A DNA stretch of 64,000 bases from a bacterium (lineage in GTDB: Bacteria; Desulfobacterota; Deferrisomatia; Deferrisomatales; BM512), in NCBI GenBank assembly GCA_004322275.1, contig SCTA01000015.1, forward strand, positions 1 to 64,000. The letters are read 5' to 3'. Each line of letters begins with the position of its first letter. Position 1 is the first letter of the stretch. The notes beneath the pieces were generated by a model, which saw only the letters and a list, made by a program, of their open reading frames with translations, was not told where the DNA came from and made no database searches. Position numbers and translations under genes: made by a program. This document shows, piece after piece, positions 1-64,000 of this stretch.

Positions 1-119
1 TTCACCTGTTTTTGAAGGAATGCGAATGGCGTTTCAATAACCCTGACCCAAAAGTTCAATTAGCTCAGGTAAAACAACTGGTTAGAGACTATTTAGGCTG
101 ATTATCTAGGACAGCCCCA
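1..119 (+). mobile_element. right end of an IS1595-type insertion sequence (partial)
   Basis: The window opens inside a transposase reading frame. The last 32 codons (3-98, stop TGA at 99-101) read with motifs such as LKECEWRFN, which match my memory of the C-terminus of IS1595-group (ISXO2-like) DDE transposases. Just after the stop, GGACAGCCCC (110-119) looks like the outer end of the terminal inverted repeat. The left end lies outside the window, so completeness and target duplication cannot be judged. Family assignment is by recall, not by search. Confidence 0.6.
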
Positions 120-222
120 ATTTAAAAGCAAAGGGTGCGCCCCCTGCGGACTCCAAGCCCTTCGCCAAAATACTCACCTCACCGGAAAGACTTGACCCCT
201 TTTTGTTGAATTCCAGGAAGTC

Positions 223-576
223 TTATTTTATCTCTACCAATAGTGGAGCCCTCTTCTGGACATCCTTTGGGGAGACGGATATCTCATAGTTAAACTTATT
301 ATTGACTTGTATCCAGTAGTCGCCGGCTTTGACTCCCTTGAAGCGGTACGATCCATCAGAACTGGTAATACTTTTATCAATCAATTTAAATTTGCCGTCC
401 GGCGAAACAGAGTACAGATCCACGCGGGCGTCCTGAAGCGAGAACGAATTTGGATTGTAAGGGTTCTTTGCCATCACTTCACCACTCAGTTCTGCTGACA
501 GCGAAGAAAAACTTGAAAGAAAAGAGAAAGTTAAAATCAAGGTTAGATTAAGCAACTTTTTATAATATCCAGACAT
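223..576 (-). CDS. small exported protein with a carboxypeptidase-regulatory-like (Ig-type) fold, unknown function
   Basis: About 117 aa. A signal peptide is clear (MSGYYKKLLNLTLILTF..., cleavage near SLSAEL). The rest looks like one SdrD-B/carboxypeptidase-regulatory-like beta-sandwich: a variable start, then SSDGSYRFKGVKAGDYWIQV, the usual signature of these domains. The start at 576 is chosen because GGAGGG sits 5 nt upstream; the frame extends to an ATG at 597 that overlaps the stop of the upstream gene. The protein is probably periplasmic or surface-attached. It is AT-richer than the chromosome to the right and lies beside an IS end, so recent acquisition is plausible. No enzymatic motif is visible. 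Confidence 0.75.
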   Translation of the reverse strand: MSGYYKKLLNLTLILTFSFLSSFSSLSAELSGEVMAKNPYNPNSFSLQDARVDLYSVSPDGKFKLIDKSITSSDGSYRFKGVKAGDYWIQVNNKFNYEISVSPKDVQKRAPLLVEIK

Positions 577-593
577 TTTTTCCCTCCGAGCTT

Positions 594-1253
594 TCATTGT
601 AAATTTGAACGAGGGGGACCCTTGCTTTGATCTGATGAAGCTGTAAGTGGAATTTCAACTCCTCGTATTGCTGCAGGATCGGTATCCACATCTTCTTTGA
701 TCAAGACCTCTCCAAGATTAATTGTGGAAATTTTCCCAGATACAAAATCATTATTGTTTTTAACAATATTTTCAAGGTTAATATTATCACTGCAACCAAA
801 TCTTGGTATTTTATATATAACGGTAGTATTAGACCAGTCCTCGTTTGTGATTGGCATGCCTATTGTAACTTTGTTTCCTGTAACATCTATTATCCTTGGG
901 TAAGTTGCAATTAGTACAGAATCGACCATATCATTCAGGCGATTGCCGCTAACTTCAGCGCCATGCTGATTTTGCAATTTAAGATTAGCAGATACGGTTT
1001 TATATTTGTTGTTGTTGTATAGATTGTTTAAGTTAAAACTACCTAGCTGAGCCTGAATTGATGAGCCTAGCATCTTATATAATATAAACAATACAAGTAA
1101 ATAACCGCCAAACGCACCAGTGGAAACGAAGGCAAGATTAGCAAATTTACCTTTAATTTTAGTAACGGAGTTCGGGAACATTTTATAAATTAATATCGAA
1201 GGTATCAAGGGTACTAGGATCATTATTAGTATCAAAATATATAAATAAATCAT
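594..1253 (-). CDS. membrane-anchored hypothetical protein
   Basis: 219 aa. The N-terminus has two hydrophobic segments (about residues 1-24 and 40-65), followed by a hydrophilic, Asn-rich region of about 150 residues with one Cys (FGCSDN) and no recognisable motif. This predicts a bitopic or hairpin-anchored membrane protein with a large soluble domain. Its stop overlaps the longer frame of the downstream gene, so the two are probably co-transcribed. Base composition is much more AT-rich than most of the window. I do not recognise the family. Confidence 0.7.
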   Translation of the reverse strand: MIYLYILILIMILVPLIPSILIYKMFPNSVTKIKGKFANLAFVSTGAFGGYLLVLFILYKMLGSSIQAQLGSFNLNNLYNNNKYKTVSANLKLQNQHGAEVSGNRLNDMVDSVLIATYPRIIDVTGNKVTIGMPITNEDWSNTTVIYKIPRFGCSDNINLENIVKNNNDFVSGKISTINLGEVLIKEDVDTDPAAIRGVEIPLTASSDQSKGPPRSNLQ

Positions 1254-1818
1254 GACTCCTCCGTTTTGACCGTTTTGGTCACGTTGGTCAGAGATGGTTC
1301 TCCATGATCGGACTGGTCTGGAGTGTTCCAGGTCCCGTCAGCACAGATAATGATTCGCTTCGGCATCGACACTCCAGTTCTGCTAACGGAAAAAGCAGTA
1401 ATTTCCGGTGCTTGAAGCAAAAAAGAGACTTAACAGCATAATGTGCATAATTAAAAAAATCCGATTTATTTATAATATTTATTTTTCGACAGAATAATGC
1501 ATCCACAACAAGGTGTATTATAGAAATATATATTCAATCGTTGATGCGAATTGTCAAGGCCCGAAAATGATTTTTCATCTGTTCAGAGCGGACATTTTTC
1601 CGTGACCATCGGCTTTTGCATGAATATCGAGACTCATTTTCTGTTTTGGCGACGGCGCTGATGAAGCTTTTTTCACGGTTCCGCCAAGTCCCGGACATCG
1701 GCCGGGCAGGTTGAACCCACGCTTTTGGCAATTATGAATTAGGGCGTTTAGTGGCGTTGTCGGCTTAGCCGTTCCTCCTGTATCTCCTTCAATTTATTAC
1801 TCCCCTCTTGGCTTGCGC
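1254..1818. other. intergenic stretch without a supported gene
   Basis: About 565 bp, AT-rich in its first half and GC-richer near dinB. Two short minus-strand frames (72 and 65 codons) lack family resemblance and clear ribosome sites, and look spurious. It probably contains the promoters of the leftward hypothetical pair and of dinB, but no convincing -35/-10 pair stands out. Confidence 0.5.
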
Positions 1819-1830
1819 ACCTGCGCAGGT
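1819..1830. promoter_or_regulatory. perfect 12-bp palindrome upstream of dinB, possible operator
   Basis: ACCTGCGCAGGT is a perfect palindrome ending 15 bp before the dinB ATG. dinB genes are often under SOS or stress control, so an operator is possible. The sequence is not a standard LexA box and could equally be chance in GC-rich DNA. Confidence 0.25.
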
Positions 1831-1845
1831 TATTATCCTCTTCCC

Positions 1846-3039
1846 ATGATTCGTTCAATTATCCACATCGACATGGATGCGTTTTTCGCGTCGATAGAGC
1901 AGCTGGACAATCCCCAGTATCGCGGGAAGCCGGTTATCGTCGGGGCGGACCCGAAGGGCGGGCGGGGGCGCGGCGTCGTCGCGGCTTGCTCCTACGAGGC
2001 GCGAAAGTTCGGCATACATTCGGCAATGCCGATCTCGCAGGCGTGGCGCAGGTGCCCGAAGGGCGTCTTCGTCGCGCCGAGGGGTTCGCGCTACGTCGAG
2101 CTTTCGCGCAAGATTATAGCTATTTTCCGCACTTATACGGACCTCGTGGAGCCGCTCTCGATCGACGAGGCTTTTCTCGACGTGACGGGCTCGCGCCTTC
2201 TCTTCGGCGACGCGCCGAAGATCGGGAGGGAGATCAAGGAGCGGATAAGGACCGAGTTGGGCCTCGTGGCGTCTGTCGGCGTCGCTCCGAACAAGTTCGT
2301 CGCCAAGATCGCCTCCGACCTAGGCAAGCCGGACGGCTTCGTAGTGGTCGGCGAGGGCGAGGTGAGGGAGTTTTTGCGCGAGCTTCCGATCAAACGGCTC
2401 TGGGGAGTGGGGGAGAAGACGGCTGAAACCCTGACGCGCCGCGGGATGAGGACGATAGGGGATATCGCCCGCCTCGGCGAGAGAAACATGGTCTCCATCC
2501 TCGGCGAGCACGGCCTGCACCTCTGGCGTCTTTCGCAGGGGGAGGATTACCGCGAGGTGGTGACGGAATCGGAGGCCAAATCGGTCGGCAACGAGACTAC
2601 CTTCGAGGAGGACACCTCCGACCCGGATACCGTCCGCAACACCCTCCTTTACCTCTGCGACAAGGTCGCGGGGAGGCTCCGGAAGTACGGTTTCAAGGCC
2701 GTGGGGGTGACACTTAAGCTGCGCGACGAGGATTTCAAGACGATTACCCGCTCGCTCACCCGCGAAGCCCCCACTTCGGTCACGGCGGACCTCTTTTCCG
2801 ACGCGCTGGAGCTGCTTTCACGCTCCGGCTGGAAGGGTACGCGGAGGGTTCGGCTGCTGGGAGTCTCGGCGCACAGGCTTGTTTCGGGCGGCGGCGCGCC
2901 CCTCCAGGGGAATCTTTTCGTGGACCCGGCGAGGGAGGGGCGGAAGATCGACGCGGAGAAGGCGGTCGATGCGGTCCGGGCTAAGTTTGGTAGGGGGGCG
3001 CTAAAGCGGGGGGCGCTTGTTAAGAGCGATGAGGAGTAA
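1846..3039 (+). CDS. dinB: DNA polymerase IV (Y-family translesion polymerase)
   Basis: 397 aa from the ATG at 1846; a TTG at 1813 is in frame, but the family begins at the IIHIDMDAFF segment. Key features: metal-binding Asp in HIDMDAFF (D9, D11), the adjacent steric-gate Phe, SIDEAFLDV (D107/E108) and the thumb helix-hairpin-helix region (IKRLWGVGEKTAETL). A little-finger domain follows. Near the C-terminus QGNLF matches the beta-clamp-binding pentapeptide (QxxLF), although the protein continues about 35 residues past it. It copies damaged DNA in the cytoplasm at low fidelity. It stands alone, followed by an intergenic palindromic repeat. Confidence 0.95.
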   Translation: MIRSIIHIDMDAFFASIEQLDNPQYRGKPVIVGADPKGGRGRGVVAACSYEARKFGIHSAMPISQAWRRCPKGVFVAPRGSRYVELSRKIIAIFRTYTDLVEPLSIDEAFLDVTGSRLLFGDAPKIGREIKERIRTELGLVASVGVAPNKFVAKIASDLGKPDGFVVVGEGEVREFLRELPIKRLWGVGEKTAETLTRRGMRTIGDIARLGERNMVSILGEHGLHLWRLSQGEDYREVVTESEAKSVGNETTFEEDTSDPDTVRNTLLYLCDKVAGRLRKYGFKAVGVTLKLRDEDFKTITRSLTREAPTSVTADLFSDALELLSRSGWKGTRRVRLLGVSAHRLVSGGGAPLQGNLFVDPAREGRKIDAEKAVDAVRAKFGRGALKRGALVKSDEE

Positions 3040-3049
3040 CAGACGTTAT

Positions 3050-3169
3050 CCGGCGCATCCTTTCCGTCCCTGGCTTCGTCATGTCCTCGCTCAAGGGTTC
3101 GCCGTAGCGCTGCTACTGTCTCACCCTTTCTCTGCGGGATTCCTCGCCGGGAACGGAAAACCGCGCCGG
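3050..3169. repeat. intergenic palindromic repeat, type B copy 1 (120 bp)
   Basis: Bounded by CCGGCGCATCC... and ...CCGCGCCGG, which form an imperfect terminal stem (left arm also TTTCCGTCCCTGGC, right arm GCCGGGAACGGAAAA). The centre holds a GTAGC-GCT-GCTAC hairpin. A second 120-bp copy lies at 6465-6584, with about 10 substitutions. The inner part is shared with type A repeats (4019, 48696), whose ends differ. It encodes nothing. Confidence 0.85.
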
Positions 3170-3301
3170 GAAAATCTTTTACTGCGATAGTTGTCGAGGG
3201 GTCTAACCTTGACGCTGGGGTGCTCGCGGAGGGATGTTTCTTCTTGCATATAATACTGAAATGGTTATAATTTAGCTGAATGCAATTACAGGGAGGGTTC
3301 C

Positions 3302-4018
3302 ATGAAGCGAAATATCATAAATATAGACGAAGAGAAGTGTACCGGCTGCGGCCTTTGCATAGTGAACTGCGCCGAGGGCTCGCTGGCGATAATCGACGGC
3401 AAGGCGCGGCTGGTTCGCGAAGCTCTCTGCGATGGCCTTGGCGCGTGCATCGGCCACTGCCCTGAGGGCGCGCTGACTATCGAGGTGCGCGACGCCGAGG
3501 AGTTTGACGAGCATATCGTCGAAGAGCACCTCAAGGAGCTCAAGGCCAAAGAGGCCAAGAGTTCTCCCTTCGGCTGCCCCTCCGCCGCGACGGTGAAATT
3601 CGAGGTGGCGGAATCTCCGGAGGTTCCCGGCGGGAAGACCGCCTCGCAGCTCGGCCACTGGCCGGTGCAGCTAACCCTTCTGAACCCCGCCGCTCCCTTT
3701 CTGAAGGGAGCGGACCTCCTTCTCGCGGCGGATTGCGGACCCTTCGCCTATCCCGACTTCCACAGGGACTTTTTGAAGGGAAGGGTCGCCGCCGTAGCGT
3801 GTCCCAAGCTCGACGACGCCGATGCGCACATGAAGAAGCTGGCCGACGTTATCCGCTACGGAGAGCCCGCAAGCCTCACGATAGCCCGGATGGAAGTACC
3901 CTGCTGCGGCGGCCTTTCGATGATAGCGAAGCGCGCCATCGAGGAGAGCGGAAGAAATATCCCGATAAGGGAAATCATAATCGACAGAGACGGGACTATA
4001 GTCTCCGACAAAGCTTAA
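3302..4018 (+). CDS. ferredoxin-like protein with two N-terminal Cys clusters
   Basis: 238 aa, ATG preceded by GGGAGG. Residues 14-25 hold a classic [4Fe-4S] motif (CTGCGLCIVNC). A second, variant cluster (CDGLGACIGHCPEG) follows at about 47-60. The C-terminal half includes GCPSAA, an ADCGPFAYPD segment and a CCGG motif (PCCGGLS) near residue 200, suggesting a further metal or redox site. The family is a widespread cytoplasmic 4Fe-4S protein in anaerobes, presumably an electron carrier; substrate and partner are unknown. It is monocistronic, with a type A repeat starting directly at its stop codon. Confidence 0.88.
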   Translation: MKRNIINIDEEKCTGCGLCIVNCAEGSLAIIDGKARLVREALCDGLGACIGHCPEGALTIEVRDAEEFDEHIVEEHLKELKAKEAKSSPFGCPSAATVKFEVAESPEVPGGKTASQLGHWPVQLTLLNPAAPFLKGADLLLAADCGPFAYPDFHRDFLKGRVAAVACPKLDDADAHMKKLADVIRYGEPASLTIARMEVPCCGGLSMIAKRAIEESGRNIPIREIIIDRDGTIVSDKA

Positions 4019-4160
4019 GAGGTTGTTGAAAACTGCTGCGAGCCCCGTTTTCTGCGTCGCGTGCTCGCTCAAGGACTCGCCGTAGTGCCGCTACTGTCAT
4101 CGTCCTTTCGCTCCGCGTCTCCTTGAAACCGGGGCTTCTCGCGACGTTTTGAACAACCTC
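4019..4160. repeat. intergenic palindromic repeat, type A copy 1 (142 bp)
   Basis: Ends are GAGGTTGTTGAAAAC and GTTTTGAACAACCTC, a near-perfect terminal inverted repeat, followed inward by AGCCCCG/CGGGGCT. The centre has CTCGCTCAAGG and a GTAG...CTAC hairpin, as in type B. It starts at the base after the preceding stop codon. A full copy in the opposite orientation is at 48696-48834, and a right-half remnant is at 5757-5801. Confidence 0.85.
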
Positions 4161-4218
4161 ATTGAATGTCTAACTGTGGGAGGTTTATCTTCCCTCTCAT
4201 TTATTGCGGCAAGTGAAA

Positions 4219-5739
4219 ATGTCCACAGCCGGTTTCGTTAAAAAATCTTCAAAGGCCCTCCACAAGTGGATAGGGCTTTTCGGCTTTTTCTGGCTCGCGG
4301 TCATGGGCGCGACGGGGATAATCCTCAATCACCCCGGCCTCATCTCCTCCATCGACCTGCCGCGAAGCTTCCTTCCCGGCAATTACGAATACCGCGACTG
4401 GAACAGGAACGCCTTTCGCGGCGCTGTCGAATCCCCGGAGGGTGGGCTGCTGCTTTACGGCGAGACCGGAATTTGGCGCTTCTACGGAGATTTCGCCCCG
4501 CCTTCGGACTTCTCCTCCGGTCTTCCCACGGCCGCCTACCTTCGCGACGTGCGCGACCTCATGAACGTGGACGGAACCCTGCTCGCCGCCACGAGGGGAG
4601 GACTGTACGCTCGAGGAGCACTGGAACCTTCGTGGAAGCCGGTCGCGCTCTCCAGCGATTACCCCGTCGATCTGTTTTTCGGAAGAGACCGAATTTTCGC
4701 GCTTACCCGCTCCGATCTTTACGCCGCTCCGCTTTACGACCCCCTGAGCTTCAGCAGAGTAACGCCCGGAAAGGCGGGGCTCAAAGACCCGAAGCGCAGC
4801 CTCTTTCGGCTCGTCTTCGACATGCACTACGGGGAGACCTGGGGGAGCGCCGGCAGATACCTGATGGATTTAGCGGGCGTCTACCTCGTTTTCGGCTCGC
4901 TCACCGGGGCGTGGTTCTGGTGGAGGAAGAAGAGAAAGACGCTGGCGAAGGGAAGGGGAGGGAAACTGGCCGGAAAGGGGCTCAGGCTACACATAAAGCT
5001 GGGACTCTGGTTCGCGCCGCTTCTCGTCTTCTCGGCGCTGACAGGAGTCTTCGAGCGGCCCCCCTTTCTGGTCGCCATAGCCGACGCCGAATACCCCATG
5101 TCGCTCCACCCCGGTCCCCGCCACGAGAACCCCTGGCACGACACGCTGAGAAAAGGGCTTTACGACCCCTCGCGGGAATCCGTCGTGCTTGCCACCTCCG
5201 AGGGGTTTTACGAGGGCAAGGAGTTCCTGCTGGGGAAAGAGAGCGCCTCCTTCCACAAGCTTCCCGGCGGCGCGCCGGTCAGCGTGATGGGTGCTACGGT
5301 CTTCGAGAAAGACCTCCAAAGCCCCGGTTCCTCCTATCTCGTCGGCTCGATGTCGGGGCTCTACCACTGGGACCGCGACCGCAAGGAAGTCGTCAACCTC
5401 TTTACCGGCGAACCTCCGAAAGCTCCCAAGGGGCCGCCGGTGGGAGATCAAATGGTGGTCGGCTATGCGCCGCTCGACCTTTCGGGCCGCTATCTTTGGG
5501 CGGATTACAACAAGGGACTATTCCTCAGCGACGGCAGGACGGCGGGAATTTCCCTTCCCCCGGAGCTTGAAGACGGCGGCCGCATCTCTCTGTGGCACGC
5601 GCTCTTCGAGCTCCACAACGGCAGGTTCTTCACCTTCCTCCTCGGCTGGTGGAGCTGGCTTGTCGTTCCTCTCACCGGGCTTTGCCTGATAGTTGAGACA
5701 CTCACCGGAGTCTACGACCGTCTTAGAGCGAAACGCTAG
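4219..5739 (+). CDS. PepSY-associated transmembrane protein
   Basis: About 506 aa from ATG 4219; a TTG at 4204 is also possible and neither has a strong ribosome site. The N-terminus (LHKWIGLFGFFWLAVMGATG) is the typical first helix of PepSY-associated membrane proteins. Further helices lie near 220-240 (VYLVFGSLTGAWFWWRKK), 260-280 and 475-500 (FFTFLLGWWSWLVVPLTG). Two long extracytoplasmic segments contain repeated GLY/GFYEG and LLYGETGIW units resembling beta-propeller blades. Relatives are often linked to iron uptake or to membrane redox proteins; the role here is unknown. It lies alone between two repeat elements. Confidence 0.85.
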   Translation: MSTAGFVKKSSKALHKWIGLFGFFWLAVMGATGIILNHPGLISSIDLPRSFLPGNYEYRDWNRNAFRGAVESPEGGLLLYGETGIWRFYGDFAPPSDFSSGLPTAAYLRDVRDLMNVDGTLLAATRGGLYARGALEPSWKPVALSSDYPVDLFFGRDRIFALTRSDLYAAPLYDPLSFSRVTPGKAGLKDPKRSLFRLVFDMHYGETWGSAGRYLMDLAGVYLVFGSLTGAWFWWRKKRKTLAKGRGGKLAGKGLRLHIKLGLWFAPLLVFSALTGVFERPPFLVAIADAEYPMSLHPGPRHENPWHDTLRKGLYDPSRESVVLATSEGFYEGKEFLLGKESASFHKLPGGAPVSVMGATVFEKDLQSPGSSYLVGSMSGLYHWDRDRKEVVNLFTGEPPKAPKGPPVGDQMVVGYAPLDLSGRYLWADYNKGLFLSDGRTAGISLPPELEDGGRISLWHALFELHNGRFFTFLLGWWSWLVVPLTGLCLIVETLTGVYDRLRAKR

Positions 5740-5756
5740 CTCTCAGTATAGCTATG

Positions 5757-5801
5757 AGTCTCCTTGAAGCAGCGACTTCTCGCAGCGTTTTTAACAACCT
5801 C
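5757..5801. repeat. truncated right half of a type A palindromic repeat
   Basis: GAGTCTCCTTGAAG...GACTTCTCGCAGCG...TTAACAACCTC aligns with the right arm of the element at 4019-4160. The left arm is absent, so this is a decayed copy lying 84 bp before the selenoprotein gene. Confidence 0.6.
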
Positions 5802-5884
5802 ATCTTTTGCGCGGAGGCGAAACCGGATTAGACTTTCCAGGCAGCAGAACCGTTCGTTTGCTTCATTGGAAAGGAGAATCACCG

Positions 5885-6457
5885 ATGGCGAAGGTGGAAT
5901 GGCTGACCTCTTTCGAGAACGCGTTGGCGAAATCGCGTGAAACGGGCAAGCACGTCTTTCTGGATTTTTTCGACCCCGGCTGAATCGGCTGCCAGCAGAT
6001 GGACGCGGTCGCGTACCCAGACCCCTCGGTAGCCGATTTCATAGAAAAAAACCTCATCCCGCTGAGACTGATGTCTGACGACAGGGTTTACGCCGTCCGC
6101 TTCAGAATAAAGTGGACGCCCTCGCTTCTGGTGCTGGACAGCGACGGAGTGGAGCATTACCGCACTCTGGGTTTCTACCCACCGGCCGACCTTATCCCCT
6201 CGCTCATGCTGGGAATCGCCAAAACCTGGTTTAACAAGCCCGACAGACCGGCCTCGATCGCCGTTCTCGACCAGATAGTCAGCCAGCACCCCAGAAACTC
6301 CCTCGCGCCCGAGGCGGTCTACCTCGCCGGGGTCGCCCGCTACATCGAGACCCATCACCTCACGCACCTGACTGGAATCTACGACAAGCTCACCGCCGAT
6401 TATCCGGAGAGCGTTTGGGTTACTAGGTCTAGTCCTTACAGGCTGCTGAAGAAGTAA
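5885..6457 (+). CDS. thioredoxin-fold selenoprotein (UGA = Sec33), UxxC active site
   Basis: 190 aa if the in-frame TGA at 5981-5983 is read as selenocysteine. The start ATG 5885 follows AAGGAG with 8-nt spacing, so translation clearly begins before the TGA. The N-terminal part (MAKVEWLTSFENALAKSRE, then KHVFLDFFDPG) is a thioredoxin beta1-alpha1-beta2. The active site reads G-U-I-G-C, that is UxxC in place of CxxC. KWTPSLLVLD supplies the cis-Pro loop at about 75, and the C-terminal 90 residues are TPR-like helices. No signal peptide, so a cytoplasmic reductase is likely. A hairpin with a GGUC loop lies 24 nt after the UGA (6003-6014). Conventional calling would start at the Met after the UGA (5999) and lose the active site. 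Confidence 0.85.
6003..6014 (+). promoter_or_regulatory. candidate bacterial SECIS hairpin of the thioredoxin-like selenoprotein
   Basis: ACGC-GGTC-GCGT forms a 4-bp stem with a GGUC tetraloop, or 5 bp closing on GU. Flanking GG/ACC can extend it past a bulge. The GGUC loop is the one in E. coli fdhF SECIS. It starts 23 nt after the UGA, inside the 16-37 nt range of the published bacterial SECIS model. Confidence 0.65.
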
Positions 6458-6464
6458 CCGTAAT

Positions 6465-6584
6465 CCGGCGCATCCTTTCCGCCCCCGGCGTCGTCATGTC
6501 CTCGCTCAAGGGCTCGCCGTAGCGCTGCTACTGCCTCGCCCTCTCGCTGCGGGATTCCTCGCCGGGAACGGAAAGCCGCGCCGG
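6465..6584. repeat. intergenic palindromic repeat, type B copy 2 (120 bp)
   Basis: Same length, ends and orientation as the copy at 3050-3169, with about 10 substitutions. The CTCGCTCAAGG and GCCGTAGCGCTGCTACTG core is identical. It separates the selenoprotein gene from the convergent KAP NTPase gene. Confidence 0.85.
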
Positions 6585-6616
6585 TCGATGTAAAAAAGAC
6601 CGGCACATCCTGATTA

Positions 6617-8431
6617 TCACTCAGGCTTTGATTTATCCAGAATCGTGCCGGTGCGAATTGCCCCATCAAGTTTTGTCGTTTTATCGATAATTGCGCCGTC
6701 AAGGATTGCGTTGGTAAGGTTAGCATAGGACAGATTCGCCATTCTCAGGTCCGCCTCGTATAGGTTCGCCCCGGACAGGTTCGCCCCAAAAAGGTTCGCC
6801 CCGTACAAGTTCGCCCCGTACAAGTTCGCCCCAGACAGGTTCGCCCCGTACAAGTTCGCCCCGGACAGGTCCGCCCCAAAAAGGTTCGTCGCTTCCAGGC
6901 CCGCAACGTAAAGGTTCACCATGTGAAGGTTCGCCCCGGACAGGTTCGCCCCGGCCAGATTCGTCCTGGCCAGATTCGCCCTGGCCAGATACGCCCCGAC
7001 CAGATACGCCCCCGGTTTAATCACGTGACCGTTTATCTCCGGCCAGTGCTGCTCTTCCTCCCCAGTGGCCAAAACCTCTTCGGAAGATTCTTTTATTCGC
7101 TTTCGCGTGTCGGGGTCGGAAAGCCACTCTTTACCGGGTCCGGAGGAAAGGAGGTCGAGCAGCCGTTTATCAACCAGGAGTTTTTCCAGTACTGCTTTGT
7201 GAGGTTTTTTATGGTCAACTGAAATTTCCGCTTCAAAGAGACCGATGAGGTTGTTTTCACCATCCATGAGTTTGGCTAAGTAGAGGGATAAGCTGATGCA
7301 GTTATCAGTCACTCCAAAATCTTTCATTAAGGAGTCTGTTATCACCACGGGGTCGTTTTCTTCCAGTATGGAGAGAATTTCCGGCCACATCATCGAAAGG
7401 GCTTCATGCACCGCGAAGGGGGCGATTTTCAACTCGCCTTTGTCGCCTTTGTCGCCCTCCTCGATTTCGGCGACCTCGCGCATGACCAGCAGGCGGTTTA
7501 AAAAGCGTATTATCTTTCTTGGGTTTTCCCTGCAAGCCGGACAGATCGTTTCGCACAGGGCTTCTATGTCTTCTCCCGCAATTTTTCCGAAGATTTCCAT
7601 CTCAAGGAGCTGCTTGACGTAATCCTTTACCCGCTTTGTAATCGGGGGAATCTTGAAGGGCATCTGTACGATCTTGTCAAGATAGTTGCCGTAAAGCTCT
7701 TCGGGAATTTTGAGCCTCTCCGTGTACTTATGGCGGAGAAAAGCCTTGATTATCTCGGGCTCAAGGCCGAGGACGAAGGCGATGTTGCGCTGATGGAGTA
7801 CGAGCTTAATCGATTCGATGAGTTTTACGGCCTGAATGGGGAAACAGCGGTCGAGATCGTCAACGAATACCACGATTTTTGAATCGGAGCCCTCTGCGGC
7901 TTCGCGCAGCCCCTCGAAAGTGTTGAAGTAAAGGCTCCGTGCGGCGATCTTGTCAGCTTCCGTTTGAGACAGGTCTTCAAACTTGTCTATCGCTTTCCCA
8001 GCGTCCAGTTCGACAAGAGGCGGCTTTATTGCTATTCCGTAGAGAAGGCTTCTGAAAGCCTTGAGAACGCTGCCGGGTTTCGCCTTGGTTTTCCCCGCTG
8101 CTTTCTCTTTTTCTTCGAGCGCTTTGATTATCGTGGCGAGAAGGGGAATTACGAGGTGATCCTCTTTCTCGTACTGCCAGGCGTTGAACCATACGGTCGT
8201 TGCCCCGGCGTCCCTGAGCTTTTTCTCCATCATCCTCATGAGGCTGGTCTTGCCGCTCCCCCAGTCGCCGTAGACGCCTATTGTTATCGGCTCCTCGGTA
8301 TTGAAGGCCGCCGAGGCGAGTATGCGGGCGTAGCCGTCGAAACCTATCTTGTCTCCCTCTATTTTGCTCTGCCCGTCATAGACCGGTATGTCAGGCAGGA
8401 GACTAAAATTTTTTATGAGGCCTGTGGTCAT
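6617..8431 (-). CDS. KAP-family P-loop NTPase with C-terminal pentapeptide repeats
   Basis: 604 aa. Walker A is GDWGSGKTS (residues 55-63), preceded by the KAP-type IGVYG strand. Walker B is VVFVDDLDRC near 205, and a sensor-like region LGLEPEIIKAFL follows. Residues 300-330 (CRENPRKIIRFLNRL) fit the KAP helical lid. From about 483 to 580 the sequence becomes A(N/D)LxG-type pentapeptide repeats (GANLSGANL, GANLYGANL), predicting a right-handed quadrilateral beta-helix. KAP NTPases are an AAA-like group, often membrane-associated and some linked to phage exclusion (PifA). The usual transmembrane insertion is not obvious here. It is monocistronic; function unknown, a defence role is inference. 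Confidence 0.88.
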   Translation of the reverse strand: MTTGLIKNFSLLPDIPVYDGQSKIEGDKIGFDGYARILASAAFNTEEPITIGVYGDWGSGKTSLMRMMEKKLRDAGATTVWFNAWQYEKEDHLVIPLLATIIKALEEKEKAAGKTKAKPGSVLKAFRSLLYGIAIKPPLVELDAGKAIDKFEDLSQTEADKIAARSLYFNTFEGLREAAEGSDSKIVVFVDDLDRCFPIQAVKLIESIKLVLHQRNIAFVLGLEPEIIKAFLRHKYTERLKIPEELYGNYLDKIVQMPFKIPPITKRVKDYVKQLLEMEIFGKIAGEDIEALCETICPACRENPRKIIRFLNRLLVMREVAEIEEGDKGDKGELKIAPFAVHEALSMMWPEILSILEENDPVVITDSLMKDFGVTDNCISLSLYLAKLMDGENNLIGLFEAEISVDHKKPHKAVLEKLLVDKRLLDLLSSGPGKEWLSDPDTRKRIKESSEEVLATGEEEQHWPEINGHVIKPGAYLVGAYLARANLARTNLAGANLSGANLHMVNLYVAGLEATNLFGADLSGANLYGANLSGANLYGANLYGANLFGANLSGANLYEADLRMANLSYANLTNAILDGAIIDKTTKLDGAIRTGTILDKSKPE

Positions 8432-8640
8432 TTCGATTTTCCCTTCCGGATAAAATCAAAGTACATCCATGCGGTGACAGTATCCCCTTTCCTCCCTCAT
8501 TTCAAGATTCCGGAGCATCAGGCGCGGTTTGCGGCGGGCAGGATACGATTAGACCTCGATTTGCTATTGTGAGAGCATGGTTTGCAGTGTTTTACTGTCT
8601 GGATGGATTTTACAATGGACCGGGATTCTTCAGAAAAGCC

Positions 8641-10437
8641 ATGACTTATAAAAAATATTGGACGGCGATATTCGCGGCCCTGCTTGCGGCTCTGGTGCTG
8701 GCGGTCTACTGGCAGACGACGGGGTTCGAGCTTATAAACCTCGACGATTTCGATTACACGCTCCAGAATCCCGTGGTGAGCGGGGGACTGACCTCCTCGG
8801 GAATCAGGGAAGCCCTCACTTCAATTCCGCTTCACGTCTACATGCCGGTGCCGCTCCTCTCCCACATGGCCGACATCGAGTTTTTCGGCCCGAACCCGGG
8901 CCGCTTTCACCTCGTCAACACCCTCATCCACCTTTTTAACACCCTTTTGCTCTTTTTCTTCCTCCGCAGGGCCACCGGCTCGCCGTGGAAGAGCTTTTTC
9001 GCGGCGGCGCTTTGGGCTCTGCACCCTCTCCGTGTCGAATCCGTGGCCTGGGTCGCCGAGCGCAAAGACCTTCTTTCCGGGTTCTTTTTCCTTGCGGGTC
9101 TTCTCGCTTACCTCGAATACGCGAGGAGCCGGAAGCTTTTTCTCTACGCGGCGGCCCTCTTTGCGATGCTGCTGGGGCTGGCCTCCAAGCCGATTCTCGT
9201 CGTCTTTCCCCTCGTCCTGCTTATTGTGGATTTCTGGCCCCTCGCCAGAAAGGAGCCGGTAAAAAAACTCCTGCTGGAGAAGATCCCGTTTTTCGTTCTC
9301 TCCGTGTTTTTTTCCGCGCTGACGATTGTTAGCCAGAGTGCGACCATACGAACGGACGAGATGAGCGTACCGGCCCGGCTGGCTGATACCGCCACCTCTT
9401 ACTTCCATTATCTGAAGCTTACCTTCTGGCCCTTCGGGCTGATAATGGAGGACAGAGGGACGGCGGCCTCGCTTACCGGCTTTTGGGCGGCCGGCGCCGG
9501 GCTTTTGATAATCGCCATTACGTTCATGGCCTGGAAACTCAGAAAAGCCGCACCCGCGGTGACGGCGGGCTGGTGCTGGTATCTGGCGGCGCTTTTTCCC
9601 GTCAGCGGCGTCGTCCCTCTAAATTTTTACATCGTCGCCGACCACTTCACCTACCTGCCGCACGTCGGCCTGATGATAGCGCTGGTCTGGGGGGCGGAGA
9701 GGCTTTACACCGGTTATGTGAAGGAGGCAAGGCCGCTTGCGGCCGCCGGACTGGTCCTGATAGCCGTTCTGACGGTGCTCTCCTTCCGGCAGACCTCTCT
9801 CTGGAAGGACAGCTACACCTTGTTCGGCTATATCGACAGGGAAACCGGAGGAAGAAGCGCCGTGGCGAAAAACAGCCTCGCCATCTCCGATTTCAGGGCG
9901 GGAAAATTTCAGGAGGCTTACGACAGATTCAACGCGGTGCTGGCTCTGGACCCGGAATTCAACCGGGCGCACGGCTACAAGGGTATAGCGGCGGCGAAGC
10001 TGGGAAGATACCGGGAAGGGGTGTTTCTCTTAAAAAAACAGCTCCAGCTTTCTCCCGGCGAAAAGGATTTTTGCCTAAGGCTGGCGAACGTCATGCTTCT
10101 GGCGGGGGATCACCCCGGCGCGGCCCGTCAGGGTCTGGAGAACATCCGTCAGTGGCCCTCCGACAAGATAGCCTGGGAGGCCGTCAAATACTTCGGCGGG
10201 GAATTCGGTGCCAACATGACTGCGGGAAACGGCCTTGCCGCAAAGCAGTTATACCCGGAGGCCTTAAAATATTTCAGGGAGGCCGTGAGGCTGAAACCGG
10301 CGGATTTCAGAGCCCGCGTGAACCTCGGAGTAGTGCTCAGGGCCATCGGCGACGTTACGGGCGCTGAGAGGGAACTGGCTGAGGCGAGAAGGCTAAGCCC
10401 CGGAGAGCCCATTCCCGAAAGCGGGTTTTTTAACTAG
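8641..10437 (+). CDS. TMTC-like multi-pass membrane protein with C-terminal TPRs (paralogue 1)
   Basis: 598 aa from ATG 8641, chosen because the two paralogues begin at the equivalent residue. About 11-12 hydrophobic helices fill residues 1-385, with family motifs LINLDDFDYTLQNP, HPLRVESVAWVAERKDLLSG and a KPILVVFPLVLLIVDFWPL helix. Residues 400-598 carry about three to four TPR units (FQEAYDRFNAVLALDPEFNRA and similar). The family resembles eukaryotic TMTC O-mannosyltransferases and GT-C enzymes; the conserved LDD near the N-terminus could be the catalytic acidic site. Activity in bacteria is unproven. Paralogue 2 follows after 2 bp, so they form an operon. Confidence 0.85.
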   Translation: MTYKKYWTAIFAALLAALVLAVYWQTTGFELINLDDFDYTLQNPVVSGGLTSSGIREALTSIPLHVYMPVPLLSHMADIEFFGPNPGRFHLVNTLIHLFNTLLLFFFLRRATGSPWKSFFAAALWALHPLRVESVAWVAERKDLLSGFFFLAGLLAYLEYARSRKLFLYAAALFAMLLGLASKPILVVFPLVLLIVDFWPLARKEPVKKLLLEKIPFFVLSVFFSALTIVSQSATIRTDEMSVPARLADTATSYFHYLKLTFWPFGLIMEDRGTAASLTGFWAAGAGLLIIAITFMAWKLRKAAPAVTAGWCWYLAALFPVSGVVPLNFYIVADHFTYLPHVGLMIALVWGAERLYTGYVKEARPLAAAGLVLIAVLTVLSFRQTSLWKDSYTLFGYIDRETGGRSAVAKNSLAISDFRAGKFQEAYDRFNAVLALDPEFNRAHGYKGIAAAKLGRYREGVFLLKKQLQLSPGEKDFCLRLANVMLLAGDHPGAARQGLENIRQWPSDKIAWEAVKYFGGEFGANMTAGNGLAAKQLYPEALKYFREAVRLKPADFRARVNLGVVLRAIGDVTGAERELAEARRLSPGEPIPESGFFN

Positions 10438-10439
10438 CG

Positions 10440-12050
10440 ATGGATTACAGAAAACAACGGGCTGCGATATTGCTGGTTTTGCTTGCGGCGCTTGTGCTGG
10501 CTGTCTTCTGGCAATCCGCCGGGTTCGAGCTGATCAGGCTCGACGATTCAAAATACACCCTTTCAAATCCGGCGGTAAGGGGCGGGCTTTCCTGGTCGAA
10601 CGTCAAGGGAGCTTTCTCAACGGTCAAAATCGGCAATTTCATGCCGGTTACACAACTTTCGTACATGAGCGACGCCGAGATTTTCGGACTTAAGCCCTCG
10701 GGATTCCACATTACGAATGTTCTGATCCATCTTCTGAACTCGGTTCTTTTCTTCCTCTTCCTCTACAGGGCTACCGGGTCGCCGTATAAGAGCTTTTTTG
10801 CCGCCGCTCTCTGGGCAGTTCACCCGCTCCGCGCGGAGTCGGTCGCCTGGGTCGCCGAAAGAAGCGACCTCCTCTCGGGACTGTTTTTCTTTCTCGCGCT
10901 TTTCCCATACTCCAGGTACGCAGAAAAGAAAGAACCCGCCGGTTATCTGCTCGCTCTGTCGCTGTTTTTTCTGGGAATCGCTTCTAAACCGACCCTTGCC
11001 GTCTTCCCCCTGATTCTTCTTATATTCGATTTTTGGCCGCTGGAAAGGGTTCAACGTCAGGGAGAGGCGGTAAAAAACCTGCTCGTCGAGAAAATCCCCT
11101 TTCTTGCGCTCTCCGTTCTTTTTTCGGTTATAACGCTCGGAAACCAGTCCGTCTCCGTAAGCAATATGGAAGAGCGGGGGTTGCCGGAGCTTTTGTCCAC
11201 AGTCGTATCCTCCTGCGCGCATTACCTGCGGGCAACTTTCTTGCCGGTGGACCTTGTCATGCAGTACGGGCGGCCCGCCGGTTACCTTTCCGGGGTGTGG
11301 GCTGCTCTGGCCTGGCTGGCGCTTGCAGCCGCCGGATTTCTTGCCTGGCGGTACAGGAAAAAAGCCCCGGCGGAGGTTGCGGGCTGGTGCTGGTATCTGG
11401 CCGCCCTCCTGCCCGTAAGCGGAATCGTCCCGCTAGGTTTTTACTACGTCGCCGACCATTTTACCTACCTGCCCCACGCCGGTCTTATGATTGCCCTGGT
11501 GTGGGGCGCCTGCAGCGTCTACGGAAAATTCACGAAAGAGATGCGGCCGCCCGGCGTCGCCGGAGCAGCGGCGCTGATCGTACTTTCCGTCCTTTGTTTC
11601 CGGCAGGTTTCGGTATGGCGCGACGGCTACGCCTTCTTCGGTTACATAGACAGGGCGACGGCGGGAAGAAGCGCTCTCGCGAAAAACGGCCTGGCGGTGA
11701 ACGATCTATTTGCGGGCAGGTTTCGCGAGGCTTACGACAATCTCGGCAAGGTAATCGAGCTGGACCCTTCTTTCCGGTATGCGAACGGCTACAAAGGCAT
11801 AGCGGCGGAAAAGCTGGGGAGATTCCGGGAGGCGGCGGGACTTTACAAAAAACAGCTTCAGCAGTTTCCCGGCGAGATGGATTACAGCGTCAAGCTCGCC
11901 AACGTCCTCATTATGGCCGGCGATTTGCCCGGCGCGGCGCGGCAGGGGCTTGAAAACACCGGCAGGTGGCCGAACGAAAAGGTCGCGTGGGACGCAGTCA
12001 ACCTCCTCGGCGGAGAAGCGAGGGCGAGGGCTCTGGCCCTTAATCCCTGA
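10440..12050 (+). CDS. TMTC-like multi-pass membrane protein with TPRs (paralogue 2)
   Basis: 536 aa; ATG 2 bp after the stop of paralogue 1, clearly a tandem duplicate. It shares LIRLDDSKYTLSNP, HPLRAESVAWVAERSDLLSG, KPTLAVFPLILLIFDFWPLE and AGWCWYLAALLPVSGIVPL. It is about 60 residues shorter, lacking the last TPR unit, and ends in a short Ala-rich tail. Predicted inner-membrane GT-C-like protein with a soluble TPR domain; substrate unknown. Its 3' end overlaps the convergent gene by 11 bp. Confidence 0.85.
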   Translation: MDYRKQRAAILLVLLAALVLAVFWQSAGFELIRLDDSKYTLSNPAVRGGLSWSNVKGAFSTVKIGNFMPVTQLSYMSDAEIFGLKPSGFHITNVLIHLLNSVLFFLFLYRATGSPYKSFFAAALWAVHPLRAESVAWVAERSDLLSGLFFFLALFPYSRYAEKKEPAGYLLALSLFFLGIASKPTLAVFPLILLIFDFWPLERVQRQGEAVKNLLVEKIPFLALSVLFSVITLGNQSVSVSNMEERGLPELLSTVVSSCAHYLRATFLPVDLVMQYGRPAGYLSGVWAALAWLALAAAGFLAWRYRKKAPAEVAGWCWYLAALLPVSGIVPLGFYYVADHFTYLPHAGLMIALVWGACSVYGKFTKEMRPPGVAGAAALIVLSVLCFRQVSVWRDGYAFFGYIDRATAGRSALAKNGLAVNDLFAGRFREAYDNLGKVIELDPSFRYANGYKGIAAEKLGRFREAAGLYKKQLQQFPGEMDYSVKLANVLIMAGDLPGAARQGLENTGRWPNEKVAWDAVNLLGGEARARALALNP

Positions 12051-13068
12051 ACCCGTACTTTTCCCTGAGCCGAAAGGATATCTCGCGAAGCACGTCATAG
12101 CAGCGCTCTACGGTTTCTCCCTTGTCGGGGTTGACGAGGGCGCAGGTGGCGGGCATTAGAAGGGATTCGGGAAGGAGCCGCTCGCGCGGTATTCCGGCCT
12201 TTTCGAGGATATCCCAGAACCCCTCTATCTGGTCGTAGAGGCCGTCTATGTCGGTGGAGTTGAACTCCTCGTAGTTGGCGGGAACGAGCCCCCAGCCGAT
12301 GGTTCCGCCCTGAGCGAGAAAGGCCTTTATCGAGGGGACGTAGTTGACGAAGCGGTCGCCCCTGCCGAAGGCGTTGAAGGAGAGCACGTCCATCTTCGTC
12401 TTCAGCAGAAAATCCCAGTCGGGGTTGCCGCAAAGGTGTACTCCGCGCCGCCCCGTCACCATCGAAAAGAACCTGTCCATGTCGCTTCTGGCCTGCTCCT
12501 CGCCGAAGCCGGACATCGCGGAGAAGATGAACTCCAGCCCCGGCTCGTCTACGAACATGAAGGCGCGGGGGTTTTTCGCCAGCAGTTCCTCTCCCATCAG
12601 GTTTATCTTGCGGGCCATGAAATCGAGGAGAAACTCGCGCACCTCGTCGTTGTAAAGGATAGGGCGGTCGTTTTCGTCCTTTACGTTCAGTCCGAAGGAG
12701 ATCGGCCCCTCGAACTGCCCGCGTATGGCGTAATAGCTGCCAAGGTCGCGGCTGAGGAATTCGTGGTAGACGGCGGAGTATTTTTCGGAGAGCCGGTAGA
12801 TTTCGGGGTCTTCCATGCGCTCGAAAAAGGCGGGAAGCTCCTCCATGAAGCGTCCCATGTCGAACTCCACCCTGTTGTCAACGTCGTTGATCCGTATGCC
12901 GGGGAAGTTCTCCGAGACCTGAACGTACATGTCCTCCCAGTAGGTGAGCTTGGGAAGCTGCGGCCAGAAGGGGATGTCCAGCGAGAAGGCGAGATCGAGG
13001 GCGCGCTTTACGTCGGTGTGGGGCAGGATGCCCATAGCAGTTGTCTTTAGATTGCCTTTGAAGTCCAT
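12040..13068 (-). CDS. uroporphyrinogen decarboxylase / MetE C-domain-like protein
   Basis: 342 aa, a single TIM-barrel of the UROD/MetE superfamily. An early GILPHTD segment corresponds to the GS(F/L)P strand. HLCGNPDW (about 225) and PATCALVNPDKG (about 310) supply His, Cys and Cys in the order of the MetE zinc site. This favours a methyltransferase (core-MetE or methylcobamide-type) over true haem synthesis, where UroD has no such Cys. It could make methionine or demethylate a methylated substrate. It follows a sigma54 activator gene 38 bp upstream on the same strand, which may control it. Reaction not assignable from sequence alone. Confidence 0.8.
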   Translation of the reverse strand: MDFKGNLKTTAMGILPHTDVKRALDLAFSLDIPFWPQLPKLTYWEDMYVQVSENFPGIRINDVDNRVEFDMGRFMEELPAFFERMEDPEIYRLSEKYSAVYHEFLSRDLGSYYAIRGQFEGPISFGLNVKDENDRPILYNDEVREFLLDFMARKINLMGEELLAKNPRAFMFVDEPGLEFIFSAMSGFGEEQARSDMDRFFSMVTGRRGVHLCGNPDWDFLLKTKMDVLSFNAFGRGDRFVNYVPSIKAFLAQGGTIGWGLVPANYEEFNSTDIDGLYDQIEGFWDILEKAGIPRERLLPESLLMPATCALVNPDKGETVERCYDVLREISFRLREKYGFRD

Positions 13069-13106
13069 ACTCGCCCTCTGATGTTGTACGTTAGATGGTC
13101 AAATTA

Positions 13107-14474
13107 TTACCCCTGTTCGGAATCCTCGATGGCGAAGCGCGTAATCTTCTCCCAGAGGTTTTTTCTGGATATTCCCAGCATCTTCGCGGCCTGAATCTTT
13201 TTCCCTCCGCATTTTTGAAGCGCTTCGGTGACGAAGTCCCTCTCGCAGCGCTCCAACGCCTCCCTGAGCGCCTGCCCCGCCAGCATCCCCGCCGAGTGGG
13301 AGACCGGAGGTTCGCTCCTCGCGGGCTCGCGCAGGTCGGAGGGGAAGTCGTTGACTAAAATCAGATCGCCCTTGGCGAAGGCCACCGCGCGCTCTATGGC
13401 GTGCATTAGCTGGCGTACGTTGCCGGGCAGGGGGTGCGAGACCAGAAGGGCGCGGGCCTCGTCGGAGAGGCGAAGGGGCGTCCTGCCCATCTTGCGGGAA
13501 AAGCGGGCGATGAAAGCGTCCGCCAGAGCCTCTATGTCCTCGGGCCGCTCGCGAAGGGGCGGGACGGTGAGTTTTATCACGTTGAGCCGGTAGAAGAGGT
13601 CTTCGCGGAAATGCCCCTCGCGCACGCGGGTGAGAAGGTCGCGGTTGGTCGCCGCCACGATGCGCACGTCCACCTCGCGCTCCTCCGGGCTGCCGACAGG
13701 CTGAATCTTCTTGTGCTGAATCGCCCGCAGTATCTTGGCCTGCGAGGAGAGGGGAAGCTCGCCGATCTCGTCCAGAAAGAGGGTTCCACCCTGCGCTTTC
13801 AGGAATTTTCCCGTCTGGTTCGTCACCGCGCCGGTGAAGGAGCCCCTGACGTGGCCGAAAAGCTCGGATTCGATGAGGTTCTCGGGGATGGCGGCGCAGT
13901 TTACGCGCACCAGAGGCCCGTCGTTGCGGCTGCTTAGCCTGTGGACAAGCTCCGCGAAGTGCTCCTTGCCGCTGCCGCTCTCGCCGGTGATGAGGACGGT
14001 GGAATCCAGAGGAGCTACGGTGGTTACGGTGTCGAGTGCGTGCCGCATCGAGGGACTTACCGCGATGAATTCCTCCCCTCCCGGCTCGTCCAGCACGTTT
14101 CGGAGGCGAGAATTCTCGTCGGCGAGGATTTTTTTGGCGGTCGCGTCCCTGCTTATGAGGAGAGTCCCTACGAATTTCCCCTCGCCGTCGAAGATCGCCG
14201 TGTAGGTGTTGTCGAAATAGCGGTCGCCCACGCGCACGACGCGGTCGCGGGAGACGTGGGGACCGGCCTTCAGGCTTTCCAGAAGCTCCTCGACCCTCTC
14301 GCGGGTCTGCCCCTTGTGAATGGAGAGGATATGCCTCCCCACCAGCCTCGCCGCCCGCACCTTGCGTATCCGCTCCGCCGCCGGGTTTATGTAGCGGATA
14401 ACGTCCTCATGGTCGAGGAAGATGACCCCCTCCTCCATGCACGCCAGAATCGGCCCGAAAAATCCCTCAGACAT
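13107..14474 (-). CDS. sigma54-dependent PAS-AAA+-Fis transcriptional activator
   Basis: 455 aa. A PAS sensor domain occupies residues 1-115 (IRYINPAAERIRKV; DRYFDNTYTAIFD; GTLLISRDAT). The AAA+ domain follows with Walker A GESGSGKE (about 164), the sigma54-contact loop as GSFTGA instead of the usual GAFTGA, Walker B GTLFLDEIGEL, and the R-finger region ATNRDL. The C-terminus is a Fis-type HTH (KKIQAAKMLGISRKNLWEKI). It activates RNA polymerase-sigma54 in response to a signal sensed by PAS. No cognate kinase is nearby. The gene just downstream is the MetE/UROD-like enzyme, a possible target. Confidence 0.93.
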   Translation of the reverse strand: MSEGFFGPILACMEEGVIFLDHEDVIRYINPAAERIRKVRAARLVGRHILSIHKGQTRERVEELLESLKAGPHVSRDRVVRVGDRYFDNTYTAIFDGEGKFVGTLLISRDATAKKILADENSRLRNVLDEPGGEEFIAVSPSMRHALDTVTTVAPLDSTVLITGESGSGKEHFAELVHRLSSRNDGPLVRVNCAAIPENLIESELFGHVRGSFTGAVTNQTGKFLKAQGGTLFLDEIGELPLSSQAKILRAIQHKKIQPVGSPEEREVDVRIVAATNRDLLTRVREGHFREDLFYRLNVIKLTVPPLRERPEDIEALADAFIARFSRKMGRTPLRLSDEARALLVSHPLPGNVRQLMHAIERAVAFAKGDLILVNDFPSDLREPARSEPPVSHSAGMLAGQALREALERCERDFVTEALQKCGGKKIQAAKMLGISRKNLWEKITRFAIEDSEQG

Positions 14475-14653
14475 ATAATTTTGCTCCTAAACGTTTCCAT
14501 TCGGTAACAAAAGATACCCTACGAATTAAACCGGGTCAACGCGCTTCCTTTTACGGGGACTTTAGAGGCATAACCCGAATTGACCTGTCCGTCAGTCTTT
14601 GTTAAAGTTATAATTCATTGAAAATGCGCGGAATTTTGCCGAGGAGACACTCC

Positions 14654-15964
14654 GTGAGCAATCCGGGTTGCACAAATAACAACATCGCACCGATAATCCC
14701 CGCCAAAGACATTGGCGAAGTCTACGACAACTTCGATCAGGCTTTGCCTGTAGACCCGTCTTCCGAGCAGTACATTCCTCGCGATGATCCTCAACTGAGA
14801 AGATTGGTTTTAGACCTTATCAGAGCAAAAACTTCTCTCCATGCCTTTCTTTGCGGACACAGGGGAAGCGGCAAGACCACAGAACTGAGAAAGCTCTGCA
14901 AAATAAAAGAAATCGGCGAGAACTACATCCCGGTTTTCCTTACCGCTCAGAATTTCGGAACGGAATCGGTAAACCTTACCCACGATGCCTTGCTCGTCGA
15001 AATAGGGCGCAGCATGGCTGAGGCCGGAAAGGAATACGGCGTTACGGGTTCCTATGAGAAGGAACTGGTGGATTGGGGCCGCGAGATAATTTCAAAACTG
15101 GTTAAGAGCGAATCGCTGAAAGCGGAGGCTGGCGCTAAGGCTAACTGGTGGCCTTTCTATTTCAAGGTCGTTGGCTCGACGAGCAAGGACAGAACCCAGG
15201 AAGAAAAGCAGATACTGGCACCTAAAATCGAGGATTTGATAAACATCCTTGACAGGATGGCGCAGGACATAAGGAACAAAACCGGCAAGCGGATTCTTGT
15301 GATTGTAGACGATCTCGAAAAGGGAGAATCCGACGCCGAAAAGGATATGCACAACCGTCTTTTTCAGGAAAATTACGATTCCCTTGTGCGTCCCGCGTTA
15401 TCCATAGTCTACACGTTGCCGATATATTTTCGCGCCATGCCCGGAAGCCGGGTTCCTCTCGGAGAGATATACGCTTTTTCAGCGATTCACATATATAGCC
15501 GCGCCGAGAAAAGAAAAACAACTCCTCAGCCTGACAGAGACAACCGCGATTACGGGATAATGAAAAACTTCATCGAAAAGCGCGTACATTCCCCCAATGC
15601 GCTTTTCGAGGAGAAAACGATAGACGAGTTGATACTTATCGGTGGAGGTCTTTTCAGAGAGACTGCAAGGGCCGTTCGTTTGGCCGCCGGTGAGGCGCTG
15701 GCGCGAAAAGGCGACAAAATAACTTTCAAGGATGTTGAATACGCCTTTAACTCGATTAAAAAAGACTACCAGCCGATGATCCGGGGGGAAGATGTAAACA
15801 TCCTCCGCAAGGTATACGACAGCGAGGAAGGATGGGTGGCGGGCGTCGAGCCCTTCTTGCAGGCCCGTGCAGTTGTAGAGTATGAAAACGGAGACCTTTG
15901 GCTGGATCTTCGCTATGTTCTAAAAGACTACGTCCTGAAGTTGAGCGATGCCGAAAAAGGATGA
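14654..15964 (+). CDS. P-loop ATPase, first gene of an ATPase-TPR pair
   Basis: 436 aa from GTG 14654, which has GAGGAG 8 nt upstream; a TTG at 14618 is in frame but has no such site. Walker A is GHRGSGKTTELRKL (about residues 68-81) and Walker B is RILVIVDDLEK (about 217-227), consistent with an AAA/STAND-like NTPase. PRDDPQLRRLVLDLIRAKTS before the P-loop resembles the N-linker of AAA_16-type proteins. The C-terminal 100 residues (about 335-436, including DVEYAFNSIKKDYQPM) may be a winged helix. The gene overlaps the following TPR gene by 17 bp, so the two products are very likely partners. Function unknown; the arrangement is common in bacterial conflict systems, but that is inference. Confidence 0.85.
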   Translation: MSNPGCTNNNIAPIIPAKDIGEVYDNFDQALPVDPSSEQYIPRDDPQLRRLVLDLIRAKTSLHAFLCGHRGSGKTTELRKLCKIKEIGENYIPVFLTAQNFGTESVNLTHDALLVEIGRSMAEAGKEYGVTGSYEKELVDWGREIISKLVKSESLKAEAGAKANWWPFYFKVVGSTSKDRTQEEKQILAPKIEDLINILDRMAQDIRNKTGKRILVIVDDLEKGESDAEKDMHNRLFQENYDSLVRPALSIVYTLPIYFRAMPGSRVPLGEIYAFSAIHIYSRAEKRKTTPQPDRDNRDYGIMKNFIEKRVHSPNALFEEKTIDELILIGGGLFRETARAVRLAAGEALARKGDKITFKDVEYAFNSIKKDYQPMIRGEDVNILRKVYDSEEGWVAGVEPFLQARAVVEYENGDLWLDLRYVLKDYVLKLSDAEKG

Positions 15965-17642
15965 GTTTTCCCGCTTCGACGGCATAGCGGAAGCGGTCGT
16001 CTCCCGCGCCGAGCGCGCTTTCAACTCGGAGCGTTCAAGCTTTCAGATAGTCGTTTATCTCCATGAAAACGAAAAAATAGAGCTCCTCCGGCGGATACAC
16101 GCCCGGCTTCGCGAGCATAATCTGACTCCCCGCGAATTATCACCCTCACACCGCGATGAGCACGTCTTTACAAAGCTCTATTCCCAGATAACGGAAGCGT
16201 CGAAAGGCCGCATGCTCAGCCTCGTTACCGACGTGCCCAGGGGTGAAAAAGGCATGGGGCCGGACACTGATTTTCTCCAGTACCTGAACATCCACCGCGA
16301 TACGATAGCAAGAGAGCATCTGCGCTTCGTTCTCTTTCTCCATGAGCCCGACGTTGAACCCTTCATGCGCATGGCCGGAGACCTATGGGATTTTCGCAGC
16401 CATACCTACTGGCTGAACGAAGACCTTGAACTGCGAAAGGACAAGGCCGAAGGGTTTTCATGGCTGGACGAAGCGGCTGAAGATATTGATAAAAACAATC
16501 CCGAAGCCGGTGAAGTCGCCGATCATTTAGCCAGAACCAGAAAACTTCTCGAAGAGACCGCAGGAGCGGAGGACAGAGCGAATCTTCTGCTTTCTCTGAC
16601 TCAATGGTTCCAGCGCCGAAACATGTGGGAAGAAGCCATAAAGGCTGCAAGAGAGGGGCTCGCGCAACTCGAAGAAAGCGATGCCAGTTCCCTTAAGGCG
16701 CAACTTGAGAACGGAATTGGTTATATGCTTAAGCACATGGGGCATTCACATCAAGCCCTGGAGCATTATAAAAAAAGCCTTGGTATTTCCCGTGAAGTCG
16801 GCGACCGGTGGGGCGAGGGAGCGGTGCTGAACAACATCTCCCAAATCTATAGTGGCTGGGGCAAGTACGATCAGGCTTTGAAAGCCCTTGAGGAGAGCCT
16901 CGCCATTCTTCAGGAAGTCGGTGACCGGAAGGGCGAGGGAGCGGTGCTGAACAACATCTCCCAAATCTATAGTGGCTGGGGCAAGTACGATCAGGCTTTG
17001 AAAGCCCTTGAGAAGAGCCTCGCCATTCGCCGGGAGGTCGGCGACCGGCAGGGCGAGGGAGTGACGTTGAACAACATCTCTCAGATTTACGATGGCTGGG
17101 GCAAGTACGATCAGGCTTTGAAAGCCCTTGAGGAGAGCCTCGCCATTCTCCGGGAGGTCGGCGACCGGCAGGGCGAGGGAGTGACGCTGAACAACATCTC
17201 CCAAATCTATAGAACTTGGGGCAAGTACGATCAGGCTTTGAAAGCCCTTGAGGAGAGCCTCGCCATTCGCCGGGAGGTCGGCGACCGGAAGGGTGAGGGA
17301 GTGACGTTAAACAACATTGCCTCCACATACCATAGGTTAGGGAAATTCGCTCAAGCGTTGAAGGCCCTTGAAGAAAGTCTCGCCATTCGCCAGGAGGTTG
17401 GCGACCGGCAGGGTGAGGGAGTTTCGTGCGGAAATCTTTCGGTTCTCTGGGGGAAGATGGGAAACCATGCTAAATCGGAGAAGTATGCCCGCTTGAGTCG
17501 CGAAATATTGTCTGAAATAGGCCACGATGATGCCACGTGGGCTAAAGGGCTTATTAAAGGTTCCGGGGTGGTAAAATCCATCGGTAAGGCGGAACCCTCG
17601 GCCAAAAAGAGCAAAAAACGCTCCAGGCCAAAGAAAAGATAG
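15948..17642 (+). CDS. TPR-repeat protein with novel N-terminal domain, partner of the ATPase
   Basis: 564 aa. Residues 1-190 form an unrecognised alpha/beta domain (VVYLHENEKIELLRRIHARL; LRFVLFLHEPDVEPFMRM) that could be a nucleotide-binding or effector fold. From about 205 onward there are helical repeats, with five to six 40-residue kinesin-light-chain-type TPRs (VGDRxGEGxxLNNISQIY..WGKYDQALKALEESLAI) at about 280-500. Their DNA is nearly identical in 120-bp units. The tail is strongly basic (KKSKKRSRPKKR), suggesting nucleic-acid contact. The ATG lies within the end of the ATPase gene. Predicted cytoplasmic scaffold or sensor working with the ATPase. Confidence 0.85.
   Translation: MPKKDEFSRFDGIAEAVVSRAERAFNSERSSFQIVVYLHENEKIELLRRIHARLREHNLTPRELSPSHRDEHVFTKLYSQITEASKGRMLSLVTDVPRGEKGMGPDTDFLQYLNIHRDTIAREHLRFVLFLHEPDVEPFMRMAGDLWDFRSHTYWLNEDLELRKDKAEGFSWLDEAAEDIDKNNPEAGEVADHLARTRKLLEETAGAEDRANLLLSLTQWFQRRNMWEEAIKAAREGLAQLEESDASSLKAQLENGIGYMLKHMGHSHQALEHYKKSLGISREVGDRWGEGAVLNNISQIYSGWGKYDQALKALEESLAILQEVGDRKGEGAVLNNISQIYSGWGKYDQALKALEKSLAIRREVGDRQGEGVTLNNISQIYDGWGKYDQALKALEESLAILREVGDRQGEGVTLNNISQIYRTWGKYDQALKALEESLAIRREVGDRKGEGVTLNNIASTYHRLGKFAQALKALEESLAIRQEVGDRQGEGVSCGNLSVLWGKMGNHAKSEKYARLSREILSEIGHDDATWAKGLIKGSGVVKSIGKAEPSAKKSKKRSRPKKR
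16790..17440 (+). repeat. tandem 120-bp coding repeats (about 5.4 units)
   Basis: Consecutive 120-bp units, for example around GGCAAGTACGATCAGGCTTT at 16860, 16980, 17100 and 17220, are almost identical in bases, synonymous sites included. This points to recent duplication or gene conversion. Each unit encodes one 40-residue TPR. The last unit (from about 17330) has diverged. Confidence 0.9.
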
Positions 17643-17729
17643 TCCCGGAATTTTCTTCTCCGGAATCCTCCAGCAAATACACAGAGTTTATACAACAATT
17701 TCCCTTTGCTGCCGCACAGAGGCTCCCGA

Positions 17730-19514
17730 ATGACCGCCGACAAGAGAAATACAGCAATCTGCCTGGTTTTGCTGGGTGTCCTGACCCTCGCGGTCTTCTG
17801 GAGGACTTCCGGCTTCGACTACGTGAGCATCGACGATTACGAATACATAACCTCGAACAGGATGGTCACCGGCGGCCTTACCGCAGAGGGGGTAAAGGCG
17901 GCCTTCACGAAGGTTTACGAGGGCTTGTGGATTCCCCTGACGTGGGTCTCCTACATGGCCGACGTAAGCGCCTTCGGCCTGAAGCCCTCCTCTTTTCACA
18001 CCACGAACGTCCTTCTGCACCTCGTAAACGTCCTCCTTCTCTTCTGGTTTCTGAAAAGCGCCACCGGCTCGCTCTGGAAGAGTTTTTTCGTCACCGCGCT
18101 CTTCGCCGTCCACCCCCTGCGCGCCGAATCGGTGGCGTGGATTACCGAGCGCAAGGACGTGCTCGCCGGGCTTTTCTTCCTGCTCGCCCTCCTGTCGCAC
18201 CTCGGCTGGGCGCGAAGCGGCAAAAAGTACCGCTATGTCCTGACGCTTGTCTTTACCCTTTTGTCGCTGCTGGCGAAGCCGATGGCGGTTATGATGCCGG
18301 CAGCGCTTTTACTTCTCGATTTCTGGCCGCTCGGCCGCTTTCCGAAAGAGGTTTTCGCCGGGGAGCGGGAGGCGTACAGGAAGCTTCTTGTTGAAAAGCT
18401 GCCCTTTCTCGCGCTGTCGGTTGTCTTTGCCTTCTCGACGATGTACGCGCAAGCCGCGGGAAGCGCCCTCGGCCAGGGGAGAGGCTTTTCCACAACTGTA
18501 TTCTACGGCCTCGTAAATGCGTCTAGAGCCTACTGGATTTATCTCGGCAAGACCTTCTGGCCGCTGAACCTGGCTTTCGAGTACCAGGCCGATCTCACGA
18601 ATATTCAAATTCTTCTCGCCGTACCGGCCTTCATCCTGCTTGCGGCGGTGTCGGTGCTTGCCTGGCGCTGGCGCAAAAAAGCGCCGGAACTCGCCTTCGG
18701 CTGGTTCTGGTATTTTTTCGTGCTGCTGCCCGTAAGCGGGGTGGTGCCCTCCGGCGTTCAACGCCTCTCCGACCGCTTCACCTATCTGCCGCACATCGGC
18801 GTGCTTGTCGCGCTTGTCTGGGGGGCCGGGCGCTACCTTGCGGTGACCAGGCGGGCAAAGATAGGCCTCGCCGCGGCCGGGGCCATTATCGTCGCGGGCC
18901 TCGGCGGGCTTTGCTACGTGCAGGCGGGTTACTGGAAAGACACGGCGACGCTCTTTAGCCGCATGGACAGCATGGGCGGCAGGGAATACAGGGTGGCCTA
19001 TCAGGAGTACCTGATAGGCTGCAAGATGTTCAACGAAGGCAAGCCCGAGGCAGCGCTGGAGTTTTTTAGATCGGTAATAAGAAGGAATCCCGACTATCCC
19101 GGCGTCTACATGAACGCTTCCCTTGCAGCATACGACGCCAAAAGGATAGACGAGGCGATGGCTCTGGCCCGGACAGGCGTAAGCAAGGGGGAGACTCTGG
19201 CGGGGCTGGTCCTCGGAAACGGTTACGCCGCGAAGGGACAGTACGGCGAGGCGAAAACCCAATACGAACTGGTGCTGAAGAGCCACCCCGAAAACCTGGA
19301 CGCGCTTTGCAATCTCGCGCAGATGAATCAGGTCTACGGCAACGCCGGCGAAGCAATTCGCCTATTCAACGAGGTGCTGAAAATCGACGGCGAAAACATC
19401 GTTGCGCACGAAAGACTCGCCCGCCTCCTCAACGCGGCAGGCGACACGGAAGGGGCGCGCCGCCATCAGCAGGAGGCGGAAAGGCTCAAATCCCCGGGAA
19501 CGCCTGGACGTTGA
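17730..19514 (+). CDS. TMTC-like multi-pass membrane protein with TPRs (paralogue 3)
   Basis: 594 aa from ATG 17730, preceded by GAGG; a TTG at 17706 is also in frame. It has the family architecture: DYVSIDDYEYITSNRMV, HPLRAESVAWITERKDVLAG, KPMAVMMPAALLLLDFWPLG and GWFWYFFVLLPVSGVVP. About 12 membrane helices precede a C-terminal block of five TPR-like units (residues 420-590). It is more diverged than paralogues 1 and 2 are from each other, and is separated from them by the MetE-like, sigma54-activator and ATPase/TPR genes. Likely GT-C-type membrane protein; substrate unknown. Confidence 0.85.
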   Translation: MTADKRNTAICLVLLGVLTLAVFWRTSGFDYVSIDDYEYITSNRMVTGGLTAEGVKAAFTKVYEGLWIPLTWVSYMADVSAFGLKPSSFHTTNVLLHLVNVLLLFWFLKSATGSLWKSFFVTALFAVHPLRAESVAWITERKDVLAGLFFLLALLSHLGWARSGKKYRYVLTLVFTLLSLLAKPMAVMMPAALLLLDFWPLGRFPKEVFAGEREAYRKLLVEKLPFLALSVVFAFSTMYAQAAGSALGQGRGFSTTVFYGLVNASRAYWIYLGKTFWPLNLAFEYQADLTNIQILLAVPAFILLAAVSVLAWRWRKKAPELAFGWFWYFFVLLPVSGVVPSGVQRLSDRFTYLPHIGVLVALVWGAGRYLAVTRRAKIGLAAAGAIIVAGLGGLCYVQAGYWKDTATLFSRMDSMGGREYRVAYQEYLIGCKMFNEGKPEAALEFFRSVIRRNPDYPGVYMNASLAAYDAKRIDEAMALARTGVSKGETLAGLVLGNGYAAKGQYGEAKTQYELVLKSHPENLDALCNLAQMNQVYGNAGEAIRLFNEVLKIDGENIVAHERLARLLNAAGDTEGARRHQQEAERLKSPGTPGR

Positions 19515-19644
19515 GGCCAATAAAAAGTAGCTCGCGACGTTTGAGCCCTTCACGCAGCCAGAGGGAGACTTGCCAGAGGCCGCTTAACAACCCTCCCTGG
19601 AGACCGGTGTCGGGTAATTTCTGAACTTGTACGCAAAGAGCTTG

Positions 19645-20028
19645 TCAGGGAAGAAGTTCCCGTACCAGCGCCAAGGCTTCTTCCTTATCGTTGGTGCGAA
19701 GGACGTTCATGGTTCCGCTTTCTATCTCGGCTTTGACAATCGCCCCCATAAGCACCCTGCCTTGAAAAGACACTTCAAGCCTTCTGCCGACATTCTCCTT
19801 CGTCAGTTCTCTGAAGACGCGCATTTCCTCGAAATTCAACTCAGCTATAACGGAGTATTTCGGATAATCCGGGAATTTCGCCGAGGAGGTAATCAATATG
19901 CGAGCGGCCAGCAATTTTTCAGGGGTCAGCTCATAATTGACCGTAGGACCTTCCTCGGCAATGGCCGAGGAGACTAAAGCCCCGATTAGAATCAAAACGA
20001 TGAGGCAGATTGTTCTCGCGTATTTCAC
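19645..20028 (-). CDS. exported protein resembling the SecD P1 head subdomain
   Basis: 127 aa from GTG 20028, with GGAGGAG 6 nt upstream. The signal peptide is clear (MKYARTICLIVLILIGALVSSAIAEE, read with Met at the GTG). The mature part (LTPEKLLAARILITSSAKF..., EEMRVFRELTKENVGRRLEVSFQGRVL) matches the beta-alpha pattern of the periplasmic P1 head of SecD (lead-in, N-x-G-R-x-L, then a strand ending in a hydrophobic gate). As a free-standing domain it cannot drive secretion; a binding role is likely. It overlaps the upstream gene by 4 bp. Resemblance is by eye. Confidence 0.7.
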   Translation of the reverse strand: MKYARTICLIVLILIGALVSSAIAEEGPTVNYELTPEKLLAARILITSSAKFPDYPKYSVIAELNFEEMRVFRELTKENVGRRLEVSFQGRVLMGAIVKAEIESGTMNVLRTNDKEEALALVRELLP

Positions 20029-20438
20029 CTGTTCTCCTCCATTCCGGGAACCCATGTAGACTCTATCGTGTAATTGACCAGAAAAGCGTCCGACTCGGTG
20101 CGAACCTCAAAATGCCAAAATAGGGGCTCTGCGCCTCCATTATCAAATCTGAACTCTGCTTCCAGATACGGCAGCAGAATAGCGGCATCCCTTCCGCCAT
20201 TATTCGATGTTATCTCAATTGTGGTCCCGATAGCGTTTACATTTTTAACAGTTATCCAGACCACTTGTCCCAATCTGGCACTTATGCTCGCATCTCTGCT
20301 CCAAACTCCGCTTTCGTACAGGTGCCTGCCGCTTGTCGAGGGGTTGTGAGAGCCTTTATTCGGGCCGACAAACCCCAGACCAAAGGCCTTGAATTTTTCG
20401 TCGCCGGTTGCCGCTTCCGTGTTGTTGAATCCGCCCAT
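20025..20438 (-). CDS. hypothetical protein, predicted beta-sandwich
   Basis: 137 aa, ATG with AAGGAG upstream, rich in beta-strand patterns (VVWITVKNVNAIGTTIEITSNN; FWHFEVRTESDAFLVNYTIE). No signal peptide, membrane segment or Cys is seen. It is translationally coupled to the SecD-P1-like exported protein through a GTGA overlap. I do not recognise the family. Confidence 0.7.
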   Translation of the reverse strand: MGGFNNTEAATGDEKFKAFGLGFVGPNKGSHNPSTSGRHLYESGVWSRDASISARLGQVVWITVKNVNAIGTTIEITSNNGGRDAAILLPYLEAEFRFDNGGAEPLFWHFEVRTESDAFLVNYTIESTWVPGMEENR

Positions 20439-20633
20439 CTTTTCTCCTTTTATCCCGCTTGGAGGAATTTTTCATCACTCCAAAGAGTGAATTTTTTAGA
20501 CATTGTTATGGTATCTCCGAAGCGGGTTCACGCGCCTGGAAATATAAACATTATTTAGCCAGTGATTACGGTGAGTTATAATATTTTGGGTTCATGAGGT
20601 TTTATTTGGGCGTTTAGCGGGTAGTGACAAAAG

Positions 20634-20719
20634 CAAAAGGGCCAAACCGCTCGCGCGACTTGGCCCTTTCTTTATAGTGGCGTCCCCAAGGGGATTGAAC
20701 CCTGTCGTCGGCGTGAAAG
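20634..20719. repeat. left direct repeat (att-like), decayed 3' part of tRNA-Glu plus terminator
   Basis: These 86 bp match 25359-25446 (88 bp), which covers the terminator and the 3' half of the intact tRNA-Glu. Two single-base deletions fall in the T-arm region here (GGGATTGAACCCTG versus GGGATTTGAACCCCTG). Such a pair is what integration at a tRNA 3' end leaves. The tRNA copy itself is non-functional. Confidence 0.85.
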
Positions 20720-20940
20720 AATGAGCGGAAACTTAATCTATTCCTGAATTATCTAAGAGCACTTGCAATATTCGCCAGTGATTCCGCTGCGATAATTTTT
20801 TTCCGAAATTCAATGGCGGAGGCAGGTGCCCAGATATTAAGGTAGCCCAGACCCTTTAACGCAGAAAAACACGTAGTTGATGCGTCTCCTGCCCGGTCTT
20901 CATGCCGTTTGATGCCATGTGTTTAATCAATAAAGTGGTT

Positions 20941-21939
20941 TTATGCCGTCGCAACGGCCATTTGGCGCAAGTTCGTGATGTCCCGCAGTGGCGGGGCTCC
21001 GAACAGGCGATTGTATTCGCGGCTGAATTGCGAAGGGCTCTCGTATCCGACCTGAAACGCCGCGGATGAGGCGTCCAGATGTTCCGACAGCATTAAGCGC
21101 CTTGCTTCCTGAAGACGGAGCTGTTTCTGATATTGCAAAGGGCTAAGGGCGGTCATCGAGCGGAAGTGGTGATGAAAGGTTGACGCGCTCATGTTGGCTT
21201 TTGAGGCCAGATCGTCAATGCGAAGCGGCTCCGTGAAATTACCCTTCAGCCATTCGATCGCCCTCGCCACCTGTTGACTCTGACTGCCCGCCGAGGCAAT
21301 CTGGCGCAGGCGCGCTCCTTGTTCCCCGACGAGCAAACGGTAGATTATCTCGCGCTGGATTATGGGCGCAAGTATCGGTACGTCTCTTTCGTCGCCGAGA
21401 AGGTCGATTAAACGTGTAAAGGCTGTAATGAGATGCAAAGTTGCCTCGCCGGTCGCCATTCCGCGGTCTGACCGCTGCGCGCGCGGCGGGGGAAGATTGC
21501 TGTCCACCATCATCTGAGAGATCTCGCGCAGGTCGAGCTTCAGCCGAAGCCCCAGGTAAGGCTTCTCCCGGCTCGCATCGATAATCTGCACAACCGTGGG
21601 CAGATGCACCGACGTAACGAGATAGCGGTGCGCGTCATACACGAAGGTGTCTTCTCCCAGCAGGACGCGCTTGGCCCCTTGGGCTGCCACGCAAATGCTG
21701 GGTTCATACATGCCGCTGATGGGCTCCGTCGGCTCGTCCCTCCTGAAAAGCGACAGTCCCGGAACAGCGGTTACTTGTTGCTCGCCTCCATCGGTCCATC
21801 GGGCAATGCTCTCCCGGAAGACCGCTAGCGCAGTTTCAGTGTTATTGTTCTCTATTTCCCTCATATCTTCTCCATTTTTCATGTCTTTTGCTCGACATGA
21901 GCCTACCTGGCCCCGCTCCTCGTGACAACACCTATCCAA
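20941..21939 (-). CDS. AraC-family transcriptional regulator
   Basis: Up to 332 aa; the true start is probably internal, near MKNGED or MREIEN at about residues 20-26. The N-terminal AraC_N-type domain (LSLFRRDEPTEPISGMYEPSICVAAQGAKRVLLG) is characteristic of the subgroup often found beside oxidoreductase genes. Two HTH motifs follow in the C-terminus (RIDDLASKANMSASTFHHHF and SSAAFQVGYESPSQFSREYNRLFG). It is divergent from the DUF362/AKR/flavodoxin genes and probably regulates them from the 21940-22077 intergenic region. Ligand unknown. Confidence 0.92.
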   Translation of the reverse strand: MDRCCHEERGQVGSCRAKDMKNGEDMREIENNNTETALAVFRESIARWTDGGEQQVTAVPGLSLFRRDEPTEPISGMYEPSICVAAQGAKRVLLGEDTFVYDAHRYLVTSVHLPTVVQIIDASREKPYLGLRLKLDLREISQMMVDSNLPPPRAQRSDRGMATGEATLHLITAFTRLIDLLGDERDVPILAPIIQREIIYRLLVGEQGARLRQIASAGSQSQQVARAIEWLKGNFTEPLRIDDLASKANMSASTFHHHFRSMTALSPLQYQKQLRLQEARRLMLSEHLDASSAAFQVGYESPSQFSREYNRLFGAPPLRDITNLRQMAVATA

Positions 21940-22077
21940 GGTTCCGCACGATTAGGCAAGAATAGAACAGTATCGGTCTACCTGCCTTCACTCGCCATGA
22001 GTTAGCTTTTAGCCGGTGATGAAGGAGCCGGACACTCCTGGTGATTAGGATCGCCTATTCTTGGAGGGTAATGAAGA

Positions 22078-23055
22078 ATGTCAGAGCAAATATCGCGTCG
22101 CAGATTTCTGAGAAACAGCGTAGTAGTCCTGGGAGCCGCCGCCCTGTCGGTCAACGGCCTTGGCAAGGTGTTTGCAAGGGAGCCTGATAAATCCAAAGTA
22201 TTCTTTACGAATGAAATAAATCCAGACGGCCTGTTAAGGGTCTATTCAAAGATCAATCAGGGCATCGCCGGTAAAGTAGCGATAAAGATGCACACCGGCG
22301 AACCGAACGGACCGAATATCCTGCCGCGGGACATGGTCAAAGCACTGCAGCAGCAAATCCCGAACAGCAATCTGGTGGAGACGAACACCCTCTACAAGGG
22401 TAAGCGGTATACTACAGCGGATTATCGCGAAACCCTGAAGATCAACGGCTGGGATTTTTGCACCGTGGACATCATGGACGAGGACGGGGGTGTGATGATC
22501 CCGGTAAAGGGCGGGAGGCATTTTACGGAAATGTCGGTCGGCAAGAACATGCCGGGTTACGACTCGATGGTGGTGCTGACCCACTTCAAGGGGCATGCAA
22601 TGGGCGGCTTCGGCGGTTCGATGAAGAATATCGCCATCGGCTGCGCCGACGGGCCGGTAGGCAAAAAAATGGTGCACGCCGCCCCTGATAATGACGATTA
22701 CCAGAGCTGGCTCAAGGGCGAACCCTTTCAGGAGAACATGGTGGAGTCGGCGAAAGCCACCATAGATCATTTCGGCAAGAGGATCGTTTTTATAAATGTG
22801 CTGCGCAATATGTCCGTTGACTGCGACTGCGCTGGCGTCAGCGCCGCCCCGGTAAAGGCGCGCGACATAGGCGTCCTTGCCTCCGCCGATCTTCTGGCCG
22901 TCGATAAGGCCTCCATCGACCTTGTCTATAAGTTGCCCGAAGAAGAGCTTCACGACCTCAGGGAGCGCATCGAGTCCCGTCAGGGCCTGCGCCAGCTGTC
23001 ATACATGAAAGAAATGAAAATGGGTAACGACCAGTACGATTTGATCGCGGTCTAA
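22078..23055 (+). CDS. Tat-exported DUF362-domain protein
   Basis: 325 aa. A twin-arginine signal is evident (SRRRFLRNSVVVLGAAALSV). The mature part contains VAIKMHTGEPNGPNILPRDMV, the HFKGHAMGGFGGSMKNIAIG segment typical of DUF362 proteins, and Cys residues (DCDCAG) late in the domain. Many DUF362 proteins carry additional 4Fe-4S motifs, which are absent here. Tat export suggests folding with a cofactor before export. First gene of a rightward cluster; biochemical function unknown. Confidence 0.88.
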   Translation: MSEQISRRRFLRNSVVVLGAAALSVNGLGKVFAREPDKSKVFFTNEINPDGLLRVYSKINQGIAGKVAIKMHTGEPNGPNILPRDMVKALQQQIPNSNLVETNTLYKGKRYTTADYRETLKINGWDFCTVDIMDEDGGVMIPVKGGRHFTEMSVGKNMPGYDSMVVLTHFKGHAMGGFGGSMKNIAIGCADGPVGKKMVHAAPDNDDYQSWLKGEPFQENMVESAKATIDHFGKRIVFINVLRNMSVDCDCAGVSAAPVKARDIGVLASADLLAVDKASIDLVYKLPEEELHDLRERIESRQGLRQLSYMKEMKMGNDQYDLIAV

Positions 23056-23301
<246 letters not shown>

Positions 23302-23380
23302 AAGTCTCGGCTTACGGTCGTAGAGTTGACAAGAATGATGCTCTTGAGCTGATAAGAACCGCTAATGGAGGAACCACGAC

Positions 23381-24589
23381 ATGAATAGCACACAAAACGA
23401 CTGCGCGCTTGAAGGCGGCCCCGTCACACTGGATCGACGGAAGTTTCTTGTCGCAGGAGCAGGACTAGCCGCAGCCGCGTTGCTGCCTCATATTTCTGCT
23501 GCTGCGCAATCTCTGGAGGGTTCTGCTGCCATCGGGAGCACAGGCGCTGTCCGTCCTCCTCAGTCCTCGATCCTCGGGAGCCGCAAGCTCGGCAAACTCG
23601 AAGTGTCGAGCATCGGACTCGGCGTTCAGAACATGAGCCGCAAATACGACACCACAGTGCCTTACCGACCGGAAATGATTAAGGTCATCCGCGCCGCTTT
23701 CGATAGTGGCGTCACTTTCTTTGACGCGGCAGAGGCGTACGGTCCCTTCGAGGTGGAACGCATCTTGGGTGAGGGGGTGGCTCCTTTCCGCGATAAGGTT
23801 GTGATCGCAACGAAATTCGGCTGGAACATCGATCAGGAAACCGGCAAGCGTCTTCCGGGACTTAACAGCCGCCCGGAGCATGTCAAGCTGGTAGTCGAAG
23901 CCATGCTCAAGCGCCTTCGGACTGATCGCATCGATCTTCTTTATCAGCACCGAGTCGACCCGGAGGTCCCTATTGAAGACGTCGCCGGTGCAGTCAAGGA
24001 GTTGATGGGTCAAGGCAAAATACTGCATTGGGGCCTTTCCGAGATGGGGATTCAGACCCTGCGGCGCGCTCATGCCGAACAATCCGTCACCGCAGTCCAG
24101 AGCGAGTATTCCATGCTATGGCGCGGACCAGAGAAGGAAGCGATCCCGACGTGCGAGGAACTTGGCATAGGCTTTGTGCCTTGGAGTCCCCTCGGTGTCC
24201 AGTTCCTGACTGGTTGGATCGATGCAAGCACCCGGTTTGCTCCCGGTGACTTTCGAGGCACTGAGACCCGGTTCGCGCCGGAGAATCTGCAGCAGAACCT
24301 TGCGCTCGTTGAAATGCTGAAGAAATGGGCTGAACGAAAGAGTGCAACCCCCGCGCAAATTGCGCTGGCCTGGCTGATGGCACAGAAGCCTTGGATCGTG
24401 CCGATCCCCGGAACGACACATGAGGAGCATATGCGCCAGAATATCGGCGCTGCTGCTGTTAGTTTTACCCCTGCCGAACTGACTGAATTGAATGAGGCTG
24501 TAGCAACGATCGAAATCCTGGGGCAGCGCCTCCCGGACGCAGTACAAGCTTTTTCTGATGTAGAAGCTCCCCTAAGGAACCCGAAATGA
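23381..24589 (+). CDS. Tat-exported aldo/keto reductase
   Basis: 402 aa, ATG with GGAGG 9 nt upstream. A twin-arginine-like leader is visible (DRRKFLVAGAGLAAAALLPH). The AKR barrel follows: LGKLEVSSIGLGVQNMS, FFDAAEAYGP (catalytic Asp and Tyr), VIATKFGW (Lys), LLYQHRVDPEVP (His), VQSEYSMLWR and WIVPIPGTT (NADP-binding C-terminus). It would reduce aldehydes or ketones with NADPH. A Tat leader is unusual for a nicotinamide enzyme; these leaders may be vestigial in this subfamily. Its last 4 bp overlap the flavodoxin gene. Confidence 0.92.
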   Translation: MNSTQNDCALEGGPVTLDRRKFLVAGAGLAAAALLPHISAAAQSLEGSAAIGSTGAVRPPQSSILGSRKLGKLEVSSIGLGVQNMSRKYDTTVPYRPEMIKVIRAAFDSGVTFFDAAEAYGPFEVERILGEGVAPFRDKVVIATKFGWNIDQETGKRLPGLNSRPEHVKLVVEAMLKRLRTDRIDLLYQHRVDPEVPIEDVAGAVKELMGQGKILHWGLSEMGIQTLRRAHAEQSVTAVQSEYSMLWRGPEKEAIPTCEELGIGFVPWSPLGVQFLTGWIDASTRFAPGDFRGTETRFAPENLQQNLALVEMLKKWAERKSATPAQIALAWLMAQKPWIVPIPGTTHEEHMRQNIGAAAVSFTPAELTELNEAVATIEILGQRLPDAVQAFSDVEAPLRNPK

Positions 24590-25107
24590 AAAAACTGATC
24601 GCGTTCTACTCCCGTCCGGGAATGAACTTCGTGAATGGCAACATCGTGAATCTGCCGGTTGGAAATACGGAAGTAGCCGCTAAAATTATCCAGAACCTGA
24701 CGGGCGCTGATCTATTCAGGATCGATACCGTTATGGTATATCCGGTCGGCTATGAAGAAACGACCGAGGTGGCGAAGGAGGAACTGCGCCAAAATGCCCG
24801 TCCCGAGCTCGCGGGACATGTGGAGAACATGGGGGACTACGGCGTGATATATCTAGGATACCCCAACTGGTGGGGGACGATGCCGATGGCAGTTTTTACT
24901 TTTCTGGAGGAGTACGACTTCGCAGGAAAAACAATAATCCCTTTATGCACCCACGAAGGTAGCGGGATGGGTCGCAGCGAAAAAGACATTCGGAAGCTTT
25001 GTCCTAACGCCAATGTACTCAAAGGACTCCCTGTAAAAGGAAGCAAGGTCCAAAAAGCCGATGACGAAATTGTTAGTTGGCTCAAGCAATTGAGGGAAGT
25101 TAACTGA
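24586..25107 (+). CDS. flavodoxin-like protein
   Basis: 173 aa, ATGA overlap with the aldo/keto reductase. The flavodoxin-like fold is shown by KKLIAFYSRPG.NFVNG (phosphate loop, variant of SxTGNT), VIYLGYPNWWGTMPMAVFTFLE (isoalloxazine loop) and IIPLCTHEGSGMGRS. Family members bind FMN. The pairing with AraC and AKR genes recurs in many genomes and suggests a small reductive detoxification unit; this is from general knowledge. No export signal. Confidence 0.92.
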   Translation: MKKLIAFYSRPGMNFVNGNIVNLPVGNTEVAAKIIQNLTGADLFRIDTVMVYPVGYEETTEVAKEELRQNARPELAGHVENMGDYGVIYLGYPNWWGTMPMAVFTFLEEYDFAGKTIIPLCTHEGSGMGRSEKDIRKLCPNANVLKGLPVKGSKVQKADDEIVSWLKQLREVN

Positions 25108-25149
25108 TATTCACGTATTTGATGGCTGTAGACGGAATCCGGGAGGGCC

Positions 25150-25310
25150 TCAAGGTCTGAATCCATAAGCCGCCGCTCCTTTCTCAAAATAAGTGCTGCT
25201 CCTGGAGCTTCACTGGCAATCGGCGCGAACTCCTCAATTGGATGCGAAACCAGGCACTCGCCGCTAGCGGCAGTCAAGGGGCCGGACTATTTTCAATTAC
25301 CTAAGCCTGC
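25150..25310 (+). pseudogene. possible Tat-leader gene remnant
   Basis: The frame through 25168 reads SRRSFLKISAAPGASLAIG, an apparent twin-arginine leader ending near IGCE. No start codon is available after the in-frame TAG at 25129, and no domain follows. It is probably the leftover start of another exported redox protein, decayed at the island's right end. Confidence 0.4.
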
Positions 25311-25358
25311 AATTTTGCATTCATAATGCAAATTTACACGAGTCGGATACGGAAAAAA

Positions 25359-25446
25359 CAAAAGGGCCAAACCGCTTGCGCGATCTGGCCCTTTCTTTAT
25401 AGTGGCGTCCCCAAGGGGATTTGAACCCCTGTCGTCGGCGTGAAAG
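25359..25446. repeat. right direct repeat (att-like) covering tRNA-Glu 3' half and terminator
   Basis: 88 bp nearly identical to 20634-20719. It starts before the tRNA terminator hairpin and ends within the anticodon arm, so the intact tRNA is on this side of the island. Confidence 0.85.
25361..25396 (-). terminator. rho-independent terminator of tRNA-Glu
   Basis: Read on the minus strand, AAAGGGCCA ... TGGCCCTTT forms a 9-bp stem followed by TGTTTTTT, shortly after the tRNA 3' end. It was duplicated along with the tRNA half in the left repeat. Confidence 0.8.
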
Positions 25447-25480
25447 GCCGATGTCCTGGGCCGGGCTAGACGATGGGGAC
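25403..25480 (-). tRNA. tRNA-Glu (anticodon TTC)
   Basis: The minus strand gives a full cloverleaf: acceptor GTCCCCA pairing with TGGGGAC, anticodon arm CGGCC-TTTCACG-style loop with TTC, T-arm AGGGG-TTCAAAT-CCCCT, and an encoded CCA end (25403-25405 on the plus strand as TGG). Its 3' half is the target of the island described above. Confidence 0.93.
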
Positions 25481-25769
25481 GTTTTTTTCGACTAGCAGCG
25501 AAGATATTTCTTGCCCGTGCCCCGCTGATGGAGGCGGGATAATACGTTATTCCAATTCCGTTGTGAAGAGAAAAATTCCCGCGCCGCCTCTTTTTTGATA
25601 ACTTCACCCGCGCCGGGGGTTTTCGCCGGTCTTCGCGCCTTTGTGGCGGTTGTTGACAGCCGCCCTCCCGGCTTTTAAACTGCGGGTAATCATCGAGCTG
25701 CGCAACTATGCTGCGTGAGCTTTGGCCGAGGGAGGCTGCAACCTTGAACCACTCTTTTGGGGCGTGACG

Positions 25770-26777
25770 ATGCGTTTTCTAAGGACAAGAGCGCAGAGGT
25801 TTATCCTCGCGGCCTTTATTTTGCTCCTCGCCCTTTCGAGCTGGTTCTATGTAAAGGTGTCGAACTATTACAACGCCGAAAGGGTGCTCGCCGCCCCTGT
25901 CTATATCGACGTTACCGAGGGAATGGGCGCGAAGTCGCTTGCGAAACTGCTGGCGAAGTCGGGGGCGGGGCCGTGGGAGCTGGGCAACACCCTTTCCATG
26001 CGCCTTTACGGCAAGCCTTCGGGTTTCAAGGCCGGTCACTACTCCTTCGCGGGCACGATGACGCTCAGGCAGATGCTTTCGGACATTTACGCCGGGCGCG
26101 TCTCTATGGTGGACGTGACCTTTCCCGAGGGGTACACCCTTCGCCAGATGGCCCCGATACTCGAAGCGGCGGGGGTAACCGGCGCTGCCGGTTTCATAGC
26201 TGTCGCGACCGATCCCGCTACCCCGAGGCGTTTTGACCTGCCCGGCGACAGTCTCGAAGGGTTTTTGTTTCCCGACACCTACCGCTTCGCAAGGGGGCTA
26301 AAGCCCCTGAAGGTCGTCGAGGCGATGGTGGGCCGTTTCAAGGTCGTAGCGAAGGAGCTGGGCTTCATCGGGCGAGGTGACCTTTACCGCACGGTGATTC
26401 TCGCCTCCATCATCGAGAAGGAGACGGGGAAGGGAGAGGAAAGGCCGCTAATCGCCTCCGTCTTCGAGAACAGGCTTAAGATCGGGATGACCCTGGGCAG
26501 CGATCCGACGGTCATCTACGGAATCCCCGATTTCGACGGGAACCTGCGGAAGGTGGACCTCCTTCGGGACGCGCCTTATAATACATATGTAAGAAAGGGG
26601 CTGCCGCCCGGCCCCATCGCCAACCCGGGAAAAGAAAGTTTACAGGCGGTGCTGAATCCAGCCAAAACCAAGTATCTTTATTTCGTCGGCAAGGGCGACG
26701 GCAGCCACTATTTCTCCACCTCCCTTGCGGAGCACAACAGGGCGGTCAGCAAATACCAGTTGAAAGGTAAAAAGTGA
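25770..26777 (+). CDS. mltG: endolytic murein transglycosylase MltG (YceG-like)
   Basis: 335 aa from ATG 25770. One N-terminal membrane helix (FILAAFILLLALSSWFYV) precedes a LysM-like segment (VYIDVTEGMGAKSLAKLLAKSG) and the YceG catalytic domain. The hallmark motifs are present: FPEGYTLRQMAPIL, LEGFLFPDTYRF, the catalytic Glu in ILASIIEKETG, LGSDPTVIYG, and YNTYVRKGLPPGPIANPG. It cleaves nascent peptidoglycan strands at the periplasmic face of the inner membrane. The stop overlaps the next gene's GTG start. Confidence 0.95.
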   Translation: MRFLRTRAQRFILAAFILLLALSSWFYVKVSNYYNAERVLAAPVYIDVTEGMGAKSLAKLLAKSGAGPWELGNTLSMRLYGKPSGFKAGHYSFAGTMTLRQMLSDIYAGRVSMVDVTFPEGYTLRQMAPILEAAGVTGAAGFIAVATDPATPRRFDLPGDSLEGFLFPDTYRFARGLKPLKVVEAMVGRFKVVAKELGFIGRGDLYRTVILASIIEKETGKGEERPLIASVFENRLKIGMTLGSDPTVIYGIPDFDGNLRKVDLLRDAPYNTYVRKGLPPGPIANPGKESLQAVLNPAKTKYLYFVGKGDGSHYFSTSLAEHNRAVSKYQLKGKK

Positions 26778-27421
26778 GATACATCCTCGCCTTTATCGCC
26801 CTTTTCGCGGCAGCCGGGAGCGTTTTCGCCCAGCAGAGCGGGTGGCGCGTGGCCGATTCGGTGAAGGCCAGGGTTGACGACACCGTCATCACCCAAAGCC
26901 AGCTTCGGTCTGAAGGCGAATTCGCCAGACTGGAAGGGGAACCGGGAATTCTCACCGACGTCGAGCTGCTTCGCAGGCTTGTCAGGAGAAGGCTCGTCGT
27001 AGCCGAGGCGACAAAGCTTAGAATGAGCGTTCCTCCCGAAGAGGTCAGGAAAGGCGTTGACAGACTCGCCGGGTTCGCCGGGGGTGAGGAAAAGCTCGCC
27101 GCCGTCGCCGGCGCTCTAGGGATGACTTCGGCGGATCTGGAAAGAAGGGCCGCCGACATGGCCCTTGTGGAGCGCTACCTTGGCTTCCGGCGGGAGTCCG
27201 CTTACGTTTCGGAATCCGAGGTGCGGGCATACGTCGCCAAAAATCCGGAAATCGCCGGTTCGAGACCCATTGCGAAGGTGCGCGACGAGGTGAGAGAGTT
27301 TCTGGCGGCGGAAAAGTACCGGGAGGAGCTGGACAGGTGGATTGACAGGCAGTTAAACCTCGGCAGGGTGAGGATAATCCCGGTCGCGGAGGTATCCCCC
27401 GTCATTGAAAAACTCCGCTGA
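26774..27421 (+). CDS. exported SurA N-domain-like protein
   Basis: 215 aa, GTG start overlapping mltG (GTGA). A signal peptide is followed by ADSVKARVDDTVITQSQLRSE, the standard opening of SurA/PpiD-type chaperones, then a helical SurA_N-like domain. No parvulin (PPIase) domain is seen: the protein ends after VRDEVREFLAAEKYREELDRWIDRQ, the swap-helix region. It is likely a PPIase-less periplasmic chaperone for outer membrane proteins. Coupling to mltG suggests an envelope operon. Confidence 0.82.
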   Translation: MRYILAFIALFAAAGSVFAQQSGWRVADSVKARVDDTVITQSQLRSEGEFARLEGEPGILTDVELLRRLVRRRLVVAEATKLRMSVPPEEVRKGVDRLAGFAGGEEKLAAVAGALGMTSADLERRAADMALVERYLGFRRESAYVSESEVRAYVAKNPEIAGSRPIAKVRDEVREFLAAEKYREELDRWIDRQLNLGRVRIIPVAEVSPVIEKLR

Positions 27422-27561
27422 CGAGATCGCTCCGTTTGTTATTTGGCGCCGCATCGCCGTTTTCAGTAAAAATACCCCGCAAGCCCCTCTCCACCTCATG
27501 CGAGGACTTGTCAATCCACAGATCCTGAATGTAGGGGCAAACCCTGAAGGGGAATTTTGCC

Positions 27562-27591
27562 TTTACAATTTTTTTGGCCCGGTGCTAGTCT
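27562..27591 (+). promoter_or_regulatory. candidate promoter for queD-folE2
   Basis: TTTACA (27562-27567) and TAGTCT (27586-27591) with an 18-bp spacer, about 30 bp before the queD start. A reasonable sigma70-like match, not decisive. No preQ1 riboswitch fold is evident in the leader. Confidence 0.35.
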
Positions 27592-27621
27592 AAACGGTCG
27601 AAAAAAAACAAGGGAGTTTAT

Positions 27622-27993
27622 ATGTTTGAACTAAAGATAGAAGACCATCTCGCCGCCGCGCACAATCTGCGCGAGTATGAAGGCGAATGTGAAGCCCTTC
27701 ACGGGCACAACTGGAAGATAGAGGTGGTAGTCCGGGCCAGGGAACTCAACAGCATAGGCCTCGCCATAGATTTTCGGGATATCAAGTCGGCTACCACGGC
27801 GGTCCTCGACGGCCTCGACCACCGTTACCTTAACGAGGTCCCTCCCTTCGACAAGGTGAACCCCTCTTCGGAAAACATCGCCAGATACATCTACGAGGAG
27901 GTCGGGAGGAGACTTTCCGGCACCGGGGCGAAAATCCACAAGGTTACCGCGTGGGAAAGCGAGAAGGCTTGTGCGAGTTACTTTGAAGAGTGA
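27622..27993 (+). CDS. queD: 6-carboxytetrahydropterin synthase QueD
   Basis: 123 aa, GGGAG upstream. Zinc-ligand His residues occur as DHLAAAHNL, and H(G)HNWKIEV at about 30-34. The catalytic Cys lies in EGECEALHGH. LDHRYLNEV and TAWESEKACASYF complete the PTPS/QueD signature. It converts dihydroneopterin triphosphate to 6-carboxy-tetrahydropterin, the second step of queuosine (7-deazaguanine) synthesis. The following folE2 makes its substrate, so the two form a compact pathway pair. Other queuosine genes are not in the window. Confidence 0.95.
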   Translation: MFELKIEDHLAAAHNLREYEGECEALHGHNWKIEVVVRARELNSIGLAIDFRDIKSATTAVLDGLDHRYLNEVPPFDKVNPSSENIARYIYEEVGRRLSGTGAKIHKVTAWESEKACASYFEE

Positions 27994-28801
27994 TTGCGAA
28001 GAGCTTGTAGACATACAGAGCACCAGCGACCACCGGCGGATAGAGATCGACAAGGTAGGAGTAAAGAACATCACCTACCCCGTCACCCTGCTGGACAAGG
28101 CTCACGGCAAGCAGTCCACCGTGGCTACGGTGAACATGTACGTCGGGTTGCCCCACCACTTCAAGGGAACCCACATGAGCCGCTTCGTGGAGGTTTTAAA
28201 CGAGCACCGCGAGGGGCTCAGAATCGGGAGTTTCCCGAAAATCCTCGAAAAGATGCTCGACCGGCTGGAAGCGGCCAGCGCGCACATAGAGATGCGCTTT
28301 CCCTATTTCGCTGAAAAGCTGGCGCCGGTGAGCAGGGAAAGCTCGATTATGTCCTACGACTGCTCCTTCAAGGGCTCGCTTCGGGACGGGAAGTACGATC
28401 TTCTCGTAGGCGTTACGGTGCCCGCGACCAGCGTATGCCCTTGCTCCAAGGCGATAAGCGAAGCCGGGGCTCACAACCAGAGGTCTCTCATCACCCTCGA
28501 AGTGCGTTTCAAGGAGTTCGTCTGGATTGAAGACCTGATTACCTACGTAGAGAGCAAGGCTTCCTGCGAGGTATACAGCCTCCTCAAGCGCGCCGACGAA
28601 AAGTACGTCACCGAAAAGGCTTACAACAATCCCAAGTTCGTGGAAGACATCGTGCGCGACGTGGCTTACGGGCTGCTCAAGGACCCGAACATCACGTGGT
28701 TCTCCGTCGAGGCCGAAAACTTCGAGTCTATCCACAATCATAACGCTTACGCCCTGGTGGAGAAGTGGCCGGACTCCATCGATCGAAGGAAAGCCGGATA
28801 G
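27971..28801 (+). CDS. folE2: GTP cyclohydrolase FolE2 (type IB)
   Basis: 276 aa from GTG 27971; TTG 27983 is an alternative. The GTG overlaps queD by 23 bp and follows GAGAAGG. Diagnostic segments: VDIQSTSDHRRIEIDKVGVKNI, VGLPHHFKGTHMSRFVEVL, TSVCPCSKAISEAGAHNQRS (metal and catalytic Cys/His) and VEAENFESIHNHNAYA. It turns GTP into dihydroneopterin triphosphate for folate and queuosine. The FolE2 type can use metals other than zinc and is often present where zinc is limiting. Overlap with queD suggests translational coupling. Confidence 0.95.
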   Translation: MRVTLKSDCEELVDIQSTSDHRRIEIDKVGVKNITYPVTLLDKAHGKQSTVATVNMYVGLPHHFKGTHMSRFVEVLNEHREGLRIGSFPKILEKMLDRLEAASAHIEMRFPYFAEKLAPVSRESSIMSYDCSFKGSLRDGKYDLLVGVTVPATSVCPCSKAISEAGAHNQRSLITLEVRFKEFVWIEDLITYVESKASCEVYSLLKRADEKYVTEKAYNNPKFVEDIVRDVAYGLLKDPNITWFSVEAENFESIHNHNAYALVEKWPDSIDRRKAG

Positions 28802-28805
28802 ATTT

Positions 28806-28988
28806 AGGGCTTATCCGTAAATAGGCCTTTCGGAGATCGCGCCGGATTTTGAGAGCGATTTTGTCGCGAAGATTGAGTAAAACCGTAGGCGTAGTTGTTC
28901 TACGCCTTGGGTTTTGCGATTGATGAGCGGCAAAAGCGGGCCAAAAGCCGGATGCGAGAACGAAGGATTTATTTACGGACAAGCCCTT
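28806..28988. repeat. intergenic palindromic repeat, type C (183 bp)
   Basis: Ends AGGGCTTATCCGTAAAT and ATTTACGGACAAGCCCTT are inverted repeats with one mismatch (in the ATCC/GTCC step). Inside, AGGCGTAG-TTGTT-CTACGCCT is a perfect 8-bp hairpin. The general layout (long terminal stem, central GTAG/CTAC hairpin) resembles types A and B, but the sequence differs. It fills the gap between folE2 and the FAD oxidoreductase. Only one copy is present in the window. Confidence 0.75.
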
Positions 28989-29013
28989 AATAGGTAGGGA
29001 TTTTGGGGTTTTA

Positions 29014-30810
29014 ATGGAACAGTACATAGATTGCAGCCTTTGTAGTGTCACGCCGCAGGGCAAGGCTTTTCGCTGCCGCTTCTGCAACGGCCTTTTGACG
29101 GGCCGTCTGAGGCTTATGCATGAGATCAAGGCCAGCCGGGGATGGAAAAACACGGCTACCTTTCTCAGCGCCCTCGCTCCCGGCCTCGGGCAGATCTTCG
29201 GAAACCGCATCCTGACGGGGCTGCTCTTCGGAGTCATGCTTCCCCTCGGCCTCGGGCTCCTTTACGCCACCTGGAGCGGCTTCTCCTACAGCCACCTCTT
29301 CATAGCCGGCATAGCGATTTACGTGGCGGTAGTGGCCGCCGTGGACGCCTGGTACGGCCCGGTCGAATACATCGCCCCCTGCGAGAGGACCTGCCCGGCG
29401 GGTCTCCACATCCCCGATTACCTCCAGCTTCTCTCCGACGAGGAGTTCGAGCAGGGCTATTCCCTTATTCGCACGCGCCTTCCCCTTGTCGGCACCATCG
29501 GCAGGGTCTGCCCCCACCCCTGCGAGGGAAAATGCTACCGGGGCGTGGACGGCGAGCCGATAGCGATAAACCACTGCAAGCGCTTCCTCTTCGACCGCCA
29601 CCAGAAGTACCTGTCTCGCGGCGGAGAAACCGCACCGCCCGAGCCCGCGCTGACGGACGGGCCCCGCGTGGCGGTTATCGGAGCCGGCCCCTCCGGCCTT
29701 TCCTGCGCTTATTTTTTGAGCGTGCTGGGCGCAAGGGTCGAGGTTTTCGATTCCGAAAAGGAACCCGGCGGAAGGCTTATCACCACGATCCCGGATTTTC
29801 GCCTTCCCAAGGAGGTTGTGCGCCTGGAAGTCGAAGACCTGAAAGCCAGGGGAGTCGTCTTCCACGCCGAATCGCCCGTCGGCCCCGGCGGAGTGCCCGT
29901 GCAAACCCTCCTCGACGGCTTCGACGCCGTCTACCTCTCTGTCGGCGCTCCCGCGTCGATGTCGATGAGGGTCGAGGGCGAGAGCGCCTTCACCGACTTC
30001 CAACGGTTCCTCAAAGACTCCAAGGAGCCCGAGCCCGCGAGGATCGAAGGCAAGGTAGCCGTCATCGGCGGAGGCAACGCCGCTCTCGACGTCTGCAGGA
30101 CCGCTCTTCGCTCGGGCGCTTCCGAGGTCCACCTGCTCTACCGCAGAACCCGCGAGCAGATGCCCGCCAGAGAGGACGAACTGGAGGCGGCGATGAGGGA
30201 GGGAATACGCTTTCGCTACCTTATAAATCCCGTAAAGGCGGTGCTGGAAAACGGGAAGCTCAAGGGAATAGAGGTTGTGCTCATGGAGCTGGGAATACCC
30301 GATTCCAGCGGAAGACCCCATCCCGTGCCGATAAAAGGGTCGGAACATCTTATCGAGTTCGACGTTGTAATCCCTTGTCTTGGGCAGAACGTCAAAGGAC
30401 CGATATTCGATGATCCCGCCCTGGCGAAACTTGCAAGAGAGAAGGACGGAAGGGTGAAAGTATCGCCCGCGACCCAAAAGACCAGCGTCAAAAAGCTCTA
30501 CGCGGGAGGCGACGCCGCCCGTGGGGCCGAGACCGCCGTCGCAGCCATCGCCGACGGCAGGAAGGCTGCTCTCGCGATCTTCGCCGACACCTCCTACTCT
30601 CTTGTAAAGGTGCCCATGACAAGGCGTCTGATGGTAAGAAAACCTTTTAAGATGCACATCGAGACCCAAAGAGAGAAGATACGCGAAAGGATGCACGCAA
30701 AGCCCCTCAGCGTCCGCATAAGCGGCTTTTTGGAGGTCGAAGACGGTTTCAACCCGGCGCAGGCCTCTTGCGAATCCAAACGCTGCCTGCAGTGCCACCG
30801 GGAACTTTAA
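29014..30810 (+). CDS. membrane-anchored FAD/NAD(P) oxidoreductase with GltD-like domain
   Basis: 598 aa. The N-terminus has a zinc-ribbon-like CxxC pair (CSLC at 7, CRFC at 21) and a hydrophobic region (about 55-112) with two or more membrane helices. A Fe-S segment CERTCPAG and VCPHPCEGKCYRG (about 123-174) follows, as in glutamate synthase small subunits. The FAD site is VAVIGAGPSGLSCAYFL (about 213); the NAD(P) site is VAVIGGGNAALDVC (about 349). LYRRTREQMPARE and AGGDAARGAETAV complete the GltD pattern. It ends with CESKRCLQCH. It probably moves electrons between NAD(P)H and a membrane or ferredoxin partner. First gene of the cytochrome block. Confidence 0.88.
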   Translation: MEQYIDCSLCSVTPQGKAFRCRFCNGLLTGRLRLMHEIKASRGWKNTATFLSALAPGLGQIFGNRILTGLLFGVMLPLGLGLLYATWSGFSYSHLFIAGIAIYVAVVAAVDAWYGPVEYIAPCERTCPAGLHIPDYLQLLSDEEFEQGYSLIRTRLPLVGTIGRVCPHPCEGKCYRGVDGEPIAINHCKRFLFDRHQKYLSRGGETAPPEPALTDGPRVAVIGAGPSGLSCAYFLSVLGARVEVFDSEKEPGGRLITTIPDFRLPKEVVRLEVEDLKARGVVFHAESPVGPGGVPVQTLLDGFDAVYLSVGAPASMSMRVEGESAFTDFQRFLKDSKEPEPARIEGKVAVIGGGNAALDVCRTALRSGASEVHLLYRRTREQMPAREDELEAAMREGIRFRYLINPVKAVLENGKLKGIEVVLMELGIPDSSGRPHPVPIKGSEHLIEFDVVIPCLGQNVKGPIFDDPALAKLAREKDGRVKVSPATQKTSVKKLYAGGDAARGAETAVAAIADGRKAALAIFADTSYSLVKVPMTRRLMVRKPFKMHIETQREKIRERMHAKPLSVRISGFLEVEDGFNPAQASCESKRCLQCHREL

Positions 30811-30885
30811 ACATTTAAAGATAAAACTTGCATTCGGCGCCCGTCCTCTCCGAAGGGCGGTCCCGCTTAAGGAGGAAGTTCTAAG

Positions 30886-32538
30886 TTGAGTCAGGAAAAG
30901 AACCTCACAAAGTCGCTTAATGATTTCTTCAGTTCAATCAAGCTCTCCATTTTTGTCCTGGTGTCGCTGGCGGTAACCTCGATCTTCGGAACCGTCATCG
31001 AGCAGGGGGAATCCCAGGCTCACTACGGCGAGCACTACGGCGAAGGCCTTGGAACGCTGATAAATCTGTTCAATCTCGGCGACATGTACCACTCCTGGTG
31101 GTTTTTGCTGATTTTGTCCCTCCTCCTCATAAACATCACCTTCTGCTCCCTGAAAAGACTCCCCGCGGCGATAAAGCTGATGAAGGACCGCGACCCCCTC
31201 TTCGACAAGCGTCAGACCACGGTGCACGAACGCTTCGAGATAAAGACGGACCTTTCCGCCAAAGAAGCCGAGGAAAAGGTCGCCGGACTTCTCTCAAAAA
31301 AAGTATCGGCAACGGTGCGGGGCGAGGAAGACGGAGCGGTCTACCTGATGTCTTCCCGGGGGGGCTGGAGCAGGATGGGCGTCTACGTAACCCATTGCAG
31401 CCTCTTTCTCTTCGCTCTCGGCTCCATTGTCGGCATTCTCTTCGGTTTCAAGGGCTTCGTCGGCATAGTCGAAGGCACACAACAGGATATAGTGCGCATG
31501 CGCGGCGCGGCCCCCATCCAGGTCGCCTCCTCGGCGCAGGTGTCCGACAAAGAGGCTCTGGGAGCCTCCGTCCTGAAAATGTCGGACGATCTCTTCGCCG
31601 CGCTGACGGGAAAGCAATTCCTCGCGGGTAACGTCTCTCTTACCGTAAAGGACGGCAGCGGCAAGGTCTACACCCGCTCCTCGAATTTCAACGAACCGGT
31701 GAGCTCCAAAGACGTTTTTAGCGGCCGGGTTCCCTTTCTCGTCAACAAGATAGAATGGGACGGGTCCTCGCCTGCAAAAGAGATAACCCTTTCCACAAAC
31801 GACTTCTTCTACAGGCTTCCCTTCGCCGTGCGCTGCGACGAATTCTACCTTGAAAACTACCCCGACGGCAGGACCAAGGATTACGTCAGTTTCCTGACGG
31901 TCATCAGAAACGGCGCAGAGGGGGAGAAACTCAGGATAGAGGTCAATTCGCCCCTCATAGTCGACGGCATCTACTTCTACCAGTCAAGCTTCGGGCAGGT
32001 CGGCGTCAATACCGCGACCATCACCATAGCCGACCAGAACAGGAATTTTCTGGCCACGAACCGCACTGTGAATCTCAACGAAAGGGTGACGCTGCCTGAT
32101 GGAGGCGAGATAGTCCTTCGCGACGCGCAGATCGACAACCAGAGGGGCGGCGCTTCAGCGGCTGTTTTCCAGGTCAGCAAAGGCGGGGCGAACGACCAGA
32201 ACGGAGTCTATGAAGCCTCCGCCTTCGGCGGTCAGCGCCAGTGGTGGCCCGTCGGCCCCTACTACGTCCGCATGGACAAGGCCGACTGGATTTTCTACAC
32301 CGGCCTTCAGGTCGCCAAGGATCCGGGGGTTCCCATCGTGTGGGTCGGCTGCTTCCTGATTACCATCGGCCTTGTCGCCTCCTTCTTTTTCAGCCACAAG
32401 AGAGTCTGGGCGAAAATATCCACGGCTGACGGCAAGACGCAGATTCTCTTCGCGGGCAACGCGAGCAGAAACCGCGTCTCCTTCGAGCACTGGTTTGAAA
32501 CGCTTTCCGAGGAAGCTCAGGAAACCTTTCAAAAATAA
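30886..32538 (+). CDS. resB: ResB-like cytochrome c maturation protein
   Basis: 550 aa, TTG start with GGAGGAAG upstream. Membrane helices near 18-35, 65-85 and 160-185, then a long extracytoplasmic domain, and a last helix near 487-505 (IVWVGCFLITIGLVASFFF). Family markers: FFSSIKLSIFVLVSLAVTSIFGTVIEQ, YHSWWFLLILSLLLINITFCSL, GWSRMGVYVTHCSLFLF, and a late YTGLQVAKDPG. With CcsA it forms the System II haem export and attachment complex that matures c-type cytochromes outside the cytoplasm. It lies directly before ccsA and the multihaem cytochrome. Confidence 0.93.
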   Translation: MSQEKNLTKSLNDFFSSIKLSIFVLVSLAVTSIFGTVIEQGESQAHYGEHYGEGLGTLINLFNLGDMYHSWWFLLILSLLLINITFCSLKRLPAAIKLMKDRDPLFDKRQTTVHERFEIKTDLSAKEAEEKVAGLLSKKVSATVRGEEDGAVYLMSSRGGWSRMGVYVTHCSLFLFALGSIVGILFGFKGFVGIVEGTQQDIVRMRGAAPIQVASSAQVSDKEALGASVLKMSDDLFAALTGKQFLAGNVSLTVKDGSGKVYTRSSNFNEPVSSKDVFSGRVPFLVNKIEWDGSSPAKEITLSTNDFFYRLPFAVRCDEFYLENYPDGRTKDYVSFLTVIRNGAEGEKLRIEVNSPLIVDGIYFYQSSFGQVGVNTATITIADQNRNFLATNRTVNLNERVTLPDGGEIVLRDAQIDNQRGGASAAVFQVSKGGANDQNGVYEASAFGGQRQWWPVGPYYVRMDKADWIFYTGLQVAKDPGVPIVWVGCFLITIGLVASFFFSHKRVWAKISTADGKTQILFAGNASRNRVSFEHWFETLSEEAQETFQK

Positions 32539-32602
32539 ATTGGATTTGATATAAACCATCGTTGAATAATAAGCCGCGTATATCGAGGCCGGAGTTGAAT
32601 TA

Positions 32603-33607
32603 ATGGTCCAGAACGTTATTAACGACAAAATCTTCGGCGCTGCCATGGTCATATACCTCCTGGCCAGCGTCGCCTACCTGATTTACATCGTATCCAGAAA
32701 CAAGAAAATCGGCACGGCAGCAACCCTTATCACTATGGCCGGGTTTCTGGTCAACACCGCCGCAATAGGCGTGCGCTGGGTCGAAAGCTACAAGCTGGGT
32801 TTCGGCTACGTTCCCCTCTCCAACATGTACGAGTCGATGGTCTTCTTTTCCTGGGCGATCGTTCTCATTTACCTGGTCTTCGAGTATTTTTACGGCTACA
32901 AAGTCATCGGCGTTCTGGCCACGGCCCTGGGATTCATCAGCATCGCGCTGGTTTCGCTTACCGGGGTATCGAGCGACATACAGCCGCTGGTTCCCGCGCT
33001 TCAGTCAAACTGGCTGACCTCTCACGTGGTTACCTGTTTCGTCGGTTACGCCGCTTTCGGCGTCTCCTACGTGATATGCATCCTCTATCTCATCCGCACC
33101 CGCGAGCTAAAGCAGACCCTGATGCTCTCGCTTCACCCGCTCGTTTTGCCCCTGCTGGTCTCCCTGATAAAGTACGGCAACATAAAGCCGGAACTGATCG
33201 GGGAGAAGAGCCTCGGCATAATGTGGGGCGTATCCGTCCTGGTCGGCGCTATTTTCTTCGGCCTCAGCCTTCTTTTCTCAAAGTCCGAAGATATGTTGCC
33301 CCCTCTCAAGGTTCTTGACGAACTTTCCTACAAGGCCGTCGCCGTCGGTTTCCCCCTCCTTACCCTTGGGATTCTTACCGGCGCGGCCTGGGCCAATTAC
33401 GCCTGGGGAACCTACTGGAGCTGGGACCCGAAGGAAACCTGGTCACTCATAACCTGGTTCGTCTACGCGGCTTTTCTGCACGCCCGCTATTCCGCGGGCT
33501 GGCGCGGCAAGCCCCTTGCGTGGCTCTCCGTCGTCGGGTTCGGCGCGGTTATCTTCACCTACTGGGGAGTCAATTACGTTTTGAGCGGTCTTCACAGCTA
33601 CGGTTGA
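32603..33607 (+). CDS. ccsA: CcsA/ResC-type cytochrome c synthetase
   Basis: 334 aa, about eight membrane helices. The tryptophan-rich WWD motif is seen in GTYWSWDPKETWSLITWFVY, with flanking His residues (SHVVTCFVGY; AFLHARYSAGW) that bind haem in this family. It joins haem to CxxCH apocytochromes outside the membrane together with ResB, encoded 64 bp upstream. Its most probable client is the multihaem cytochrome gene just downstream. Confidence 0.94.
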   Translation: MVQNVINDKIFGAAMVIYLLASVAYLIYIVSRNKKIGTAATLITMAGFLVNTAAIGVRWVESYKLGFGYVPLSNMYESMVFFSWAIVLIYLVFEYFYGYKVIGVLATALGFISIALVSLTGVSSDIQPLVPALQSNWLTSHVVTCFVGYAAFGVSYVICILYLIRTRELKQTLMLSLHPLVLPLLVSLIKYGNIKPELIGEKSLGIMWGVSVLVGAIFFGLSLLFSKSEDMLPPLKVLDELSYKAVAVGFPLLTLGILTGAAWANYAWGTYWSWDPKETWSLITWFVYAAFLHARYSAGWRGKPLAWLSVVGFGAVIFTYWGVNYVLSGLHSYG

Positions 33608-33755
33608 TTCGATAGGGATAGTCAAAAACCGAAGTTTGCGCTAGTATGTGGAAAATATTTTTGAATTTTTGAAAAACAGGGTTTACGGGGATATCCATTT
33701 AGGGCTGCCGGCTAGCAGGGCCTTCAAGACAAGGCTTTGTTATCAAGGGGTAGCC

Positions 33756-35066
33756 ATGAAAGGGAGGAAAATGAAGCGCGCTCTGGTGAATTTAAGTATC
33801 GCTCTGGTATTGATCATCGGTGCAGCAGGCTTCGCTCTGGCGGAGGAGGGGTGCATCAGCGGATCCTGCCACGACAAGATGGGCAAGAAGAAATTCATTC
33901 ACGGCCCGATGGGCGCGGGGCAGTGCGCGATCTGTCACGAGCAGACGGCGGCCAAACACCCGTCCAAAAGCGGCTCCAAAGACTTCAACCTCGCTTTTCA
34001 GGGCGGCAAGGAGCTTTGCTACGGATGCCACGAAAGGACCGACCAGAACCCCGTGGTCCACAAACCCATCCAGAAGGGTGACTGCATAGCCTGTCACGAT
34101 CCGCACGAGTCCGACGCCGAGCTTATGCTCAAGGCGGCCACGACCAGCGAGCTTTGCTTCACCTGCCACGAAAAGAAAATGATGGGCAAGGCCTTCATGC
34201 ACGGCCCGGTCGCCGCGGGCGACTGCAACATCTGCCACAACCCCCATTCCTCGGCGTACCCCGGCCTGACCGAAGAAAAAGGCACGGACCTTTGTCTCCT
34301 TTGCCATCTCGACCGCAAGGAGGAGTTCGAGCGCAAATACGTTCACGGCCCCGTCAAGGAAGACTGCCACAAGTGCCACGACTCCCACGGCTCGGACTTC
34401 GAGTTCATGCTCTACAACAAGGGCAAGGAGCTTTGCTACCTCTGCCATACCCGAGTCAAGGAAATCGTGGAGAACTCCGCCGTGCAGCACACCGCGCTCA
34501 AGCAGGGCGACTGCACGAACTGCCACACTCCGCATTCCTCCAATTACCCCCGCCAGCTCAAGGCTCCGGCGAGGGATAACTGCTACGTCTGCCACACCGA
34601 CATGGGCGCGATGATCGCCGGCGCGAAGAACATGCACGGCCCCGTCCAGCAGAACGACTGCTACGCCTGCCACGATCCGCACGGCTCCAACTTTACGCAG
34701 GTCTTGAAAAAGCCCTTCCCCGAGACCTTCTACATGCCGTACAAGACCGAAAACTACGCGCTTTGCTTCGATTGCCACAACAAGGACATAGCGCTGAACC
34801 AGTTCACGACCAAGTTGACGGACTTCCGTAACGGCGACCTCAACCTTCACTATCTCCACGTCAACAAAGATCCCAAGGGACGCAGCTGCAAGTCCTGCCA
34901 CGAAGCCCACGCCGGCAATCAGGACAAGCACATCCGCAAGGAAGTTCCCTTCGGGGCCAAGTGGATGCTGCCCGTCAACTTCACAAAGAAGTCGAATGGC
35001 GGAACCTGCGTGGTCGGTTGCCACAAACCGAAAGATTACGACCGCGTAAATCCCGTCACCTACTAA
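33756..35066 (+). CDS. multihaem c-type cytochrome, about 15 haems
   Basis: 436 aa from ATG 33756; ATG 33771 directly after GGAGGAAA is equally possible. Signal peptide: LVNLSIALVLIIGAAGFALAEE. I count 13 canonical CxxCH sites plus two variants: an N-terminal CISGSCH (CX4CH) and a C-terminal CVVGCH (CX3CH). Sites repeat about every 25-40 residues, with HGP(M/V) and NPHSS/DPHGS segments giving distal His ligands, the pattern of doubled-CXXCH/NrfB-like cytochromes. It is a periplasmic (or surface) electron conduit. The ResB-CcsA pair upstream is its likely maturase. A terminator follows. Confidence 0.93.
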   Translation: MKGRKMKRALVNLSIALVLIIGAAGFALAEEGCISGSCHDKMGKKKFIHGPMGAGQCAICHEQTAAKHPSKSGSKDFNLAFQGGKELCYGCHERTDQNPVVHKPIQKGDCIACHDPHESDAELMLKAATTSELCFTCHEKKMMGKAFMHGPVAAGDCNICHNPHSSAYPGLTEEKGTDLCLLCHLDRKEEFERKYVHGPVKEDCHKCHDSHGSDFEFMLYNKGKELCYLCHTRVKEIVENSAVQHTALKQGDCTNCHTPHSSNYPRQLKAPARDNCYVCHTDMGAMIAGAKNMHGPVQQNDCYACHDPHGSNFTQVLKKPFPETFYMPYKTENYALCFDCHNKDIALNQFTTKLTDFRNGDLNLHYLHVNKDPKGRSCKSCHEAHAGNQDKHIRKEVPFGAKWMLPVNFTKKSNGGTCVVGCHKPKDYDRVNPVTY

Positions 35067-35079
35067 AGAATGATTGAAA

Positions 35080-35130
35080 GCCGAAGAGCCCGGATTATCC
35101 GGGCCTTCGGCGCGTCTATTTATTTTTTGT
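35080..35130 (+). terminator. rho-independent terminator after the multihaem cytochrome
   Basis: GCCGAAG-A-GCCCGGA-TTA-TCCGGGC-CTTCGGC makes a 14-bp stem with one bulge, followed by a T-rich tract ending TTATTTTTTG. Confidence 0.8.
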
Positions 35131-35161
35131 GGTGGGCTCTTAAAGGAGTGGAGGGGTTACG

Positions 35162-36175
35162 ATGAAGCTTAATATTCCGGGACTCAGATGGTCCTATATG
35201 GTTTTGGCTTGTGCAATAATTCTCACGTTCGGCTCCGCCGAAGCGCAGGCTTTCCGCAACGTAAAGACGGGCGACAAGACGCCTTCCTTCAAAGCCGTCG
35301 TCGCCGGCGGCGGAGGCTCGGTGGAATACACGCCTCCCACGGAAGAGGCCATAGTGCTCTCTTTCGTCCGCCAGGGTCAGGACAAGTCGAGCGACCTGGT
35401 TCGCGACCTCGCAAGGATCGACCCCGCGTTAAAGGCGAAGATTCAGGTTCTGGTCCTCGTCGTAAATCCGGGAGACGGCGACCCGGTAGCCTGGGCAAAG
35501 GGGCTGGGGGCGGATTTCCCCATCCTCGTGGACGAAAACGAAAAGAATTACGGGCTCTTCGGCATAGTGGTAGCGCCGGAGACGGCCGTTATCGCTCCCG
35601 ACGGCACGCTCAAAAACTCTTTCAGCGGCTACACCTCCTCCCTCAAGGTCTCGCTTGAAAACGAGCTTCGCGCCGTGCTCGGCATGGCCACCGACGAAAA
35701 GGCCGCGAAGGGCGCCGAGGTCAACATATCCCCCGAGCGAAGAAAAGCCATGCGCGAACTGCAGGAAGCCAAAATGCAGATCAAGCGCAAGATGAAGTCC
35801 AAGGCCGCGCCGAAGGTTAAAAAGGCGATCGAGGAGGACAAGACTTTTGTAGAAGCGTACCTGCTTCTGGGCGATCTTCTGATCGAAGAGGCCGCGACCC
35901 TCGACGAAGCGGAAGGGGCCTTTAAAAAGGTCGTCGAACTCGAACCGAAAAATTCGATGGGGAAGGTCGGCCTCGCCAGGGTAAAGGCCAAGAGGGGGCA
36001 GTACGAGGAGGCCGCCGCGGAACTGGAAAAGACGGCGATGGTAAGCCCCGACTCCGGAATGATGTACTACTACCTGGGGATGATGCACGAAGCGGCGGGA
36101 AAAATGGACAAGGCCGCGCTCGCCTATCGCAAGGCGCTCGAAAAGATACTTGAAGAAAAAGAATCCAAGGATTAA
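35162..36175 (+). CDS. exported thioredoxin-like/TPR protein lacking CxxC
   Basis: 337 aa, GGAG upstream. A signal peptide (ILTFGSAEAQA) is followed by a TlpA/peroxiredoxin-like domain (VKTGDKTPSFKAVVAGG, IVLSFVRQGQDKSSD, FPILVDENEKNYGLFGIVVAPETAVI). The usual Cys pair is replaced by VRQGQDKS, so no thiol redox chemistry is expected. Residues 190-337 carry three TPR-like units (EAYLLLGDLLIEEAATLDEAEG; KRGQYEEAAAELEKTAMVSP). Likely a periplasmic scaffold working with the cytochromes encoded upstream. It ends before a hairpin at 36209-36239. Confidence 0.85.
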   Translation: MKLNIPGLRWSYMVLACAIILTFGSAEAQAFRNVKTGDKTPSFKAVVAGGGGSVEYTPPTEEAIVLSFVRQGQDKSSDLVRDLARIDPALKAKIQVLVLVVNPGDGDPVAWAKGLGADFPILVDENEKNYGLFGIVVAPETAVIAPDGTLKNSFSGYTSSLKVSLENELRAVLGMATDEKAAKGAEVNISPERRKAMRELQEAKMQIKRKMKSKAAPKVKKAIEEDKTFVEAYLLLGDLLIEEAATLDEAEGAFKKVVELEPKNSMGKVGLARVKAKRGQYEEAAAELEKTAMVSPDSGMMYYYLGMMHEAAGKMDKAALAYRKALEKILEEKESKD

Positions 36176-36208
36176 AAGAGACATAGCGCCAGCAAGATTG
36201 ATGGCATG

Positions 36209-36239
36209 CACGGGCGGCACGCTGGGGCGGACGCCCGTG
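36209..36239 (+). terminator. hairpin after the TlpA-like/TPR gene, possible terminator
   Basis: CACGGGCG and CGCCCGTG form an 8-bp stem around a 15-nt loop. The following run is TGTGACGTTTT, only weakly U-rich. Confidence 0.4.
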
Positions 36240-36292
36240 TGACGTTTTAAACAAAAAGAGTCTGCTTAACCTTTTTTACGGGCATTACTGAT

Positions 36293-36682
36293 ATGGCGGG
36301 TACCTGGCTGATTTATCAACTTGCGTGGCTCCTCGGAGCAGCCGCGGTTTACCTCGTCCTGGAGCGGCTTGAGGTCGAAAGCCGTTACAAATGGGGCGCC
36401 TTTTTCGGCGTTCTCACCATCGACGTGGGCTACTATTTCGCCAAAGCCGTAATAAACGGCGAAGAGAGCATAGCCGATCTCGTCGAGCTTCTCTGGGACT
36501 GGAACTTCGTAAATATAGGCGTGGCCGCGCTGATAATAATCATCGTCGGCAGCGGCCTTATCAGGACGAAATACAAAGGCGTAATCTGGGGAGTCGCCAT
36601 TGCCGTTCTCTGGGCGGCTCTTCACGTGGGCATCGGCCGGCACGAATGGGGCGAGGTTTTCTTCAACGGAACCCTCCTCTGA
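36293..36682 (+). CDS. small four-helix membrane protein, unknown
   Basis: 129 aa with about four hydrophobic segments (7-25, 36-52, 73-93, 99-115), no Cys and few charged residues in the helices. One His-rich end (HVGIGRHEWGE) could bind haem or metal. It sits between the TlpA-like/TPR gene and the polyferredoxin gene, so a role as membrane subunit of the same redox system is reasonable but unproven. I do not recognise the family. Confidence 0.75.
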   Translation: MAGTWLIYQLAWLLGAAAVYLVLERLEVESRYKWGAFFGVLTIDVGYYFAKAVINGEESIADLVELLWDWNFVNIGVAALIIIIVGSGLIRTKYKGVIWGVAIAVLWAALHVGIGRHEWGEVFFNGTLL

Positions 36683-36797
36683 CTAAGCTGCATAGGGGTC
36701 GGGTGACTCCAGGCAGATTTGAATGCAGGTTCGGTAAAGGGATTGGTCCGCTGAAATTTTTTTGCTGGCTTCGGCAGTAAGGTTCAAACGGGGATAT

Positions 36798-37637
36798 ATG
36801 CGACTTCGGCGTTTTTTCCAATTGGGCTCCTCGGTAGGCATCAACAGCTACTTCAAAGGGTTCACCACGCAATCCGTCTGCCAGACGCAGTCGAAATCCA
36901 TCTGCGTTCCGGTGCTCAACTGCTACGCCTGCCCCTCGGCGCTGTTCTCCTGCCCGATAGGGACGATGCAGCACTTCATGGTCGTCCACGCCATACCCTA
37001 CTACGTCATCGGCTTTCTCGGGCTCATAGGGACCGCCATCGGGCGCATGCCCTGCGGAACCCTCTGCGCCTTCGGCTATTTTCAGGATCTTCTCTACCGG
37101 CTCTCCTCCGTTAAGGTCCGCATTCCGGCCTTCATGCGTCCTTTCCGTTACTGGGTTCTGGTTATTCTGGTGATTGTCCTGCCCTGGATGACGGCGGAAA
37201 ACTGGTTCTCGAAGCTGTGCCCGATGGGTACTCTCATCGGGGGCCTTCCCTGGGTCACGATAAGCACAGACGTCCGTTCGATGATAAAAGATCTTTTCTG
37301 GATAAAGGTCGCGATGCTCATCTTCTTCAGCGTCTCCGCCGTGGTGGCGAAGCGGCCCTTCTGCCAGATAATATGCCCGCTCGGCGCGTTTCTCGGCCTC
37401 TTCAACCGCTTTAGCCTGATACGGCTTAAGTGGGACGCCGACAAATGCACCCACTGCAAAAAATGTCAGGAGCTTTGTCCGATGGACATCGCCGTCTGGG
37501 AGGGCGAGAACACCGGCCACTGCATCAGGTGTCTGGATTGCACCGATTGCGAGGCGATAACGGCCTGCACCGTCTTCACCGGCGCCAGGGCTTCGGCGGA
37601 GCTTAGGGAAAAACCGGTTCCCCAGGAAACTTTTTGA
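36798..37637 (+). CDS. NapH/NosR-like membrane polyferredoxin
   Basis: 279 aa from ATG 36798. Several helices, with conserved Cys-Pro turns: CYACPSALFSCPIGTMQHF, MPCGTLCAFGYFQDL, LCPMGTLIGGLP and ICPLGAFLGLFNR, as in NapH/CcoG-type proteins. The C-terminus has two ferredoxin-type clusters: CTHCKKCQELCPMDI and CIRCLDCTDCEAITAC. It should pass electrons across or along the membrane between quinol or cytoplasmic carriers and periplasmic acceptors. Context suggests the multihaem cytochrome as partner. A similar protein is encoded near msrB (55156). Confidence 0.9.
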   Translation: MRLRRFFQLGSSVGINSYFKGFTTQSVCQTQSKSICVPVLNCYACPSALFSCPIGTMQHFMVVHAIPYYVIGFLGLIGTAIGRMPCGTLCAFGYFQDLLYRLSSVKVRIPAFMRPFRYWVLVILVIVLPWMTAENWFSKLCPMGTLIGGLPWVTISTDVRSMIKDLFWIKVAMLIFFSVSAVVAKRPFCQIICPLGAFLGLFNRFSLIRLKWDADKCTHCKKCQELCPMDIAVWEGENTGHCIRCLDCTDCEAITACTVFTGARASAELREKPVPQETF

Positions 37638-37741
37638 GGAATCCGCCCAATGGAGGCGCCGGGCCTCCCTGCGGAACCCGGACAAACCGTACCCTGGATG
37701 AACCCCGGATTTCCCCGCAGCGCCGGGGGGATAAATAGAAA

Positions 37742-39244
37742 ATGCCCCTCTCCAGTTCGCTGAACGTAAAAATCAACGTCGCAATAGCGGCCGCGCTGGT
37801 CATAGTACTCGGCGTCTCGGCCTACCTTACCCTTTCCGAACAAAACAGGCAGGCCGAAGAGAACACCAAGGCCAAGGCGCGTCTCCTGACACAGGCGGTC
37901 ACCAACATCATCCGCATGGACATGGAGAGCCAGAACGAAAAGGACCTCGAAAAGATAATAAAGGTCCTCGGGCAGTTCCGCGAGATAGAGACCCTCCGCA
38001 TTTTCAGCGCCGACGGGCTGATACTCCACTCCGCCGACTCGGCGGAGACCGGCAGCAATATAGACGAACTGGTCATGAACGTCTTCATGAGCGGGGACAT
38101 GTCAAAGCCCTTCCGTAGCGGCGTGGAGGATCACCGATCGATGTGCCGCGTCGAGGTGATGAAAAACGAGCCCCAGTGCCACCGCTGCCACGGCAAGGAC
38201 ACGGAAATAATCGGAGTCCTCGAAGTGTGCCTCTCGATGGCGGCGATGGACGCCCAGATCGAGCGCAACGCCCGCTTCATGGTCATCTCAACCCTGCTTA
38301 CCATACTCGTGGTCTCTCTTTGCATCAGCCTCCTGACGACGGCGATGGTCAACAGGCCCATTTCCTCGCTTATGAGCGTCATGAGAAAAGCGCAATCCGG
38401 CAAGCTGGCCGATCGCGTCGAACTCAGATCCAACGACGAGCTCGGCAAGCTTTCGGAGTCCTTCAACGAGATGCTTTCGAGACTGGAAATAGCGGAAAAC
38501 GAGATGAAGCGCCTTCACGCCGAGCAGATGAGCAGGGCGGAGCGCCTCGCCTCTATCGGCGAGATGGCGGCCAGCGTCGCCCATGAAATCAAGAACCCCC
38601 TCGCGGGGCTCTCCGGGGCGACGCAGGTTCTCGCGGGCACCTTCAAGGAGGACGATCCCAGAAACGAAGTCCTCCGAGAGATGCTCAAGCTCACCGGAAG
38701 GCTGGACAAGACGATCAACGACCTTCTGAACTTCGCCCGCGTCAAGCCGCCGGAATTCGGGTTGGTGAACCCCAACGACATCATCGAGGAGGTGCTCTTC
38801 TTCGCCGGGAGGGACTCCAGGGAAACCCCCTGCGAATTCGTGCGCAAGCTCGACCCCAGGATGATGGAGATACCGCTTGATTCCAACCAGATTCAGCAGG
38901 TCTTTTTAAACCTCGTCATAAACGCGAGGCAGGCCAGCAAGCCGCACGGAAAGATAACCGTCAGCTCAAACGTCACCCCGAAGGGGCCGCTTCCCGACGT
39001 GGTTCCCCACGGCGAATACGTCGAGGTTTCCATATCGGACGAGGGGAGCGGAATCAGCCCCGAGGTCGTCGCGGAAATGTTCAAACCCTTTTACACCACC
39101 AAAGTACAGGGCACCGGGCTGGGACTTTCTATCAGCAGGAATATAATCGAGTCGCACGGCGGTATAATGGGAGTTGTAAGCAAGGAGGGAGAGGGAACCA
39201 CCTTCTTCGTCTGGCTTAGAAAAAATCATGAGGAGGTAGTCTGA
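37742..39244 (+). CDS. sensor histidine kinase with a periplasmic CxxCH haem site
   Basis: 500 aa. TM1 is about 10-31 and TM2 about 178-201, with an extracytoplasmic domain between containing CHRCH at 146-150, a c-type haem attachment site. A HAMP domain follows (about 202-255). The dimerisation domain has SVAHEIKNPLAGLSG with phospho-acceptor His281. The ATPase domain has the N box (NLVINARQAS), G1 (DEGSGISPEV), F (FKPFYTTK) and G2 (GTGLGLSIS). It should sense redox state or a gas through the haem. No response regulator gene is adjacent. It overlaps the OmpA gene by 1 bp and follows the polyferredoxin gene. Confidence 0.92.
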   Translation: MPLSSSLNVKINVAIAAALVIVLGVSAYLTLSEQNRQAEENTKAKARLLTQAVTNIIRMDMESQNEKDLEKIIKVLGQFREIETLRIFSADGLILHSADSAETGSNIDELVMNVFMSGDMSKPFRSGVEDHRSMCRVEVMKNEPQCHRCHGKDTEIIGVLEVCLSMAAMDAQIERNARFMVISTLLTILVVSLCISLLTTAMVNRPISSLMSVMRKAQSGKLADRVELRSNDELGKLSESFNEMLSRLEIAENEMKRLHAEQMSRAERLASIGEMAASVAHEIKNPLAGLSGATQVLAGTFKEDDPRNEVLREMLKLTGRLDKTINDLLNFARVKPPEFGLVNPNDIIEEVLFFAGRDSRETPCEFVRKLDPRMMEIPLDSNQIQQVFLNLVINARQASKPHGKITVSSNVTPKGPLPDVVPHGEYVEVSISDEGSGISPEVVAEMFKPFYTTKVQGTGLGLSISRNIIESHGGIMGVVSKEGEGTTFFVWLRKNHEEVV

Positions 39245-40530
39245 TGAAACGGCTCCTTACCGTTGTATTTCTGGCAACTCTTTTCGCCGCGGGCTGCGGG
39301 GTAAAGCAGGAGATTTATCAGGAAGAACTCCTCCGCGCGAGAAACGCCGAGGCTGCCAGCGAAGACCTCTCCATACAGCTTGAAAACGCGCAGAAAAAGA
39401 GCGCTGCCGCCGAAACGGAAGCCGCCGCTCTTAAGGCGCGGCTGGCCGAGGTTGAAAAGGAACTCGACCTCGCGAAAAAATCGACGGGGGAGACGGGCGA
39501 GAGGCTCGGCGCGTGCCAGCGCGAAAGAGAAGAGGCCCTTGCCGCCCTCGACGCCGCCAAGAAGACGATTCTCGACGGCGACAGGGAAGCGCGGGAGCTC
39601 CGCGCCAGAATCGACAAGCAAAAGGCCGAGGCCGAGGCTGCGGGCCGCGCCTGCGACGAGAGGGTCGAATCGGTTCAGGCCCTGATGGAAAAGGCGAGGG
39701 GGCGGATTACCTCGATGGAAGCCGAGCGCAGCGTCCTTCTGGAAGAGAAGGAAAGGCTCCGGCGCGAAAAGGAAGAGAAGGTCGAAGAGATCTCGGAGAC
39801 CTACAAAGGGCTCATCGAGAGCATGAAGGCCGAGATGGAAAAGACCTACGTCGGGCTCCTCGAAAATATGAAGACCGAGATTGAGAAGGGGCAGATCACC
39901 ATCTCCAACCTTAAAGGCCGCCTGACCGTCAACGTAGTGGACGAGATACTCTTTCCCTCCGGCAGTTCGGTGGTGAAGGAAGAGGGCAAGGCGGTGCTGA
40001 AAAAGGTGGGCGACGCCCTCGCTTCCGCCTACGACAAGGCTATAATCATCGAGGGACACACCGACAACGTCCCCATCGGCGGCGCTCTCGCCAACCGTTT
40101 TCCCACCAACTGGGAGCTGTCCACCGCCAGAGCCGTCAGCGTGGTGCGCTTTCTGGCCGACGAGTCCAAAATCAACCCCGTCAGGCTCAGCGCCGTAGGG
40201 TACGGCGAGAACCGGCCCGTGATGAGCAACGAAACCCCGGAGGGAAAGGCGAAAAACCGGCGCATAGAGATAAAGCTGGTGCCGCTCGAACCCGAGTACG
40301 TACAAAAGCCCCCCGCGCCTGCGGAGGCGGGCGTGAACGAGGCCGGAGCAGGGGCTTCCCCCGTTCCTCCGGCCACCCCCCCTGCGGCTGAAACGCCGCC
40401 TCCCGTTCCGGGGCAGGAAATTCCCCCGGCCTCAGAGCCCGGCGGCGAGACGGTTCCGGCAAAGCCGGAAATTCCCGCTCCCCCGGCAGGCGAGGTTCCC
40501 CCGGAAGGAACGGCCTCGCCGGCGCAATAA
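39244..40530 (+). CDS. OmpA-family lipoprotein with coiled coil
   Basis: 428 aa. The lipobox is FAAGC (Cys about 18). Residues 25-220 form a long Ala/Glu/Lys-rich coiled coil. The OmpA C-terminal peptidoglycan-binding domain follows (about 230-355): LFPSGSSVVKEEGKAVL, IIIEGHTDNVPIGG, NWELSTARAVSVVRFL and GENRPVMSNETPEGKAKNRRIEI. The last 70 residues are Pro/Ala/Glu-rich and disordered. It tethers the outer membrane, or a partner, to peptidoglycan. One-base overlap with the kinase suggests co-expression. Confidence 0.9.
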   Translation: MKRLLTVVFLATLFAAGCGVKQEIYQEELLRARNAEAASEDLSIQLENAQKKSAAAETEAAALKARLAEVEKELDLAKKSTGETGERLGACQREREEALAALDAAKKTILDGDREARELRARIDKQKAEAEAAGRACDERVESVQALMEKARGRITSMEAERSVLLEEKERLRREKEEKVEEISETYKGLIESMKAEMEKTYVGLLENMKTEIEKGQITISNLKGRLTVNVVDEILFPSGSSVVKEEGKAVLKKVGDALASAYDKAIIIEGHTDNVPIGGALANRFPTNWELSTARAVSVVRFLADESKINPVRLSAVGYGENRPVMSNETPEGKAKNRRIEIKLVPLEPEYVQKPPAPAEAGVNEAGAGASPVPPATPPAAETPPPVPGQEIPPASEPGGETVPAKPEIPAPPAGEVPPEGTASPAQ

Positions 40531-40573
40531 CCGGGCCGGGGAAGCCGGGTTTGCAGGGGGGAGATCCGCGCCG

Positions 40574-40628
40574 CCGGAGCCGGTCTTATGCTTTTAACTT
40601 GAACCGGCTGGCTCCGGTGTGGTATCCA
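40574..40628 (+). promoter_or_regulatory. hairpin and candidate promoter upstream of rpsB
   Basis: CCGGAGCC and GGCTCCGG (40574-40617) can form a hairpin, possibly the terminator of the OmpA gene. TTGAAC (40599-40604) and TATCCA (40623-40628) are 18 bp apart and could be the rpsB promoter. Both calls are weak. Confidence 0.3.
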
Positions 40629-40749
40629 TTACCGCTTCATCGTTTCTAACGACAGCGCTTTTTCTGACCGCCGGGTGGTGCCCTTTCAAAGGGTTGGCGG
40701 GCGGGATGACGAAAAGGCGTAAAAACACAACCACACGAAGGAGATTTTC

Positions 40750-41532
40750 ATGTCAAGCGTCACCATGAGAGAGATGCTCGAAGCCGGCGTTCACTTCGGG
40801 CACCAGACCCATCGCTGGAATCCGAAGATGAACAGGTACATCTTCACCGAGCGCAACGGAATCCATATCCTCGACCTTTCCCAGACGGTCAGACTCTTCC
40901 GCGCCGCCTACGACAAGGTCCGCAAGGTCACCGCGAAGGGCGGAAGGGTTCTTTTCGTCGGCACCAAGAGCCAGGCGGCCGACATCGTACGAGAGGAAGC
41001 GCTCCGCTGCGGCGAATACTACGTCAACCACCGCTGGCTCGGCGGCACCCTGACCAACTTCAACACCATCAAGCGCTCCATCGAGCATCTCATCGACATC
41101 GAGCGCAAGGAAGCCGACGGCACCCTGGACCTCCTCACCAAGAAGGAGCGCCAGAGCCTTCTTCGCGAGCGTGACAAGCTTGAGCAGAACCTCGGCGGCA
41201 TCAAGGAGATGAAGAATCTCCCCGGCGCCATCTTCATCGTCGATCCTGTCCGCGAAGGTATCGCCGTGCGCGAGGCGCAGCGCCTCGGAATAGCGGTCAT
41301 AGCCATTGCCGACACAAACTGCGACCCCGACCTTATCGACTTCCCGATCCCCGGCAACGACGACGCCATACGCTCCATAAAGCTTTTCACCTCCGAGATA
41401 GCCAACGCCGTCCTCGAAGGCAAGAGCGCGAGGAGCACCGGCGCCGAAGCCGCGCCCGAGTTTATTCCGCAGGCCCGTGAGGAGATTCCCTCTTCCGCCG
41501 CCGCGTACGCTGTGCCCGAAGACGAAGAGTAG
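40750..41532 (+). CDS. rpsB: 30S ribosomal protein S2
   Basis: 260 aa, AAGGAG 8 nt before the ATG. Unmistakable S2 sequence: [50 protein letters not shown], and [25 protein letters not shown]. It is slightly longer than E. coli S2, with an acidic tail ending EDEE. It heads the conserved rpsB-tsf-pyrH-frr run. Confidence 0.98.
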
Positions 41533-41584
41533 GCAGCCGGAATAAAGCCAGTCCCGGGGAAAATTAAAGAAGTGGAGGATAAAA

Positions 41585-42238
41585 ATGAGCATTACCGCCA
41601 ACGACGTTAAACTCCTGCGCGAAGCTACCGGCGCGGGTATGATGGAATGCAAGAAAGCCCTCACCGAAGCAAACGGCGACATGGAAAAGGCCATCGAGTA
41701 CCTTCGCAAGAAGGGCATGGCCGACGCCGCGAAGAAAGCGGGCAGAATCGCCTCCGAAGGACTTGTCCACGCCTACATCCACGGCGGCGGCCGCATCGGA
41801 GTCCTTCTCGAAGTCAACTGCGAGACCGATTTCGTCGCCCGTACCGACAAGTTCAAGGAATTCGTGAACAACGTAAGCCTTCACATCGCCGCCACCAACC
41901 CCAGATGGCTCTCCGCCGAGCAGGCCGACACCGCCGCGATTGAGAAGGAAAGAGCCTTCCTCATCGAGCAGGCCAAAGAATCCGGCAAGCCGATGCCCGT
42001 CATCGAGAAGATGGTCGAAGGCCGCCTCCAGAAGTACCTCAAGGAGAACTGCCTCCTGAACCAGCCCTTCGTCAAGGATCCCGAGATCACCATCGGCGAT
42101 TACGTGAAGAGCATGGTCTCCGACATTAAGGAAAACATCCAGATTCGCCGTTACGTCCGGTTTGAGCTGGGCGAGGGTCTCGAAAAGAGAAGCTGCGATC
42201 TCGCGGCCGAAGTAGCAAAACAGATCAGCGAGGCGTAA
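41585..42238 (+). CDS. tsf: elongation factor Ts
   Basis: 217 aa, GGAGG upstream. The UBA-like N-terminus LLREATGAGMMECKKALTEANGD is typical. VLLEVNCETDFVARTDKFKEF gives the TDFV motif that inserts into EF-Tu to release GDP. Shorter than the E. coli protein (283 aa), with one core subdomain reduced, as in many bacteria. Second gene of the rpsB operon. Confidence 0.97.
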   Translation: MSITANDVKLLREATGAGMMECKKALTEANGDMEKAIEYLRKKGMADAAKKAGRIASEGLVHAYIHGGGRIGVLLEVNCETDFVARTDKFKEFVNNVSLHIAATNPRWLSAEQADTAAIEKERAFLIEQAKESGKPMPVIEKMVEGRLQKYLKENCLLNQPFVKDPEITIGDYVKSMVSDIKENIQIRRYVRFELGEGLEKRSCDLAAEVAKQISEA

Positions 42239-42244
42239 AAAGAG

Positions 42245-42976
42245 ATGGCCGGTGCTGAAGTTAAAAAAGCGGCCTACAAGAGGGTGCTTTTAAAACTCTC
42301 CGGCGAGGCTCTGATGGGACAGAAGGGCTATGGAATCGACCAGACGATAGTCGACCGCATAGCCTCCGAGGTTCTTGAAGTGCAGGCTATGGGCGTTGAA
42401 ACAGCCCTCGTGGTCGGCGGCGGAAACATCTTCAGGGGGCTCTCAGGGGCCACAAGGGGGATGGACCGTTCCACGGCCGACTACATGGGCATGCTGGCCA
42501 CCATAATGAACAGCCTCGCGCTCCAGGACGCCATCGAAAGGCAGGGGGGCGCCACCCGCGTGATGAGCGCCCTTCACGTCTCCGAGGTCGCCGAGAACTA
42601 TATCCGCAGGAGGGCCGTCCGCCACCTTGAAAAGGGGCGGGTGGTCATCTTCGCGGCGGGCACCGGCAACCCCTACTTCAGCACCGACACCGCCGCCGGC
42701 CTCCGGGCCATGGAGATCGGCGCGGACGCCCTTTTCAAGGGGACCAAGGTGGACGGGGTCTACGACAAGGACCCGATGAAACATCCCGACGCCGTCCGCT
42801 TTTCGCGTCTTACTTACCTCGACGTGCTTAACCGCGACCTTAAAGTTATGGACTCCACCGCGATATCCCTGTGCCGGGACAATAATCTTCCGATAGTCGT
42901 CTTCGACTTTACCGTTCCCGGCAACATCCCGAGGGTAATCGGCGGAGAAGACCTCGGCACCATAGTAGGAGGTTGA
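42245..42976 (+). CDS. pyrH: UMP kinase
   Basis: 243 aa. [39 protein letters not shown] and [14 protein letters not shown] are the conserved amino-acid-kinase motifs of PyrH. It phosphorylates UMP to UDP in the cytoplasm as a hexamer regulated by GTP and UTP. It starts 6 bp after tsf, with a weak ribosome site, and ends 4 bp before frr. Confidence 0.97.
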
Positions 42977-42980
42977 CAAC

Positions 42981-43547
42981 GTGGCCCAGACACCTCAACA
43001 GGTTATTTCCCAGACAACCTCGAACATGGAAAAGGCGATAGAGGCTCTCGAACGCAACTTCGGCCGCGTGCGCACCGGCAGGGCCAGCCTTACCCTTCTT
43101 GACGGGATACGGGTCGATTACTACGGCACCCCGACGCCGATAAGTCAGGTCGCCGCGCTCTCCATCCCCGAGCCGCGCCTCATAGTGGTTTCGCCCTGGG
43201 AGGCCAAGATGGTCTCCGCCATCGAAAAGGCGATACTGCAATCCGACATGGACATAACGCCCTCCTCGGACGGCAAGGTCGTCCGCATACCGATACCCAA
43301 GCTCAGCGAAGAGCGCAGAAAAGACCTCGTCAAGGTCGTCCGCCAGATGACCGAGGAGGCGAAGGTCGCCGTCCGCAACCTTCGCAGGGACGCCAACGCG
43401 GTTCTCGACAAGATGCAAAAGGACAAGCTCCTCAGCGAAGACGACAACCGGAAATTCAAGGACGAGATTCAGAAGCTGACGGACGACTTCGTGAAAAAGG
43501 CCGATGCGGCGCAGAGCGCGAAGGAAGCCGAAGTTCTGGAAGTGTAA
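42981..43547 (+). CDS. frr: ribosome recycling factor
   Basis: 188 aa, GTG start after AGGAGG. The family core is clear: RTGRASLTLLDGIRVDYYGTPTPI, DGKVVRIPIPKLSEERRKDL and VAVRNLRRDANAVLDK. It splits post-termination ribosomes with EF-G. The start of uppS lies 8 bp downstream. Confidence 0.97.
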   Translation: MAQTPQQVISQTTSNMEKAIEALERNFGRVRTGRASLTLLDGIRVDYYGTPTPISQVAALSIPEPRLIVVSPWEAKMVSAIEKAILQSDMDITPSSDGKVVRIPIPKLSEERRKDLVKVVRQMTEEAKVAVRNLRRDANAVLDKMQKDKLLSEDDNRKFKDEIQKLTDDFVKKADAAQSAKEAEVLEV

Positions 43548-43554
43548 AGACTCC

Positions 43555-44286
43555 ATGCCGAAATCGAGGGGAGAGGAAAGCCACGTTCCGCGCCATGTCG
43601 CCATTATCATGGACGGCAACGGGCGTTGGGCGGCGGGCAAGTTTCTCGGGCGCATACGCGGGCACATCGCCGGCGTAGGCGCGGTCAGAAAGGTCGTCCG
43701 CGCCGCCAGCGACGCGGGGGTGCGCTACCTCACCCTTTTCGCTTTCTCCTCGGAGAACTGGCAGCGGCCGAAGCCCGAAGTCGAGGCGCTGATGCTGCTG
43801 CTGGAGAGAAATCTCCTCGCGGAGGCGGAGGAACTGGCCAGGGAAGGGGTCCGGGTACGGATTATCGGAAAGCTCGACGATCTCCCGAAGGGAGCGGCCA
43901 GCGCCGCGAGAAAGACCGAGGAGATTACCGGTGGCGGCCGCAAGATGGACCTTCTGCTCGCAATCTCCTACGGCGGCAGGCAGGAGATACTCGACGCCGT
44001 AAAGAAAATCATAGTCGACGGGGTAAAACCCGAAGAGATTAACGAAGAGACCTTCCGCCAGCGCCTCTACGCCCCCGACGTGCCCGATCCCGATCTTCTG
44101 ATACGGACCAGCGGAGAGATGCGCATCTCGAATTTCCTTCTCTGGCAGCTAGCCTACAGCGAGCTTTACGTAACAGACGTTCTGTGGCCCGATTTTGACG
44201 AAGCGGAGTTCAAAAGGGCGCTCGACGTCTTTGCCTCACGGGAACGGCGCTTCGGCAAAACCAGCGAACAGCTGACAAGGGACTGA
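43555..44286 (+). CDS. uppS: undecaprenyl diphosphate synthase
   Basis: 243 aa from ATG 43555. HVAIIMDGNGRWA holds the catalytic Asp, followed by GHIAGVGAVRKVVRAA, TLFAFSSENWQRP and the C-terminal DLLIRTSGEMRISNFLLWQLAYSE. It condenses isopentenyl diphosphate into the C55 lipid carrier for cell-wall and O-antigen synthesis. In the rpsB operon just before cdsA. Confidence 0.97.
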   Translation: MPKSRGEESHVPRHVAIIMDGNGRWAAGKFLGRIRGHIAGVGAVRKVVRAASDAGVRYLTLFAFSSENWQRPKPEVEALMLLLERNLLAEAEELAREGVRVRIIGKLDDLPKGAASAARKTEEITGGGRKMDLLLAISYGGRQEILDAVKKIIVDGVKPEEINEETFRQRLYAPDVPDPDLLIRTSGEMRISNFLLWQLAYSELYVTDVLWPDFDEAEFKRALDVFASRERRFGKTSEQLTRD

Positions 44287-44290
44287 ACTC

Positions 44291-45088
44291 TTGGGTAAAC
44301 GGATACTCACCGCCCTCGTGGCAATTCCGGCTCTCTTTTTGCTGGTAATCGCCGGCGGCAGGACGGGGACGGCCCTTGTCGTCGCCGTGGCCTCCTTTAT
44401 CGGCGTAAAAGAGTTCCTGGCCCTCGCCCCATCTTCCAAAAACGCTCTCGAAAAATCCTTCGCCCCCTTCTGGGGAGCGCTCACCGCTCTTTGTTTTCTC
44501 GTATCCTCCGAAACCGCCCCGCTTGCGGCTACTGCTGCGGGCGTCGTACTCTTTCTCGTCGCGAGGGCGGCCAAAGAGGGAGTGGGCGCAGACGTTCTCC
44601 AGAGCGGTTTTAGGGTTTTCGCGGCGTGGCTCTACGTGCCCCTTTCCATCGGGTTCGCGGTGACGGTGAGAGGAAACGCCTGGGAGCCCATCGTCTTTCT
44701 CATCCTTCTGGTCATAGCGGGCGACACCGCCGCCTATTTCACGGGAATATCCCTCGGCAGGCACCGCCTCGCCCCGTCGATAAGCCCCAAGAAAACCATC
44801 GAGGGTTCCGTCGGAGGGTTTCTCTTTACCGTGGCTACGGGATATTTTCTCGCCACCGTGATGAGGGTCCCCCACTCGCCGGTCGAGTCTATGGGAATCG
44901 CGGCCCTCCTCAACGTGGCGGCGCAGCTCGGCGATCTCGGCGAATCGGTCCTGAAGCGCGGCGCGGGGGTAAAGGATTCCGGAACGGTCTTCCCCGGCCA
45001 CGGCGGAATGCTCGACCGTATCGACAGCTTCGTGCCCACCCTGCCGATTTACGCCTTCATCCTTTCGGTAACCGGAGGCCTGCCATAA
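44291..45088 (+). CDS. cdsA: phosphatidate cytidylyltransferase
   Basis: 265 aa, TTG start 4 bp after uppS. About seven membrane helices and the CdsA signature near the C-terminus (LGDLGESVLKRGAGVKDSG, FPGHGGMLDRIDS). SPKKTIEG is also conserved. It makes CDP-diacylglycerol, the precursor of phosphatidylglycerol and phosphatidylethanolamine. Its TAA overlaps the presumed ATA start of dxr. Confidence 0.96.
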   Translation: MGKRILTALVAIPALFLLVIAGGRTGTALVVAVASFIGVKEFLALAPSSKNALEKSFAPFWGALTALCFLVSSETAPLAATAAGVVLFLVARAAKEGVGADVLQSGFRVFAAWLYVPLSIGFAVTVRGNAWEPIVFLILLVIAGDTAAYFTGISLGRHRLAPSISPKKTIEGSVGGFLFTVATGYFLATVMRVPHSPVESMGIAALLNVAAQLGDLGESVLKRGAGVKDSGTVFPGHGGMLDRIDSFVPTLPIYAFILSVTGGLP

Positions 45089-46242
45089 AAACCCTCGCCA
45101 TACTCGGTTCCACCGGGTCGATTGGAGAGAGCGCCCTTCGCGTTGTCGCCGAGTTTCCGGAGAGGTTTCGGGTAAAGGCTCTGGCGGCGGGCACAAGGGT
45201 TTCGAGGGTCGCGGAGCAGGCCCGGGCCTTCGGGGTGGAGCTCGTCTCCGTCGCCCGGGAAGAGGACGCCGCCGCCCTCAGGAGGGAACTTCCCGGCGTA
45301 GAGGTCCTTTGCGGCGCTGAGGGGCTTCTTCGTGTCGCCACGGCGGAGGGAGCCGACATGGTCGTCTCCGCTCTCGTCGGCGCGGTTGGGCTACTTCCGA
45401 CCCACAAGGCCCTTCTCGCGGGCAAGGACGTAGCCCTCGCCAACAAGGAAACCCTCGTCATAGCCGGCGAGGCCATCCTCGCGGCGGCGAAGGCTACCGG
45501 CGCGCGCCTCCTTCCCGTAGACAGCGAACACTCCGCAATCTTTCAGGCGATAGACAAAAGAGCGCCCGGAGAGATACGGAGGATTATCCTCACCGCTTCG
45601 GGCGGGCCCTTCCGCGGGCGCAAAAAAGAGGAGCTCAAAAGAGTCACCGCCGCCGAGGCCCTTCGCCACCCGAACTGGTCGATGGGGCCGAAGATTACCG
45701 TGGACTGCGCCACCCTGATGAACAAGGGGCTCGAAGTCATAGAAGCCAGATGGCTCTTCGACATGGCTCCCGAAAAGATCTCCGTCACCGTACACCCCCA
45801 GTCGATAGTCCATTCGATGGCCGAGTTCATCGACGGGTCGGTGATAGCCCAGCTGGGAGTGCCCGACATGCGCGGGCCGATAGCCTACGCGCTGGCCTAC
45901 CCCGAGAGGGTGCCCCTCGGTGGGATGGAGCTTGACCTTCGGAAGGCGGGCGCGCTGACCTTCGAGGAGCCCGACATAGAAGCTTTCCCCGCTCTCGGGC
46001 TTGCCTACGACGCCCTGCGGGCCGGGGGGACGATGCCCGCCGTTCTTTCGGGGGCCAACGAGGTCGCGGTGGAGGCGTTCCTGAATGGTATAATCGGCTT
46101 TCAGGAGATCCCCGCCCTCGTCGCCGACGCGATGGAAAAACACGATACGAAAAACTCTCCCAGCGTCGAGACGGCCCTGTGGGCCGACGGCTGGGCGAGA
46201 GACGCCGCCAACGAGTGGATTAGAGCGCGAGTGAAAAATTGA
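45085..46242 (+). CDS. dxr: 1-deoxy-D-xylulose-5-phosphate reductoisomerase, apparent AUA start
   Basis: 385 aa if translation starts at ATA 45085. The NADPH-binding N-terminus KTLAILGSTGSIGESALRV begins immediately, and no in-frame ATG, GTG or TTG lies at a plausible position. GGAGG at 45074-45078 is 6 nt upstream of the ATA, which forms an ATAA overlap with the cdsA stop. Later motifs are all present: VALANKETLV, LPVDSEHSAIFQ, TASGGPFRG, NWSMGPKITVDCATLMNKGLE, HPQSIVHSM and SGANEVAVEAFL. It makes methylerythritol phosphate in the non-mevalonate isoprenoid pathway, feeding uppS in the same operon. Confidence 0.93.
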   Translation: MKTLAILGSTGSIGESALRVVAEFPERFRVKALAAGTRVSRVAEQARAFGVELVSVAREEDAAALRRELPGVEVLCGAEGLLRVATAEGADMVVSALVGAVGLLPTHKALLAGKDVALANKETLVIAGEAILAAAKATGARLLPVDSEHSAIFQAIDKRAPGEIRRIILTASGGPFRGRKKEELKRVTAAEALRHPNWSMGPKITVDCATLMNKGLEVIEARWLFDMAPEKISVTVHPQSIVHSMAEFIDGSVIAQLGVPDMRGPIAYALAYPERVPLGGMELDLRKAGALTFEEPDIEAFPALGLAYDALRAGGTMPAVLSGANEVAVEAFLNGIIGFQEIPALVADAMEKHDTKNSPSVETALWADGWARDAANEWIRARVKN

Positions 46243-47297
46243 CTACGATAATATCCTTCGTAATTCTCCTCGGAGTCCTCATCTTCGTCCACGAACTGGG
46301 CCACTTCGCCGTGGCCAAGCTCATAGGTGTAAAGGTGCTCCGCTTCTCGCTTGGCTTCGGCCCCATCCTGCTTCGATACCAGAAGGGCGAAACCGAATAC
46401 GCCATCTCCGCTTTCCCCTTGGGAGGCTACGTCAAATTCCACGGCGGCGATCTTACCGGCGAGGTGGAGGACGACGAGGACAAGGAGAGGGCTTTCCCCT
46501 CGCGTCCCGTCTGGGAAAGGATGCTCACGGTCGTCGCCGGGCCGCTGATGAACATCATCCTCGCAGTGTTTCTTTTTTCCGCCATCGCCCTTCAGGGCAC
46601 GCAGGCCAGGATGGCCACCGTCGGCGATGTCAGCGAGGGGCTGCCCGCGAAGGAAGCCGGAATAATGGCGGGCGACAAGGTGGTCGCGGTAGACGGCAAG
46701 GAGGTCTCCACCTGGGACGAGATGGCTATGGCCATTTACAACTCCAGAGGGAACGAGCTCCAGATCGCCGTCCAGAGGGGCGCCGAGCGCATGACTTTCA
46801 AGGTCACCCCGAAGATGGTCGCCGAGGGAGCGGAGAAAGAGCCGCGCCCGGTGGTGGGGATTAAATGGTCCGGCGAGGTGGTTCCTAGAAATGACGGCGT
46901 TTCCCTCCTGCGCGCGCCCGTGGAGGGGGTGAAGCAGACCTGGGAATACTCCGTCATGACCCTCGAAGTGGTCGGCAAGCTTGTCACGGGCAGGGGCAGC
47001 AGGGACGACGTGGGCGGGCCGGTGGCCATAGCCGGGCTCGCGGGCGACGCTATGCGGGCCGGAATCATGGCTTTCGTCTACCTGATGGCGGTCCTAAGCG
47101 TCAACCTCGGCGTGCTCAATCTCCTTCCGATGCCGATTCTCGACGGCGGGGTGCTGGTGTTCTTCCTCATCGAAGCGGTGAGGGGCAAGCCCGTAAGCGA
47201 GCGCACCCGCGAAATCGCCCAGCAGGTCGGGTTCGTCGTGCTGGTCATGCTGATGATCTTTCTGGTCTACAACGACGTTGCGAGACTCATAGGCTGA
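46239..47297 (+). CDS. rseP: site-2 zinc metalloprotease RseP
   Basis: 352 aa, TTG start overlapping the dxr stop. The zinc site is HELGHFAVAKL (about residues 20-30). One PDZ domain lies at about 118-200 (VSEGLPAKEAGIMAGDKVVAVDG), and the second catalytic motif is NLLPMPILDGG (about 290). Four membrane helices. It cuts anti-sigma factors and cleaved signal peptides within the membrane. One PDZ rather than the two of E. coli is normal in many bacteria. Confidence 0.95.
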   Translation: MTTIISFVILLGVLIFVHELGHFAVAKLIGVKVLRFSLGFGPILLRYQKGETEYAISAFPLGGYVKFHGGDLTGEVEDDEDKERAFPSRPVWERMLTVVAGPLMNIILAVFLFSAIALQGTQARMATVGDVSEGLPAKEAGIMAGDKVVAVDGKEVSTWDEMAMAIYNSRGNELQIAVQRGAERMTFKVTPKMVAEGAEKEPRPVVGIKWSGEVVPRNDGVSLLRAPVEGVKQTWEYSVMTLEVVGKLVTGRGSRDDVGGPVAIAGLAGDAMRAGIMAFVYLMAVLSVNLGVLNLLPMPILDGGVLVFFLIEAVRGKPVSERTREIAQQVGFVVLVMLMIFLVYNDVARLIG

Positions 47298-47299
47298 CA

Positions 47300-47992
47300 G
47301 TGGCGCTTCTTATCGCCCTAGACACCTCCGCGGGTTCCACCGGGGCCGCACTGGCGGGCGAGGGCAGGGTTCTGGCCTCTTCGCTGACAACCGGCACGGG
47401 AAGGCACAGCGAATCTCTCTTTCGTCAGATAGAAGCGGTGCTCGCCGGGGCGAAAAAAGACAAGCGCGAAATACGCGCCGTAGCCGTTACCCACGGCCCC
47501 GGCTCCTTTACCGGCCTTCGGGTCGGGCTGGCGACGGCGAAGGGATTGGCCTTCGGGCTTTCGGTAAAGGCCATTGGAGTTTCGAGCCTTCGGGCGCTGG
47601 CCCTCGGCGCTGGGGAGTTCGACGGAGTGATCGCCGCCGTGCTCGACGCCAGAAAGCAGCAGGTCTACGGCGCACTCTACGACGGGAAGAGTTTTGTTGA
47701 GGTTTCCCCCGAAGGAGCCTTCGATCCCGGAGATTTCGCGAAAAAAGCCCTCGAAACCGGGAAAAAAATCCTCTTTACGGGGTCGGGAACGGGGGCTTAC
47801 CGGGAGACGTGGAGGGCGGTTCTTGGGGAAAACTTCGCAACCGCTCCCGAAGAGAAGTGGAATATCGACCCCGGAGTGGTCGCCCTTCTCGGGCTGGCCG
47901 CCTTCGAGGCGGGGAGGGGAGTCGACCCCTCGGAACTTCGGCCCGTCTACCACCGCCTCAGCGAGGCCGAGGAAAAGGCAAGAAAACCGTAA
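47300..47992 (+). CDS. tsaB: tRNA threonylcarbamoyladenosine biosynthesis protein TsaB
   Basis: 230 aa, GTG start 2 bp after rseP. LLIALDTSAGSTGAALA, RHSESLFRQIEAVL, VTHGPGSFTGLRVGLATAKGLAFG and AVLDARKQQVYGALY define the family. It is the scaffold partner of TsaD in making t6A37 on ANN-decoding tRNAs. Last gene of the long rightward operon; it converges directly on the thioesterase. Confidence 0.95.
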   Translation: MALLIALDTSAGSTGAALAGEGRVLASSLTTGTGRHSESLFRQIEAVLAGAKKDKREIRAVAVTHGPGSFTGLRVGLATAKGLAFGLSVKAIGVSSLRALALGAGEFDGVIAAVLDARKQQVYGALYDGKSFVEVSPEGAFDPGDFAKKALETGKKILFTGSGTGAYRETWRAVLGENFATAPEEKWNIDPGVVALLGLAAFEAGRGVDPSELRPVYHRLSEAEEKARKP

Positions 47993-48418
47993 CTATCGCC
48001 GTTTAATTTTTTCTCCCTGAATCATCTCCACGCTTTCCAGCCAACCTTCCGGTATCGGCATCTTCCTCGATTCCTGAAAATCGTAGAAAACCTGCGTGGA
48101 TTTTCCGCTCGCCACAGGGAATCCCTCAAGGGCGTGGAGTATCAGATACTCGAAGTCGAAGCTCGTCCGCCCCGCTTCGGTGACCTTTATCCCTATCTCT
48201 ATCATATCCCCCACGAAGACGGGGGTAACGTACTCGCAGGTGATGCTCGCGATTACGAAATTCACCGATTCCATCGAAATCGAGCCGAGCAGGGCCTTGA
48301 GAAAGGCCACCCTCGCCATCTCGAAATAGGTGAGGTAGACGGCGTTGTTGACGTGGCCCAGAGGGTCGGCGTCTCTCCAGCGGACTTCTACCCGCATGGA
48401 GATCGGGAAATCTTTCAT
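47993..48418 (-). CDS. acyl-CoA thioesterase, YbgC-type hotdog fold
   Basis: 141 aa from ATG 48418, with AGGAG 8 nt upstream; the longer frame to 48640 is not translated-looking. RVEVRWRDADPLGHVNNAVYLTYFE holds the catalytic Asp and conserved HVNN of 4-hydroxybenzoyl-CoA-type thioesterases. EIGIKVTEAGRTSFDFEYLIL completes the fold. It hydrolyses acyl-CoA or acyl-ACP in the cytoplasm; substrate unknown. Not in the tol-pal context of classic ybgC. Confidence 0.9.
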   Translation of the reverse strand: MKDFPISMRVEVRWRDADPLGHVNNAVYLTYFEMARVAFLKALLGSISMESVNFVIASITCEYVTPVFVGDMIEIGIKVTEAGRTSFDFEYLILHALEGFPVASGKSTQVFYDFQESRKMPIPEGWLESVEMIQGEKIKRR

Positions 48419-48695
48419 GAGTTGTTCTCCTGGACCGGCTTCCTCTTTCGGCGAAGGGCTGCGTCGTTTCTCAGGCGCGCTCCTCGCCGTATTACACGAT
48501 ACTGTCTTCGTCGCGCGCTTTGCGGCTTGTCCCTCGAAGCTTGAAAAGCGAAGTGGGAACTCCTTGCCCTTCATCCGAAATAGAAAGCCGGCAGGGAAAA
48601 TCCTTCTCGCACTTTGGCTCGCGGCAATTTTGCAGACCATATAACGAAACGGCGTTTTATGTCGAGAGGTTAAAAAATAGTCTTGAAAAGCATAA

Positions 48696-48834
48696 GAGGC
48701 TGTTGAAAAACGTCGGGAGAAGCCCCGATTTCAAGGAGCCGCACAGCGAGAAGCGAGACATGACCGGGTGTCAGGCGAGCGAGAAGCGAATCGCGACGAA
48801 GAAAGCGGGGCTCGCAGCAGTTTTTCAACGCCTC
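48696..48834. repeat. intergenic palindromic repeat, type A copy 2 (139 bp, inverted orientation)
   Basis: The reverse complement aligns along its whole length with 4019-4160: same ends (GAGGC.TTGAAAAAC), ACTGCTGCGAGCCCCG, and CTCCTTGAAA.CGGGGCTTCTC. The middle differs most. It lies in a 546-bp gap between the thioesterase and feoA starts; the rest of that gap is the thioesterase upstream region and the feoA promoter. Confidence 0.85.
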
Positions 48835-48845
48835 TTAAAGAAAAT

Positions 48846-48864
48846 GAAAATAATTATCATTAAG
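48846..48864 (+). promoter_or_regulatory. Fur box upstream of feoA
   Basis: GAAAATAATTATCATTAAG matches the 19-bp Fur consensus at 14 positions and directly precedes the -35 hexamer of the feoA promoter. Fur-Fe(II) would repress the feo operon when iron is sufficient. Confidence 0.75.
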
Positions 48865-48867
48865 CCC

Positions 48868-48896
48868 TTGACCCGGGACGCCGGACTCGTTATATA
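48868..48896 (+). promoter_or_regulatory. sigma70-type promoter of feoAB
   Basis: TTGACC (48868-48873), 17-bp spacer, TATATA (48891-48896). This is the best promoter match in the window, about 70 bp before the feoA start. Confidence 0.75.
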
Positions 48897-48964
48897 TGTA
48901 ATGAAATTCAATATCAATAAGGCGGTCGGGCTGATGCCGCGAACCGCCGGAACCGGAGCACAAA

Positions 48965-49201
48965 GTGAGCCTTTCCGAACTTAAAAAAGGTCAGGAAGCG
49001 ATAGTAGAATCGATACCGGAGGGCGATGTCCGCCATCAGCTCCTTCGTTTCGGGATCGCGCCGGGGACGAAGGTGCTGTGCCATGCGCGGATTCCCTTCG
49101 GCCCGATTGTTCTTCGCTTCGGCGGCCAGGAGATAGCCATCGGAAGAGGGCTGGCCAAATCCCTAAAGGTTCGCCCCGGTTCCCTGAAGAAAGCGGAATA
49201 A
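48965..49201 (+). CDS. feoA: ferrous iron transport protein FeoA
   Basis: 78 aa, GTG start. SH3-like FeoA pattern: LKKGQEAIVESIPEGDVRHQLLRFGIAPGTKVLCHARIPFG and a terminal IAIGRGLAKSLKV. Small cytoplasmic regulator of FeoB. It is 5 bp upstream of feoB, under the Fur-type promoter region. Confidence 0.93.
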   Translation: MSLSELKKGQEAIVESIPEGDVRHQLLRFGIAPGTKVLCHARIPFGPIVLRFGGQEIAIGRGLAKSLKVRPGSLKKAE

Positions 49202-49206
49202 GGTCA

Positions 49207-51063
49207 ATGAGCAATTGTCACTGCAGCGCGGTTGAAGAGCTTTTCCCCGGAGGACAGAAGAAACTGGTCCTCGTGGGGAACCCCAACGTCGGAAAGTCTG
49301 TCTTTTTCGGAGCGTGGAGCGGCCTTTACGTGGAGGTTTCAAACTTTCCCGGCACCACCGTCGAGGTTATGGGCGGCAAGGCCGGTTCGTGGTCGGTTTA
49401 CGACACTCCCGGCGTTTACGGCGTCGGCTCCTTCAACGACGAGGAGCGCGTCGCCAGAGACGTGATACTGGGCGCGGACGTAGTGGTAAACGTCGTCGAT
49501 TCGACCCACCTCGAAAGAGACCTCTTTCTTACCCTTCAGGTGCTGGACATGGGAATTCCCATGGTCGTCGCTCTCAACTTCACCGACGAGGCGAAAGCCA
49601 ACGGAATAGAGATAGACCTTCCCGCCCTGACTCGCGAGCTTGGCGTGGAGGTCATCCCCTGCGCCGCCGTGCAGGGCAAGGGGATAGCCGAGGTGCTGGA
49701 GGCGGTGGAACGCGCCGTGCCGGGACACCCCACGCCGGAGGTGGAAAAGAGAGTCACCGCGCTTCTGGACCGGATCGACATGAGGCCGGAGGCGCTGATG
49801 GTTGCCGAGGGGGACGAGGTAGTCGCCCTCCGCCACGGCGTCCACCTGAGCGGCGGTGAAGAGGGCCGGGAGGCTATCTACATTCTTCGCCGGGAGCGGG
49901 TGAACAAGCTCGTCGATGAGGTGGTCAAAAGGCCCCACGGGAAAGGCAGAGTCCGGGATTTCATCGGCCGGATGTGCCTTGAGCCGGTCAGCGGGCTTCT
50001 CATACTCGCTATCATGCTTCTTGCCGCCTATCAGGTCGTCGGCGTCTTCGTCGCGGGCGACATCGTGGCGGTGACCGAGGGCAAGATAATGCAGGGGCTT
50101 TACGAGCCCTGGGTAATCGGGACGGTTTCGAGGTGGGTCTCGCCCGAGAGCTTTCTCGGGGCGATACTCATCGGGGAATTCGGCCTTTTCACGATGACCG
50201 TGACCTACCTCTTCGGCCTCCTCCTTCCTCTAGTGGCAGGTTTTTACGTCACCCTCTCGCTGCTGGAGGATTCCGGCTACCTCCCGAGGCTCGCGGCCTT
50301 CGTCGATCGCATGATGAACGGCATCGGCCTCAACGGCAGGGCGATTATCCCGATAATCCTCGGCTTCGGCTGCGTGCAGCTCGGGACCATCACCACGAGG
50401 ATTCTGGGCTCCCACCGCGAGAGGACGATAGCCACGGCGATACTCAACTTCGTCATACCCTGCTCGGCTCAGATAGGCGTCATCACAGGAATGCTCGCTG
50501 CGATAGGCGGCGTCTACACCGCCGTCTATGGCGCTTCCATCTTCCTTTGCCTCGTGATAGTCGGCACCGTGATGGGCAAGGTGGTTCCCGGCGAGACGAC
50601 CGAGCTTTTGATCGACCTGCCGCCCATGCGCATCCCGAGGCTAGGCAACATCGCGAGAAAGACCGTGATGAGAACCTTCTTCTTTATGAAGGAAGCCCTG
50701 CCGTGGTTCGCCGCAGGCGCGCTTGGCGTCTCCATCCTCCTTCGCACCGGAGTCCTCGCGGCCTGGCAGACGGCCCTTTCGCCGCTGACCCAGGGGTGGC
50801 TCGGGCTCCCCGGCGAAGCCTCCACGGCCTTCGTCATGGGTATGGTAAGACGCGATTTCGGAGCGGCGGGGCTAACCTCGCTGTCCCTTTCGCCCTGGCA
50901 GACCGTCGTCGCCCTCGTGACCATGACCCTCTTTGTGCCCTGCATAGCGAGCCTGATGGTTCTTTTCAAGGAGCGCGGAATGAAGCAGGGGATGTATATC
51001 TGGGTCAGTTCGTGGATTATCGCTTTTATCGCCGGGGGTATACTGGCGAGAATAGTACTGTAG
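49207..51063 (+). CDS. feoB: ferrous iron transporter FeoB
   Basis: 618 aa from ATG 49207. The N-terminal G domain has G1 NPNVGKS, G3 DTPGVYG and G4 NFTDEAK (variant of NxxD), after a Cys-rich start (NCHCSA). The linker and about eight to ten membrane helices follow, with the Gate motifs EFGLFTMTVTYLFG, SGYLPRLAAFVDRMMNGIGLNGR and the second Gate region FVMGMVRRDFGAAGL. PCSAQIGV provides the conserved Cys. It is shorter than E. coli FeoB (773 aa). It imports Fe(II) across the inner membrane, fitting an anaerobe. Confidence 0.95.
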   Translation: MSNCHCSAVEELFPGGQKKLVLVGNPNVGKSVFFGAWSGLYVEVSNFPGTTVEVMGGKAGSWSVYDTPGVYGVGSFNDEERVARDVILGADVVVNVVDSTHLERDLFLTLQVLDMGIPMVVALNFTDEAKANGIEIDLPALTRELGVEVIPCAAVQGKGIAEVLEAVERAVPGHPTPEVEKRVTALLDRIDMRPEALMVAEGDEVVALRHGVHLSGGEEGREAIYILRRERVNKLVDEVVKRPHGKGRVRDFIGRMCLEPVSGLLILAIMLLAAYQVVGVFVAGDIVAVTEGKIMQGLYEPWVIGTVSRWVSPESFLGAILIGEFGLFTMTVTYLFGLLLPLVAGFYVTLSLLEDSGYLPRLAAFVDRMMNGIGLNGRAIIPIILGFGCVQLGTITTRILGSHRERTIATAILNFVIPCSAQIGVITGMLAAIGGVYTAVYGASIFLCLVIVGTVMGKVVPGETTELLIDLPPMRIPRLGNIARKTVMRTFFFMKEALPWFAAGALGVSILLRTGVLAAWQTALSPLTQGWLGLPGEASTAFVMGMVRRDFGAAGLTSLSLSPWQTVVALVTMTLFVPCIASLMVLFKERGMKQGMYIWVSSWIIAFIAGGILARIVL

Positions 51064-51071
51064 GATTAAGG

Positions 51072-51233
51072 ATGTTCTTCGTGAAAAAAGCGGAAGATAA
51101 GATTCCGAAAAAGAAAGCCTGCCCCTCCTGCGGCCTTCCCGTCACCGACCCGCTCTGGCGGATCTGCCCGAGGTGCAGGGCTGAGATATCGCCCTGCGTG
51201 GGCTGCGCCGATTGCGGAGCCTGCAAAAGGTAA
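51072..51233 (+). CDS. FeoB-associated small Cys-rich zinc-ribbon protein
   Basis: 53 aa, ATG 8 bp after feoB with AAGG upstream. It has a zinc-ribbon CPSCGLP...ICPRCRAE and a C-terminal CVGCADCGACKR. Eight Cys in 53 residues point to metal or cluster binding. Its place at the end of feoAB suggests an FeoC-like accessory or a small Fe/Zn handling protein; it is not FeoC by sequence. Confidence 0.75.
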   Translation: MFFVKKAEDKIPKKKACPSCGLPVTDPLWRICPRCRAEISPCVGCADCGACKR

Positions 51234-51268
51234 GACCGCCGCTTCATCCCGTTCTGACGCATCGCTCA

Positions 51269-52114
51269 TCACGGTTCCCTGCATTGGCCCGGGGAGCGGA
51301 CGTTTACGGGGGCGTTGAACTGGAAGCTCATGCCCACGGTGGCGGTCCAGTCGGGGGCTTTTCCCGCAAGGCCGAGGCCGAATCCGAGGTCGATTCCCAC
51401 GACGCGCCACGGAAAGCTAAGTCCCGCGCTGGCCGAAAGACGGTTGTTGCCGTACTTGCTGTAGTTCAGTCCGTCGATTCCGAGTCCCGCGTTTACCCCT
51501 CCGCCGAAGTCGTAAATTCCCACCAGATTGTAGACAAGCACGTCGTCCTGATTCGTGGCGGCGGAATGGGGCTCTCCCAGTATCGCGAAATCGGCGTTGA
51601 CCACGGTCAGGAAGCTTCCTGCCTTCTTTGCCGCAGCCAGACCTATGGAGAAATCGGTTTCGTCGGTGCCGAACCCCTTCTCGTCGTCGGCGTTTGGCAG
51701 TTTGACCGCGAGCTTTAGCCCCAACGCAACATTCCGGGCGTCTGTTCCCAAGGGGGTGAAGAGTCCCGAGATGGTCGCGTCTCCCGACCCGTACTCGCTG
51801 CTTTGCCCTTCCTGTTCGAGATAGAGAAGAGGGTAGCTCAGATGAATTTCGGAGTTGGGCGCTACGGCGATCACTGAACGGATCGAGGGCAGTTCGGCCA
51901 CTTTGCGGTTTCTGTCCTCGTCGTCGAAGATCAGGTGGTCGCGGTGAAAGTAGCTCGCGCCGAGGCGCAGATTTATCTCTCCCCCTTCCATCGGCATGGG
52001 GGCGAGCGCCGAAAAGGGGTAGAGCGGGGCGGCGGCGCAGGGAGCGGCGGTCAGCAGGAGCAGAAGGGCGAGCGACCGGCGCTTTTCAAGCCTGAGAATG
52101 GGTAGTAGTGCCAT
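51269..52114 (-). CDS. exported beta-barrel-like outer-membrane protein
   Basis: 281 aa from ATG 52114; the frame extends to 52159. A signal peptide (LALLLLLTAAPCAAAP) precedes alternating hydrophobic strands (EINLRLGASYF, SEIHLSYPLLYLEQEG, NVALGLKLAVKLPN, VVGIDLGFGLGLAG, TATVGMSFQFN). No globular domain is visible. Most likely a small outer-membrane barrel of the transporter/'hypothetical OMP' type. No operon partner. Confidence 0.75.
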   Translation of the reverse strand: MALLPILRLEKRRSLALLLLLTAAPCAAAPLYPFSALAPMPMEGGEINLRLGASYFHRDHLIFDDEDRNRKVAELPSIRSVIAVAPNSEIHLSYPLLYLEQEGQSSEYGSGDATISGLFTPLGTDARNVALGLKLAVKLPNADDEKGFGTDETDFSIGLAAAKKAGSFLTVVNADFAILGEPHSAATNQDDVLVYNLVGIYDFGGGVNAGLGIDGLNYSKYGNNRLSASAGLSFPWRVVGIDLGFGLGLAGKAPDWTATVGMSFQFNAPVNVRSPGQCREP

Positions 52115-52450
52115 TGCTCTCTTACCTGTGCTCCTGTAATAGAAGAACTTTCCAGCCAATACTTATCAAAACAAATGCAGCCGGGGGTTAACCGGCACGG
52201 AATCACACTTGATAGAAGCATAACAAAGAAATTCCGACTTGAAAGTCGCCCAGGCGTGGATGGCTCGCCAAATCCCACTGAATTCATTAGTTTATATATC
52301 ATGTAATATTATTGGCGCGTCATTCTGTCACCAAAGTTTCAGGGCTCGCTCGGGCCGCTGTATTTTTTCGCGTAACGGTGTAAAATGAAATTCAGGATGG
52401 TTCATCTGGCAGGGCAGACGTCCGGGGCGCTGCCTTCAAAGGAGAAACCC

Positions 52451-53629
52451 GTGGGGAAAAGAATGTTCTCGTTCGCGTTGTTGCTCGTCCTTTCAGTCGG
52501 ACTTGCCGGGTGCATTCCCACCGAAGGCGATTACAGCGGTATTGGCGTGTCTCTTGGCGAAGGCCCTCCTGACAGCAACGAACCCGACACCACCCCTCCC
52601 TATATCTCATCAAAATATCCCGCGGACGGGGCCGCCTACGTTTCCGTATCCGGGGCTCCTTCGGTCACTTTTTCAAAGGTGGTGGATCCAGCCACGGTAA
52701 ACTCTCAGACCTTCACCCTGACAAGACCAGCATGGGGTGGGGGGCTGCCCGTGGAGGGGTCCGTAACCCTGAGAAATAACGAATGGACTTCGACCCCGGT
52801 CGCCTGCTTCATTCCTGCCGGGAACCTTGCGCCCGGCACCAACTACACCGCAAGAATAACCACCGGGGTCAAGGACACGTCGGGAAACCGTTTGGCCGAG
52901 GAGAAGGTGTGGTCCTTCACCACTGATTTCAGTGATGCTTTTTACTCGGACCCGGTTCCCCCGGAAGAGTTCATCCTGCTTTCGCCGGGAACTTTCACGA
53001 TGTATTTTCAATTTTCCTCTCCTGAAAATATCACCCTGACCAAGTGGTTTTACATGGGCAAAAGGGAGATCACGGTCGCGCAGTGGGAAGCGGTAACCGG
53101 GTACTTCCCGGGCTATGTGTACTCGTACGTGGGCTACGTGGGCGATACTCAACTCCCCGCGGCGAACGTAAGCTGGAACGAAGTTCAGGATTTCATAGCT
53201 GCCCTGAACGGAATGACGGGCAGGACTTACAGGCTTCCCACCGAGGCGGAATGGGAATTTGCGGCAAGCGGGGGGCGGAACCCCACTGGTTACGAATACG
53301 CGGGAAGCGACAACCCGGATGAAGTGGCCTGGTATGAAGGCAACAGCGGCGGCAGAGCACACCCCGTCGGGAGGAAGCACCCCACATATCAACAGTTCTA
53401 CGACATGAGCGGAAACGTTCACGAGTGGGTGAACGATTGGTATTCATATTCATTCGATAATTTCAGCGGGCACACAGACCCCACGGGGCCTTCTACCGGC
53501 GCTGTCAGGGTTTTGCGCGGAGGGGCCTTCAATTCCCCCATCTACGGCATCACTGTGCGGTCCCGCGGTTATGGGGATCCCGCCAAGGGATACCCAAACA
53601 GGGGTTTCCGGCTCGTGCTGGAACAGTAG
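52451..53629 (+). CDS. lipoprotein with Ig-like domain and FGE/SUMF1-like domain
   Basis: 392 aa from GTG 52451 (GGAG upstream) or 388 aa from ATG 52463. Lipobox LAGC follows a short hydrophobic stretch. A Big_5-type Ig domain (TTPPYISSKYPADGAAYVSVSGAPSVTF to EKVWSFTTDF) occupies about 35-155. The formylglycine-generating-enzyme-like domain then shows KREITVAQWEAVTGYFPG, VSWNEVQDFIAALNGMTGRTYRLPTEAEWEFAASGG, FYDMSGNVHEWVNDWY, VLRGGAFNS and RGFRLVLE. The catalytic Cys pair of true FGE is not apparent, so it is probably a carbohydrate- or protein-binding relative (as in PvdO/EgtB-like). Outer-membrane lipoprotein. Confidence 0.88.
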   Translation: MGKRMFSFALLLVLSVGLAGCIPTEGDYSGIGVSLGEGPPDSNEPDTTPPYISSKYPADGAAYVSVSGAPSVTFSKVVDPATVNSQTFTLTRPAWGGGLPVEGSVTLRNNEWTSTPVACFIPAGNLAPGTNYTARITTGVKDTSGNRLAEEKVWSFTTDFSDAFYSDPVPPEEFILLSPGTFTMYFQFSSPENITLTKWFYMGKREITVAQWEAVTGYFPGYVYSYVGYVGDTQLPAANVSWNEVQDFIAALNGMTGRTYRLPTEAEWEFAASGGRNPTGYEYAGSDNPDEVAWYEGNSGGRAHPVGRKHPTYQQFYDMSGNVHEWVNDWYSYSFDNFSGHTDPTGPSTGAVRVLRGGAFNSPIYGITVRSRGYGDPAKGYPNRGFRLVLEQ

Positions 53630-53663
53630 GCTTTTTCAAAGGTAGCCCGCTCAGGTGCTGGAA

Positions 53664-54485
53664 CTACTTCAGCCGCCTCGATGCCAGCCGTTTCAACTCT
53701 TCCGTCAGCCGGGGCGGGAGTCCCAGCTTTTCAACTGTTTTTGTGAATTCCAGCTTCCCGTTTCCGCCGAGGTAGCCGTTAAGTCTGGCCGCCGCGGTGG
53801 AGGAGAGAAAGTCGGCCTCGCTCCGGTAGCGCTCCCGAAGCGCCCTGTAAAAGTCCGTGTTCTGGCGGAGGTAGTATTTCTGGTGGTAGTCCTCGGCGGG
53901 AGTGAAGGAGCTGACCAGTTCGACTTCGGTCTTCACCTCTTTGCCCTCCCTTTCCCCAAGGGCTTTCAGGAAGGCTTTGGCGCGCCCGAGCTGTTCTTCG
54001 TTCGCTGAGAAGACGGCGTTTCGGTACTGCTTCGGCCCCGATTCGGTGAAAGGGTCATGGCTTTTTGCAAAGACCTGAAGGAGGATCTCATAGGAGATTT
54101 TAGCGGGGTCGAAGACGACCAGCACGGTTTCGGTGTGGTCGCCGAGGAAGTTGTAGGTGGGCTTTCCCTTCGTGCCTCCCGTGTACCCGGCGACGGTGGC
54201 GACTACTCCCTCGATGCTCCCGAACCGGGAGTCTACTCCCCAGAATCAGCCGAGGCCAAACTGGGCGATCTCGACCTTCGCGGGGCGCTCCGTGTCGAGG
54301 GGCGCGAGTTCCGGCGTGTTAAAGCTCTTTATGTCCGCCGCCCTCGCGAGCACCTCCTCGACGCTCACCGAGCCAGCCGAAAACCCTCCGGGGAAGGCGC
54401 TGCAGACCGGGGAACCTCCGAAAGCGGTGGAGACCGCCGAGGCGAGAAGGAGGAACAGGAGGAGGACCGCCCAAAGAGGGTTCAT
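53664..54485 (-). CDS. msrA: exported peptide methionine sulfoxide reductase A, selenoprotein (UGA = Sec80)
   Basis: 273 aa when the in-frame TGA at 54246-54248 is read as selenocysteine. The N-terminus is a signal peptide ([21 protein letters not shown]). The MsrA active site, normally GCFWG, reads G-U-F-W-G followed by VDSRF; both flanks match the family. Downstream hallmarks are [33 protein letters not shown] and [10 protein letters not shown]. No resolving Cys exists after the active site, as is common for Sec-type MsrA. A 6-bp hairpin with a GUU loop starts 14 nt after the UGA. Ordinary gene calling would split this into a 79-aa and a 154-aa frame. Its ATG overlaps the msrB stop (ATGA). 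It repairs periplasmic Met-S-oxide. Confidence 0.9.
54217..54231 (-). promoter_or_regulatory. candidate bacterial SECIS hairpin of msrA
   Basis: CUCCCG-GUU-CGGGAG forms a perfect 6-bp stem with a loop beginning GU. The loop starts 20 nt after the UGA, inside the 16-37 nt range of the bacterial SECIS model. Confidence 0.8.
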
Positions 54486-55012
54486 TTGTCTTTAGCCTTC
54501 GGGGTGAAATTCAGCGCCGCCGAGTTCATGCAGTAGCGAAGGCCGGTAGGCGGGGGGCCGTCGTCGAAGACGTGGCCGAGGTGCGCTTCGCACCTTCTGC
54601 ATACTACTTCGGTGCGGGTGGTAAAAAAGCCCTTGTCGACCCGCGTCAGGATGTTTTCGGGGGCGATGGGCGCCCAGAAGCTGGGCCAGCCCGTGCCGGA
54701 TTCAAACTTGGTGGCGGAGTCGAAGAGATCGGTTCCGCACGCTATGCACGAATAGATTCCCTCCTCGTGGTTGTTCCAGTATTTCCCGCTGTGGGGCCTT
54801 TCCGTTCCAGCCTCCCGCGTGACGTTGAAGGCCTCCGGCGAGAGGCGCTCTCTCCACTCCTTCTCGGAGAGACGGAGCGGCTCGGCCTCGTAAAACTTCT
54901 TGTCGGCGGCGGAGTAGAGGCGGAGCGTCCCGGCGGTCTTTTCGCCGGAAAAGGAAAGGGACGAGGAAAAGCACAAAATCCCGAAGAGGGCTATCACGAG
55001 AACTTCTTTCAT
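54482..55012 (-). CDS. msrB: exported peptide methionine sulfoxide reductase B
   Basis: 176 aa from ATG 55012, with AAAGGAGG upstream; the longer frame to 55057 is not supported. Signal peptide [18 protein letters not shown]. Four structural Cys ([10 protein letters not shown] and [14 protein letters not shown]) bind zinc. The catalytic RYCMNSAAL carries Cys, not Sec. [16 protein letters not shown] and SGTGWPSFW are diagnostic. It reduces Met-R-oxide in the periplasm, complementary to MsrA just downstream. The polyferredoxin 144 bp upstream may supply electrons. Confidence 0.95.
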
Positions 55013-55155
55013 CAGGAGCCTCCTTTCAAAAAACAGGGCCTGATGAAAATATGCCATAGATTTGTGAGTTTGCAGGAAGCGGAATAGATAATTTAAGACT
55101 GCTGAAAGCCGTATCCAACTCCAGGCAAACTATTTCGCCGAAATAGGAAGCCGGT

Positions 55156-56175
55156 TTAACGGCCCATCATCCGATACAGCGACCTGTAATCGCCAAGGGT
55201 GAGGGAACTGTCCCAGCGGCCGGTGCATTTCGCTACGCCCACGGCCCCGAAGAAGAGGGCGAGGAAGGCGAGGCCGAAGACGAGGGGGCGGACGCTTTTG
55301 AATCCGGGGAATCTTAGCGTCAGAGCGCCCTTTTTCGGGCAGGCGGTGACGCAGTCGGTGCAGCCCATGCACTCGGGAGAGATTACCGGGGATTTTGCCC
55401 CGGCGACGTCTACGCGGTTGGGGCAGGCCCTGGAGCAGAGCCCGCAGGAGTTGCACAGGGCGGCGTCCTTTTTAAGGGTAAAGGGGCTCAGGAGCCCGAG
55501 GACTCCCTGCAGGGCCCCGTAGGGGCAAAGGTATCTGCACCAGAAGGATTTGACGAACACCGAGGCCAGAGCAAGCGAACCCGCGAAGCCCGCTCCGATA
55601 ACCCCGATATTTGAGAACAGCTCGAACATCTTCACGTCCGAGACGGCGTAGTAGGGAAGGCGCGTGAAAGAGAGCGCCGCCTCGCCGTCCATCAGGAAGA
55701 AGAGCTTGAAGATCCAGATGAAGAGTCCGTATTTCATCGCAAGCAGCGAGTAATCCAGCCACTTGGGTACGCTCAGGGAGAGTTTCCACCTTGCGCCGAG
55801 AGCGCCGAGAAATTCGGAGAGCGACCCTATAGGGCAGAGCCAGGAGCAGAGCGCCCGGCGAAACAAAAGCGCCGTCGCCAGCGTGGCCAGCAGAATTACC
55901 AGACCGGCCGGGTGGACGGTGTCGAAGACGCCGGTATGGATGCCCGCCCGTAGCGCGGTTATCGCGGCTATCGGCAAAAAGCCCTCCACCACCGGGGGCC
56001 GGTAAGCCGAAGAAACGCCCCCGCCGTTTCTCAGAACGTCGATGAATCCTGAGAATTGCCACGCCGCCAGCACCATTATCAGAACGGAGACCGTCTGCGC
56101 CGCTCGTCGAAGGTATAAGGCCGGAGACTTGCGGATATTCGCCGCCTTTTTTTTTGAAAATGCAAAAAAATCCAT
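55156..56175 (-). CDS. membrane polyferredoxin (NapH/NosR-like)
   Basis: 339 aa. Four to six membrane helices with Cys-Pro turns (CSWLCPIGSLSEFLG; CRYLCPYGALQGVLG), then two 4Fe-4S motifs: CNSCGLCSRACPNRVDV and CMGCTDCVTACPKKGAL. A final helix follows (LVFGLAFLALFFGAVGV). Upstream of msrB on the same strand, so it could donate electrons from the membrane to the periplasmic Msr enzymes. This differs from the usual Msr partners (thioredoxin, MsrQ) and is inference from position only. Confidence 0.9.
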   Translation of the reverse strand: MDFFAFSKKKAANIRKSPALYLRRAAQTVSVLIMVLAAWQFSGFIDVLRNGGGVSSAYRPPVVEGFLPIAAITALRAGIHTGVFDTVHPAGLVILLATLATALLFRRALCSWLCPIGSLSEFLGALGARWKLSLSVPKWLDYSLLAMKYGLFIWIFKLFFLMDGEAALSFTRLPYYAVSDVKMFELFSNIGVIGAGFAGSLALASVFVKSFWCRYLCPYGALQGVLGLLSPFTLKKDAALCNSCGLCSRACPNRVDVAGAKSPVISPECMGCTDCVTACPKKGALTLRFPGFKSVRPLVFGLAFLALFFGAVGVAKCTGRWDSSLTLGDYRSLYRMMGR

Positions 56176-56283
56176 AAATTTCCCTTAGTCAAAAATACGG
56201 CGGGACTTCCGCTCTAATAAAGTGAGACGCCAAACCGGTGGGAGGGGTTTACCGGCGGGCAAAAGGACTGGAGTATGAGGGGA

Positions 56284-56307
56284 GGGGCCGTCCAAAAAGA
56301 CGGCCCC
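56284..56307 (-). terminator. hairpin after gltX, possible terminator
   Basis: GGGGCCGTC and GACGGCCCC enclose a 6-nt loop just after the gltX stop on the minus strand. The stem is strong, but no U-tract follows. Confidence 0.5.
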
Positions 56308-56319
56308 TTCGCTTTCGGT

Positions 56320-57816
56320 TTACTTTTTGAGTTTTTCGGCGGCCTCGAACACCCAGCCGACGTTCTTCAGGCGCTTGATGGTTTTTTCCTTGCCGATGAG
56401 CGTCAGAGCCTCGAACATAGAGGGCCCGGCAAGCTGCCCGGTGACGGCGGTGCGGACGCCGTTGATGAGCACGCCGGGTTTTATTCCCAGTTCCTCGCAA
56501 AGCTGCCGCATCAGGTTCTCGCACTCGTGCGGGTCGAACCCTTCCATCGCCTCTATCCTTGCGGCGAGAACGGGAAGGTGCTCGCGAAGCGCCGGGAACT
56601 TTACGATGTTGCGTTCCAGAGCCCTGTCTTCGAGCTCGAAATCGTCCGCGAAATAGGCCCGGCCCGCCTCGGCGAAGTCGTTCAAGGTGTGGAAGCGCTC
56701 GCGGATAAGGTCAAGGGCGGCGTGAAACCACTCCTTCCTGCTCCCCTCGTACTCCGCGTTCCAGATACCGGCCTTTTCCAGCACTGGTTTCACCAGAACG
56801 GCAAGTTCTTCCAGCGGAAGGCTTTTGATGTGGTGCGCGTTTACGGCCAGCGCCTTCGGGTCGGTGAAGAACTTGGAGTCCTCGGTCTGGAGGTTGAAGA
56901 CGGAGTTTGAGCGGTTGATGCGCTCCAGGGAGAAGGCCTCGATAAGCTCTTCTTTGGTGAAAATCTCCCTGTCGTCGCCGGGAGACCAGCCGAGGAGAGC
57001 GAGGAAGTTGCAGAGAGCCCAGGGCAGGAACCCCTTCTCTCTGTAAAAGTGAATGGCTACCGCCTCGCCGTGCTTTCTCTTGCTTATCTTAGCCTTCTGG
57101 GAGTCCAGGGTGAGCGGCAGGTGGGCGAAGAGGGGAATCGGCGCGCCGAGGGCCTGATAGATAAGCACCTGGCGGGGAGTGTTGCCAAGGCCGTCCTGCC
57201 CGCGGATTACGTGGGTTATTCCGTCGCGTATGTCGTCCACCACGTTCGAGAGCAGGTAGAGCGGAGTTCCGTCGGAGCGCAGGATGATAAAATCCTCAAG
57301 GTCGCGCCAGGATTTTTCGATCCTCCCGTAAACCTTGTCCTCGAAGACGACCGTTCCCTCCCCCTCGGGTATGGCGAAGCGTATCACGTAGGGAATCCCG
57401 GCCGCTTCCTTCGCCGAGACCTCTTCCGGCGAGAGCCTGCGGCACTTTTTGTCGTACCCGAATTCGCTCTTCCCTTCGGAACCGGCGCGCTTCTGATCCA
57501 GTTCCTCTTTCGTGCAGAAACACTTGTAGGCATGGCCGGAGGAGAGGAGTCTTTTCGCGGCTTCGGTGTGCTCTCCCCTGTAGGCGGACTGGTAGTAGGG
57601 GCCGATGTCCCAGTCGAGGCCCAGCCACTTAAGTCCTTCGATTATGGTGTCGAGGCTCTCGTCGGTGGAGCGCTCGACATCGGTGTCCTCGATGCGGAGG
57701 ATCATTTTGCCGCCGGTCTTTCTGGCGTAAAGCCAGTTGTAGAGGGCCGTACGGGCGCTGCCGATATGGAGGTAGCCGGTGGGGCTGGGGGCGAATCTTA
57801 CTCTTACGTCGGACAC
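56320..57816 (-). CDS. gltX: glutamyl-tRNA synthetase
   Basis: 498 aa. HIGH-type motif as YLHIGSARTALYN (residues 15-27); ILRIEDTD follows. KMSKS-type motif as KISKRKHG (about 260). The anticodon-binding C-terminal domain is complete. It charges tRNA-Glu, and in many bacteria also tRNA-Gln, which would need GatCAB. The start at 57816 overlaps, head to head, the upstream region of the divergent cation transporter. Confidence 0.97.
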   Translation of the reverse strand: MSDVRVRFAPSPTGYLHIGSARTALYNWLYARKTGGKMILRIEDTDVERSTDESLDTIIEGLKWLGLDWDIGPYYQSAYRGEHTEAAKRLLSSGHAYKCFCTKEELDQKRAGSEGKSEFGYDKKCRRLSPEEVSAKEAAGIPYVIRFAIPEGEGTVVFEDKVYGRIEKSWRDLEDFIILRSDGTPLYLLSNVVDDIRDGITHVIRGQDGLGNTPRQVLIYQALGAPIPLFAHLPLTLDSQKAKISKRKHGEAVAIHFYREKGFLPWALCNFLALLGWSPGDDREIFTKEELIEAFSLERINRSNSVFNLQTEDSKFFTDPKALAVNAHHIKSLPLEELAVLVKPVLEKAGIWNAEYEGSRKEWFHAALDLIRERFHTLNDFAEAGRAYFADDFELEDRALERNIVKFPALREHLPVLAARIEAMEGFDPHECENLMRQLCEELGIKPGVLINGVRTAVTGQLAGPSMFEALTLIGKEKTIKRLKNVGWVFEAAEKLKK

Positions 57817-57943
57817 TTTGCGCTTCTCCCGTTGTTGTTTTCATGAGTCGCTTGCTTTTACCATTTTTCGGCCCCCGGCGGAAAGTTTTAGGAGAATTTT
57901 TTTGGAGGTTTTTAAGACGGGTAGCGAATGCTATGATTTAGAC

Positions 57944-58975
57944 ATGGAAGAAACGCTGAGCCACGATCACGAAGGCCATCTCCACCACCACGCCGGAGGC
58001 ACGAAGCGATCGCTCGCGATCGCCTTTTGCCTCACCGCGTCCTTCATGATCGTAGAGTTCATCGGCGGCTGGCTCACCAACTCCCTGGCGCTCATCTCTG
58101 ACGCGGGTCACATGCTTAACGACGCCGCCGCGCTGGGGCTTGGGTTTTTCGCCGTAAAGCTCGGGGAAAAGCCCCCCTCCATGACGAAGACCTTCGGCTA
58201 CCGCAGGGTCGAGATTCTGGCGGCGCTACTGAACGGCCTCACCCTCTGGGTTATCGTAGGAATGATCCTCCACGAGGCCTGGCTGCGCATGCAATCTCCG
58301 CAGGAGATTCGCCCCGTAGGCATGATGGCTGTCGCGGCTGCGGGCCTCGCGATTAACCTCCTTTCGGCGAAGGTGCTCCACTCTCACAAGGAAGCCAGCC
58401 TGAACGTCAAGGGCGCTTTCCTCCACGTGCTGGCCGACACCCTCGGCTCCCTCGGCGCGATTGTCGCGGGTTTGATAATCTGGCAAACCGGCTGGACCTT
58501 TGCGGACCCGCTGATGAGCTTCGCCATCTGCGCCCTTATCCTCGCAAGTTCGTGGGGGTTTTTAAAGGAATCGACGCACGTCCTTTTGCTGGGGGTTCCC
58601 GCCCACCTCGAATTTTCAAAGGTGGAGGAGGCGATTCTGACGACGGAGGGGGTCTGCTGCGTTTACGACCTCCACATCTGGTCGATACAGCCCGGCACGG
58701 AAGCGCTCTCCGCCCACGTCGTAATCGCCGAGGGGTTCGACGAGCGCGAGAAGGTGCTTCGGACCCTGACCTCGACGCTGAAAGAGCAGCTGGGGATAAG
58801 CCACGTAACCTTGCAGCTTGAGACGAGCCACGAGAGCCTTGAAGACGAACACGGTTTCTGCACCGTACCCGGCGCGCGCGGCAAGTGCCCTGTAAATAAC
58901 TCCGGAGAAGCAAAAAACGACTGCGACAAAAAAGATCACCCCGGCTGCCGCCATAACCATTCCTCCGAGCAGTAA
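57944..58975 (+). CDS. cation diffusion facilitator (zinc efflux, CzcD-like)
   Basis: 343 aa from ATG 57944. The His-rich N-terminus (HDHEGHLHHH) and tail (HHSSEQ region, CRHNH) bind metal. Six membrane helices: LISDAGHMLNDAAALGLGF and HVLADTLGSLGA hold the HxxxD metal sites of the zinc CDF group. The cytoplasmic ferredoxin-like C-domain includes VYDLHIWSIQPGTEALSAHV. It exports Zn(II), Cd(II) or Co(II) by proton antiport. Confidence 0.94.
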   Translation: MEETLSHDHEGHLHHHAGGTKRSLAIAFCLTASFMIVEFIGGWLTNSLALISDAGHMLNDAAALGLGFFAVKLGEKPPSMTKTFGYRRVEILAALLNGLTLWVIVGMILHEAWLRMQSPQEIRPVGMMAVAAAGLAINLLSAKVLHSHKEASLNVKGAFLHVLADTLGSLGAIVAGLIIWQTGWTFADPLMSFAICALILASSWGFLKESTHVLLLGVPAHLEFSKVEEAILTTEGVCCVYDLHIWSIQPGTEALSAHVVIAEGFDEREKVLRTLTSTLKEQLGISHVTLQLETSHESLEDEHGFCTVPGARGKCPVNNSGEAKNDCDKKDHPGCRHNHSSEQ

Positions 58976-59001
58976 CCCGGCGATTGCCCTCTAAGAGCAG
59001 C

Positions 59002-59037
59002 AAAGGGGAGGAGCGCACGCTCTTCCCCTTTTAAATT
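59002..59037. terminator. bidirectional terminator between the CDF gene and arfB-like gene
   Basis: AAAGGGGAGGAGCG-CA-CGCTCTTCCCCTTT is a 14-bp stem with one wobble pair, followed by TTAAATTT. It serves the converging CDF and arfB-like genes. Confidence 0.8.
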
Positions 59038-59051
59038 TCCTGCGGATATTT

Positions 59052-59477
59052 TCAGGAATCCTCGGCCCTTACCTTCGTGCGCCCTCTCTTTACCGTGGCG
59101 CGCCCCTTCTTCGCCTCGATCCTGCGCTCCTTCGAGGCTTTGGTGGGCTTTGTCTTGACGCGGCGCTTCGGCCGCTTGGCGGCGGCGATGATGAGTTCTT
59201 TCAGCCGTTCGAGGGCGTCGGCCCGGTTTTGCTCCCTCGTGCGGAATCTGTCGGCCTCTATGATTATCTCGCCCTCAAGGGTCGCCCTGCTCCCGGCGAG
59301 TTTCAGGAGCCGCAGGCGCACGTAGTCGCTCAGATTGGGGGACAAGAGGGCGTTGAAGCGAAGCTGCACCGCCGTCGCGACCTTGTTGACGTTCTGGCCG
59401 CCCGGCCCCGAGGATCGGATGTATTTCTCCGAAAGCTCTTCCTCGCCGAGTTCAATCTCTTCGCTTATCCGTATCAC
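59052..59477 (-). CDS. arfB: peptidyl-tRNA hydrolase ArfB (YaeJ) family
   Basis: 141 aa. The release-factor-like GGQ motif is in RSSGPGGQNVNKVATAVQLRF. The tail is basic and long (RPKRRVKTKPTKASKERRIEAKKGRA), which in ArfB threads the empty mRNA channel. It rescues ribosomes stalled without a stop codon. Short compared with RF1/RF2, so not a normal release factor. Confidence 0.93.
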   Translation of the reverse strand: MIRISEEIELGEEELSEKYIRSSGPGGQNVNKVATAVQLRFNALLSPNLSDYVRLRLLKLAGSRATLEGEIIIEADRFRTREQNRADALERLKELIIAAAKRPKRRVKTKPTKASKERRIEAKKGRATVKRGRTKVRAEDS

Positions 59478-59502
59478 TTCTTAACCATGTAAGAAAGCGG
59501 CT

Positions 59503-59988
59503 TCACTCCGCCTTCAGCTTCCCGGCGATCTTCACCACCCGCTCGCCCAGAAGGGCGCCGCACTTCTCGTCCTTTTCCGTCGGAGTCCCCCGGCAGGCCG
59601 CGCCGAAATGGCCGCCAGCCTCTATCGGGTCGCCTACGACCACCATTTCGTGGATCAAGAAGGCCAGATGGATGGAGATAATCGTGGTCTCCTTGCCTCC
59701 GGTGTCGTGGCCGGAAGTTACGAAGGCCGCGCCGACCTTGTCTTTTAGCTTCCTTCGCACGGTGACGCTGCGGTCGATAAGTCCCTTGACCTCGGCGGAG
59801 AGGGTGCCGAAGTAGACGGGGCTTCCGAGGATGATCGCGTCGGCCGCGACGAGGTCGTCAGTCGTGACCTCCCCGGCGCGCTTCAGGAGAGGTTCGCCCC
59901 CCGCGTCCGTTACGCCCAGAGCCACCGCCTTTGCCAGCTTCTCGGTGTTGCCGCTGCTGGATGAGAAAGCTATAAGAACCTTAACCAT
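59503..59988 (-). CDS. flavodoxin/NAD(P)H:quinone oxidoreductase-like protein (WrbA-type)
   Basis: 161 aa from ATG 59988, with AGGAGGT upstream. VKVLIAFSSSSGNTEKLAKAVALG gives the FMN phosphate loop, and AIILGSPVYFGTLSAEVKGLID the flavin-binding loop. TSGHDTGGKETTIISIHLAFL is typical of the WrbA group. It reduces quinones with NAD(P)H in the cytoplasm. It follows cvpA by 10 bp, likely co-transcribed. Confidence 0.92.
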   Translation of the reverse strand: MVKVLIAFSSSSGNTEKLAKAVALGVTDAGGEPLLKRAGEVTTDDLVAADAIILGSPVYFGTLSAEVKGLIDRSVTVRRKLKDKVGAAFVTSGHDTGGKETTIISIHLAFLIHEMVVVGDPIEAGGHFGAACRGTPTEKDEKCGALLGERVVKIAGKLKAE

Positions 59989-59998
59989 TGCAGACCTC

Positions 59999-60517
59999 CT
60001 AACGGTTATTCCAGAAATTTTCAAGATCGCGGAGCTTTTCGTTTATGGCGAGACGCGCTTCCTCGGGTATGAGCGAGACGGCGGCGCTCTCGGCCTTCAA
60101 CACCCAGGGCAGGACCTTCGAGTCACGAAGGGTCTGGCTTTGGCCGGGGAGAATCTCCACGAGCAGGATGGCCACCGCCAGAATCACCAGCGCCGCCTTC
60201 GCAAGGCTGATTATACCGCCGAAAAGCCTGTTGAGCCAGCCGAGGCCGATTGCCGAGACCAGCTTGGTCAGCATCCACCCTACGAGGTACGCCGCCAGCA
60301 TGACGAGCAGGACGATGAGCGCGAAAGAGAGCGGGAGGCGAAGTTTCTCCGAGCCGAAGGGCAGCATGCCCGCCAGCGAGGCGTGCCAGCGCAGGGCCAG
60401 AAAGACCCCCGCGCCAAGGCCGATCAGGGAGACGATCTGCCTCGCCGCCCCGCGCCAGAGGCCGAAGCAGAGGAAGAGAACCACGCACGCCGCGACGAAA
60501 AGGTCGAAAGAATTCAT
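59999..60517 (-). CDS. CvpA-family membrane protein
   Basis: 172 aa with four membrane helices (3-20, 28-45, 63-85, 105-125): DLFVAACVVLFLCFGLWRGAARQIVSLIGLGAGVFLALRWH is the CvpA start. GRL-type turn WLNRLFGGIISLAKAALV. CvpA proteins are linked to envelope stress and colicin V production; biochemical role unknown. Ends 10 bp before the flavodoxin gene start. Confidence 0.88.
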   Translation of the reverse strand: MNSFDLFVAACVVLFLCFGLWRGAARQIVSLIGLGAGVFLALRWHASLAGMLPFGSEKLRLPLSFALIVLLVMLAAYLVGWMLTKLVSAIGLGWLNRLFGGIISLAKAALVILAVAILLVEILPGQSQTLRDSKVLPWVLKAESAAVSLIPEEARLAINEKLRDLENFWNNR

Positions 60518-60848
60518 AAAGGACTCCCTTCAAAAGAGTAACGGCGGGAATTTTAACCTAAAGGGGAAGTTTGCGCGAGGGGTGAGTTGGAGGGGAATTT
60601 AAACGCCGTGCAGGAATCCGCATCAATGGCTACCGTTAAGCGCCCGTGCGGACGGAAGAGTTGGGCGGTATGCCGAATGTTTGCACTTGAAACTGTTTGC
60701 CACCTTGGGACACGACATTTCGTGATTTCAACTGGATGTAACCGTGAGCCTCAACAGAATCTTGAAGCCGAGCCGGTGGCGCCAGTGCATGACTCTGGAC
60801 TTTGGACACCCGCTTCGCTCAAATTAATATAAGCCCTTGCGGGACGGG
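60518..60848. other. intergenic stretch without a supported gene
   Basis: About 330 bp between cvpA and the type I restriction locus. Short frames are present but none looks coding. No promoter or repeat was identified with confidence. Confidence 0.5.
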
Positions 60849-63170
60849 TTACTGCAAAAAACCGTGGTTTTTGAGACCGGAGATTGTATCACGGATGTGA
60901 TTGTCGGCGAATTCTTCGCGGTCTAGTTTTGCCCGCCATTTCTCGTTGTTGATCAGCACTTCCTTGACGGTGGAGACGTTTACCGGGCGATTGAGCTGAA
61001 TCAGTTCCAAAGCGGCTTCAAGCACTGTGGCCCAGCGTTCGAGTGCTTTCCACCCCAATTTCTTCATAAAGGAAAGCATTTCATCGACTCTTGATTTCGA
61101 GTCGCCAAGGATTTTTTCAGCCTGAGGCAGGGCCTCGTCTATCTTTTTTCCCGGAGAAACGGGTTTCAATTTCCCGATAGCCTCTTCCAAAACCAGCCAG
61201 CCCTGTTTTTGGGCAAGATTCAGAACCTTGAAAATTCCAACATCCAGCGGCCCGGCGGCCAATTTCTCAAAGGACTTGGTAAGGTGTATATCGGCCTTGT
61301 GCTGCGCCAGATAAAAAAGCTTTGCCAGTTTTACCCTGCCGAGAGGATAGCGGGGATCGTGGCAACTTTTGACGATGTAGGCGCACAGCGCCGCCTTGTT
61401 AAACATGTCGTTTCCGGCATGGCGGTTGTGGATTGCCGGTTTGGATATTTCAACAAGATTGCTCTTCGTGGCGATGCTCAGACTGTACCTCGCCCCCCTG
61501 CGGTCGCCGGTTTGGGTGACCTGGGCGGATTGCTTTAGTTGTTTGACGGCCCAGAGCCAGTCGGTTTCGGTTATGCCGGTGGCGGCTAGGAGGTCGGCGC
61601 GGGAGTAGCTTACGTCGGGTTTCATTGAGTCGAGGATTTGTCGGGGGATTCCGCCTGTGACTTGATCCGCAAAAGGTTTTGCTGTTGCGGGTGTGCGTTG
61701 GGGGACTACGCCGGTTGCGCCAGAGGCTGGCGCGGGGGTTTTAGCGGCGGGTTGGGGTTTGGCGCGTTTCGGTGCTCGGGATTTTTGGGCGGGCGCGGCT
61801 AGGGCGCGCTGGGTTTTGATGCGGCCGAGGAGGGCGGAGGCGGGCTCAAAGGTTCTGCCCTCTTGCCTTGCCAACTCGGCTTCGGTGGCGACGAGTTCGC
61901 CGCTGAAGGCTTTAGCCAAGATAGCTTGGGTGATTTTTTCGACGCGCCGGGTGGCGTCGGCGACCCGCTTTTCGATGGCGTCTGCCAAGGCGAAGAGAGC
62001 TTCGATGCGCCGGACTATTTCGTGTTGTTCTTCGTAATTTGGCATGGAAAATTCCAACGAGCGTATGTTTCCCAATGCAAGCCCGACTTTTGTCGCACCT
62101 CTTTGTGCATCTGTTAATTGAGAAAGCCCACCACTAGGAGATGCTAAATAGTAGGAAATATATCTACTGTTGTAGGCATTATTTGGCCTAGCAAGGCATA
62201 AGTGTTGATTAATATATGCTTCACCAATATCATGGTTAATAAGAGCGACCATTCCCACATCAGCAGTAATAGAAATAAGGATGTCGTCAAGCTTTATCCG
62301 TGTACGTTCGCCTTCTGAACCCTTAGGAGGTTTTACTCGCTGTATTTCGCTAAGGTCTAAATTTATTGTGTTGTGATCAAGGTTTCCCACACGCAAGAAA
62401 ATTGCACCAGTGTTAGAATAATACTTTGCCCAACCCCTTGACCCGCTAGTTATAAAATTAAATACATCTGATCCATATATTTTTACCCATGAATCTATTC
62501 CAATTTTCCGCTGATTTCGCCAGTCTTCGGTGAGTTTGCCGGAGGTGGCGGCGGTGAGGACGGACTGGCGGAAGCGTTTGAGGATGGCAGGTACGGAGGC
62601 GAGGCGCTCGCGGGCGGTATTTACCCGCTCAAGCAGCACCTCTACTTTCGCTACGACTCGCTTTTGCTCGGCAAGAGGAGGAATGGGTACTGAAAGTCTC
62701 CTTATATTGCCGAGGTTAACTCTAGGCCTCGTGCTCCCTTTTGTGTGTTCAATAAGGGAATCTGCTACTAAAGGGGAATTGATAGAAAAACATATAAATG
62801 CTGGGTCGAGAAATGAATGGTTTAGGCGGAATCTGACGACATCCGCCACCACAATGCCCGCCCCAATGTTTTCAGGGACTATGCACGCTTTGCCCAGCGG
62901 TTCTCCCAGTTTAGAAATGACAATATCACCAGCAATAAAGCTGTGCCTTGCCAATGCCTCGGCTTTCTTAGATGAAATGAATTTGGTGTTTTTTTCGATG
63001 AATCTGTTCCGATCTATGTTCTGAAGACGGATAATTGGAACTCCTGATTCGATGTATTCAGAAGCCTTCATATCTGACCCAAATGGACCATCAACAATAT
63101 CGGCTTTGGGTTTTATCGCAAGCTCTTCTAAGGTCGCTTTCACCCACCCTTCGGGCAGTTCTTTGTTCAC
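60849..63170 (-). CDS. hsdS: type I restriction specificity subunit HsdS with extra C-terminal domains
   Basis: 773 aa, GTG start overlapping the hsdM stop (GTGA); HsdS proteins are usually 400-500 aa. TRD1 (about 1-165) ends in the conserved helix LAEQKRVVAKVEVLLERVN. TRD2 (about 225-395) ends in EEQHEIVRRIEALFALADAIE and a second coiled segment. After AKAFSGELV there is an Ala/Pro-rich linker (about 455-505), a winged-helix-like block (PRQILDSMKPDVSYSRADLLAATG, about 510-570), then residues 590-773 with KLAKLFYLAQ...AAGPLD, reminiscent of Panacea/DUF4065 antitoxin domains. It directs HsdM/HsdR to a bipartite DNA site. The added module is unusual. Confidence 0.88.
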   Translation of the reverse strand: MNKELPEGWVKATLEELAIKPKADIVDGPFGSDMKASEYIESGVPIIRLQNIDRNRFIEKNTKFISSKKAEALARHSFIAGDIVISKLGEPLGKACIVPENIGAGIVVADVVRFRLNHSFLDPAFICFSINSPLVADSLIEHTKGSTRPRVNLGNIRRLSVPIPPLAEQKRVVAKVEVLLERVNTARERLASVPAILKRFRQSVLTAATSGKLTEDWRNQRKIGIDSWVKIYGSDVFNFITSGSRGWAKYYSNTGAIFLRVGNLDHNTINLDLSEIQRVKPPKGSEGERTRIKLDDILISITADVGMVALINHDIGEAYINQHLCLARPNNAYNSRYISYYLASPSGGLSQLTDAQRGATKVGLALGNIRSLEFSMPNYEEQHEIVRRIEALFALADAIEKRVADATRRVEKITQAILAKAFSGELVATEAELARQEGRTFEPASALLGRIKTQRALAAPAQKSRAPKRAKPQPAAKTPAPASGATGVVPQRTPATAKPFADQVTGGIPRQILDSMKPDVSYSRADLLAATGITETDWLWAVKQLKQSAQVTQTGDRRGARYSLSIATKSNLVEISKPAIHNRHAGNDMFNKAALCAYIVKSCHDPRYPLGRVKLAKLFYLAQHKADIHLTKSFEKLAAGPLDVGIFKVLNLAQKQGWLVLEEAIGKLKPVSPGKKIDEALPQAEKILGDSKSRVDEMLSFMKKLGWKALERWATVLEAALELIQLNRPVNVSTVKEVLINNEKWRAKLDREEFADNHIRDTISGLKNHGFLQ

Positions 63171-64000
63171 TTCGCCGCCTCTACGGTTTCGCCGTTTCCG
63201 TTTTCTAGGAGGGCGAGGACGGCGGCGAGTTCTTCGATGGCTATTTCAAGTTGGCCTATGGCGTCGGCGGCGAGTTCCTCCGGCTCGGGCAGGCCGTCGG
63301 CGTCGTCAAGGTTTTCATCCCTGAGCCATTTGAGCGAATCGAGCTTGTAGTCGCGCTCTTTAACTTGGCTAATGTTGAAGGAACGCCAGCGGTCTTCGGC
63401 GCTGTCTTCCGTCTTTCTCGGTGAACGGCCCAAGAGGTCGGGGCCAAAGCATTTTTCAAATTCGGCGAAGTGGGCGGCTGTGAGCTGGCGGTCTTTTTTG
63501 GTTATTCCGGCTACGTTTGTGCGCCCGTCGTAGATCCAGACGGTTTCGGTGGGCTGGCCTTTGGTGAAGAAGATTACGTTTGTCTTGGTGCCGGGGCTGT
63601 AGGGGCTGAAGGTGCCGTTGGGGAGCCTTAGCACTGTGTGGAGGTCGCATTCTTCGGTGAGGATTTTGAAGACTTCGCCAGCCTGATCGGCGAAGAGGCA
63701 GTTATCAGGCACGACCACGGCGGCGCGGCCTCCGGGTTTCAGTACCGTCATTACGTGCTGGATGAAATTCAGCTGTTTGTTTGAGGTGGAGATTACGAAG
63801 TCGTCGCGCTCGGGCACCTGATTCGCGCCTTTGGTGCCGAAGGGCGGGTTGGTTAGGATTACGTCGTATCTTCTGCCGCCGTCTACCTCGTAGATGGAGT
63901 CGCCAAGCTCGATCTTGGGCTCGATGTTGTGGAGGTAAAGATTCATCAGCGCCAGGCGACGCGGACGGGCGACGAGGTCTTTGCCGTAGTAGGTGGCGGT
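63167..64000 (-). CDS. hsdM: type I restriction-modification methyltransferase HsdM (partial, start beyond window)
   Basis: The last 277 codons are present; the frame stays open to the window edge (about 18 codons upstream of the Met at 63946 still read in frame). The N6-adenine methylase catalytic motif is ILTNPPFG (NPPF). MTVLKPGGRAAVVVPDNCLF, LRLPNGTFSPYSPGTKTNVIFF are typical of HsdM C-halves. A C-terminal helical bundle (EELAADAIGQLEIAIEEL) contacts HsdS. It methylates adenine with SAM. The stop overlaps the GTG of hsdS by 4 bp. hsdR is not in the window. Confidence 0.92.
   Translation of the reverse strand, partial: TATYYGKDLVARPRRLALMNLYLHNIEPKIELGDSIYEVDGGRRYDVILTNPPFGTKGANQVPERDDFVISTSNKQLNFIQHVMTVLKPGGRAAVVVPDNCLFADQAGEVFKILTEECDLHTVLRLPNGTFSPYSPGTKTNVIFFTKGQPTETVWIYDGRTNVAGITKKDRQLTAAHFAEFEKCFGPDLLGRSPRKTEDSAEDRWRSFNISQVKERDYKLDSLKWLRDENLDDADGLPEPEELAADAIGQLEIAIEELAAVLALLENGNGETVEAAK

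What the first reader, a model, noticed from the sequence alone, without database searches (positions are those of the whole stretch)
5885..6457. Thioredoxin-fold selenoprotein with a UxxC active site
A strong ribosome site and ATG at 5885 lead into a thioredoxin N-terminus whose active site reads G-U-I-G-C, with TGA at 5981-5983 in the first Cys position. Normal calling starts downstream of the catalytic motif. A GGUC-loop hairpin lies at 6003-6014. The C-terminal half is TPR-like, so this is a thioredoxin-TPR combination.
Basis: partly seen in the sequence, partly recalled or inferred. Interest (0 to 1): 0.83.

Follow-up and report, generated by a model that had tools for sequence, protein, structure and literature searches.

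The report
Selenocysteine thioredoxin with TPR tail
This gene, which ordinary gene callers cut short at an in-frame UGA, encodes a small thioredoxin-fold redox protein with selenocysteine in its active site and a helical repeat tail; it is a very well supported member of a widespread selenoprotein family that was probably already catalogued as 'thiol:disulfide interchange protein' but never characterised.

Summary
Window 5885-6457 (+) is one 190-residue gene whose only in-frame stop before its end is TGA at 5981-5983, giving the active site G-U-I-G-C. The same genome has SelA, SelB, SelD (itself with an in-frame TGA) and tRNA-Sec. A phylum-wide profile search found 91 homologues in 84 of 395 genomes: 80 carry exactly one in-frame stop, always TGA, and 11 carry none. 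In the 86 distinct Sec homologues the reading frame is conserved on both sides of TGA. Ribosome sites precede the upstream start in 82 of 89 genes, but the first ATG after TGA in only 2 of 89. A SECIS-type hairpin with a G near the tip is predicted in 86 of 86, against 55% in synonymous recodings. AlphaFold gives a confident two-domain model, thioredoxin fold plus TPR helices (pLDDT 95). Novelty is modest: the 2006-2026 literature lists a UxxC 'thiol:disulfide interchange protein' selenoprotein (PF13098) in Geobacter and Syntrophus, very probably this family. The TPR tail, the breadth and the absence of any NCBIfam model are the new points. Function as a TPR-targeted disulfide reductase or chaperedoxin-like protein is inferred.

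The parts
5868..5876 (+). Shine-Dalgarno region (GGAAAGGAG) of the full-length gene
   Evidence: Seen directly. Such a motif precedes the pre-UGA start in 82 of 89 homologues, but the first post-UGA ATG in only 2 of 89.
5885..6457 (+). Selenoprotein gene, 190 residues plus TAA; Thioredoxin_7/Thioredoxin_2 domain with a C-terminal TPR-like domain
   Evidence: Translation with TGA=U, Pfam, 91 homologues in the phylum, structure model with mean pLDDT 95.
5885..6184 (+). Thioredoxin-fold domain, residues 1-100, with UxxC (U33, C36) and the W77-T78-P79 loop (cis-Pro position of the thioredoxin fold)
   Evidence: Invariant columns W6, D27, F28, U/C33, G35, C36, W77, T78, P79; secondary structure.
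5981..5983 (+). In-frame TGA read as selenocysteine 33
   Evidence: Same column holds TGA in 89 of 90 scored homologues and TGC in one; interrupted homologues in the phylum have only TGA.
6001..6017 (+). Predicted bacterial SECIS apical hairpin: bulged 6-bp stem, loop GGUC at 6007-6010, 23 nt after UGA
   Evidence: Hairpin with the +27 G in its loop in 86 of 86 Sec homologues, against 55% in synonymous recodings; mean MFE -9.3 against -3.9. The third base of codon +10 is G in 86 of 86, against 24% G at other Thr/Ala codons.
6185..6454 (+). C-terminal TPR-like helical domain, residues 101-190
   Evidence: Helices 100-117, 121-134, 141-156, 159-172 and 177-188 in the model; TPR_6, TPR_14, YfiO and YbgF profile matches in family members.

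Best explanation
The gene encodes a cytoplasmic selenoprotein: a DsbD-gamma/Thioredoxin_7-type thioredoxin domain with a UxxC active site, followed by a short TPR domain. SHOWN by comparison: UGA 5981 is a sense codon read as selenocysteine, decoded by the genome's SelA/SelB/SelD/tRNA-Sec with a SECIS hairpin just downstream. INFERRED: Sec33 attacks a disulfide (or another oxidised thiol) in a client, Cys36 resolves the mixed selenenylsulfide, and a thioredoxin-reductase-like flavoprotein re-reduces the pair, while the TPR tail selects or holds the client protein. In this it would work like the reductase-type chaperedoxin CnoX of Caulobacter, though it is not shown to belong to that family. 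The confidence given is for the selenoprotein identity together with a thiol-redox role; for the TPR client-binding part alone it is about 0.5.
For: Complete Sec machinery in the same genome: SelB 367.5 bits, tRNA-Sec 70.1 bits, SelA 570.2 bits, SelD 366.1 bits with one in-frame TGA. TGA at a single alignment column in homologues sharing 32-55% identity with the window protein. In the phylum, 80 of 91 homologues have one TGA and none has TAA/TAG. A Cys homologue exists. SelB is absent from 4 of 9 genomes that have only stop-free homologues but from only 2 of 33 TGA genomes (Fisher p = 0.013); of those two, one is 67% complete. Purifying selection acts before the TGA about as it does after: pN/pS 0.33 and 0.26. 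Ribosome sites sit at the upstream start. SECIS hairpin in 86 of 86. Structure model pLDDT 95; DsbD-gamma, Thermus thioredoxin and the Trx-TPR protein YbbN/CnoX are among the best Foldseek matches. No signal peptide-like stretch at the N-terminus (by inspection).
Against: No protein-level evidence. The window's own SECIS hairpin (-6.6 kcal/mol in isolation) misses the published -7.5 cut-off and is not exceptional by itself. No conserved gene neighbourhood names a substrate or reductase; a pyridine-nucleotide-disulfide oxidoreductase neighbours only 5 of about 90 homologues. The match to YbbN/CnoX over both domains is poor (TM 0.43-0.44, rmsd above 10 Angstrom), so the domains are arranged differently. 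The genome of the same genus and those of the same family that were searched lack the gene, so it is dispensable.
Confidence: 0.85

Rival explanations
1. The UGA is a true stop and the real gene starts at ATG 5999, as automatic callers would have it; the upstream part is untranslated or a short separate peptide.
For: Standard ORF listing gives 5999-6457, 152 aa.
Against: A start at 5999 would remove half the thioredoxin fold and the active site. The first post-UGA ATG has a ribosome site in 2 of 89 homologues, the upstream start in 82 of 89. Upstream codons are conserved and under purifying selection, and Cys homologues run straight through.
Confidence: 0.02
2. A pseudogene or sequencing error created the TGA.
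For: Single-nucleotide changes can make TGA from TGC/TGT.
Against: The identical TGA occurs in dozens of independent genomes across Desulfobacterota, Nitrospirota and others, with no TAA or TAG in that position.
Confidence: 0.005
3. It is a real selenoprotein but acts as a plain thioredoxin-like or DsbD-gamma-like electron carrier; the TPR tail has a structural or oligomerisation role and no chaperone function.
For: Closest sequence relatives with structures are a putative disulfide isomerase (2kuc), Thermus thioredoxin (2lst) and DsbD-gamma. The name given in the literature is 'thiol:disulfide interchange protein'.
Against: The C-terminal domain is conserved with its own invariant residues (E143, A144, W178) and is kept even in paralogues that have lost the catalytic Cys (L163, L166), which suggests a role of its own.
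Confidence: 0.4

Closest known systems
'Thiol:disulfide interchange protein' selenoprotein family (PF13098, UxxC, representative WP_011366075.1; Zhang et al. 2006 PMC1794560; catalogue in PMC9312934 and PMC13188914)
   Same: Thioredoxin_2-type fold with a UxxC site. Reported in Geobacter metallireducens, G. uraniumreducens and Syntrophus aciditrophicus, the same lineages in which this family is common. The window protein passes the PF13098 cut-off (42.1 against 27 bits).
   Different: The representative's sequence could not be obtained here, so identity is not proven. The held texts searched do not mention a TPR domain, and the 2006 count was 3 proteins against 80 here.
CnoX/YbbN chaperedoxins (thioredoxin-TPR)
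   Same: Domain order Trx then TPR; YbbN structures 3qdn and 3qou rank 1 and 3 in the PDB fold search. Caulobacter CnoX is a reductase (PMC6282202).
   Different: 190 aa against about 285; Sec instead of Cys or Ser; poor superposition over both domains; the CnoX C-terminal family TPR_20 (PF14561) was not found in this genome at all.
DsbD-gamma domain (cd02953-type; PDB 1uc7, 2fwe)
   Same: Best-known sequence and fold neighbour of the N-terminal domain.
   Different: DsbD is a periplasmic/membrane protein with other domains; here the protein is soluble without a signal peptide and ends in TPR helices.
Other Trx-fold selenoproteins in NCBIfam (TsoB NF045694, VPGUxxT NF041383, Trx7/PDZ NF041199)
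   Same: Trx-like fold and Sec in a redox motif; weak matches to the Trx part.
   Different: All far below the curated cut-offs (28 against 805, 30 against 275, 19 against 300 bits), with different motifs and partner domains.

Membership tests
Bacterial selenoprotein | In-frame UGA aligned with a redox-active Cys of homologues | tested here: met
   TGA in 89 of 90 scored homologues, TGC in one at the same column.
Bacterial selenoprotein | Sec decoding genes in the same genome | tested here: met
   SelA, SelB, SelD and tRNA-Sec over their cut-offs.
Bacterial selenoprotein | bSECIS: 3-9 nt loop, stem of at least 4 bp, G in first two loop positions, 16-37 nt from UGA | tested here: met
   Loop GGUC, 6 bp with a bulge, 23 nt; present in 86 of 86 homologues.
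Bacterial selenoprotein | bSECIS MFE at or below -7.5 kcal/mol | tested here: inconclusive
   Hairpin alone -6.6; the 50-nt region that contains it -10.7; family mean -9.3.
Bacterial selenoprotein | Selenium in the purified protein | not testable with these tools
   Needs mass spectrometry or 75Se labelling.
'Thiol:disulfide interchange protein' UxxC selenoprotein family (PF13098) | PF13098 domain with UxxC | tested here: met
   PF13098 E = 1.2e-10, above cut-off; U33-I-G-C36.
'Thiol:disulfide interchange protein' UxxC selenoprotein family (PF13098) | Homology to the representative WP_011366075.1 | not testable with these tools
CnoX/YbbN chaperedoxin | Trx domain followed by TPR domain | tested here: met
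CnoX/YbbN chaperedoxin | CnoX-type C-terminal TPR (TPR_20, PF14561) and same domain arrangement | tested here: not met
   No PF14561 match in this genome; superposition TM 0.43-0.44.
CnoX/YbbN chaperedoxin | Holdase activity and hand-over to GroEL/DnaK | not testable with these tools
   Biochemistry needed.

The most novel reading that the evidence does not exclude
The family is a distinct, so far undescribed selenium-based chaperedoxin: a cytoplasmic thioredoxin-TPR selenoprotein that captures clients with its TPR tail and reduces or protects their thiols with selenocysteine, separate from the catalogued 'thiol:disulfide interchange protein'.
Probability: 0.2. Interest if true: 0.55.

Novelty: new member of a known kind. 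Interest (0 to 1): 0.36.

Why it matters
About a fifth of the sampled genomes of this phylum (84 of 395) carry the gene, mostly in the Sec form. No NCBIfam model names it, so automatic annotation would drop the catalytic half. A model would correct many genomes at once. The Trx-TPR layout with selenocysteine also gives a concrete, testable case of a possible selenium-dependent chaperone-reductase in anaerobic metal- and sulfate-reducing bacteria.

Tried and rejected
The first genome-contig scan with the single protein found nothing; the alignment-based scan then worked. Rfam at gathering thresholds has no SECIS hit in the window. Folding the 50 nt after UGA gives no stability above shuffles (z = +1.5), so single-sequence folding was dropped in favour of the family-wide recoding test. 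Conserved neighbours were sought in about 90 loci: the most frequent is an ordinary response regulator in 10, and the only recurrent redox gene is a flavin oxidoreductase in 5, so no operon argument is made. The stop-codon and pseudogene readings were rejected. A text search for the motif UIGC was useless. The U23-A30 to C23-G30 change in the hairpin looks like covariation, but it marks one clade (12 of 12 sequences) and shifts the stem register, so it counts as one event and not as a compensated base pair.

Full report
From ATG 5885 to TAA 6455-6457 the frame holds one stop codon before its end, TGA at 5981-5983, and the translation reads MAKVEWLTSFENALAKSRETGKHVFLDFFDPG-U-IGCQQM.... A mechanical ORF caller begins at 5999, after the motif.

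The genome can decode Sec. In the window's own assembly (2.88 Mb, 45 contigs, completeness 100%) SelB (367.5 bits), SelA (570.2), SelD (366.1, itself containing an in-frame TGA) and tRNA-Sec (70.1 bits) all exceed their curated thresholds.

Homologues settle the reading frame. Of 59 related genomes searched, 11 besides the window's own hold an end-to-end homologue at 34-55% identity by that search; ten have a TGA and one (L018) TGC at the same column. An alignment search of GTDB species genomes kept the best 80 loci of 173 relatives. Over these and the first set, 89 of 90 scored sequences have TGA and one TGC; that scan used patterns from a Sec-rich alignment, so it is not a census. The census is the profile search of 395 genomes of the phylum with stops read through: 91 matches in 84 genomes, 80 with exactly one TGA, 11 with no stop, none with TAA or TAG (counted from the table by hand). 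The stop-free copies fetched have CxxC, CxxS or no Cys. SelB is missing from 4 of 9 genomes with only stop-free copies and from 2 of 33 with TGA copies (Fisher p = 0.013, not corrected for relatedness).

The upstream part is coding. W6, D27 and F28 before the UGA are invariant among the first 12 sequences. Among 65 closer pairs pN/pS is 0.33 before and 0.26 after the UGA. A Shine-Dalgarno-like motif precedes the upstream start in 82 of 89 genes, but the first ATG after UGA in only 2 of 89.

The SECIS evidence is a family property. By itself the window's hairpin is ordinary: -6.6 kcal/mol, reached by 19% of synonymous recodings. Across 86 distinct Sec genes, all 86 fold a hairpin with the +27 G in its loop, against 55% of recoded controls (maximum 65% in 20 rounds), and mean energy is -9.3 against -3.9 kcal/mol. 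The third base of codon +10 (Thr or Ala, fourfold degenerate) is G in 86 of 86, against 24% in the other Thr/Ala codons of these genes. Loop size, stem length, G position and spacing (23 nt) fit the published bSECIS model (PMC13188914); only its energy cut-off is missed by the isolated hairpin.

Architecture: Thioredoxin_7 and Thioredoxin_2 match above their cut-offs, and TPR_6 matches 9 of 12 members. The AlphaFold model (mean pLDDT 95, pTM 0.90, 12-sequence alignment) shows a thioredoxin fold to about residue 100 and five further helices. Foldseek's best PDB matches are the Trx-TPR protein YbbN/CnoX and single-domain DsbD-gamma and thioredoxin structures. YbbN superposes badly over both domains (TM 0.43-0.44), while DsbD-gamma fits the N-terminal domain (TM about 0.7-0.77 by target). 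No signal peptide is apparent, so a cytoplasmic place is inferred.

Mechanism: Sec33 as attacking selenolate and Cys36 as resolving thiol follow from the thioredoxin mechanism (established knowledge). The TPR tail as client-binding part is an inference from CnoX, where the Caulobacter protein is both holdase and reductase (PMC6282202). Membership in CnoX is not claimed: PF14561 is not met in this genome. Genes next to it give no further clue.

Novelty: the 2006 survey lists a 'thiol:disulfide interchange protein' selenoprotein family with three members, in Syntrophus aciditrophicus, Geobacter metallireducens and G. uraniumreducens (PMC1794560). Later reviews give it as PF13098, UxxC, WP_011366075.1 (PMC9312934, PMC13188914). 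Fold, motif and host lineages agree with the present family, so I judge about 80% that it is the same; the sequence could not be fetched. What seems new is the TPR domain, the breadth (Desulfobacterota, Nitrospirota and single MAG contigs labelled Planctomycetota, Bacillota, Nitrospinota, Bacteroidota) and the lack of any NCBIfam model.

The tree places the window protein with Geobacter, Trichlorobacter and Desulfobulbaceae sequences (support 100/100) rather than with the same-order genome G008, and the same-genus genome lacks the gene. This fits gain by transfer or repeated loss and was not tested further.

Noticed in passing
L158, L160-L166 (one family of the same phylum, f60): Stop-free paralogues mostly have CxxS (for example PGCEGS) and two have no Cys at the site at all (L163 GGVTDEGS, L166 PLEEGS) yet keep the TPR tail, suggesting a redox-independent role of the fold in that lineage.
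   Followed up: partly
G000:C25:46122-47045 (L048): The genome's SelD gene itself contains an in-frame TGA, so SelD is probably a selenoprotein too.
   Followed up: no
window 6617-8431 (-): KAP-family P-loop NTPase fused to a long run of pentapeptide repeats, directly downstream and convergent with the selenoprotein gene.
   Followed up: partly
window 8569-10437 and 10440-12050 (+): Two adjacent large membrane proteins with C-terminal repeat-like parts that look like tandem paralogues.
   Followed up: no
window 15948-17642 (+): Protein with several nearly identical repeats of about 40 residues (LNNISQIYSGWGKYDQALKALEESL), a recent TPR-like expansion.
   Followed up: no
L128, L069, L090, L103, L073: In five loci a pyridine-nucleotide-disulfide oxidoreductase (thioredoxin-reductase-like) lies next to or near the selenoprotein gene; a possible reductant.
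   Followed up: partly
hairpin positions +22 to +35 in 12 sequences including the window: The clade with Ala instead of Thr at codon +10 uses a shifted SECIS stem register (CGC/GCG with loop GGUC) where the other sequences use a different one, with matching base changes at +23 and +30.
   Followed up: partly
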